Below, in pieces: positions 1 to 35,037 of a stretch of DNA of 35,037 bases. Source of the stretch: Acidimicrobiaceae bacterium (GTDB taxonomy: Bacteria > Actinomycetota > Acidimicrobiia > Acidimicrobiales > RAAP-2); contig CANGMP010000010.1 in NCBI GenBank assembly GCA_947455165.1, forward strand, positions 1 to 35,037. Reading direction: 5' to 3'. Under the pieces are notes generated by a model, which saw only the letters and a list, made by a program, of their open reading frames with translations, made no database searches and was not told where the DNA came from. Made by a program: the position numbers and the translations under genes. Position 1 is the stretch's first letter. Each line of letters starts with the position of its first letter.

Positions 1-258
1 CTTCTTCACAGCCTTCTTAGGAGCAGCCTTCTTCACGGCCTTCTTGACAGCCTTCTTAGGAGCAGCCTTCTTCACAGCCTTCTTAGGAGCAGCCTTCTTC
101 ACGGCCTTCTTGACAGCCTTCTTAGGAGCAGCCTTCTTGACAGCCTTCTTGACAGCCTTCTTAGGGGCGGCCTTCTTGACAGCCTTCTTCGGTGCAGCCT
201 TCTTTACAGCCTTCTTAGCGGCCTTCTTCGGTGCAGCCTTCTTAGTAGCAGTAGCCAC
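1..258 (-). CDS. Histone H1-like Lys/Ala/Pro-repeat protein (C-terminus off window)
   Basis: The minus strand reads from a GTG at 258 into an uninterrupted frame to the window edge (86 codons, no stop seen). After a short start (V-A-T-A-T) the protein is almost wholly built from the units KKAAPKKA and VKKAVKKA, so it is extremely basic and low in complexity. A near-ideal Shine-Dalgarno (AAGGAGG) lies 4 nt before the GTG, which fixes the start. Such tails occur in eukaryotic H1-like bacterial proteins and in the C-terminal extension of actinobacterial HU (HupB), where they bind DNA non-specifically and compact the nucleoid. Here the repeats begin at residue 6, so there is no N-terminal HU fold; a folded domain could lie beyond the edge. 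DNA binding is inferred from composition only. The gene is divergent from the TraG-like gene. Confidence 0.75.
   Translation of the reverse strand, partial: MATATKKAAPKKAAKKAVKKAAPKKAVKKAAPKKAVKKAVKKAAPKKAVKKAVKKAAPKKAVKKAAPKKAVKKAVKKAAPKKAVKK
1..258. repeat. Tandem degenerate coding repeat (AAG-AAG-GCN based)
   Basis: The DNA consists of degenerate units of about 15-33 bp based on AAG AAG GCN and CCT/CCG AAG AAG, read on the minus strand. Third positions vary (GCT, GCC, GCA; GTC, GTG, GTA) while the amino-acid pattern holds. This points to selection on the protein rather than a recent DNA duplication. Such tracts are prone to copy-number change by slippage. Confidence 0.8.
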
Positions 259-501
259 TTTCCCTCCTTGGGACTCAACGTTGAATCAAATTGGAGTTCG
301 ATCCTGCCGCTTTGGCATTCACGTACCGCATTGATGCGCGGACTCGGTGAAGCACGTCCCTGCCTCGCGGCAGTGTCGTACTTATCGCAGTACGCGGCTC
401 CAATACGAAAGAGAACAATCTCATTGAGCCATTGGCGCTCAAGGAAACTGTCGTACCTCTTTCGCAGAGGAACAGTAAAAGTTGACTCTTTTTTTCACTC
501 A
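259..501. other. Divergent intergenic region with two related small hairpins
   Basis: This 243-bp gap lies between the H1-like GTG and the preferred TraG-like start. It holds the AAGGAGG of the H1-like gene (minus strand) and two small hairpins: 377-394 (6-bp stem CGTACT/AGTACG, loop TATCGC) and 456-470 (5-bp stem CCTCT/AGAGG, loop TTCGC). Both are embedded in a similar context, TGTCGTAC followed by TCGCAG. I find no convincing -35/-10 pair for the plus-strand gene. Confidence 0.45.
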
Positions 502-1824
502 ATGTCAAGCATTTCGAAGTACGACCATTGTGATGTCATGAATCAATTTGGAAATTATCTCGGTCGAGGTATTTCTGGTGATGCATTCAGTGGTGCCGAG
601 CGATCAACTTTGGTGTTGGGTCCTTCACGAAGCGGAAAGACTTCGTGTCTCATCATTCCAAATCTCCTGATGACAGAACATGGCGCCGTCACAACATCAA
701 CGAAGAATGATGTTGTACGAATTATCGCTTCAGCACGAACCGATGTTGCCCACTTGCTTTTTGATCCCAGTGGCACCGTTCCGGTTCCGCCAGGTGTTAT
801 CGCAGTTGGATTCTCGCCCATCACGTTGGCGTCGACGTGGGACGGCTCTCTCTTGGTTACGCGCAGCTTGAGCGACACACAGCAGACGATGCGATCCGCA
901 CACGGAGACGACCATTGGACGGAACGATCGAGCGCTCTGCTTGCGCCGTTGTTACATGCCGCAGCGCTCAATGGCACTTCACTAGGCAAGTTTGCTCGCA
1001 GCGTCGATGAGCGAAGGGGCGAAGCATCACTCGAAATTCTTCGCGCAACGTACGGCGACACCCATCAGTCCGTGGCCTTACTCAGCGGCATCCTCTCGAC
1101 GGAACAGCGCGAACTTTCAGGCATTTGGTCGAACGCGTCAGGACTGCTCAACGGACTGCGCACCGATGCCGCACAGATGGCAAGTCGCCGACCTGAACTC
1201 GACGTCGACGAATTCATCAAGCGAAAAGCCCAACTCCACATAGTCGCCCCGAGCCGCTATCAGGCCATTACGTCCCCCCTGGTAGTCGGACTCATTGACC
1301 AAGTTGTGCACCAGACCTACGGAGTCCATCACGAGGGTCATCGCCTGTTGTTAGCGCTCGACGAATTGGCGAATGTGGCCCCACTACCCCAACTCCCTTC
1401 GATTATTTCCGAAGGTGGCGGACAGGGCGTTACGACTCTCGCCGCGCTCCAAGATTTAAGTCAAGCCCGGCGGCGATGGGGTGTTAGTGGAGACAGTTTT
1501 CTGTCACTCTTCCCCACGGCGATTATCTTCCCGGGCATCGCCGACCGACCCACGCTCGATCTTCTGGCCGGTCTAGGTGGACGCATAGCCACCCCCACAC
1601 CCACGCACAGCCTTTCGCGGCGCGGGAAGTTCCAAGGCGTCAGCTGGTCGCACCCCGAATTAGCACGGGCCACTGTTGCCGACATCGCACAAGGTCGACC
1701 AGGCATGGCCCTGGGCGTGACCCCCGACAAACACATGCAGTGGATTGGACTCACGCCCTACTACCGCGGTGATCGATTTGTTCGTTATCGCGATCGGTCA
1801 ACCTCGCGGGACCGTTCACGTTGA
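502..1824 (+). CDS. TraG/VirD4-like type IV coupling ATPase, soluble form
   Basis: In conjugation, coupling proteins of this family are hexameric ATPases that bring the relaxase-DNA complex to the type IV secretion channel. The 440-aa product has a Walker A motif (GPSRSGKTS, about residues 43-51) followed by a TraG-like IIPN segment. A Walker B-type stretch (LLLALDE, about residues 283-290) is followed by the typical LANVAPLP and GGGQG elements of the TraG/TraD C-terminal region. There are no N-terminal transmembrane helices, unlike classical VirD4/TraG, so it may not be membrane anchored. The frame stays open upstream to a TTG at 268 (518 aa), but that reading runs through the divergent promoter region and looks non-coding. 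ATG 502 and ATG 538 are both possible, and neither has a clear ribosome-binding site. The 3' end overlaps the convergent relaxase gene by 40 bp. The family is confident; a conjugative role is uncertain because no other transfer genes are visible. Confidence 0.8.
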   Translation: MSSISKYDHCDVMNQFGNYLGRGISGDAFSGAERSTLVLGPSRSGKTSCLIIPNLLMTEHGAVTTSTKNDVVRIIASARTDVAHLLFDPSGTVPVPPGVIAVGFSPITLASTWDGSLLVTRSLSDTQQTMRSAHGDDHWTERSSALLAPLLHAAALNGTSLGKFARSVDERRGEASLEILRATYGDTHQSVALLSGILSTEQRELSGIWSNASGLLNGLRTDAAQMASRRPELDVDEFIKRKAQLHIVAPSRYQAITSPLVVGLIDQVVHQTYGVHHEGHRLLLALDELANVAPLPQLPSIISEGGGQGVTTLAALQDLSQARRRWGVSGDSFLSLFPTAIIFPGIADRPTLDLLAGLGGRIATPTPTHSLSRRGKFQGVSWSHPELARATVADIAQGRPGMALGVTPDKHMQWIGLTPYYRGDRFVRYRDRSTSRDRSR

Positions 1825-2855
1825 GTCCAACGTTCCAGTTCCAGGAACGCCACAGGGCGAGGTCCACGTTCACGGACCAGATTGAGCTGCAGCGCCGTGG
1901 GACGAGACAAAGTTGCCTCTCGGACCCCGAACTCCATTCGATGCTCTGGATACAGCGCGTTGACCATCAGATCAATGTCGGCTGCTCGCGCCCCAAACGT
2001 GGCGGCGTTGGCAAATGCTTCAACGACGTGGCGGCGACCGATCGATACCCGACCGAGAATGTGCTGACCAAAGATCTGCTCGTTGATGTACCGACGATCA
2101 TGCCGAGGTCGTGCGTGTTCGTAAATTGAGGCAATTCCTTGTGCATCGCGATGCCACTTTTCAAGAATCTCCTGACGAGACCAGTATCGCTTTTCGGCTC
2201 CCCGCGTTCGCTCCCCGGGCCATACAGCCCTGGCCCCTTCGTCTACCCCCTCGACCACTTCAATGCCACGAAAGTTTCGCCACGCTTCTCGAACACCACC
2301 TTCCGCCAGGCGACTCCGCATTTCCGCCCGATAGAGCGCATCGGCGGCTTCCGCGTGCGCCTCGAGCGAACGACTGTCGAGCACAGCCCGACGATGCTCG
2401 GTCAAAGCCGGAACGAGCACGTGATCGTGGAGATGGGGTTCACCCTGTCGATTTACCCCGTGAGTGAATCCAATCACCGACCCCCAGCGTCCGCGCTGAT
2501 CGAGCGTCTCTCCCTCTAGTGCGGTGCGAACCACGATGCCTCGCGTTTCGAGATAGGCCATAGCGCTCGCAACGCTTTGGCGATGATCGGCCACCAGACG
2601 GCGCTGCTCATCGAGTGACCCAATGGCTAGCAGAATCGAGAGTGGTCGCGGGGCCGCAATCACGATGTCATAGCCCACGACCGACGCTCGTGGGCTCGTG
2701 CGCCAGAGGTCACGCAGCAGATCCGAAGATGAGAGGTCACCCGAGCCTCGAAGGAAGTATCCCGCAGGGCCTTCGCGAACCCCGTCGAGCTCCAGGGCGG
2801 CATCTTGGACGTAGTAGTCAGCGCTCAGCGAACGTTTCGTAAAGATTCGAATCAT
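1785..2855 (-). CDS. MobF/TrwC-type relaxase domain protein without helicase
   Basis: TrwC/TraI relaxases nick oriT through an N-terminal tyrosine and a metal held by a histidine triad. This 356-aa protein has the N-terminal tyrosine pair (Y14-Y15), a motif-II-like segment (GYDIVIAAPRPLS) and the HUH triad as HLHDH after FTHGVNRQGEP, so the catalytic residues look intact. Full TrwC/TraI proteins are about 1000-1700 aa and carry a C-terminal helicase. Here only the relaxase domain plus a basic, Arg-rich tail is present. ATG 2855 is well supported because MIRIFTK aligns with the family N-terminus. The gene lies 24 bp downstream of the WYL regulator on the same strand and overlaps the convergent TraG-like gene by 40 bp. 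It could belong to a domesticated or degenerate mobile element, or to an uncharacterised chromosomal two-gene system. Confidence 0.82.
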   Translation of the reverse strand: MIRIFTKRSLSADYYVQDAALELDGVREGPAGYFLRGSGDLSSSDLLRDLWRTSPRASVVGYDIVIAAPRPLSILLAIGSLDEQRRLVADHRQSVASAMAYLETRGIVVRTALEGETLDQRGRWGSVIGFTHGVNRQGEPHLHDHVLVPALTEHRRAVLDSRSLEAHAEAADALYRAEMRSRLAEGGVREAWRNFRGIEVVEGVDEGARAVWPGERTRGAEKRYWSRQEILEKWHRDAQGIASIYEHARPRHDRRYINEQIFGQHILGRVSIGRRHVVEAFANAATFGARAADIDLMVNALYPEHRMEFGVREATLSRPTALQLNLVRERGPRPVAFLELERWTQRERSREVDRSR

Positions 2856-2869
2856 GGGTCCACAGACCC
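2856..2869. repeat. Perfect 5-bp inverted repeat before the relaxase gene
   Basis: GGGTC and GACCC flank a 4-base loop and touch the relaxase ATG, inside the 24-bp gap after the WYL gene. There is no T-tract, so it is a poor intrinsic terminator. It could affect relaxase translation or be a relic of a relaxase recognition site, but it may be chance. Confidence 0.3.
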
Positions 2870-2879
2870 AATGGTCGGA

Positions 2880-4853
2880 CTACAGCTTCAAGTCGTCAGC
2901 AATCTGGGCGGCGAACTTCACGCCCGCTCGCGGTGAACCGTCGTCCAGAACGCTCGCGAAACTTCCCGAAATCGCCAGGCGGCGGTCCAAGAACGCGTCG
3001 CTCGCAATCAGAACCTGGATGACATGCACACCGTCAGTGACCTCGGGCGCAATCGCCGCTCGAGGAAGATTTTCCCAGTGAGGGAGCGCTCGTTCCTGAA
3101 CCGCGACCAGGACTTTCTTAGAGTCTTCCAGCATGGCGTCGAGCCACGAAGCGGCACTGTCGGTAGGTATAGCTTCACCGTAGTGTTCGGCCGGCTGAAC
3201 ACCCCAAATTCTAGAGACGTTGTATGTCCGGTATTCGTGGGCCGGCGTAGACAGGTCGAGCGCGCGAACATACCTCTCGCCCAGCACCAGTTGAATTTCG
3301 GTCGGAACAATACGTCGAGTCGTCGGTTCGGCCAGGCCGTCGGACTGATAGCTCAGCTCGAGAACACGAGAACCGAGTGCGTCGTTAATGACGTCCAAGA
3401 AGCGGCTAGCTGGCGTATACACGGTCACCCCAACATCGGTGGCGTCATGAATTTTCGCAGACAGTGCGGCGCAGGTATCGCTGACAGATGTATCGAGACC
3501 CAGGCTCACCATCTGGGCCAACATGATTTGCACGTCCAAGACTTCAGACCACGTCAGTGGTGAGTCACCACCGAAAGCGTCGTGACTCGAACCGATCATC
3601 GGGACGTACATCGGATTGGCCTCGTCATCGAGGTCGCCGAACTCCACTGGCACGAGATACGACGTGTCGACCAAGGGGTCCCGGGCCATGATGGCCTTCG
3701 TGACATTTTCGGTGACGAATTCGATCGGCACGGAGAACTGCTCGGCCAATTCGCTGGCGTAAAGACCAGAACTGTTCAAGATTGCCGAGATCATTGAGAG
3801 CGTCTGCAGGAGCGCGTTGTCGTAAACGTCAAAGTCAGACGAAAGCTTGATCTTGGAGGCATCGAGGTTGACCTTGGGATTGACTACCTTGAGCCAACCC
3901 TTGAGGGTGGAGGCAAACTTGCGAGACGTTATTGCGGACACGTTCTGGGCATTGGTCACGAAGAACGCAATTGCGGCATCCTCGTTTTCGAAGCTCATGG
4001 TTACTTCGGTGGACTTCGCCGACGCCGTCGTAGCAACAACGGCGTCACCGGAGAGACTGGCGACGTAGCGAGCGAAGGAGTCTGAGGTCGTGAAGGAGAC
4101 CTCGGTCGCGTCTTGGTAACTCTGAGGCGTCCATGCTTTGGCCTGGTCCACCAATGCGGTACCCAGCTCAAAGACTTCGGCTGGGTCCTTGCTCACAAAC
4201 TTTGGCACAGACATGACACGATCCATCAAGAAGCCACGAATGTCGTTGCGGTCGACGTCATAACCAACGACGTAGCGACGGTTGCCCGAGATGACGAATC
4301 GCAGTGGAACAAAGGTGCGTGCTTCGGTCCCCTTACGGCGCCAGAAGCCGGGCTTGGCGAAATCAAAGTTGACGGCACGCTTTTGCTGCTTGGCCAATCC
4401 AAAAGCGGCCGCCTTGGCCCCAAAGCGACTTCCCGTCGCCCGCTTCATTGGCGTCGACTGGAGGAGACCATTGGGCCCGAAGGGTCGTCCAATTGAAGAG
4501 CGAAGCTCGAGGAGCAACTGGGATTCATCGGCGCTGAGACCAAGACCCGGCACCCATACGTGCGTCGGATCGATGGTGTATCGACCGGCACGTTCAATTA
4601 CTTCAACGCCGTTGGCCGCAAGGTCACCACAGTCGCGAAAGAACATTTGGCGATACGCCTGCACCGACGCTGCGTTGTAAGCCGGAAAGCGCTGAACCGT
4701 ACCATCGGAGTATTCGCGATCCTCGAGGAGCTGCTCGACAATCTGCTCCAGCGTCAGACCTTGTCGGTCACCGCTCGTCGAGCGCTGCAAGAGCAAGGCC
4801 AATAGGTTGCGCTGCCGTGAACGGCCTCCGTCACTCTTTGCCTTGCCCGCCAT
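2880..4853 (-). CDS. pafBC: Fused PafBC-type double HTH-WYL transcriptional regulator
   Basis: PafB and PafC form the actinobacterial activator of the LexA-independent DNA-damage response; in some lineages they are one polypeptide. This 657-aa protein has that double layout: a winged-HTH at about residues 10-115 ending in a typical ADESQLLLEL linker, a WYL-like module at about 180-225 (VPLRFVISGNRRYVVGYD), a second HTH at about 345-390 (LLQTLSMISAILN, then LYASELAEQF), and a second WYL module at about 496-550 (LELSYQSDG, then GERYVRALD). Its length is twice that of a single PafB or PafC. ATG 4853 has a good Shine-Dalgarno (GAGGAG). It is the first gene of a possible unit with the relaxase. 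The gene symbol follows architecture; the usual pup-proteasome neighbours are not in the window, so another paired WYL regulator is possible. Confidence 0.72.
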   Translation of the reverse strand: MAGKAKSDGGRSRQRNLLALLLQRSTSGDRQGLTLEQIVEQLLEDREYSDGTVQRFPAYNAASVQAYRQMFFRDCGDLAANGVEVIERAGRYTIDPTHVWVPGLGLSADESQLLLELRSSIGRPFGPNGLLQSTPMKRATGSRFGAKAAAFGLAKQQKRAVNFDFAKPGFWRRKGTEARTFVPLRFVISGNRRYVVGYDVDRNDIRGFLMDRVMSVPKFVSKDPAEVFELGTALVDQAKAWTPQSYQDATEVSFTTSDSFARYVASLSGDAVVATTASAKSTEVTMSFENEDAAIAFFVTNAQNVSAITSRKFASTLKGWLKVVNPKVNLDASKIKLSSDFDVYDNALLQTLSMISAILNSSGLYASELAEQFSVPIEFVTENVTKAIMARDPLVDTSYLVPVEFGDLDDEANPMYVPMIGSSHDAFGGDSPLTWSEVLDVQIMLAQMVSLGLDTSVSDTCAALSAKIHDATDVGVTVYTPASRFLDVINDALGSRVLELSYQSDGLAEPTTRRIVPTEIQLVLGERYVRALDLSTPAHEYRTYNVSRIWGVQPAEHYGEAIPTDSAASWLDAMLEDSKKVLVAVQERALPHWENLPRAAIAPEVTDGVHVIQVLIASDAFLDRRLAISGSFASVLDDGSPRAGVKFAAQIADDLKL

Positions 4854-5144
4854 ACCCGCTCCTCATTCACTCGCTCAACTATTGTCCGCAGCCCACTGGG
4901 GTGTCGGCGGCAATAGTACGGCACCCCTAGAAAAAAGTCGGTGAATACGGGTCCAAAACACCCCGCAGTGGCCGACAATTTTTAGGATGCCCTTCTTATC
5001 TTTGGGTAGACATTATGCGGACAATCTCGGGTATTTGGCGGTGACTCTTTTCGACCCTCTCTCACCAATGATTTGAATCAGAAAAATCTCCTGCAACGAG
5101 CACTTTCCCCCACTACGGTAGGCAGTAACGCTCGGAGGAGTTCA
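4854..5144. promoter_or_regulatory. Divergent regulatory region with inverted ATTGTC elements
   Basis: This region between pafBC (minus) and the small PH-like gene (plus) contains three TTGTC elements. ATTGTCCGCA occurs at 4881-4890 (plus) and again perfectly inverted at 5016-5025 (minus). ATTGTCGGCC reads on the minus strand at 4970-4979. The first and the middle copy continue similarly for about 25 bp (CACTG then GGGGTGT), forming an imperfect inverted pair across 4881-4979. The mycobacterial PafBC-dependent promoter consensus begins TTGTCRGTG, so autoregulation is a reasonable guess, but a TANNNT box at the expected spacing is not present. Confidence 0.4.
5114..5119 (+). promoter_or_regulatory. 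Candidate -10 box of the PH-like gene (TACGGT)
   Basis: A TANNNT hexamer lies 25 nt before the GTG at 5145. Transcription from about 5126 would give a leader of about 19 nt carrying the GGAGGAG ribosome-binding site. Confidence 0.35.
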
Positions 5145-5492
5145 GTGGCTCATTCGGTTATCACGCTGTACCACGACCGTACGACGACGGTCACGAGTGA
5201 CTTCCTCCTGCTCCGTGGCGTGTCAAAAATACTCGGACGTCGCGAACGATTCGCCTTAGATGACATTGTGGCCTTCCGCCTCCGCGAAGCCACCGAATAC
5301 CCCTATGGGCGAGTGCCCGAATGGGGCATCTCTGATGACAACGTCTGGTTCGTGAAGGACCCCCAGCGGTGGCGTCGCCGCTCAGCAATTGAGCTCGTTC
5401 TTCAGGATGGTCGAGCCATTGGCTTCACACCAGCCCACGCGGCTCGAGTGGCCGAGATTCTTGAAACCCGCGGGGTCAAGCGGTCCTCGTAA
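5145..5492 (+). CDS. Small PH-like hypothetical protein
   Basis: I do not recognise a named family. The 115-aa product has alternating hydrophobic stretches (VITLYHDRTTTVTSDFLLLRG, then DIVAFRLREA, then AIELVLQDGRAIGFTP) and ends in a helix (HAARVAEILETRG). This looks like the beta-sandwich plus C-terminal helix of small bacterial PH-domain proteins. There is no signal peptide or transmembrane segment. The start is set at GTG 5145 because GGAGGAG lies 4 nt upstream; the same frame is open back to a TTG at 5073 but has no ribosome-binding site there. It is divergent from pafBC and shares its regulatory region, with fmdB 61 bp downstream on the same strand. The PH assignment is a fold-level guess. 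Confidence 0.6.
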   Translation: MAHSVITLYHDRTTTVTSDFLLLRGVSKILGRRERFALDDIVAFRLREATEYPYGRVPEWGISDDNVWFVKDPQRWRRRSAIELVLQDGRAIGFTPAHAARVAEILETRGVKRSS

Positions 5493-5522
5493 AGTCCGCG
5501 TGAGCGCTCCACAACTCTCCCG

Positions 5523-5528
5523 TAAAAT
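5523..5528 (+). promoter_or_regulatory. Candidate -10 box of the FmdB gene (TAAAAT)
   Basis: TAAAAT lies 25 nt before the fmdB ATG. A start near 5535 would leave a short leader containing the GAAAGGA ribosome-binding site. No clear -35 is visible. Confidence 0.4.
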
Positions 5529-5553
5529 GGATGAGTTGTAACGAAAGGATCAC

Positions 5554-5784
5554 ATGCCTACCTACGAATACGAATGCACCTCCTGTGGGCACCGCTTCGA
5601 CGTAGTGCAGAAGTTCTCTGACGCTGCTCTCACTACCTGCGACCAGTGCCAGGGGGCGCTACGCAAGTTAATTTCAGCTCCCGGCATTGTCTTTAAGGGT
5701 GGCGGTTTCTACAAGACTGACAGCCGTGGTACGTCGAGTTCAAGCGACTCGAGTGGTACCAGCAGCACCAGCTCAGACGCCTAA
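5554..5784 (+). CDS. FmdB-family zinc ribbon protein
   Basis: This 76-aa protein opens with MPTYEYECTSCGHRF and continues with CDQC, giving the two CxxC knuckles of the FmdB-type zinc ribbon, followed by the family's KLISAPGIVFKGGGFYKTD segment. The C-terminal 20 or so residues are a Ser/Thr/Asp-rich tail of low complexity. Members are small single-ribbon proteins, widespread and often called putative regulatory proteins; the molecular role is not established. ATG 5554 has an AAAGGA Shine-Dalgarno at good spacing. The stop overlaps the convergent pmbA stop by 4 bp. Confidence 0.9.
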   Translation: MPTYEYECTSCGHRFDVVQKFSDAALTTCDQCQGALRKLISAPGIVFKGGGFYKTDSRGTSSSSDSSGTSSTSSDA

Positions 5785-7136
5785 GAGCCAGAAATCGACA
5801 GCCCGTCAATCGCCAGCGACTGACCGGCAGCCGTACCCGGCAACCACTCTTGGTCGCTTCCGACGTGAAGGATGTCTTGCAACATGCGCTGCAAGGTCGA
5901 CGCCACCGTGGCTTCACGCACCGGTTCGGCCAACTCACCGTCGCGAATCATCAGGCCAGTAACACCAACCGAGAAGTCGCCGGAAATTGGGTTGACTCCG
6001 GAGTGGATTCCGTTCAGCGACTCCACGAAGATGCCGTTGCCGATTGCGCGGAAGATCTCATCTTGCGACATGGTGCCCGGCGTCATCTGCAGCGCTCGAC
6101 ATCCGGCCGATGGAGACCCGCCGATGCCACCCCGAAGTGCACTTCCTGTTGAGGTGGTGCCAGCCCGGCGTGCCGAGACGGTGTCGTACACAAAGGCGTT
6201 CAATACCCCATCTTCGATGAGCACGTTGCGGCGGCAGGCGAGGCCTTCACCGTCGTAGGTGCTGGCCGAAAAGTGGCGAGGGTCGGTCGGATCATCAATT
6301 AACGTCACCGACGTTGCGCCGACCAGTTCACCAAGGCGTCCCGCGAAGTAGGAGCGACCACGAACCACGGCCTCGCCCGAGAGCGATCCACCGATGATGG
6401 ACATCAACGTGGCAGCCGTACGCGGGTCAAAGACGGCAACCGTCTTTTGCGTCTGAGGCTTCACGGCACCGAGCATTCGGGTCGCACGACGGACGGCGTC
6501 GATAACGACCTGATCGAGATTGAGGTCACGGGGACCACGACCGGCGCTGAGGCCCCAGCCGCTCTGGTCATCCTTGCCATCCGTCGCAATCGGCGAGACC
6601 GTGAGGTAGGCGCCAGTACGGGCGTACCGTGCGGCGATACCCGTCGAGGTCGCAATGGCGCTTGAGCTGATGTAGTCCGAGTAACGAGCCGAGTCGACCT
6701 GGCGAATACGCGGGTCGGCCTTGCGGGTGGACTGCTCGAGCTCGATCGCCATGGCGATCTTCTCGTCGAGCGAGACGCGCTCAACGTCGTCGCTGACCAG
6801 ATTCAACGTCTGTGCCGCAACGCCATCGGGGCGCGCAAAGGCGAGAAACTCATCTTCGGTGGCGAATTGGACATTGTCGCGGGCCTCACGAAGTGCCATC
6901 TCAATGGAATCGGCATCCAGCGAACCGGCCCAAGCCGATCCCACCTGGGCGCCACTTGCACCGTCTCGGAGGATTCGAATACCGACACCGTCTGAAGAGG
7001 CGGTCGTCAGATTTTCAATGGCGCCTTGGTAGGCCTCTACTTCGACTTCGGTCGACGATGCGACGAATACTTCGATCTGTTCATTGCCCTGGGCCCTTTG
7101 GACAATCTGCTGGGCGAGTTCGAGAAGATCGCTCAT
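5781..7136 (-). CDS. pmbA: PmbA/TldE subunit of the TldD-TldE protease
   Basis: TldD and TldE form a heterodimeric cytosolic metalloprotease that trims unfolded peptides and RiPP precursors such as microcin B17 and is linked to CcdA turnover. This 451-aa protein follows the family from the N-terminal LLELAQQIVQRA helix and EVFVASSTEVEVEAYQGAIENL to the C-terminal NPISGDFSVGV and GLMIRDGEL segments. It lacks the HExxxH metal site, as expected for the TldE partner. Its ATG overlaps the tldD stop (ATGA, 4 bp), so the pair is translationally coupled and made in stoichiometric amounts. No RiPP precursor or maturation gene is visible nearby, so a general role is more likely. Confidence 0.92.
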   Translation of the reverse strand: MSDLLELAQQIVQRAQGNEQIEVFVASSTEVEVEAYQGAIENLTTASSDGVGIRILRDGASGAQVGSAWAGSLDADSIEMALREARDNVQFATEDEFLAFARPDGVAAQTLNLVSDDVERVSLDEKIAMAIELEQSTRKADPRIRQVDSARYSDYISSSAIATSTGIAARYARTGAYLTVSPIATDGKDDQSGWGLSAGRGPRDLNLDQVVIDAVRRATRMLGAVKPQTQKTVAVFDPRTAATLMSIIGGSLSGEAVVRGRSYFAGRLGELVGATSVTLIDDPTDPRHFSASTYDGEGLACRRNVLIEDGVLNAFVYDTVSARRAGTTSTGSALRGGIGGSPSAGCRALQMTPGTMSQDEIFRAIGNGIFVESLNGIHSGVNPISGDFSVGVTGLMIRDGELAEPVREATVASTLQRMLQDILHVGSDQEWLPGTAAGQSLAIDGLSISGS

Positions 7137-8533
7137 GCTGCCGTTCCTCCAATGGTCACGCCGGTGAGACGCATCGTGGCCTGACCCGTTCCGACTGGAA
7201 CCTGCTGGCCATCCTTGCCACAGGTACCGGGGGTCATCGAGAAGTCGTTGGCGACCGCATCGACGCGCTTGAGCACGTCAGGTCCGTTTCCAATGAGGTT
7301 GCAGTCACGCAGTGGCGTGGTGATCTCACCGTTTTCGATGAGGAATGCAGACGTCATACCGAAGACAAAGTCACCGGTCGTGGGGTCGACCTGGCCGCCA
7401 CCCAACTGAGCCACGTAAACGCCATAGGGAGTCGAGGAGATGATGTCTTCTGGCGTCGATGTGCCTTCGAGCAAGTAGGTGTTGGTCATACGGACGAGGG
7501 GCAAGTGGGCGTAGGTCTGACGACGGCCGTTGCCAGATGAGGCGCGACCTTCCTTACGAGCACGCATGAAGTCCCACATGTAGTCAGTGAGTACACCGTT
7601 TTCGATCAAGACGTTGCGCGAGCCCGGGCGACCTTCGTCATCGATGGCGAGATAGCCCCATTCACCCATAACAGTGCCGTCGTCAACGAGCGTGACGAGT
7701 TCACTGGCGACTTGTTGGCCGACCATTCCGGCGTAGACGGACGCCTGCTTCAAGATGGCGTCTGCCTCAAGGCCGTGACCGCAGGCCTCGTGGAACAAAA
7801 TGCCACCCGAACCACCGGCGAGAACGACCGGGAGGTCGCCCGACGGCGCTGGACGGGACTTGAGCTTGGTGATGGCCTGCTGCGCGGCACCCTTGGCCGC
7901 TTCGGCGATTGCCTCGGGAGTCAGAAGCTCAAAGCCTCGAGTTCCGGCAACGGGTCGATATCCGGTCTGCATACCGGTGTCACCGGTCGCTACGCACTGC
8001 ACATTGAAGCGGGTACGAACTTGGTGGTCTCCGGCAAAGACACCGTCGGAGTTGGCCACAAGAAAGCGGCGAGAGGAGTCACCGAGGGCGACCTGAACCT
8101 GACTAATCGCGTCACCCTGTGAACGCGCGACTTCATCGGCCTGCATCAGCAGCTCAATGCGGCGTCGCTTGTCGACGCTCGAAGGCAACTCCGCAGCAAT
8201 GGTGTCGTGGCCGCGGTAGTCATCGAGCGAAATCGTCACGGTCTTGCCACCACCGGCGCGGGCCACCGAGGCGGCTGCTTCTGCGGCGCGAGCGAGGCTG
8301 GCCGGCGAGAGATCGGCCGTGTGGGCAAAGCCCGTGGTGTCGCCCACGACAACGCGGATACCCGCACCTCGCTCACGACCCGACGTCAGCTCTTCGACTC
8401 GACGCTGGTCCAATGTGGCCGACGACGTGGCGCGGTCCTCAACGAAAATTTCCGCGAAATCGCCACCGCGAGCCATCGCCGTAGCGAGGACCCCTTCGAC
8501 GATGCCGCGCTCTAACAGGGTGTCAGTATTCAC
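7133..8533 (-). CDS. tldD: TldD metalloprotease catalytic subunit
   Basis: TldD holds the zinc site of the TldD-TldE peptidase. The motif HEACGH (HExxxH) lies near residue 250 within GILFHEACGHGLEAD, the hallmark of the family, and the C-terminal NTYLLEGTSTPEDII and TTGDFVFGM blocks are also typical. The frame is open to a GTG at 8560, but I place the start at GTG 8533 (466 aa). The box TACGAT lies exactly 6 nt before it, which would put the transcription start on the G of the GTG and make the mRNA leaderless; no Shine-Dalgarno is present for either start. The gene is divergent from dxs, with about 75 bp between the two starts, and is coupled to pmbA downstream. Confidence 0.92.
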   Translation of the reverse strand: MNTDTLLERGIVEGVLATAMARGGDFAEIFVEDRATSSATLDQRRVEELTSGRERGAGIRVVVGDTTGFAHTADLSPASLARAAEAAASVARAGGGKTVTISLDDYRGHDTIAAELPSSVDKRRRIELLMQADEVARSQGDAISQVQVALGDSSRRFLVANSDGVFAGDHQVRTRFNVQCVATGDTGMQTGYRPVAGTRGFELLTPEAIAEAAKGAAQQAITKLKSRPAPSGDLPVVLAGGSGGILFHEACGHGLEADAILKQASVYAGMVGQQVASELVTLVDDGTVMGEWGYLAIDDEGRPGSRNVLIENGVLTDYMWDFMRARKEGRASSGNGRRQTYAHLPLVRMTNTYLLEGTSTPEDIISSTPYGVYVAQLGGGQVDPTTGDFVFGMTSAFLIENGEITTPLRDCNLIGNGPDVLKRVDAVANDFSMTPGTCGKDGQQVPVGTGQATMRLTGVTIGGTAA

Positions 8534-8539
8534 GCAGTA

Positions 8540-8545
8540 ATCGTA
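8540..8545 (-). promoter_or_regulatory. -10 box for leaderless tldD (TACGAT)
   Basis: On the minus strand TACGAT is followed by 6 nt and then the tldD GTG, so initiation 7 nt downstream would fall on the first base of the start codon. Confidence 0.5.
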
Positions 8546-8596
8546 GTGTCCGACTGTCACCGGCGCCCAAGAAGTTCGGTTCTGGCGAGGGCGAAT

Positions 8597-8602
8597 TAGG
8601 CT
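8597..8602 (+). promoter_or_regulatory. -10 box for leaderless dxs (TAGGCT)
   Basis: TAGGCT is followed by 6 nt (GAACCC) and the dxs GTG. This is the same spacing as at tldD, and there is no ribosome-binding site. Confidence 0.5.
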
Positions 8603-8608
8603 GAACCC

Positions 8609-10534
8609 GTGTTACTCCCCTCCATCGAGTCGCCAGAAGACATCCGTGCGCTGTCCTACGAGCAACTCGACGAGCTGGCCACCGAAATCCGGCAGTTCAT
8701 CATCGAGGCCGTGACCAAGACCGGTGGCCACCTCGGCAGCAATCTGGGAGTCGTCGAGCTCACGCTGGCCATCCACCGCATCTTCGAGTCACCTAAGGAC
8801 GTCATCCTGTGGGACACCGGACACCAGAGCTACGTTCACAAACTTCTCACCGGACGCCGCTACGGATTTAGCCGCCTGCGTAAGCGCGACGGCATCTCGG
8901 GCTACCCCAACCGCAGCGAGAGCGACCACGACTGGATTGAGTCTTCTCACGCCTCAACGGCCCTGTCATATGCCCACGGACTTTCGGTCGCCTTTCAGCA
9001 GAAGGGCGAACTTGTCGGACACGGGGGCGACCGTCGCATCGTGGCCGTGGTCGGCGATGGTTCGCTCACGGGCGGTATGGCCTTTGAGGCCCTCAATAAT
9101 CTCGGCCACCACAACCAGCGCGTTGTTGTTGTCCTCAACGACAACGGCCGAAGCTACGCGCCAACGGTCAGCAAACTCTCAGAATCACTCACGCAGCTGC
9201 GGCTCAATCAGACATACGTCACAACCACCCATCGTCTACGCGAGATTCTTCGAAAGATTCCCGGGCTCGGCCGACTCGCCTACCTGGGCCTGCACGGCGT
9301 AACGAGCGTTGTGCGTGAAATGGTGACGCCGCACACGTTCTTTGAAAACCTGGGCGTTCGCTACGTGGGTCCGATCGATGGCCACGACATCGAAGCCATT
9401 GAATCGGCTCTGACGAACGCTGCCGAATGGGATGGCCCCATCGTGGTCCACCTCCTGACCGAAAAAGGTCGGGGTTACGAACCGGCCGTAGCGGACCTTC
9501 AGAAGCTCCACGACTACAAAGTGCCGGCCAAGCTCGACGGTGACGACGTTCCCGTCGTCAGTTTCACGGAGGCCTTCTCACGAGCACTGGTCGATGAGGC
9601 GCAGCGTGATAATCGGATCGTGGCCCTCACGGCCGCCATGGCCGGCCCCACGGGCTTGGTGGCCTTTCAAAAGCAGTTCCCCTCTCGATTCTTCGACGTC
9701 GGTATTGCCGAACAGCACGAGATGACCGCTGCCGCCGGCATGGCCATCGGCGGCCTTAAGCCAGTCGTCTGCGTCTACTCCACGTTCTTCTCTCGAGCCT
9801 TCGACCAGGCCAACCTCGACGTTGGACTCTTGAACCTGCCCGTCGTCATGGTCTTTGACCGGGCCGGCATCACCGGCGACGACGGCCCCTCGCACCACGG
9901 AGTGCTCGACATTGCCCTCTGTCTCGCCATTCCCGGAGTCACCATCTTCGCCCCGTCGAGCATTGAAGAAGTTCCCGTGATGCTCCATAGCGCTCTCGAA
10001 ATCAATGGCCCTGCGGCAATTCGCTTCCCGAAGACCACCCCGAAGCACATTGATGGCAAGACGGGCTCGGGCCTCGCATCTCGCAAGGTTGTCCAGGGTG
10101 ACGGCAGTCTCTGTGTGATTGCCGTCGGAAAGATGCTGGGCCACGCCTTCGAGGCGCTCGATCAGCTCGGTCTTCAGCGTGACGCCGTCACCCTGTACGA
10201 CGCCCGAGTAATTCCGCCCGACCACGACATGATCACCGACGCTCTCACCCACCAGCGTGTCCTGACTATTGAAGATGGTGTTCTCCACGGCGGAGCCGGA
10301 GCCCTCGTGCTCGCCCGGCTTCGGGTCGAGGCGCAAGCTCAAGGCGTCGCGATGCCCGTCTCTCGCATCCTTGGTGTTCCTCGGGCCTTTCTCCAACACC
10401 ACACGCCCGACGCACTGCTGGCTGAGATTGGGCTGGACGTGGCCGGCATTGCCGGTGCCATGACCCGCTTCTTGGACGACGAACCGGCACCGGAGTTCGA
10501 TCTTCCACTCGCTCCCCGCCCTCGGTATCTCTAG
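8609..10534 (+). CDS. dxs: 1-deoxy-D-xylulose-5-phosphate synthase
   Basis: DXS condenses pyruvate and glyceraldehyde-3-phosphate with thiamine diphosphate, the first step of the MEP isoprenoid pathway. The 641-aa product is of normal length. It has the N-terminal GGHLGSNLGVVELT and WDTGHQSYVHKLLTGR blocks, the ThDP-binding GDGSLTGG (from about residue 148) with NDNGRSYAPTVS, the EQHEMTAAAGMA segment with the catalytic glutamate, and the transketolase C-terminal domain. The usual NEMSI is replaced by NGRSY, a mild variation. Start GTG 8609 is supported by the -10 box 6 nt upstream and the family N-terminus. It is divergent from tldD, and msrB follows after 35 bp with its own -10 box. Confidence 0.96.
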   Translation: MLLPSIESPEDIRALSYEQLDELATEIRQFIIEAVTKTGGHLGSNLGVVELTLAIHRIFESPKDVILWDTGHQSYVHKLLTGRRYGFSRLRKRDGISGYPNRSESDHDWIESSHASTALSYAHGLSVAFQQKGELVGHGGDRRIVAVVGDGSLTGGMAFEALNNLGHHNQRVVVVLNDNGRSYAPTVSKLSESLTQLRLNQTYVTTTHRLREILRKIPGLGRLAYLGLHGVTSVVREMVTPHTFFENLGVRYVGPIDGHDIEAIESALTNAAEWDGPIVVHLLTEKGRGYEPAVADLQKLHDYKVPAKLDGDDVPVVSFTEAFSRALVDEAQRDNRIVALTAAMAGPTGLVAFQKQFPSRFFDVGIAEQHEMTAAAGMAIGGLKPVVCVYSTFFSRAFDQANLDVGLLNLPVVMVFDRAGITGDDGPSHHGVLDIALCLAIPGVTIFAPSSIEEVPVMLHSALEINGPAAIRFPKTTPKHIDGKTGSGLASRKVVQGDGSLCVIAVGKMLGHAFEALDQLGLQRDAVTLYDARVIPPDHDMITDALTHQRVLTIEDGVLHGGAGALVLARLRVEAQAQGVAMPVSRILGVPRAFLQHHTPDALLAEIGLDVAGIAGAMTRFLDDEPAPEFDLPLAPRPRYL

Positions 10535-10557
10535 GTCTTGCGCCCTAGGCGCGCCGG

Positions 10558-10563
10558 TAGCGT
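10558..10563 (+). promoter_or_regulatory. -10 box for leaderless msrB (TAGCGT)
   Basis: TAGCGT is followed by exactly 6 nt and the msrB ATG; there is no Shine-Dalgarno. Confidence 0.5.
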
Positions 10564-10569
10564 GCTGGC

Positions 10570-10971
10570 ATGACCTTTCCAGTAAACCTTACGAACGAAG
10601 AGTGGCGCGAACGTCTTGACGAGGACCGCTTCGCCGTACTGCGCGGCGCTGCTACCGAGGCTCCCTTTACTGGTTCGCTGCTGCACGTCACGGCCGAGGG
10701 CATCTTCAGTTGTGGCGGTTGCGGTCAGCACCTGTTTACGTCGGCCCAGAAGTTTGACTCGGGCTGCGGTTGGCCTAGCTTTGATGACTGCATTCCCGAC
10801 ACCATTGTTGAAGAGCGCGACGCATCACTGGGCATGGTTCGCACCGAGATTCTCTGCTCGCAGTGCGGCGGACACCTCGGACACGTCTTTAACGATGGCC
10901 CGACAGCCACGGGACTGCGCTACTGCGTCAACTCAGTGGCAATTGACTTCGACGAAGCGGAATCGAACTAA
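10570..10971 (+). CDS. msrB: Peptide-methionine (R)-S-oxide reductase MsrB
   Basis: MsrB repairs the R form of methionine sulfoxide in proteins, using thioredoxin. The 133-aa protein has the two zinc CxxC pairs (CGGCG and CSQCGG), the conserved SGCGWPSFD block, GHVFNDGP, and the catalytic cysteine in RYCVNS near the C-terminus. SGCGWPSF retains the upstream cysteine available for disulfide resolution. Length is typical. ATG 10570 is placed by homology and by a TANNNT box 6 nt upstream, pointing to a leaderless message. It is downstream of dxs and its stop overlaps the convergent ftsX stop by 4 bp. Confidence 0.95.
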   Translation: MTFPVNLTNEEWRERLDEDRFAVLRGAATEAPFTGSLLHVTAEGIFSCGGCGQHLFTSAQKFDSGCGWPSFDDCIPDTIVEERDASLGMVRTEILCSQCGGHLGHVFNDGPTATGLRYCVNSVAIDFDEAESN

Positions 10972-11822
10972 ACGTCGAGGAAGCGTCGGATGGCCAGTGC
11001 CGATCCGACTGAACCAATTGTGACGCCCAAGATAGCCACGACCGATGCCGAGCCAATGAAGGCCGTGGTCGAGAGTCTGAAGATCGCGGGGAGTGGGTAC
11101 CACGCCTGCAGGGCGGCCAAGAAGCCCACGGCGAGCGATGAGCCAATAAGACCCTGGAAGAAGCCTTCGCTCACGAAGGGGATGCGGATAAACCAGTTCG
11201 TGGCGCCGACCAACTTCATGACGGCAACCTCGCGACGGCGAGCGAAAATGGCCATGCGAATCGTGTTCAAGATGAGCACCGTGGCCGAAATCAGCAAGAT
11301 GCCGGCCAGTCCGACAAAGACCCACTGGGCAATGCGGATGACCTTCTCCATCTGACGAACCTGCTGCTCAGGTGCCGTGACCGTGAATACGCCAGGCTGG
11401 CCAGTGAAGGTCGTCTCGACGACAAAGACGTTGTTCGGCGTGGTTGGGATACAGCGGAACGACGAAGGCATGTCGGAGGGCTGCAAAACCGAGAATTCAG
11501 ATTGAGGCAACAGGTTGCGGGCCTCTTCGTAGTCCTGCTGCTGCGAGAAAAAGCTGCAACTCTTCACGAACGGCAGTGTGTCGAGCTGAGTCTTGACAGC
11601 GTTGACTTCGGCCTCTGAGGCCGTGTTCTGCATCCAGATCGTGACGCGGGTGCCCTGCTGCCAGTGGCTGGAGGCCTGCGAAGCGCTCTGCTTCAGCATG
11701 AGCGCGGCACCTACGAGAAAGAGAGAAACCGTCACCGTCAAAATGGCGGCCACGGTCATCAAGCGGTTACGCCAGAGGTTGGTGCCAGTCTCGCGGATCG
11801 TGTAGCGGAAGAAACTCAACAT
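10968..11822 (-). CDS. ftsX: Cell-division protein FtsX
   Basis: FtsX is the membrane half of the FtsEX complex, which couples ATP hydrolysis to activation of septal peptidoglycan hydrolases. The 284-aa protein has one N-terminal transmembrane segment (about residues 21-44), a large extracytoplasmic domain, and three C-terminal helices with the conserved cytoplasmic link RREVAVMKLVGATNWFIRIPF. This is the standard four-helix FtsX plan. Its ATG directly abuts the ftsE stop, indicating co-transcription. The 3' end overlaps the convergent msrB by 4 bp. The hydrolase partner is not encoded in this window. Confidence 0.95.
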   Translation of the reverse strand: MLSFFRYTIRETGTNLWRNRLMTVAAILTVTVSLFLVGAALMLKQSASQASSHWQQGTRVTIWMQNTASEAEVNAVKTQLDTLPFVKSCSFFSQQQDYEEARNLLPQSEFSVLQPSDMPSSFRCIPTTPNNVFVVETTFTGQPGVFTVTAPEQQVRQMEKVIRIAQWVFVGLAGILLISATVLILNTIRMAIFARRREVAVMKLVGATNWFIRIPFVSEGFFQGLIGSSLAVGFLAALQAWYPLPAIFRLSTTAFIGSASVVAILGVTIGSVGSALAIRRFLDV

Positions 11823-12521
11823 TTAGAACCCCGACGTCGCTTCGGTTTCGTAGAGGCCGCGGCTTTCGTCACGGACGAGCTCACCGTCGACCATCTCAAT
11901 AACACGCTTACGCATCCGGTCGACCAGACCCTTGTCGTGGGTCGCCATGACGACCGTGGTGCCGGCCTTATTGATGCGCTCGAGGAGTTGCATGATGGCC
12001 TCGGAGTTCGCGGGGTCCAAGTTTCCGGTCGGTTCGTCGGCCAGCAACAAGATGGGGCGGTTAACGAACGCGCGCGCCACGGCCACGCGCTGCTGCTCAC
12101 CACCGGAGAGCTCGCTCGGCAGGTTGTCGGCCTTATCGGCCAAGCCCACCACGTCGAGGACCTGCGTCACCTGAGTCTTAATCGTCTCGCTGGGTCGGCC
12201 AATGACCTCAAGGGCAAAGGCCACGTTCTCAAAGACGGTCTTATTAGGGAGGAGGCGGAAGTCCTGGAAGACGCAGCCGATATTGCGGCGCAGGTAGGGC
12301 ACGCGCCATTTGGGCATCTTGAGGACGTTCTTGCCAGAAACGTGGATAACGCCGGCGTCGGGGAGTTCTTCACGCAACACCAAGCGCAAAAAGGAGGTCT
12401 TACCGGAACCCGAGGAGCCGACCAGGAAGACAAAGTCACCCTTGTTGATCTCGACCGAGACGTTCTTGAGGGCAATGGTGCCGTTGGGGTAAGTCTTGCT
12501 GACATTCTCGAAACGAATCAC
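11823..12521 (-). CDS. ftsE: Cell-division ATP-binding protein FtsE
   Basis: FtsE is the ABC ATPase of FtsEX at the division site. The 232-aa protein has Walker A (GSSGSGKTS), Q-loop ([16 protein letters not shown]), signature ([14 protein letters not shown]), Walker B ([13 protein letters not shown]) and the H-loop (MATHD). The start is GTG 12521 with the purine-rich AAGGGGG upstream. It lies 112 bp downstream of prfB on the same strand. A TAGGCT box at 12587-12592 in that gap could give ftsEX its own promoter. The secA-prfB-ftsE-ftsX order is a conserved bacterial arrangement. Confidence 0.96.
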
Positions 12522-12586
12522 GACACACCCCCTTATGGGTTTTCCACCATCTCACGAAGAGATCGGACTGCAAGTAAGTAGTCCCC

Positions 12587-12592
12587 AGCCTA
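12587..12592 (-). promoter_or_regulatory. Candidate -10 box of ftsEX (TAGGCT)
   Basis: In the prfB-ftsE gap the minus strand has TAGGCT, the same hexamer as at dxs. It would give a leader of about 60 nt before the ftsE GTG. No clear -35 is present. Confidence 0.3.
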
Positions 12593-12633
12593 CCCGTCAC
12601 CCCTTAGAAATCGAGGCCATCAATCCCTAAGAA

Positions 12634-13776
12634 TTACGAGGCGCTGGTACGTAAACGGCGCAGCTCGGCCTCCATAAAGGCGTCTAGATCGCCGTCGAGA
12701 ACCGACTCCACATTGCCGGTTTCGTGATCGGTGCGGTGGTCCTTTACGAGTTGGTAGGGCGCCTGGACGTAACTGCGAATCTGACTGCCCCAGGCGTTGT
12801 CGCCTCGCTCGCCCGAGATGGAGTCGAGTTGGGCCTTTTGTTCGGCCCGGGCCCGCTCGGCCAACTTGGACTCGAGAATCTGCATTGCGCGCGCACGGTT
12901 CTGGTGCTGACTTCGCTCGTTCTGACAGCTCACCACGATGCCGGTCGGCAGGTGAGTAATGCGAATCGCCGAGTCCGTCTTGTTGACGTGCTGGCCACCG
13001 GCGCCCGAGGAGCGGTAGGTGTCGACCCGCAGGTCCTTGTCCTCAATGGTCACTTCCCCACTGGTGTCGGTGACGAGGGGTGTGATTTCCACGCTGGCAA
13101 AGCTGGTCTGGCGGCGAGCCTGGGAGTCAAAGGGGCTGATGCGCACGAGGCGGTGCACGCCTCGCTCGGCCGAGAGCCAACCGAAGGCAAATCGCCCCTT
13201 CACGATGACCGTCGCTGACAAAATGCCGGCTTCTTGCCCCTCGGTAACTTCATCAACTTCAACGCCAAATCCGCGGCGCTCGGCCCAGCGTGAGTACATG
13301 CGTAGGAGCATTTCAGCCCAGTCCTGCGCATCGGTGCCCCCGGCACCCGCGTGAAACTCAACAATGGCGTCGCACTCGTCATACTGGCCGGACAACAAGC
13401 TCTGAAGCTCGAGGGTTTCGATGGCCGCAGTGATGTCGCCAACCATCGTCGTGAGTTCAGCAACGAGTGAACTGTCGCCCGCTCCGAGTGACTCGCGGGC
13501 CAGTTCCACCATGACTTCACCGTCGTCGAGCTGGGCGCTCAAGGCGTCGAACTCGTCGAGAGCCACCCCTGCGCGACCCAATTCGGTCGTCACTTCGCGG
13601 GCCCGATCTTGATCGTCCCAGAGGTTCGGATCGGCCGCCCGTTCGGTCAGGTCGGCGTGACGAGACCGCAGATCCGGAATCTTGAGATACTCCTCGGCTG
13701 CCCGCCAGCGCTTGGTGAGGTCCGCGAGGCTTGAAACGGCGTCTCGCAGTGCGCCTTCGGCCTTAGGGTCGGCCAT
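12634..13776 (-). CDS. prfB: Peptide chain release factor 2
   Basis: RF2 reads UGA and UAA and triggers peptidyl-tRNA hydrolysis on the ribosome. The 380-aa product has the GGQ catalytic motif in SSGAGGQHVNKTDSAIRI and the RF2-specific SPF recognition tripeptide in RISPFDSQ. The N-terminal PNLWDDQDRA helix region is also typical. The whole protein lies in one frame, so the in-frame UGA with +1 frameshift that regulates RF2 in Bacillus and E. coli is absent. ATG 13776 (M-A-D-P-K) lies 14 bp inside the secA 3' end in another frame, so translation is probably coupled to secA. The open frame continues further upstream only as a shadow of secA. Confidence 0.95.
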   Translation of the reverse strand: MADPKAEGALRDAVSSLADLTKRWRAAEEYLKIPDLRSRHADLTERAADPNLWDDQDRAREVTTELGRAGVALDEFDALSAQLDDGEVMVELARESLGAGDSSLVAELTTMVGDITAAIETLELQSLLSGQYDECDAIVEFHAGAGGTDAQDWAEMLLRMYSRWAERRGFGVEVDEVTEGQEAGILSATVIVKGRFAFGWLSAERGVHRLVRISPFDSQARRQTSFASVEITPLVTDTSGEVTIEDKDLRVDTYRSSGAGGQHVNKTDSAIRITHLPTGIVVSCQNERSQHQNRARAMQILESKLAERARAEQKAQLDSISGERGDNAWGSQIRSYVQAPYQLVKDHRTDHETGNVESVLDGDLDAFMEAELRRLRTSAS

Positions 13777-16429
13777 GGCACTGCTTGAACTTCTTGCCCG
13801 AACCGCAGTAGCACGGGTCGTTGCGACCGATCTTGGTCTTATCGGTGGCCGCGGCCTTGTGGTTGGGGCCGGCCGGGTTGGGCACGGAGCCGGAGGCGAC
13901 CTCGGGGGCGTCAACATTGGTCACCGCACCGGCGAGGGCATCTTGAGCCACAGGCTCGGCCATGGCCTCGATGTGGGTGATGTAGCGAACAAAGTCGTCG
14001 TCAACCGAGGTCAAGAGCTGCTCGAACATCGCGTAACCCTCGCGCTGCCACGCCACCAGCGGGTCCTGCTGGGCCAGGGCGCGCAGGTGAATTCCGTCGC
14101 GGAGGTGATCCATGTCGCTCAGGTGGTCACGCCAGCGCTGGTCAAGAATCTGCAGCATGACGTCGCGCTCGATGGCTGAAGCCATCTCGAGTCCACCCTG
14201 GAAGGCTTCGCACTTCTTTTCGTAGAAGGCCAGCGCGTCGCCAACGAGTAGCTCACGGAGATCTTCCTCGTCACCGCATGTGCGCAACTGCTCTTCGGTC
14301 AGCGTTGAGGGGTAGTAGCTCTGAACGGCCAGCACGATGGCGGGCACGTCCCACTCTTCTGCGTACGCGTTGCCGCAGAACGTGTCAACGACGCCACTGA
14401 GCTTTTCTTCGATCAGTTCAATCGCACGAGCGTGCAGATCTTCACCTTCGAGGATCTGCTGGCGACGGCCGTAGATGACCTTTCGCTGCTCATTCATCAC
14501 TTCGTCGTACTTGAGAACATCCTTACGAACTTCGGCGTTGCGACCCTCAACAGTGTTTTGGGCTCGCTCGATGGCCTTGGTGACCATCTTGGCTTCAATC
14601 GGTTCGTCATCGGGCATCGTGCGGTCCATGACCCAGCTGATGGCGCCGGTGGCAAACAGTCGCAACAGCTCGTCTTCGAGTGAGAGGTAAAAACGGGTGA
14701 CACCAGGGTCGCCCTGACGTCCACTTCGACCGCGGAGCTGATTGTCGATGCGGCGTGATTCGTGACGCTCGGTACCGAGAACGTAGAGACCACCGGCTTC
14801 GCGAACACGAATTGCCTCTTCGTCGCAGATGGGCTTCCACTTGGCCAGAGACTTTTCGAGCGCTGCGTCGAAGCCCTCATCGCCGGGGTTCAAGCCTTCG
14901 GCGCGTACGTCGCGAAGGGCCAGCCCTTCGGGGTTACCACCGAGGACGATGTCCACACCACGACCGGCCATGTTGGTCGCTACGGTGACTGCGCCGACTC
15001 GACCGGCCTGCGCGACGATTTCGGCTTCACGGAAGTGCTGCTTGGCGTTGAGCACTTCGTGGGCAATGCCGGCCTGCGCAAATGCGCGGGCCAAGAGCTC
15101 GGACTTTTCGACCGAGGCCGTTCCCAGCAGAATCGGCTGTCCGGCGTCGTGGCGTTCAATAACTTCAGCGACAATCGCCTGGAACTTGGCCGCTTCGGTC
15201 TTAAAGATGAGGTCGGCTCGGTCGTCGCGCTGCGGCGGACGATGAGTCGGGATCGGCACGACCGTCAAGCCGTACGTGGTACCAAACTCAGCCGCTTCGG
15301 TTTCGGCCGTACCGGTCATACCGGCCAACTTGTTGTAGAGACGGAAGTAGTTCTGCAGGGTGACGGTGGCCCATGTGTGGTTCTCGTCTTGGATGCGGAC
15401 GCGCTCCTTGGCTTCAACGGCCTGGTGGAGTCCGTCGTTCCAGCGACGTCCGTCCAGGGTGCGACCGGTGAACTCGTCAATGATCTTCACTTCACCGCCG
15501 TCAACGAGATAGTCCTTGTCACGGTGGAACAGCTCCTTGGCCCGTAAGGCCTGGTTGAGCTGGTGGACGTAGTTCGTCGAGACGGCGTCGTAGAGGTTGG
15601 TCACGCCGAGAGCGCGCTCGACCTTTTCGATACCTGACTCGGTCGGAATTACCGTCTTCTTCTCTTCGTCAACCTCGTAGTCCTTGTCACGCGTCAAAGT
15701 GCGCACGATCGAAGCGAACTGGTAATAGAGCTTGGTGACGTCATCGGCCGGACCCGAGATGATCAGCGGAGTGCGGGCCTCGTCGATGAGGATGGAGTCG
15801 ACTTCGTCGACGATGGCGAAGTTAAAGCCCCGCTGCACGCGCTGTTCGGCCTGGCGGGCCATGTTGTCGCGCAGGTAGTCAAAGCCGAGCTCGGTGTTCG
15901 TTCCGTACGTGACGTCACAGGCGTAGGCGGTCCGCTTGGCCTCAAAGTCTTCGATGTCGGGACCGACGCGACCGACCGTGATACCGAGCCAGCGGTGGAG
16001 TCGTCCCATCCACTCGGCGTCTCGCGCGGCCAGGTAGTCATTCACCGTGACGACGTGGACACCCTCGCCCGAAAGAGCGTTCAGGTAGACCGGGAGGGTC
16101 GAGACCAACGTCTTACCTTCACCGGTCTTCATTTCGGGAATCCAGCCGAAGTGCAGCGCCATGCCACCCATCAGCTGCACGTCGTAGTGGCGCTGCCCGA
16201 GCACGCGGGTAGAGGCCTCGCGCACGACGGCGAAGGCCTCGATCAAGAGGTCGTCCAGGGTTTCACCCTCGGCGAGGCGGGCCTTGAACTCGGTCGTCTT
16301 GGCCTGGAGTTGGGCGTCGGTCAGGGCGGCCATGTCGTCGGCCAGGGCGTTGATGGGGTCAACCAGTTCAGTCAACTGGCGGACTCGCTTGCCTTCACCG
16401 GCGCGAAGGACCTTGCTAAAGACACTCAT
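13763..16429 (-). CDS. secA: Preprotein translocase ATPase SecA
   Basis: SecA drives post-translational export through SecYEG. The 888-aa protein has the MKTGEGKT Walker A motif (about residues 100-107), the DEAD-like IVDEVDSILIDEARTPL, the long helical scaffold, and a C-terminal SEC-C zinc motif (GRNDPCYCGSGKKFKQCH) that contacts SecB-like partners or the ribosome in other species. It is one full-length copy. ATG 16429 follows family alignment. There is no Shine-Dalgarno, but TAGTTT lies 9 nt before the ATG, so the leader may be only 2-3 nt. Immediately upstream is the structured RNA at about 16455-16716 on the same strand. The prfB start lies inside the secA 3' end. Confidence 0.97.
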   Translation of the reverse strand: MSVFSKVLRAGEGKRVRQLTELVDPINALADDMAALTDAQLQAKTTEFKARLAEGETLDDLLIEAFAVVREASTRVLGQRHYDVQLMGGMALHFGWIPEMKTGEGKTLVSTLPVYLNALSGEGVHVVTVNDYLAARDAEWMGRLHRWLGITVGRVGPDIEDFEAKRTAYACDVTYGTNTELGFDYLRDNMARQAEQRVQRGFNFAIVDEVDSILIDEARTPLIISGPADDVTKLYYQFASIVRTLTRDKDYEVDEEKKTVIPTESGIEKVERALGVTNLYDAVSTNYVHQLNQALRAKELFHRDKDYLVDGGEVKIIDEFTGRTLDGRRWNDGLHQAVEAKERVRIQDENHTWATVTLQNYFRLYNKLAGMTGTAETEAAEFGTTYGLTVVPIPTHRPPQRDDRADLIFKTEAAKFQAIVAEVIERHDAGQPILLGTASVEKSELLARAFAQAGIAHEVLNAKQHFREAEIVAQAGRVGAVTVATNMAGRGVDIVLGGNPEGLALRDVRAEGLNPGDEGFDAALEKSLAKWKPICDEEAIRVREAGGLYVLGTERHESRRIDNQLRGRSGRQGDPGVTRFYLSLEDELLRLFATGAISWVMDRTMPDDEPIEAKMVTKAIERAQNTVEGRNAEVRKDVLKYDEVMNEQRKVIYGRRQQILEGEDLHARAIELIEEKLSGVVDTFCGNAYAEEWDVPAIVLAVQSYYPSTLTEEQLRTCGDEEDLRELLVGDALAFYEKKCEAFQGGLEMASAIERDVMLQILDQRWRDHLSDMDHLRDGIHLRALAQQDPLVAWQREGYAMFEQLLTSVDDDFVRYITHIEAMAEPVAQDALAGAVTNVDAPEVASGSVPNPAGPNHKAAATDKTKIGRNDPCYCGSGKKFKQCHGRP

Positions 16430-16438
16430 AGTGCTACC

Positions 16439-16444
16439 AAACTA
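16439..16444 (-). promoter_or_regulatory. Candidate -10 box of secA (TAGTTT)
   Basis: The minus strand has TAGTTT, 9 nt, then the secA ATG, which allows a near-leaderless transcript independent of the upstream RNA. Confidence 0.4.
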
Positions 16445-16454
16445 CCCTTTTAGC

Positions 16455-16716
16455 CCTTCGGTGTGGTTGGCTACGGGCAGCTGACCTGGTCTTTGACCCC
16501 ACACTCGCCTGCGGTGGTGTCCGAGTGGAGTTCGGGCAGCCAAGGCTCTCTCGAACTCGATTCACTCACTTCACCAACTCTCGTCGCGACCACTTTGGTA
16601 GCGACGAGGCAGGGCTTACTTCTAAACCGCGCCATGCTCAGCGTCGACAAGACGCCTTACGTGGGTCGTTTCGCCCGCGGCTGGCATCGACTTGCAACCA
16701 CAGCCTGCCCGTAGCC
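16455..16716 (-). ncRNA. Candidate structured RNA upstream of secA
   Basis: The 308-bp gap between the wbbL-like stop and secA has no credible ORF but is dense in secondary structure. Hairpins (plus coordinates) are: 16502-16507 with 16522-16527; 16528-16534 with 16552-16558; 16580-16587 with 16601-16608, which encloses a further ACCA/TGGT stem; and 16641-16645 with 16651-16655. Two long-range pairs join the ends: 16705-16716 with 16469-16480 (12 bp, perfect) and 16696-16702 with 16462-16468 (7 bp, perfect). They lie in crossing order. The minus strand is favoured because TAGACT at 16723-16728 lies exactly 6 nt before 16716, the first base of the 12-bp element. The position upstream of secA-prfB-ftsEX is where hpf/raiA often lies in other bacteria, so a raiA-motif RNA is one possibility; I could not confirm the class. 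The 3' end is approximate. Confidence 0.65.
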
Positions 16717-16722
16717 GGGCCA

Positions 16723-16728
16723 AGTCTA
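16723..16728 (-). promoter_or_regulatory. -10 box for the structured RNA (TAGACT)
   Basis: The minus strand has TAGACT, 6 nt (TGGCCC), then the first G of the long-range pairing element at 16716. The spacing equals that of the leaderless genes in this window. No recognisable -35 is present. Confidence 0.45.
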
Positions 16729-16737
16729 AGCGAGCCC

Positions 16738-17571
16738 CTACCGGGGGCGGGGGGCGAGGGCCGACATCACGGCGTATCGAGTGCCGAGCAGCAGAGCCGC
16801 CAGCGGCAAGAGGAGTCGTCGGGCCCCTCGGGCCGTGCGGGCCTCAAAACGCAATGCGCTCTGGTGATGCGCCTTGACCATGGCCCGTGGGGCGCGTGAA
16901 CGCGACACACCTTCGATGTGGGTGACCACGGCTTCCGGGACGACGGCTACCTCCCAACCGGCCCGGGCGAGGCGCCAGCACAGATCCATGTCCTCGGCGA
17001 ACATGAAGTAGCGCTCGTCAAAGCCACCGACTCGCTGAAAGGCCTCGGTGCGCACGACGAAGAAGGCACCGCTCACCCAGTCGACCTGGCCATTACGACC
17101 CGGCGAGCGGTAGCGCTTGGTCGCTGGGTTGTTCGCCCACAGCGGCGCCAAAACGGCGTGGAGTCCGGCCAGGACGATGTTTGGAAAGATACGCAGTGAG
17201 GGATACGTCGCACCCGAACCATCGACGATGGTCGGCCCCGCAATGCCGACCTGGGGATGCGTGGCCAGGTGATGTACGAGCGCGGCCACGGCCCCGCGGT
17301 GGACCACGATGTCGGGGTTGGAGAGAATCAAAAACTCGGGCGCACCGGCAAAGGCCACTCCCCGATTCATACCCCGGCCGTACCCGAGGTTCATCTCGGT
17401 ATCGACGAGGCGAACGGGTCGATCGCCTAAGACCGACGCGCTCGAGCCAGTCGTGCTGTTGTCCACGACCACCAGCGACTCGACGCCGTCGGCAATGAGC
17501 GAATCAACACATCCGAGCAGGTCCTGCTCGGCGTGAAAGTCCACGACCACGGCGGCCACTGAGTAGCTCAC
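16738..17571 (-). CDS. WbbL-like GT2 glycosyltransferase (probable rhamnosyltransferase)
   Basis: Family-2 transferases of this type move a sugar from a nucleotide donor; WbbL in mycobacteria adds rhamnose to GlcNAc-PP-polyprenol. The 277-aa protein has the GT-A N-terminus (VAAVVVDFHAEQDLLGCVDSL), VVVDNSTTGSS, NLGYGRGMNRG, the NPD metal motif (LILSNPDI) and GGFDERYFMFAEDMDLCWR. A hydrophobic stretch near the C-terminus (LLLPLAALLLG) may be membrane-associated. GTG 17571 overlaps the rmlD stop as GTGA, so longer upstream readings are shadows of rmlD. The rmlD-wbbL order matches mycobacteria and supports dTDP-rhamnose as donor, although the acceptor in this organism is unknown. Confidence 0.82.
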   Translation of the reverse strand: MSYSVAAVVVDFHAEQDLLGCVDSLIADGVESLVVVDNSTTGSSASVLGDRPVRLVDTEMNLGYGRGMNRGVAFAGAPEFLILSNPDIVVHRGAVAALVHHLATHPQVGIAGPTIVDGSGATYPSLRIFPNIVLAGLHAVLAPLWANNPATKRYRSPGRNGQVDWVSGAFFVVRTEAFQRVGGFDERYFMFAEDMDLCWRLARAGWEVAVVPEAVVTHIEGVSRSRAPRAMVKAHHQSALRFEARTARGARRLLLPLAALLLGTRYAVMSALAPRPR

Positions 17572-18479
17572 GGCCGAAGGCTCCGGTCTCGTACAAATCG
17601 CGCGAGACCATCGTGCCAGTCGGGCATCGGGGTGAAGCCGGCGGCTTCCCACTTGGCGGTACTGAGAGAACTGTGGGCCGGTCGCGTGGCGGCCGGAGCA
17701 GGGGTGAGCTCGCTCGTGAGAATTGGCGTGACAAAGTCGGCCGGCGCACCGAAGAGTTCGGCCGCACTGCGCGCCACCTCGTACCACGAGGTCGTGCCGC
17801 AGTTCGCCAGGTGCCAGACGCCGCCGGGCCGACGACGGACCAGCGCAATCAGTGCACGGGCCAGGTCGGCGGCGAACGTGGGAGTGCCGATCTGATCGGT
17901 CACGAAGCGAACGGGCTCGCCCTTTTCAACGCGATCACCAATTACGTGCAGCACGTTGCGGCCCCGCACACCCATTACCCATGAGGTACGAACGATGGTG
18001 TCTTCGGGGCGGCAGAGCTCTTCGCCGGCCAACTTCGAACGGCCGTAGACACCGAGCGGGTTGGTTGCGTCGGTTTCGACGTAGGGCTCTTGCTTGGTTC
18101 CGTCGTAGACGTAGTCGGTCGACACGGCGATGAAATGAGCTCCGACGGCATGCGCGGCGTCAGAAAGCGCGCCAGTGCCGAGCGCATTGACGGCAATACA
18201 CGTCTCCTCATCGGACTCGGCCTTGTCTACTGCGGTGTAGGCCGCCAAGTGAATGATGACGTCGGGTCGGGCCATGGCAACAGTCCGATTAACGGCATCG
18301 GGGTCGGTGATGTCGAGGTCGTGGTGGGTCAGTCCCATCACGGCGAACTCGTCGGAACCAATGGGCAATCCATCCGGCTGGAAACTCGGGTCACCGCCCA
18401 GAGGCGTTCCTCCCGCGAGAACGTCGAGCAGGTCCTGACCGACCTGGCCGGCGGCGCCAGTGACGAGAACGCGAATCAC
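17568..18479 (-). CDS. rmlD: dTDP-4-dehydrorhamnose reductase
   Basis: RmlD (RfbD) makes dTDP-L-rhamnose with NADPH in the last step of the pathway. The 303-aa protein has the Rossmann GAAGQVGQDLL motif at the N-terminus, the STDYVYDG block, and the YGRSKLAGE catalytic Tyr-x-x-x-Lys, with FVTDQIGTPTFAADLA downstream, all typical of the extended SDR subfamily. An insertion with GGDPSFQPDGLPIG precedes the substrate region. GTG 18479 overlaps the birA stop (GTGA). It forms a coupled unit with the WbbL-like transferase downstream. rmlA, rmlB and rmlC are not in the window. Confidence 0.92.
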   Translation of the reverse strand: MIRVLVTGAAGQVGQDLLDVLAGGTPLGGDPSFQPDGLPIGSDEFAVMGLTHHDLDITDPDAVNRTVAMARPDVIIHLAAYTAVDKAESDEETCIAVNALGTGALSDAAHAVGAHFIAVSTDYVYDGTKQEPYVETDATNPLGVYGRSKLAGEELCRPEDTIVRTSWVMGVRGRNVLHVIGDRVEKGEPVRFVTDQIGTPTFAADLARALIALVRRRPGGVWHLANCGTTSWYEVARSAAELFGAPADFVTPILTSELTPAPAATRPAHSSLSTAKWEAAGFTPMPDWHDGLARFVRDRSLRP

Positions 18480-19216
18480 GATGGCTCCGTCGCTCGCAGG
18501 TGAACAATGTCACCAAAGACCACTTCGACGAGACCCTCGTCAGTCTCGAGCAGGAGCAGGCCGTCGTCGTTCACGGTCGTGGCCACACCGTGCAGTGTGT
18601 CGTTGGCGCGCTCGACGCGTACGTGGCGACCAATGGTGTCGAGGGCACCGAGGAGTTCTCGCTGTAGTTCTTCGAGTCCCTCAGGTGTATCGAGCAGGGT
18701 GCGGCGCTTGTCGAGTTCGCTTAGCAAGAGATCGAGCATGGCCTGGGGCGTGATGGTGACACCGATCTCATCCTTCACGCACGTGCCACCGACGCCTTCG
18801 GGGCCGGGCCACTGGAGATTGATGCCGATGCCCACGACGAAGGCCTCGCCATCACCGATGACTTCGGCCAGGAGACCACCGAGCTTGCGGTCGTTCACGA
18901 CGAGGTCGTTGGGCCACTTGAGTCCTGGCTGAAGCCCTGAGAGACGGACCAGGGCCGTTCGGGCCGACAGGGCCACGGCACTTGCGACAAGGTGGCGGCG
19001 ATTGGCCGGCAAACTGGGGCGCAACAAGATGGAGGTCAGCAGACTTACACCGCGAGGAGCCTCCCAGCTCCGGTCGAGCCGACCCCGGCCGGCCGTCTGG
19101 AAATCGGCACGGGCAACCAGCCCCTCGGCGGCCCCCTCCCGAGCCAGATTGGCCACGTAGGTATTGGTCGAGTCGATCTCGTCGAACTCGCGGACCTGCC
19201 AAAGAACGGACTTCAT
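18476..19216 (-). CDS. birA: Biotin--[acetyl-CoA-carboxylase] ligase
   Basis: BirA activates biotin as biotinyl-AMP and attaches it to the BCCP lysine. The 246-aa protein has STNTYV, the biotin and adenylate loop TAGRGRLDRSWEAPRG, LKWPNDLVVNDRKLGGLLAE and VGIGINL, which mark the catalytic domain, followed by the short C-terminal SH3-like domain. There is no N-terminal HTH, so it is a class I ligase that cannot act as a biotin repressor. ATG 19216 is supported by the family N-terminus; TAAGGT lies 7 nt upstream and there is no Shine-Dalgarno. The carboxylase alpha gene that carries its BCCP substrate begins 65 bp away on the opposite strand. Confidence 0.94.
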   Translation of the reverse strand: MKSVLWQVREFDEIDSTNTYVANLAREGAAEGLVARADFQTAGRGRLDRSWEAPRGVSLLTSILLRPSLPANRRHLVASAVALSARTALVRLSGLQPGLKWPNDLVVNDRKLGGLLAEVIGDGEAFVVGIGINLQWPGPEGVGGTCVKDEIGVTITPQAMLDLLLSELDKRRTLLDTPEGLEELQRELLGALDTIGRHVRVERANDTLHGVATTVNDDGLLLLETDEGLVEVVFGDIVHLRATEPS

Positions 19217-19223
19217 AGGACAA

Positions 19224-19229
19224 ACCTTA
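19224..19229 (-). promoter_or_regulatory. Candidate -10 box of birA (TAAGGT)
   Basis: The minus strand has TAAGGT, 7 nt, then the birA ATG, suggesting a leaderless or 1-nt-leader transcript. Confidence 0.4.
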
Positions 19230-19281
19230 GAGTTTCAGTACCGGTGGTAAAAAGTTAGGTCAAAGCAGGCGAGGAGAACTG

Positions 19282-21033
19282 GTGCTTAAGAAGGTCTTGA
19301 TTGCCAACCGTGGAGAGATTGCTGTCCGCGTTATTCGTACGTGTCGCGAGATGGGCATTGCCACTGTGGCGGTCTACAGCGAACTGGACCGGGAAGCGAT
19401 GCACGTCCGCCTCGCCGACGAGGCCTACGCCCTCGGGGGTCAAACGGCCGCTGAGAGCTACTTGAACACCGAGGCCATCTTGGACGTCATCGAGCGCTCG
19501 GGTGCTGACGCCGTTCACCCCGGCTACGGCTTCTTCTCCGAGAACACCGACTTCGCCCGTGCCATCACGGCCCGTGGCGTCACCTTCATTGGACCCCCGC
19601 CGGAGGCCATCGAGGTCATGGGCGACAAGATTTCATCTCGTATTGCGGCCCAGGCCGCCGGCGTCTCGGGTGTCCCGGGTCGTAACGACACGCTCACCAG
19701 TGGTGACGAAGTTGTGGCCTTTGGTAATGAGTACGGCTGGCCCGTCGCAATCAAGGCCGCCTACGGCGGTGGTGGTCGCGGTATGAAGGTCGTCCACTCG
19801 GCCGAAGAAGCCGCCGAACTCCTCGAGAGCGCCCAGCGCGAAGCCCTGAGCTACTTCGGTCGCTCGGAGTGCTACGTCGAGCGCTACCTGACCTGGCCCC
19901 GCCACGTCGAAATGCAGGTTCTGGCCGACACTCATGGCAACGTGCTGTGGCTCGGCGAGCGTGACTGCTCGGCCCAGCGTCGCCACCAGAAGTTGATCGA
20001 AGAGTCGCCGGCCCCCAACTTCCCCGACGAAGTCCGTCGCGCCATGGGCGAAGCGGCCGTCAAGGTCTCCAAGGCCTGCGGCTACGTCAACGCTGGAACC
20101 GTTGAGTTCCTCTTTCAAGACGGCGAGTTTTTCTTCCTCGAGATGAACACCCGCCTTCAGGTCGAGCACCCCGTCACCGAGCTCGTCACGGGTCTGGACC
20201 TCGTGGAGTGGCAGCTGCGCATCGCCGCCGGCGAAGCACTCCCCTTCGGACAAGATGACATTGAACGTCGCGGTCACGCCATCGAAGTTCGTATTAACGC
20301 CGAAGACCCGACCGGTGGTCGCTTCACGCCGTCACCTGGACTCATTACCAAGTTCAATGAGCCCAGCGGCCCTGGCGTGCGTCTCGACGCCGGGTACGCC
20401 GAGGGCGACTCCATCAGCCAGTACTACGACAACCTCATTGGCAAGCTCATTGTCTGGGGTCCAGACCGCGACCGCGCTCGTCGTCGACTTCTCCGGGCCA
20501 TCGAAGAGACTCAGATTGAAGGCGTCGCCACGACCCTGCCGGCCGACGTTGCCATTTTGGAGCACCCCGACTTTGTCGAAGGTATTCACTCGACCAAGTG
20601 GGTCGAAGAAGTACTAGACCTCTCAGGTCTAAAGGCTGAGCCGACCGCTGGCGGAACTGACGAGGAGCCCCTTGTTCGTCGCAGCGTGACGGCTGAAGTG
20701 AACGGACGTCGCGTCAATGTGCAGCTGTGGCTGCCCGAGGTAGTCGGTACGGCCGCCCCGGCTGCGGCGGCCAAGGGCAAGCCTCGTCGTGGTGGCGGTG
20801 GCAGCGTTGCTGGTGCCGGTTCCGGCGCAATCAGCGTGCCGATGCAGGGCACCATCGTCAAGGTCTCCGTTGCCGTGGGTGACACGGTCGAAGTCGGCCA
20901 GACGGTCGTGATCTTGGAAGCCATGAAGATGGAGAACTCGGTCAACACCGAAAAGGCCGGCACCGTCAAAGAAGTTCGCGTCGCCGCCGGTGACAGCGTT
21001 TCGGCCGGTGACGTCGTGGTGGTTGTTGAGTAA
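19282..21033 (+). CDS. accA: Acetyl/propionyl-CoA carboxylase alpha chain (BC-BCCP)
   Basis: The alpha chain carboxylates its own biotin with ATP and bicarbonate; a separate beta chain then carboxylates acetyl-CoA or propionyl-CoA. The 583-aa protein carries a biotin carboxylase (KKVLIANRGEIAVRVIRTCREMG start; ATP-grasp loop KAAYGGGGRGMKVV; EMNTRLQVEHPVTE) and, after a flexible Ala/Gly linker near residue 500, a biotinyl domain with EAMKMEN, whose acceptor is Lys549. The size is typical of actinobacterial AccA/PccA-type chains. GTG 19282 has a GAGGAG site. It is divergent from birA. The beta chain is not in this window, so acyl-CoA preference cannot be fixed, though the nearby mutase favours propionyl-CoA. 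The symbol follows actinobacterial usage. Confidence 0.94.
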   Translation: MLKKVLIANRGEIAVRVIRTCREMGIATVAVYSELDREAMHVRLADEAYALGGQTAAESYLNTEAILDVIERSGADAVHPGYGFFSENTDFARAITARGVTFIGPPPEAIEVMGDKISSRIAAQAAGVSGVPGRNDTLTSGDEVVAFGNEYGWPVAIKAAYGGGGRGMKVVHSAEEAAELLESAQREALSYFGRSECYVERYLTWPRHVEMQVLADTHGNVLWLGERDCSAQRRHQKLIEESPAPNFPDEVRRAMGEAAVKVSKACGYVNAGTVEFLFQDGEFFFLEMNTRLQVEHPVTELVTGLDLVEWQLRIAAGEALPFGQDDIERRGHAIEVRINAEDPTGGRFTPSPGLITKFNEPSGPGVRLDAGYAEGDSISQYYDNLIGKLIVWGPDRDRARRRLLRAIEETQIEGVATTLPADVAILEHPDFVEGIHSTKWVEEVLDLSGLKAEPTAGGTDEEPLVRRSVTAEVNGRRVNVQLWLPEVVGTAAPAAAAKGKPRRGGGGSVAGAGSGAISVPMQGTIVKVSVAVGDTVEVGQTVVILEAMKMENSVNTEKAGTVKEVRVAAGDSVSAGDVVVVVE

Positions 21034-22196
21034 TGACGATCCACGATCGCATTCGCGCCGAAGTCGAGCGCAACCGCACCGAGCTGCTTGAACTCAGTCA
21101 CGACATTCACGCCCACCCCGAAACCGGCTACGAAGAGGTTCACGCCGAGCGCGTAACGACCGCCCTACTTGAGCGCCATGGATTCACCGTCGAGCACGGC
21201 GTGGCCGGTCTACCTACGGCCTTTCGTGCCACCAAGGGCAGTGGCTCGCTTCGACTCTCCTTCTGCGCCGAATATGACGCCCTGCCCGACGTCGGCCACG
21301 CCTGTGGTCACAACATCATCGCGGCGAGCTCGGTCGGCGCAGCACTGGCTCTCGGCGAAGTTGCCGACGACATCGACTCGACCGTCGTCATTTTCGGCAC
21401 ACCGAGTGAAGAAGGTGGTGGTGGCAAGGTCGACATGATCAATGCCGGACTCTTCAACGACGTCCACGCCTCGATGATGGTTCACCCCTGGCCGGCCGAT
21501 CGCCTCCAGGCTCAGTGTCTCGCCGTCAACGGCTTTCAGATCACCTTCTACGGCAAGGAGGCCCACGCCTCGGCCGCCCCCTGGGAAGGCCGTAACGCCG
21601 TCGACGCCTTGACGCTGACGCAGGTCGCCATTGGACTCTTGCGTCAGCAGCTGCGACCCGGCGACCAGGTTCACCACGTGGTCAAAGAAGGTGGATCCTT
21701 TGCGAACATCATTCCGGCCAAGGCCGTGGCTCAGTTCATGTGCCGTTCGATCAATAGTCAGCGTCTGGCCGAGCTCCAGGGCCGTATTGAAAAGTGCTTC
21801 CAGGCATCGGCGCTCGCGACCGACACCACCTTTGAAATCGAGATTCTCGGTCACGAGTTCAGCCATATGGAGTCCGACGCCGAACTACTCGCTCTCTATC
21901 GTCGTAACGCCGAGTCCTTTGGTCGGACCTTTGAACTCGATGACGAGGGTGGCCCGATGCCGACTATCTCAACCGACATGGCGAATGTTTCACTGGTGAC
22001 CCCATCGATCCACCCGTTGATCCAGATTGAGACCAACGGAGCCGTCAACCACCAGCCGGAGTTCACGGCGTCGTGCATTACGGCTTCGGCCGACCGCGCC
22101 GTTGTGGAGGGTGCGATGATTCTCGCGATGACCGCGAGCGACGCGGCCACCGACGCCAAGGTTCGTGAATCTCTCTTGAAGCGAGCATCGGCATGA
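21033..22196 (+). CDS. M20D-type metal-dependent amidohydrolase
   Basis: M20D enzymes remove acyl or amino-acyl groups from amides using one or two divalent metals. The 387-aa protein begins with LSHDIHAHPETGYEE, has FCAEYDALPDVGHACGHN with metal-binding residues, then TPSEEGGGGKV and the dimerisation segment (YGKEAHASAAPWEGRNAVDA). This is close to the p-aminobenzoyl-glutamate hydrolase and aminoacylase-1-like group. There is no signal peptide, so it is cytosolic. The ATG shares one base with the carboxylase alpha stop (TAATG), a strong sign of coupling. The substrate is unknown; co-expression with an acyl-CoA carboxylase is not an obvious functional match. Confidence 0.88.
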   Translation: MTIHDRIRAEVERNRTELLELSHDIHAHPETGYEEVHAERVTTALLERHGFTVEHGVAGLPTAFRATKGSGSLRLSFCAEYDALPDVGHACGHNIIAASSVGAALALGEVADDIDSTVVIFGTPSEEGGGGKVDMINAGLFNDVHASMMVHPWPADRLQAQCLAVNGFQITFYGKEAHASAAPWEGRNAVDALTLTQVAIGLLRQQLRPGDQVHHVVKEGGSFANIIPAKAVAQFMCRSINSQRLAELQGRIEKCFQASALATDTTFEIEILGHEFSHMESDAELLALYRRNAESFGRTFELDDEGGPMPTISTDMANVSLVTPSIHPLIQIETNGAVNHQPEFTASCITASADRAVVEGAMILAMTASDAATDAKVRESLLKRASA

Positions 22197-22486
22197 TTTT
22201 GGAACACGCCTGGCTCACCGTGACCAAAGGTCGCGAAGCCGAATTCGAAACTGAAATGGCCAAAGCTTTTGCCATCATTGAGTCGGCCTCGGGATGCCAT
22301 GGAGCCGAGGTTCGTCGAGTTGTTGAGAGCCCCAACTACGTACTAATCGTCAAGTGGGAAAGTGTGGAAGCGCACATGGAGGGTTTTCGGACCTCCGAGC
22401 TGTTTGAGGCGTGGCGGGCCGCTACTCACCACTTCTACTCAGAGAAGCCGTACGTCATTCACTACGCCGAACCAATTCAGCGCTAG
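22193..22486 (+). CDS. ABM-domain (antibiotic biosynthesis monooxygenase-like) small protein
   Basis: The 97-aa protein has the dimeric alpha/beta-barrel pattern of the ABM superfamily: ILEHAWLTVTKGREAEFETEMAKAF at the start, SASGCHGAEVRR, NYVLIVKWESVEAHMEGFRTS, and a C-terminal HHFYSEKPYVIHY. The family includes cofactor-free monooxygenases, haem-degrading enzymes and many proteins of unknown role; no haem-binding or active-site residue identifies a subtype here. The ATG overlaps the upstream amidohydrolase stop (ATGA, 4 bp), so the three plus-strand genes from the carboxylase form one coupled unit. The stop lies 3 bp from the convergent methylmalonyl-CoA mutase stop. Confidence 0.8.
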   Translation: MILEHAWLTVTKGREAEFETEMAKAFAIIESASGCHGAEVRRVVESPNYVLIVKWESVEAHMEGFRTSELFEAWRAATHHFYSEKPYVIHYAEPIQR

Positions 22487-22489
22487 TTC

Positions 22490-24073
22490 TTAACTCGGCT
22501 GGTAAACGCCGAACTCTCCACGCAGCGTGTCGGCCACTTCGCCCAGCGTTGCCATGCGTGACAGCGCCGTCTTCATTGGGTAGAGCAGGTTGCTCGAACC
22601 ACGAGCGGCTGTGGCGAGATCTTCGAGCGCCGCACGAACGGCGTCGTTGTCTCGTCGGACCTTGAGGTCACGCACGCGGGCCTCTTGAGCGCGCTGCTGT
22701 TCGACGTCAATGGGAAAGACATCGTTCTTCTGGGTCTGGGTTTCGGTGAACTTGTTGACGCCCACCACGACCTTGTCGCCACGGTCCACGGCTCGCGCAA
22801 AGTCGTAGGCGGCCGTTTCGATCTCGTCCTGCATGAAGCGCGCCTCAATGGCGGCTACGGCGCCACCCATGTCGTCAATGCGCTTGATGTAGTCGGTGGC
22901 CAGCTGTTCGATTTCGTCGGTCAACGACTCGACAAAGTAGGAGCCGGCCAGCGGGTCGGCCGTGTCGGCGATGCCCGACTCGTAGCCAACGATCTGCTGG
23001 GTCCGTAGGGCCAGTTTGGCGGCCTGTTCGGTCGGCAGACCAAGGGCCTCGTCAAACCCGTTGGTGTGAAGACTCTGCGTACCACCAAGGGCGGCGGCCA
23101 GGGCCTGCAGCGTGACGCGCACCACGTTGTTCTGGGGCTGCTGAGCTGTCAGTGTTGATCCACCAGTTTGGGTGTGGAAACGCAACATGGCCGAGCGGGG
23201 GTCGGTGGCCTTGAAACGCTCAGTCATGACGCGGGCCCAGAGACGACGGGCCGCGCGGAACTTGGCGATCTCTTCGAAGAAGTTGTTGTGCGCATTAAAG
23301 AAGAACGAGAGTCGCGGCGCGAAGTCATCGAGCTTGAGGCCGGCCGCCAGGGCCGCTTCGACGTAGGCGATGCCGTTGGCCAGCGTGAAGGCCACTTCTT
23401 GGGCGGCTGTGCTGCCCGCTTCGCGGATGTGATAGCCGGAGATCGAAATGGTGTTCCAGTTCGGAATCTCCTTCGCGCAGTAGGCGAAGGTGTCAACAAT
23501 GAGACGCATCGACGGACGGGGCGGGTAGATGTACGTACCGCGAGCGACGTACTCCTTCAGGATGTCGTTTTGGATTGTGCCGCGCAACTTGTCACCCGAG
23601 ACACCCTGCTCCTCACCGACGAGCTGGTACATCAAGAGCAGCGACGAAGCCGTGGCGTTAATCGTCATCGAGGTCGTGACCTCGTCAAGGGGCAGACCAC
23701 TCAGCAAGAGTCGCATGTCCTCAAGCGAGGAGATGGCTACGCCAACCTTGCCTACTTCACCTTCGGCGCGGGCGTGGTCGGAGTCAAAGCCCATCTGCGT
23801 CGGCAGGTCAAAGGCACAGGAGAGACCGGTCTGGCCGGCCCCGAGGAGGAACTTGAAGCGCTCGTTGGTCGCCTCGGCCGTGCCGAAGCCCGCGTACTGG
23901 CGCATCGTCCAGAGGCGGCCGCGGTACATCGTCGGGTGAACACCTCGGGTGTAGGGGTAGCCTCCCGGCTCACCGAGTTGCGCCGTGGGGTCAAAGCCCT
24001 CTACGTCACTGGGGCCATAAGCGGGCTTAATTTCGATGCCCGAATCCGTAAAACGTCCGTCTGCGCTGGTCAC
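22490..24073 (-). CDS. Methylmalonyl-CoA mutase, catalytic (alpha-type) subunit
   Basis: The enzyme interconverts L-methylmalonyl-CoA and succinyl-CoA using adenosylcobalamin. The 527-aa protein is the TIM-barrel substrate domain: [30 protein letters not shown], then [14 protein letters not shown], then [25 protein letters not shown], with [21 protein letters not shown] later. Tyr in MRQYAGF and Arg in YVARGTY match the methylmalonyl-CoA type rather than isobutyryl-CoA mutase (Phe/Gln). The B12-binding domain (DxHxxG) is absent, so a separate small subunit must exist elsewhere. GTG 24073 is chosen because TAACCT lies 8 nt upstream and the family begins there; the longer frame overlaps the divergent glycosyltransferase. 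Confidence 0.92.
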
Positions 24074-24081
24074 AATCCTCA

Positions 24082-24087
24082 AGGTTA
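24082..24087 (-). promoter_or_regulatory. Candidate -10 box of methylmalonyl-CoA mutase (TAACCT)
   Basis: The minus strand has TAACCT, 8 nt, then the GTG. This suggests a leaderless or 1-2 nt leader transcript in the 58-bp divergent gap. Confidence 0.35.
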
Positions 24088-24131
24088 GAGGCTGGCTCAG
24101 CGACCAAGTGCCGGCGTGGCACGATAACGAG

Positions 24132-25169
24132 GTGAGTTCGGCCCCGCAGCGCATCGTCATGGTTCTGCCGAACGACGGGCCGGGCGGTATGCAGGCCCAG
24201 GTCCGCACGATCTCGGAGGGTCTCGCCGCCGCTGGACACCACGTCGTGGTCCTAATCGGCGGTGGTCAGTTTGCCGGTGAGCGCGACGGCGTCACCTACC
24301 GCATCGCTCCCCCATTGCACAGTCGCCGCCCGTGGGTGTTTCTCAGGGAGCTTCGCCGCATTGTGGCGACCGAGTCGGCCACTGTGGCCCACGGACACGG
24401 ACTTCGCACCGGACCACTGGTTGCCTTTGCTGGTCGGCAAACCAAGCGTTTCGTAACGTGCCACGGCATCGATCCAGCGGCGATACCGATCCGACTGCTC
24501 CGCCTCTTGCGCCGCCTCCCGGTTGTCGTGGTGTCCTGCGGTGAAGGCCCGGCCAGTCAGATGCTCGAGTATGGGCTTGCGAGTCGAGTTCTCAACAATG
24601 CCGTAGCGCCATCGACTCACTCGGGTACTCGACAAGCCTTCGATGAACGCTTCGGCACCTCGGGCCAGTTCGTCGCGATGTGGCCGGCCCGCTTCTCAAC
24701 CCAGAAGGGTCATAAGGCACTTCTCGAATTTGCCGAGGCGCTCCGGGGCGAAAATGTGCAAATTCTCTGCTGTGGTGACGGGCCACTGCGAACCGACCTG
24801 GAACGCGAGATCGCCGCGAAGTTGCTCGGTGACATCGTGGTGGTGCGCGACTTTGAGCCAGATGCCAGCCAATGGTTCGAGGCCACCGACTTCTTTGTTC
24901 TCCCATCGCTTTGGGAGGGCCAGCCTCTCGTCATGCTGGAGGCGATGCGTGCCGGAGTACCAATCGTCAGCTGGACGCCAGTCGGCGTCGAGCTGTTGCA
25001 CCCCAGCGCTCGGGTCGGTTCGCCACAAGAGGGTGCCACGCTCGTGCGCTCGTGGATCCGAGACCGCACAAGTGCGAATAGCCAGATTGCCAGACATTAC
25101 GTTGTGGCCGACCAACACGAACTACCCATCGTGATTCACGAATACGAATCGCTTTATTCTCTGTCTTAG
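24132..25169 (+). CDS. GT4-family glycosyltransferase
   Basis: GT-B fold transferases of family 4 build cell-surface glycans or glycolipids from nucleotide sugars. The 345-aa protein has the N-terminal acceptor-domain start [36 protein letters not shown] and the C-terminal donor site [21 protein letters not shown], which carries the E(x7)E pattern. There is no signal peptide. GTG 24132 is preferred; the open frame extends to 24036 but overlaps the divergent mutase gene. CACGAT lies 6 nt before the GTG, one base from the TANNNT boxes at other genes. It is followed 16 bp later by the RDD membrane protein. The sugar and the acceptor cannot be told. Confidence 0.85.
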
Positions 25170-25185
25170 TCATTAGAGGAGTTCT

Positions 25186-25785
25186 ATGTTCTGCACCAAA
25201 TGTGGCACCGAACACAATGAAGCATTCTGCGCTGTCTGCGGCCAGTCAGCGGACGGTTCGGCGTCCAACGCAACCACCAACGGTCCCGGCACCACGGACC
25301 CAGTCACCGGTCTCGCCCTCTCCGGTTGGTGGCGACGCGTGGGGAGCACCATCGTGGACAGCCTGGTTCTGATGCCCGTCGCACTCCTCACCCTCTTTTT
25401 CGACCATCACACCAAATCAACGCTGGATAGCACCGGGTTCATCACGTACAGTTCGAGCAACTCAGTAGCCGGAACCTTGATCAAGGCGGCCGGTACCGCG
25501 ATTTACCTCTATTTCTTCTGGACTGCTCGCAAAGGCGAAACCCTGGGCAATCGCGCGACGGGTACGCGCGTCGTCATGTCCGATGGGTCACCAGTGACTA
25601 CCGATGCGGCTCTCAAGCGCGTTGGCGTCATAACGGTGCTGGCCGTGGCCCCACTGGCCGGTTCGGCCCTCATCACCCTGGCAGGCATCGGCGGCCTCAT
25701 AGACCGCGCCTGGCCCCTGTGGGATCCTCGCAAGCAGACCTTGCACGACAAGGTCGCTGACACCATCGTTATTCGCAGTAAGTAA
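25186..25785 (+). CDS. RDD-family membrane protein with N-terminal zinc ribbon
   Basis: The 199-aa protein opens with a small zinc ribbon (MFCTKCGTEHNEAFCAVCGQ, two CxxC pairs), then a polar linker, then an RDD domain: LSGWWRRVGSTIVDSLVLMPVALLTLFF (first helix with the conserved Arg and Asp), a second helix near AAGTAIYLYFFWTARKGETLGNRATGTRVV, and a third hydrophobic stretch (VLAVAPLAGSALITLAGIGGLI) before the typical WDPRKQTLHDKVADTIVI ending. RDD proteins are poorly understood membrane proteins, some linked to ion or osmolyte transport. ATG 25186 has a GAGGAG site. It follows the GT4 gene by 16 bp and may be co-transcribed. Its TAA stop lies inside the stem of the downstream terminator. Confidence 0.87.
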   Translation: MFCTKCGTEHNEAFCAVCGQSADGSASNATTNGPGTTDPVTGLALSGWWRRVGSTIVDSLVLMPVALLTLFFDHHTKSTLDSTGFITYSSSNSVAGTLIKAAGTAIYLYFFWTARKGETLGNRATGTRVVMSDGSPVTTDAALKRVGVITVLAVAPLAGSALITLAGIGGLIDRAWPLWDPRKQTLHDKVADTIVIRSK

Positions 25786-25816
25786 AGAAGCGGGCTTTTC
25801 GGCCCGCTTCTTTACT
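25781..25816. terminator. Bidirectional intrinsic terminator, 15-bp perfect stem
   Basis: AGTAAAGAAGCGGGC (25781-25795) and its exact complement (25802-25816) flank a 6-base TTTTCG loop. The stem is GC-rich near the loop and AT-rich at the base, with T-rich (TTCTTTACT) outer arms on each strand, so it can serve both the RDD gene and the convergent MoeB-like gene. Confidence 0.85.
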
Positions 25817-25832
25817 GCGAATGCAGCTCTCG

Positions 25833-26999
25833 CTACGCCTTTAAGACGGCGTGCGGCATGCAAAATTCGTCGTACTCGGCAATCACAATCTCGCCGGCGT
25901 TGTCACCACAGGCCGGACAGGCCGGGTCACGACGGACCTTGAACGTACGGAACGACTGGTCGAGCGCGTCATAACTAAGCAGACGCCCCACTAGCGGATC
26001 GCCAAGCTCCAAGATGAGCTTCAGTGCTTCGAGCGCCTGGATTGAACCGATGATGCCGGGCAACACTCCCAACACGCCGGCTTCGGCGCAGCTGGGGGCC
26101 AGTTCGGCGGGCGGTGGCTCAGGAATCATGCATCGATAGCACGGTCCGACGTAGGGGTTGAAGATGGTGACCTGACCTTCGAAACGGAAGATCGAACCGT
26201 GAACAACGGGAATGCGCTTGAGTAGGGCGGCGTCGTTTACGAGGTAGCGGGTTGGGAAGTTGTCGGTGCCGTCAACGATGACGTCGTAGCCATCGATGAT
26301 GTCGAGAATGTTGTCAGCCCCGAGACGTACGTCGTAGGTGAGCACTTTGAGGTCGGGATTGAGCGCGCTGAGTGTCTGCTTCGCCGAGTCGACCTTGCGC
26401 ATGCCAACGCGGTCCATGTTGTGAAGAATCTGACGCTGAATGTTGGAGGCGTCAACGACGTCCATGTCGATAACGCCGATCGTGCCAACGCCGGCCGCGG
26501 CCAGGTAGAGGGCGGCCGGAGACCCGAGGCCGCCAGCACCCAGCATCAGCACCTTGGCGTCGAGCAACTTGAGCTGGCCCTTCTCACCGACTTCGGGCAG
26601 AAGCAGGTGACGCTGGTAGCGATTGCGCTGGTCCGCCGAGAGCGTGAGTGGCGTCGACCAGGGCAGGCCGTCGTCCTTCCACTTGTTAAAGCCACCGATG
26701 ACCGAAACGACGTCGGCGTAGCCGAGGTCCTGAAGCGTCTTGGCGGCGAAGGCTGAGCGAGTTCCGCCGGCGCAGTAGATCGCGACGGGCTTGGTCTTGT
26801 CGGGGATTCGACCCTCGATGGAGAACTCGAGCTGACCGCGCGGTACGTGGACGGCGTTCGGAACTGCTCCCTGGTCGTACTCGTCGGGTTCGCGCACGTC
26901 GAGCATCGTGTATCGATCGAGATTGCTCGCTACGTCAGCGGCCTCGACTTCACGAATTTCAGCCTTCGCGGCATTCAGCAAATCGCGGGGGGTAACCAT
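25833..26999 (-). CDS. Rhodanese-ThiF/MoeB fusion (sulfur-carrier adenylyltransferase)
   Basis: MoeB/ThiF/MoeZ enzymes adenylate the C-terminal Gly of small sulfur carriers (MoaD, ThiS, CysO), and rhodanese domains supply persulfide sulfur. The 388-aa protein has an N-terminal rhodanese domain (residues about 20-115; active Cys76 in YCAGGTRS) and then an E1-like domain starting RNRYQRHLLLPEVGEKGQ, with nucleotide loop GAGGLGS at about 154-160, VDGTDNFPTRYLVND, and zinc ligands in CYRCMIPEP and CPACG. In actinobacterial MoeZ the rhodanese domain normally follows the E1 domain; here the order is reversed. ATG 26999 has an AAAGGAG site. It is monocistronic, with a bidirectional terminator at its 3' end. 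The carrier partner is not in the window. Confidence 0.9.
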   Translation of the reverse strand: MVTPRDLLNAAKAEIREVEAADVASNLDRYTMLDVREPDEYDQGAVPNAVHVPRGQLEFSIEGRIPDKTKPVAIYCAGGTRSAFAAKTLQDLGYADVVSVIGGFNKWKDDGLPWSTPLTLSADQRNRYQRHLLLPEVGEKGQLKLLDAKVLMLGAGGLGSPAALYLAAAGVGTIGVIDMDVVDASNIQRQILHNMDRVGMRKVDSAKQTLSALNPDLKVLTYDVRLGADNILDIIDGYDVIVDGTDNFPTRYLVNDAALLKRIPVVHGSIFRFEGQVTIFNPYVGPCYRCMIPEPPPAELAPSCAEAGVLGVLPGIIGSIQALEALKLILELGDPLVGRLLSYDALDQSFRTFKVRRDPACPACGDNAGEIVIAEYDEFCMPHAVLKA

Positions 27000-27059
27000 G
27001 GTGAACTCCTTTGCCTCTAAACCTTACCGTTTTAGTCAGGAATTGACAACGGGGCCTTT

Positions 27060-27065
27060 TAGTCT
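27060..27065 (+). promoter_or_regulatory. -10 box for the leaderless nitroreductase gene (TAGTCT)
   Basis: TAGTCT, 6 nt, then ATG 27072, with no ribosome-binding site. A TTGACA lies 11 bp upstream of the box, too close to be its -35. Confidence 0.5.
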
Positions 27066-27071
27066 GCACCT

Positions 27072-27668
27072 ATGGAGTTTTCGGAATTGGCCTCACGTCG
27101 ACGCATGGTGCGCAGCTTTGATGGCACCCCCGTGCCGAGCGATCAACTCCGCCACTGGTGTGAAGTCGCCCTCTGGGCTCCCACCGCGGGCAATAGTGCC
27201 GGTGTTCGCTTCATCGTCATCGAAGCCGATCGCGTGGCGGAGTACTTCGCCGTGGCCACCGACGCCGATTGGCGGGCCTCGGCCCGACGTGCCGAAGGCC
27301 TCATGCGAGCCGGTGCTGTCGTGTTGGCCGTGTCACTCCCTTCGGCCTACACCGAGCGCTACGGCGAGGCCGATAAGGCCAGTAGTGGCCTCAGCGACGA
27401 GTCGGCCTGGCCCGTCCCGTACTGGCACACCGACGCGGCTATGGCCACCATGCAGCTCTTGCTCGCCGTCGAAGAGGCGTCGTGGTCAGCCTGTTTTTGG
27501 GGCAACTTTCGTAACGAGGCGGACATCGTGAAGTTGGCCGGTCTCTCGGGTGAGTGGCGACTCTTCGGTTCGGTGCTCATCGGGCGCGCCGACGAACAAG
27601 ACCCCCGCTCGGCGTCACTCACTCGAGCGACGCTGTCAAGGAGTGAGCGGGTTCTAGGCCTGCCTTGA
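27072..27668 (+). CDS. Nitroreductase-family FMN oxidoreductase
   Basis: The family uses FMN and NAD(P)H to reduce nitro groups, quinones, flavins or to act in cofactor metabolism. The 198-aa protein begins with the typical ELASRRRMVRSFDGTPVP (FMN phosphate-binding Arg run) and WAPTAGNSAGVRFIVI. It has a late segment AMATMQLLLAVEEASWSACFWGNF matching the second half of the fold and ends in a short IGRADE segment. No signal peptide is present. ATG 27072 is supported by family alignment and the -10 box 6 nt upstream. The 3' end overlaps the convergent aminopeptidase by 15 bp. The substrate is unknown; family membership is secure. Confidence 0.85.
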   Translation: MEFSELASRRRMVRSFDGTPVPSDQLRHWCEVALWAPTAGNSAGVRFIVIEADRVAEYFAVATDADWRASARRAEGLMRAGAVVLAVSLPSAYTERYGEADKASSGLSDESAWPVPYWHTDAAMATMQLLLAVEEASWSACFWGNFRNEADIVKLAGLSGEWRLFGSVLIGRADEQDPRSASLTRATLSRSERVLGLP

Positions 27669-29147
27669 ACGCTCGATGAGGTACTCGACCAGTGTGCGAG
27701 CACCGTAGGCCGAGCCACCGCGCTGGTAGTAACCGCGTGTGGCGTCCATGCGACTCGGACCGGCAATGTCGAGGTGGGCCCACGGCAGTCCATTCACGAA
27801 GCGCTGCAAGAAGAGTGCGGCCGAGATCGAACCGGCGCGGCCGGCCTTGCCGATGTTCTTGATGTCGGCCACGTCCGAGTCGATGTGCGATTCGTAGCTC
27901 GGGTGCAGTGGCATGCGCCACATAGTCTCGCCACTGCGCTCACTGGCCGCCAGCAACTGGGCGGCCAGATCATCGCGAGAGGCAAAGACGGCGCCGATTT
28001 CGTCACCGAGCGCCACCGCCTGTGCGCCCGTCAACGTGGCGACGTCGATGATGGCGTCGGGGTTCTGCTCGGCCGCCAGGCTCAGAGCGTCGGCCAGGAT
28101 CAGGCGACCCTCGGCGTCAGTGTTGAGCACTTCAACGGTCATACCATTGCGAATCTTCAGCACGTCACCGGGGCGCAGCGCGGCCGGACCGGTCATGTTT
28201 TCGGTCAACGGAGCGATGGCCGTGACCCGGATGGGCAGACCCAGCTCGGCGGCGGCGGCCAAAACGGCCGTGACAACGGCGGCGCCCGTCATGTCGGTCT
28301 TCATCGTCATCATGCCTTCGCCAGTCTTGAGCGACAGACCGCCGGAGTCAAAGGTCACACCCTTACCCACGAGGATGATGTGGGGCTGGTTGGCGGTGCT
28401 CGGCGGCGTGTAGGTCGCAATCACCAGTCGAGCCGGTTGGGCTGAGCCCAGGTTGACGCCAATGAGGCCACCGAGGCGCTCTTCGGCAATCTTGGTGTCC
28501 TTCCAGATCTCAACGTCAACATGAGGCAGACCCTCGAGACGCTCCTTGGCAAAGGTGGCAAAGGCCTTGGGTGAGAGGTCTTGCGCCGGCATGTCAACGA
28601 GGCGCTTGGCCCAGTTGGCTCCGTCGGCCACTAGGGAACCGATCTGCACGCCACGGGCCACGTCGGCCTGGGCGTCAGCAGCCCCTTCGCCCACGAGCAC
28701 CAGCGACGCGGTGGCCGCCGACTCGGGCTTCTTGTAGTCGTAGCTGGCGAGGATGAGGCCCTCAGTAATTGCCTGGCTGCTCTGAGCGAGCGTGGCGTTC
28801 GGCGTGAGTGAAACGAGCAGAGCGGCCGGCGTCTTGGGCTGGACCTTGGCCACGGCCGCACCGAGCTGACGCCATTGTTCTAGCGTCGTTTCGTTGCCGT
28901 TGGTGACCATCAAGACCAAGGTGGTGTCCGAGAAGTTGCGCAGTACGGCGGTCGATCCCACTTTGGTCTTCAGACCCTGGGACTCACACCACTCGGCCGT
29001 GAGGGCGGTGGGGAGCGTGACCCCCGCGATGGTGGCGGGGACGCCGTCGGCGAAGGCCAGCGTGCCCTCACGAGTAACGAGTGGGACGGCGATGACCTTG
29101 AAGGTTTCGAGGTCGGTCAGTTCAGCCAGGTTGACGCTACGGGTCAT
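27654..29147 (-). CDS. pepA: Leucyl aminopeptidase, M17 family
   Basis: M17 aminopeptidases are hexameric two-metal enzymes that remove N-terminal residues in the cytosol. The 497-aa protein has the signature NTDAEGRLILADAL, the metal-site segment LVGKGVTFDSGGLSLKTGEGMMTMKTDMTGAA, and the C-terminal WAHLDIAGPSRM region. The N-terminal half is the usual divergent macro-like domain. ATG 29147 is chosen because the family starts around MTRSVNLAEL; the longer frame from 29225 runs into the adenosyltransferase 3' end. It lies 17 bp downstream of that gene and may share its transcript. The 3' end overlaps the nitroreductase by 15 bp. Confidence 0.94.
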   Translation of the reverse strand: MTRSVNLAELTDLETFKVIAVPLVTREGTLAFADGVPATIAGVTLPTALTAEWCESQGLKTKVGSTAVLRNFSDTTLVLMVTNGNETTLEQWRQLGAAVAKVQPKTPAALLVSLTPNATLAQSSQAITEGLILASYDYKKPESAATASLVLVGEGAADAQADVARGVQIGSLVADGANWAKRLVDMPAQDLSPKAFATFAKERLEGLPHVDVEIWKDTKIAEERLGGLIGVNLGSAQPARLVIATYTPPSTANQPHIILVGKGVTFDSGGLSLKTGEGMMTMKTDMTGAAVVTAVLAAAAELGLPIRVTAIAPLTENMTGPAALRPGDVLKIRNGMTVEVLNTDAEGRLILADALSLAAEQNPDAIIDVATLTGAQAVALGDEIGAVFASRDDLAAQLLAASERSGETMWRMPLHPSYESHIDSDVADIKNIGKAGRAGSISAALFLQRFVNGLPWAHLDIAGPSRMDATRGYYQRGGSAYGARTLVEYLIERSRQA

Positions 29148-29164
29148 GGGCACTTCACTTTCAC

Positions 29165-29707
29165 TTAGAGGGCGGACTTGGCCGTCCGATGAATAGGTCC
29201 TTCGGCAAAACGCGCCATCGTCCACACCAAATCGCTCAGGCGATTGAGATAGGCAACAACGAGTGAGTTCTCTAGAGGGTAGGTCACGGCTACGCGCTCG
29301 GCACGGCGAATGACGGTGCGGGCTACGTCAAGGGCGGCCGATTGTTGATTCTCACCGGGCACGATGAACTCTTTGGGCAGTTCGAGCTGGGCCGTCAACT
29401 CATCAATCGAGGCCTCGAGGTGAGCCACCATTGCGGGCGTCACCAGCGACTTGCCGGCTTCGAGCTTGTGGCGGTTCTCCGGCAGCGTGGCCACTTCGGC
29501 CATCAGGACCCAGAGGTCTCGCTCGAGGTGCATCAAGAGGTTGTTCAAGACCGAGTCGGCCGGCTGGAGCGAGCGGGCCCAACCGAGCGCGGCCTGCGAC
29601 TCGTCGACGGCACCGTTCACTTCAATTGGGTCGGCACTCTTTTGAACGCGTCCACCAAAGTAGAGACCCGTTGTGCCGTCATCGCCATCGCGGGTATAGA
29701 TCTTCAC
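29165..29707 (-). CDS. Cob(I)alamin adenosyltransferase, PduO type
   Basis: The enzyme transfers adenosyl from ATP to cob(I)alamin and makes adenosylcobalamin, the cofactor of methylmalonyl-CoA mutase. The 180-aa protein has the ATP-binding N-terminus (IYTRDGDDGTTGLYFGGRVQKS), the VNGAVDESQAALGWAR block and the C-terminal RTVIRRAERVAV plus LNRLSDLVWTMAR helices of PduO/MMAB. GTG 29707 is selected because TACGCT lies exactly 6 nt before it and the family begins with KIYTR; the open frame extends to 30010 only as a shadow of the divergent metH. Its position near metH and the mutase gene suggests a B12-using neighbourhood. Confidence 0.93.
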   Translation of the reverse strand: MKIYTRDGDDGTTGLYFGGRVQKSADPIEVNGAVDESQAALGWARSLQPADSVLNNLLMHLERDLWVLMAEVATLPENRHKLEAGKSLVTPAMVAHLEASIDELTAQLELPKEFIVPGENQQSAALDVARTVIRRAERVAVTYPLENSLVVAYLNRLSDLVWTMARFAEGPIHRTAKSAL

Positions 29708-29713
29708 CGGTCC

Positions 29714-29719
29714 AGCGTA
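29714..29719 (-). promoter_or_regulatory. -10 box for the leaderless adenosyltransferase gene (TACGCT)
   Basis: The minus strand has TACGCT, 6 nt (GGACCG), then GTG 29707. Confidence 0.5.
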
Positions 29720-29803
29720 CCGGTGACCTCGAAATCTGGACCCGTGCAGAGAGTGATTTCTTTGGGTCTTTTGGGCGCAGAACGGTAGCCTTAGAGCCAC
29801 ATC

Positions 29804-32800
29804 ATGGCAAACCATCTCCCGTACCCACGCCCGCTCGAAACCGACCCGTATTTGACGGCGCTCTCCCAGCGAGCCCTCATCTTTGACGGCGCTACGGGCA
29901 CCAATCTCCAGCTCGAGAACCTGACGGCGGCCGACTTCGGCGGCGACAACCTCGAAGGCTGCAACGAGCTGCTGGTGTTGACTCGCCCCGACGCCATTGA
30001 ACGACTCCACCGTTCCTTCCTCGACGTAGGTGTTGACGTCATCGAGACCAACTCCTTCGGTTCATTCTCCGTTGTTTTGGCTGAGTACGGCATTGCTGAA
30101 AAGGCCCACGAACTCGCCATCACTTCGGCCCAGATCGCTCGACGCGTCGCCGACGAGTACGCCTCGCCCGGCTCACCAAAGTTCGTGGCCGGCTCCATCG
30201 GGCCTGGTACAAAGTTCCCGACCCTCGGCCAGATTTCCTACGACGAGCTCTCGGCCTCCTACGAAGAACTCGCCTACGGACTACTCGAAGGCGGCGTTGA
30301 CGTCCTGCTCGTCGAGACCATGTTTGACCTGCTGTCGGGCAAGGCTGCGATTAATGCCTGCCACCGCGCCATGGCCCGCCACGGACGCATCGTTCCGATT
30401 CAGGCCCAGGTCACCATCGAGCTGACCGGCCGCATGCTGCCCGGCACCGAAATCGGCTCGGCCATTACCTCGCTCTTGCCCCTCGGCGTCAGCGTGCTCG
30501 GTCTCAACTGCGCCACAGGCCCGGTTGAGATGCACGAGCCCCTCCGCCAGCTCTCCGACACGGCCCCGGTGCCCCTGGCCTGCCTGCCGAACGCCGGTCT
30601 CCCGAGCGTCGTCGACGGCAAGATGCACTACGACCTCACGCCCGAAGGTCTGGCCGAGCACCTGGCCCGCTTCGTGGCTGACTACGGCGTCGCCGCCGTT
30701 GGTGGCTGCTGTGGCACGACTCCCGAGCACCTCAAGCATGTCGTTGACGCCGTGAGCAAGGTGACCCCCGCCAAGCGCACCCCGGTGCTCGAGCCGTCGG
30801 TCTCGTCGATCTACTCCTCAACCCCGTACCACCAGGACCGCTCGGTTCTGCTCGTTGGTGAGCGCACCAACGCCAATGGTTCGAAGAAGTTCCGCGAAGC
30901 CATGCTTGAGGGTGACTGGGACACCTGCGTCTCCATGGCTCGCGATCAAGTCAAGGAGGGCGCCCACATTCTGGACGTCTGCGTGGACTACACCGGCGCC
31001 GACGGCGTCTCGGACATGGACCTGTTGATGGCTCGTCTCTGCACGCAGTCTTCGGTGCCGATCATGGTTGACACCACCGAAACGGCCACCGCCCGTGCCG
31101 CGTTGACCTGGCTCGGGGGCAAGGCCATCTTGAACTCGGTCAACCTCGAGGAGGGTCAGGGCGAAGGGACCCGTCTCGACGGCTTCTTGTCACTCGCCGC
31201 CGAATTCGGTTGTGCCGTGGTGGCCACCTGCATCGACGAAGAGGGTCAGGCCCGCACCGCCGACTGGAAGGTCCGCGCCGCCACGAACATCACCAACTTG
31301 GCCGTGGCTAACTACGGCCTCGACCCCCGCGACGTCTTTATTGACCCGCTCGCCCTCCCCCTCTCCACCGGTATGGAAGAGTCCCGTCGGGACGGAATCG
31401 AGACCATTGAGGCCATTCGCCGCATCAAGGCCGAACTGCCGGGCGTCCAGACCATCCTCGGACTCTCGAACATCTCCTTCGGTCTCAACCCGGCGGCCCG
31501 TCAGGCTCTCAACTCGGTCTTCCTTCACGAAGCGGCCGAAGCGGGCCTCGACGCCGCCATTGTTCACGCCTCCAAGATCTTGCCGCTGGCTCGCATCGAC
31601 GAACGAGTTCGCCAGGTCTGCCTCGACCTCATCTACGACCGCCGCACCGAGGGCTACGACCCGCTCAGTGAACTGCTCGCCCTCTTTGAAGGTGTGAAGG
31701 CCACCGACACGACCAAGAGCAACCTGAACGACCTGCCACTGCGGGACCGACTCCGTCGACGCATCATCGATGGCGTTCGCTCGGGCCTCGAGGGCGACCT
31801 CGACACGGCCATGGCCGAAGGACTGGCTCCCCTCGAGATCGTGAATGACATTCTGCTGGACGGCATGAAGGAAGTTGGCGAACTCTTTGCCACCGGCGAA
31901 ATGCAGCTGCCCTTCGTGCTCCAGAGCGCCGAAACCATGAAGGCCGCCGTGGCCCACCTCGAACCGTTCATGGAAAAGTCCGACCAGGGCGGACGCGGCA
32001 AGGTCGTCCTCGCCACCGTAAAGGGTGACGTGCACGACATTGGCAAGAACCTCGTCGACATCATCCTCACCAACAACGGCTACGAGGTCGTGAACCTCGG
32101 CATCAAGGTCGGCATCAACGAGATGCTGGCCGCCGTGGACGAGCACAAGGCCGACGCGCTCGGTATGAGTGGACTGTTGGTGAAGTCAACCCTCATCATG
32201 CGCGAAAACCTTCAGGTAATGAACGAACTCGGTTACGCCGACCTCCCAGTTCTGTTGGGCGGGGCCGCACTGACTCGCACCTACGTCGAGCGCGACCTGC
32301 GCGAGGTCTACAACGGCCGCCTCTTCTACGGCAAGGACGCCTTCGAGGGTCTCCGTGTCTTGGACCGCCTCGGTGAAATCAGGAAGAATGACGAAGTCGA
32401 TGAACTCTTTGGTCGCGAGATCTCCGAGCGCAAGGTGCCCCGCCGCAGCCGCGACGGCATGGCGCCCAAGCCCGATGGACTGCCCCACCGCAGCCCCGAC
32501 GTCGACGAGAACAACGAACTCTTCACGCCCCCATTCCTCGGGTCCCGAGTAGCCAAGGGAATCTCGATCGACGAGATCTCCGAGTTCTTGAACCTCACGG
32601 CACTCTTTCGCAACCAGTGGGGCTTTCGACCCGAAGGTGACGAAGACGACAACGCCTTTAAGACCCGCGTCAAGGCCACGTTGCGCGAACAGCTGGCCCT
32701 CGCAAAGGCCGACGACCTGCTGATTCCTCAGGTCGTCTGGGGCCACTTCCCCGTGGCGGCCGATGGTGATGAACTCGTCGTCTTCACCGACGACACCCGC

Positions 32801-33304
32801 ACCGTCGAACAGACTCGATTTGTCTTCCCCCGCCAGCACCAAGAGCCCTTCTTGTGTATCTCGGACTTCTTCCGGTCGGTACAGAGCGGCGACAAGGACT
32901 ACGCCAGCTTCATGCTGGTCACGATGGGTTCACGCGTGAGCGAGCGCTGCCAGGAGCTATTCGCCGAGAATCGCTACACCGACTACCTCATGCTGCACGG
33001 TCTCGGTGTTGAAATGGCCGAGGCCCTCGCGGAACTCTGGCACAAGCGAATTCGCGAAGAGCTCGGCTACGTCGATCAGGATGGACCGACTCTCACGGGT
33101 CTATTCCGTCAGCAGTATCGAGGCGGCCGCTACTCGTGGGGCTATCCCGCTTGTCCGGACTTGACCGACAACGCCAAGGTCGCCGAGCTCCTCGGAGCCG
33201 GACGAATCGGCGTTGAGGTTTCCGAAGGCTTCCAGCTCCACCCCGAGCAGACCACCGACGCCATCATCTGTCACCACCCGCAGTCCAAGTACTTCGTCGC
33301 CTAG
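29804..33304 (+). CDS. metH: Cobalamin-dependent methionine synthase MetH
   Basis: MetH moves a methyl group from 5-methyl-tetrahydrofolate to homocysteine through cobalamin. The 1166-aa protein has all four modules: homocysteine domain (about 1-310; zinc cysteines in GLNCATG and GGCCGTTPEHL), pterin-binding domain (about 345-610; LLVGERTNANGSKKFREA), the B12 cap and Rossmann domains (about 640-870; KGDVHDIGKN near residue 740 with the cobalt-ligating His), and the AdoMet-dependent reactivation domain (to the C-terminus; HGLGVEMAEALAE and YRGGRYSWGYPACPDL). ATG 29804 has no Shine-Dalgarno; TAGAGC lies 6 nt upstream and TAGCCT 12 nt upstream. There is no B12 riboswitch in the 96-bp gap to the adenosyltransferase. 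It is convergent with the hydrolase genes on the right. Confidence 0.97.
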   Translation: MANHLPYPRPLETDPYLTALSQRALIFDGATGTNLQLENLTAADFGGDNLEGCNELLVLTRPDAIERLHRSFLDVGVDVIETNSFGSFSVVLAEYGIAEKAHELAITSAQIARRVADEYASPGSPKFVAGSIGPGTKFPTLGQISYDELSASYEELAYGLLEGGVDVLLVETMFDLLSGKAAINACHRAMARHGRIVPIQAQVTIELTGRMLPGTEIGSAITSLLPLGVSVLGLNCATGPVEMHEPLRQLSDTAPVPLACLPNAGLPSVVDGKMHYDLTPEGLAEHLARFVADYGVAAVGGCCGTTPEHLKHVVDAVSKVTPAKRTPVLEPSVSSIYSSTPYHQDRSVLLVGERTNANGSKKFREAMLEGDWDTCVSMARDQVKEGAHILDVCVDYTGADGVSDMDLLMARLCTQSSVPIMVDTTETATARAALTWLGGKAILNSVNLEEGQGEGTRLDGFLSLAAEFGCAVVATCIDEEGQARTADWKVRAATNITNLAVANYGLDPRDVFIDPLALPLSTGMEESRRDGIETIEAIRRIKAELPGVQTILGLSNISFGLNPAARQALNSVFLHEAAEAGLDAAIVHASKILPLARIDERVRQVCLDLIYDRRTEGYDPLSELLALFEGVKATDTTKSNLNDLPLRDRLRRRIIDGVRSGLEGDLDTAMAEGLAPLEIVNDILLDGMKEVGELFATGEMQLPFVLQSAETMKAAVAHLEPFMEKSDQGGRGKVVLATVKGDVHDIGKNLVDIILTNNGYEVVNLGIKVGINEMLAAVDEHKADALGMSGLLVKSTLIMRENLQVMNELGYADLPVLLGGAALTRTYVERDLREVYNGRLFYGKDAFEGLRVLDRLGEIRKNDEVDELFGREISERKVPRRSRDGMAPKPDGLPHRSPDVDENNELFTPPFLGSRVAKGISIDEISEFLNLTALFRNQWGFRPEGDEDDNAFKTRVKATLREQLALAKADDLLIPQVVWGHFPVAADGDELVVFTDDTRTVEQTRFVFPRQHQEPFLCISDFFRSVQSGDKDYASFMLVTMGSRVSERCQELFAENRYTDYLMLHGLGVEMAEALAELWHKRIREELGYVDQDGPTLTGLFRQQYRGGRYSWGYPACPDLTDNAKVAELLGAGRIGVEVSEGFQLHPEQTTDAIICHHPQSKYFVA

Positions 33305-33316
33305 TCACGCCCGCTC

Positions 33317-33348
33317 CTTCCCCTGCGCCCAGGTCGGGGCAGGGGAAG
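33317..33348. terminator. Inverted repeat between convergent metH and hydrolase
   Basis: CTTCCCCTGC (33317-33326) and GCAGGGGAAG (33339-33348) form a perfect 10-bp stem with a 12-base loop, just after the metH stop. No T-tract follows, so termination strength is uncertain, but position and symmetry suit a shared terminator. Confidence 0.55.
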
Positions 33349-33378
33349 CGAGGATCGAACCGTCGAGCTCGGTCGGAC

Positions 33379-34623
33379 TTAAGAGAGACTTCCCGTGGTG
33401 TTGCGCGCCACACTTTGTGGGTACGACGCGGAGACACCCGTGAGTCCTGCCGTCGTCTTGTCGGCGCCGAAGATGTAGCGGATCTGCGCAATGACAGCTT
33501 GCTGAATTGGCAGCCACGACGTCGTTGCGGGCTCGGCGGGACTGAAGCATCCGTCCGTCGCGAGCACCGACAAATTAGACGGGAGCGTGATGTTCAACGC
33601 GTTAGCGAGAGCCACAAGACCGCCCTCGCCCGGATCGATCTGGCAGAGATCGCTGAAGGCCTGGTGACCAGCGTGCGTAAGTTCGATGAGACGGCGTGAC
33701 CCGGTGAGTGAACTGTAGGCACTCTCCATTGCTGACACCGATACCACGTTGTCGATTTGCCCCGCAATCAACAGTCCAGGCATCTGAGGCACCGTGGTGA
33801 ACGGTGCGCTCAAGTTCTGAGTCCATGCACCAATAGAGGCGCCAGCCAAACCAATGAAGCCCTTCAGCGTTGACTTCTTGGCGTTGAGCGACGTCTCCAT
33901 TGAGGCCAGACGCTCAACGGCTGACCCACCCGCGGAGTGACCGACCGCAATCACACGGGCAGCGTCTACGTGCGTCGACGCGACTCCAAACTTCTTGGCC
34001 TTGGCGGCAGCCATGACGGCCTGGAGGTCGTAGACATCGGCATTGGTGTTGGAGGTCACAGCCGGGATCGCCGCGAGAAGGTTGACGACCTGCGTCAAGT
34101 TGCGGCTTGGGCTGTCGGGGGCGGCCACGATGTATCCCCAACTAGCGATTGCCGTGGTGAGGAAGGTCGACTGGTCGCGGAAACCGGCGTAGCCGTGAGA
34201 GAACAGAACGAGCGGAAACTTGCCCGCTGCCGGTGTGGCCTTGCTGTAGGCATTGGTCACGTAGGTCGCCTTGGCCGCATTAGCCCGGCTGGCATCGTCC
34301 TTAGTCAAGAGACCCTGCAGGAAGCCCGGCAGCCAGGTGCCGACGTTGTAGGAACTCTTTGTCGTACCGCGCTTGGCAGCTGGGTACCAGATGTCAACCT
34401 TCGTGGTGTAGGTGACGCCCGATGGACTGGGAACAGTGACGCTCACCGTAACCGTGTCAACACCAACGGCGTAGGGACCCGCGGCCGAGAACGTTGAACC
34501 GTTCAGGGTCTTCACTTTGACGTACGTGTCGCCAAAGGAGTCCTTGGGCGGCGTCGCCGCCGACGCAATGGTGGCCACACTGAGTAGGCCGCAGCTAAGG
34601 GCAATTCCAATCAACTTTTTCAT
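33379..34623 (-). CDS. Secreted alpha/beta hydrolase
   Basis: The 414-aa protein starts with a Sec signal peptide (MKKLIGIALSCGLLSVATIASA, probable cleavage after residue 22). The mature part has FPLVLFSHGYAGFRDQ (oxyanion-side segment), the nucleophile elbow GHSAGG (Ser near residue 229), a likely catalytic Asp in GQIDNVV (about residue 291) and a likely His in THAGHQAF (about 316-320). This is the pattern of the dienelactone-hydrolase, PAF-acetylhydrolase and cutinase-like groups. Two late cysteines (DLCQID and DGCFSP) could form a disulfide. ATG 34623 has a GAGGAAA site. It lies 45 bp downstream of a CocE-like hydrolase end on the same strand. The substrate is unknown; an ester is likely. 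Confidence 0.87.
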   Translation of the reverse strand: MKKLIGIALSCGLLSVATIASAATPPKDSFGDTYVKVKTLNGSTFSAAGPYAVGVDTVTVSVTVPSPSGVTYTTKVDIWYPAAKRGTTKSSYNVGTWLPGFLQGLLTKDDASRANAAKATYVTNAYSKATPAAGKFPLVLFSHGYAGFRDQSTFLTTAIASWGYIVAAPDSPSRNLTQVVNLLAAIPAVTSNTNADVYDLQAVMAAAKAKKFGVASTHVDAARVIAVGHSAGGSAVERLASMETSLNAKKSTLKGFIGLAGASIGAWTQNLSAPFTTVPQMPGLLIAGQIDNVVSVSAMESAYSSLTGSRRLIELTHAGHQAFSDLCQIDPGEGGLVALANALNITLPSNLSVLATDGCFSPAEPATTSWLPIQQAVIAQIRYIFGADKTTAGLTGVSASYPQSVARNTTGSLS

Positions 34624-34668
34624 GATTTCCTCTCGACGTAACTCGTGTTGATTATGACAAACGTGGGC

Positions 34669-35037
34669 TCAACCGCCGTTGCCGGCCGCCTCGTAGTTGC
34701 GACAGGGCTGACCGCGGTTTGAGGTGCATGCGGGCTGAGCATCCGTCGGCGTGATTCCGGCCACTACGGGCAGTACGAGCGACGAGGCACCAAAGTAGAT
34801 GGTGTTCGTAACGGCGCCACCAGTGTCAAAGGTGCCAAATGCCCACGATGGACGATCTCCACCGGGCGCGCTGATCGTGATTCGAATCTTCGATCCCGAA
34901 CGGAACGTGAAGGCAATCGGATTGATTGGGACCCGAACGTTCACTGGCGTGCTTGGGGTCAAGTTCTGCGCCTTAGCGGCCGTGTAGAGCGGCACGGGCG
35001 CGAAGACCGTTGAAGCCTTCGCGTCCAAAGTGCGGTA
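34669..35037 (-). CDS. CocE/NonD-type hydrolase, C-terminal part (5' end off window)
   Basis: Only the last 122 residues are visible; the frame is open to the right edge. The segment resembles the C-terminal jelly-roll domain of X-Pro dipeptidyl-peptidase (S15) and cocaine-esterase-like enzymes: STPVNVRVPINPIAFTFRSGSKIRITISAPGGDRPSW, then AVTNTIYFGASSLVLPVVAG, where the FRSG-S-IRI pattern is typical. The end carries a Cys pair (ACTSNRGQPC) and a Gly/Asn tail, in line with a secreted protein. The catalytic domain should lie to the right. It is probably co-transcribed with the secreted hydrolase 45 bp downstream. Confidence 0.75.
   Translation of the reverse strand, partial: YRTLDAKASTVFAPVPLYTAAKAQNLTPSTPVNVRVPINPIAFTFRSGSKIRITISAPGGDRPSWAFGTFDTGGAVTNTIYFGASSLVLPVVAGITPTDAQPACTSNRGQPCRNYEAAGNGG

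Follow-up and report, generated by a model that had tools for sequence, protein, structure and literature searches.

The window, that is, the whole 35,037-nucleotide stretch of Acidimicrobiaceae DNA that was analysed, carries a raiA-family (RF03072, ModT) RNA gene at positions 16469-16716 of the minus strand, an extent that runs from P1 to P1 and is based on a cmscan match and on compensatory changes. The RNA lies between a family-2 glycosyltransferase gene, which stops at 16738, and secA (13763-16429), which starts at 16429, and all three are read from the minus strand; in relatives, hpf and then secA are found downstream of the RNA. The preliminary description had taken this gap to be non-coding, which agrees with the gene boundaries, and had proposed that it holds either a raiA-motif RNA or an unclassified RNA. 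The former proposal is borne out by the match to Rfam RF03072 at 16472-16713 (minus strand), with 157.6 bits against a gathering threshold of 101.3, and the same match excludes the latter. It covers the model in full (1-209 of 209) with an E-value of 1e-39 in the whole window, and the loop consensus letters of RF03072 are matched in the cmscan alignment and invariant in relatives. Membership in RF03072 is strongly supported, and the locus is a new member of the known raiA RNA family, in an Acidimicrobiaceae genome. The genome (1.54 Mb, 94 contigs, 89.5% complete) contains a single RF03072 copy, and the named relatives whose FtsX is 90% identical to its own are MAGs of Acidimicrobiaceae/Actinomycetota. 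Elsewhere in the window, at 268-2855, a T4SS coupling-protein gene (PF02534, plus strand) adjoins a TrwC-type relaxase gene (PF08751, minus strand), a pair of the conjugation type within a small genome.

Fold and covariation of the RNA

The predicted folding energy is -121.9 kcal/mol (z = -6.1), and none of 200 shuffled sequences reached so low a value. Covariation in homologues, which had been suggested as a check, was assessed at 45 core pairs in 60 relatives that are mutually below about 86% identity, and the compensatory changes found across them support the fold. Core pairs are formed in 98.9% of 2682 cells. Two-sided changes occur at 21 core pairs, versus 9.9 in shuffles, and the covariation score is 0.270 versus 0.121, with 0 of 500 shuffles as high, a control that is inflated by the relatedness of the sequences. 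When the partners are slid by 1-3 columns, pairing falls to 29-51%, although this contrast is inflated as well, because the window sequence served as the template for the structure. Two-sided changes at 12 P1, 5 P5 and 3 P6 pairs would be hard to obtain otherwise.

All elements of the fold lie on the minus strand. The exact 12-bp complementarity noticed earlier between 16705-16716 and 16469-16480 corresponds to the 5' and 3' strands of P1, and all 12 pairs have changed on both sides in 2-34 sequences each; these changes are weakest at the innermost pair, which is frequently unpaired in the 60 relatives. The outer three P1 pairs (16714-16716/16469-16471) are outside the Rfam match, yet they covary. 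The 5' strand of inner P1 (P1b/P1c, 16696-16703) pairs with 16481-16483 and 16487-16491; it is paired in all 60 sequences and almost invariant. The P3 stem-loop (16665-16691) consists of P3a (16688-16691/16665-16668) and P3b (16683-16685/16673-16675), and its loop contributes one half of the 7-bp pseudoknot pk-1 (16676-16682), which pairs with the pk-loop half at 16625-16631, the register of both P3 and pk-1 being taken from a cryo-EM description (PMC11751092). Pairing in pk-1 reaches 99.8%, with a G-C/A-U exchange at the last pair (30 versus 29 sequences) and one-sided changes at three pairs. Two-sided changes are present at 5 of the 6 pairs of the P5 hairpin (16640-16656; 16651-16656/16640-16645) and at 3 of the 5 pairs of P6, whose 5' strand (16609-16613) pairs with 16508-16512. 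Taken helix by helix, P1, P3, P5 and P6 are paired in 97-100% of cells.

About 80 columns, many of them in loops, are invariant over the 60 sequences, and the core hardly varies at all, which leaves little for covariation to show about pk-2 and the non-canonical core contacts. The P7 hairpin (16580-16608) and the P8 arm together with the 3' strand of P6 (16508-16579) are parts of the predicted fold that vary among relatives, P7 in length and sequence, whereas the P8 arm is short or missing in some congeners. Some congeners (L022, L023, L162, L172, L183) have RNAs of about 175 nt that are devoid of most of the P7/P8 arm, which therefore looks dispensable.

A further complementarity of 7 bp, between 16696-16702 and 16462-16468, had been put forward as part of the structure. 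It is exact in the window, but it does not hold as structure: a single one of 82 genus members has AACCACA downstream, and the invariant partners of this strand in the conserved fold are 16487-16491 (for 16696-16700) and 16482-16483 (for 16701-16702). As a candidate switch pairing it was rejected, being conserved in 1 of 82 genus linkers and attributable to chance.

Promoters of the RNA and of secA

The TAGACT -10 box at 16723-16728 (minus strand) indeed ends 6 nt before 16716, near which the transcript is expected to start. At this place a TANNNT motif is found in 85/85 genus members and 42/42 other members of the family, compared with a shuffle mean of 2.9 of 85 and with 0-1 at the adjoining positions; these counts, like those for secA, come from related sequences and are not independent. 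The -10 box alone is conserved, with no conserved -35 element before the RNA in the related sequences, and a scan for two-box sigma-70 promoters found nothing. A second box, TAGTTT at 16439-16444 (minus strand), lies 15 nt before the ATG of secA. Here, TANNNT is located at -17 to -14 in 80/82 genus members and at -17 to -12 in 41/41 other family members (shuffle mean 3.2), which amounts to 121 of 123 sequences in which the motif follows the RNA. Furthermore, the motif is also visible where hpf separates the RNA from secA and where the RNA is absent.

The distance from the RNA to secA is 43-55 nt in 82 of 87 genus loci, and apart from the secA -10 box this linker is nearly unconserved. The spacing between the box and the ATG suggests, in light of what is generally known of actinobacterial promoters, that the secA mRNA is leaderless or nearly so. 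With a conserved -10 motif before the RNA and another before secA, the RNA probably forms a transcription unit of its own, and the support for its separate transcription is good but indirect. No terminator, in the form of a hairpin followed by a U-run, was found on the minus strand in the 43-55 nt linker, so read-through from the RNA into secA is possible.

Loss of hpf and lack of detectable c-di-GMP enzymes

The suggestion that the RNA persists here without the raiA gene is supported: PF02482 is unmatched in this genome (E <= 1; assembly 89.5% complete). Similarly, PF02482 and a profile built from the Hpf of relatives reveal a genuine hpf in 0 of 99 genus genomes, one apparent chimera (G366) aside, and PF16321 is absent from the genus. 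Within the genus, the relatives' profile matches only G366, which is itself a row of that profile, and one marginal sequence with a stop. The possibility that the genus encodes a diverged Hpf at another site was considered and rejected, as the best weak PF02482 match, the one examined, looks like trigger factor from its sequence. The RNA is present in 92 of the 99 genomes, and all misses fall in bins that are 68-84% complete.

The hpf of G366 was rejected as a true exception. There, a genus-type 5' P1 strand is joined to a foreign remainder of the RNA, and because the two P1 strands mismatch, the contig is probably misassembled within the conserved RNA. On that contig (C116; L188, L321), the RNA is flanked on one side by RmlD and glycosyltransferase genes resembling those of the window's genus, and on the opposite side by hpf and miaA. 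The conserved RNA core appears to have caused the chimeric join.

In other families of the order, hpf often follows the RNA; in a genome outside the family (G138), for instance, the RNA at 4279-4529 and hpf at 3949-4230 are on the same strand. Within the window's family, five genera (g4, g155, g159, g160, g161) show the order RNA, hpf, secA, while in 14 genera, including that of the window, secA follows the RNA with no hpf between them. Two hpf genes read in the former genera encode short proteins of 121 and 127 aa with S30AE only; the G138 product has 235 aa and its C-terminal part resembles a dimerisation domain. By this comparison, RNA-hpf-secA is the older order and RNA-secA the derived one. 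A SecA tree places one hpf loss inside the family, on a branch (SH-aLRT 93, which is short of the starred level) leading to 14 of the sampled genera, and across the whole sample it implies four hpf changes and one RNA loss. The latter concerns the clade of g3 and g152 (L220-L228; 8 genomes), in which hpf and the raiA RNA are both lost and the secA -10 motif is kept. These genera live without the RNA, so not every member of the family requires it.

Several other arrangements were observed along the way. Some genera (g153, g154, g156, g157, and part of g4 and g155) encode a protein of 475-491 aa (L111:760-2235, L114:1015-2442) that combines SnoaL-like, diverged S30AE and two S30AE_C domains, an unusual Hpf-like architecture; the window's genus yielded no such protein. 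Two f13 genomes lacking a detected hpf (L013, L016) have the raiA RNA upstream of miaA, as read from the translation, rather than of hpf-secA. In other families of the order (L004, L020, L021, L011, L027, L030), a NarL-type response-regulator gene is located downstream of the RNA, also downstream of hpf where that is present, and several times before secA.

A study in C. difficile connects ModT with c-di-GMP and raises the question of how general this connection is (PMC11706538). GGDEF domains were matched in 141 of 172 family genomes, and they are unmatched in the window's genome (G000) and in 18 congeners, all of which carry the RNA. EAL is also unmatched in 17 of these 19, namely the window's genome and 16 congeners, and the other two (G126 and G440) keep EAL matches; both domains were matched in two positive genomes run alongside (G141 and G208). 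Absence here means that no domains are detectable from sequence, as distinct from biochemistry. Eight of the 17 genomes are at least 96% complete, which makes incompleteness alone an unlikely cause. Given that the RNA is kept without detectable GGDEF and EAL, c-di-GMP control of the kind reported for C. difficile ModT is unlikely to be its conserved function.

Likely role and relation to known systems

The reading that we favour, with a probability of roughly 0.8, is that the locus encodes a stand-alone, trans-acting structured RNA of the raiA family. A promoter at the TAGACT box would start a transcript at about 16716, which would fold into a compact raiA structure centred on pk-1, with P1 as its closing stem. 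The RNA would be expressed with a 3' end near 16469, generated by processing or by unrecognised termination, and it might act in trans on a growth-phase transition by binding a ligand, a protein or another RNA, a role modelled on the one proposed for ModT in clostridia. In ancestral genomes the RNA would have preceded hpf, and transcription of hpf probably began at, or ran through, the promoter of the RNA; hpf would later have been deleted while the RNA stayed. With a leaderless-type promoter of its own, secA would not need the RNA as a leader.

That the RNA controls secA, or formerly hpf-secA, in cis as a leader or riboswitch is improbable, even though it stands directly before secA at a nearly constant distance, no terminator is seen between the two, and Rfam classes RF03072 as a cis-regulatory riboswitch. 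The conserved -10 motif between the RNA and the secA start argues against it, as does the persistence of that motif when hpf intervenes or the RNA is gone. A secA riboswitch would have secA transcribed through the RNA and would contain an expression platform, and the sequence points to neither: the sole candidate switch pairing is unconserved. In addition, the RNA is near miaA instead in the f13 relatives, and clostridial ModT works in trans (PMC11706538).

Less probable still is that the RNA is a decaying, functionless remnant of a lost hpf leader. Such decay would fit the disappearance of its usual neighbour from the clade and of the RNA itself from a sister clade, but it is hard to reconcile with the invariant columns, the stems that vary in compensating pairs and the universal -10 box of the genus, or with the SecA tree, which implies long retention of the RNA after one hpf loss. 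The low-scoring RNAs of two genomes (G382 and G388) were rejected as decaying copies, because both contain N gaps and the low scores reflect assembly. The idea that the gap codes for a small opposite-strand protein, in an 83-aa frame at 16463-16714, can practically be dismissed. The frame is open in the window, and antisense frames are often open in the GC-rich relatives; however, the conserved reading frame that the preliminary description had named as evidence against an RNA is not seen, as stops interrupt every frame across the RNA in 23 of 87 genus sequences, RNA lengths differ modulo 3 within the genus, and the variation tracks RNA pairs, not codons.

The raiA/ModT RNAs are among the most widespread structured bacterial RNAs whose activity remains to be found. 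Their name and neighbours hint at ribosome hibernation, and the best-studied mutant points to c-di-GMP. Retention of the RNA, its promoter and its fold after the loss of hpf and, in some species, without detectable c-di-GMP enzymes would make both links lineage-specific, which would narrow the search for the real target. We consider it fairly likely that the conserved core function of raiA/ModT RNA needs neither Hpf nor c-di-GMP signalling. If so, those freshwater and peat Acidimicrobiaceae in which both protein systems are lost and the RNA is kept represent a natural experiment in which the core job can be told apart from the clostridial phenotypes, and the RNA-less g3 and g152 clade provides a contrast in which to look for genes associated with the RNA. 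That the RNA has become separated in evolution from Hpf and c-di-GMP enzymes alike seems to be new: in the literature searched, the scope of which excluded most subscription journals, the raiA motif and Acidimicrobiia are not mentioned together, and a search on ModT and c-di-GMP with the same scope returned no additional study.

With cis-regulatory riboswitches, the type to which Rfam assigns RF03072, the locus shares a compact, conserved RNA directly upstream on the same strand. It differs from them in that secA has its own conserved -10 box beyond the RNA, neither a terminator nor a conserved alternative pairing is seen, and published clostridial copies of RF03072 work in trans. Clostridial ModT was indeed complemented in trans, and a cis riboswitch role was ruled out there (PMC11706538). 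The long isoform of clostridial ModT also has a short unconserved 3' stretch after the RNA, as here, but it ends in an intrinsic terminator (PMC11706538), whereas none was found before secA. Unlike in C. difficile, GGDEF and EAL proteins are undetectable in this genome and in 16 sister genomes. For raiA RNAs at large, raiA (66%) and comFC (74%) are common but not required neighbours, and synteny is no good guide, C. difficile likewise having no raiA there (PMC11706538); the present locus adjoins neither gene. The Acidimicrobiaceae host, the lack of an Hpf protein, secA directly downstream, three extra P1 pairs and the lack of a visible terminator further set it apart. The C. acetobutylicum raiA RNA, with the cryo-EM models 9CXF and 9ELY, is among the closest known counterparts. 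It has been described from cryo-EM as a compact monomer (PMC11751092, PMC12286853). What the window's RNA shares with raiA RNA/ModT is the full-length match, the helices P1, P3, pk-1, P5 and P6 with covariation or invariance, the conserved loop sequences and a promoter of its own, represented here by the conserved -10 motif.
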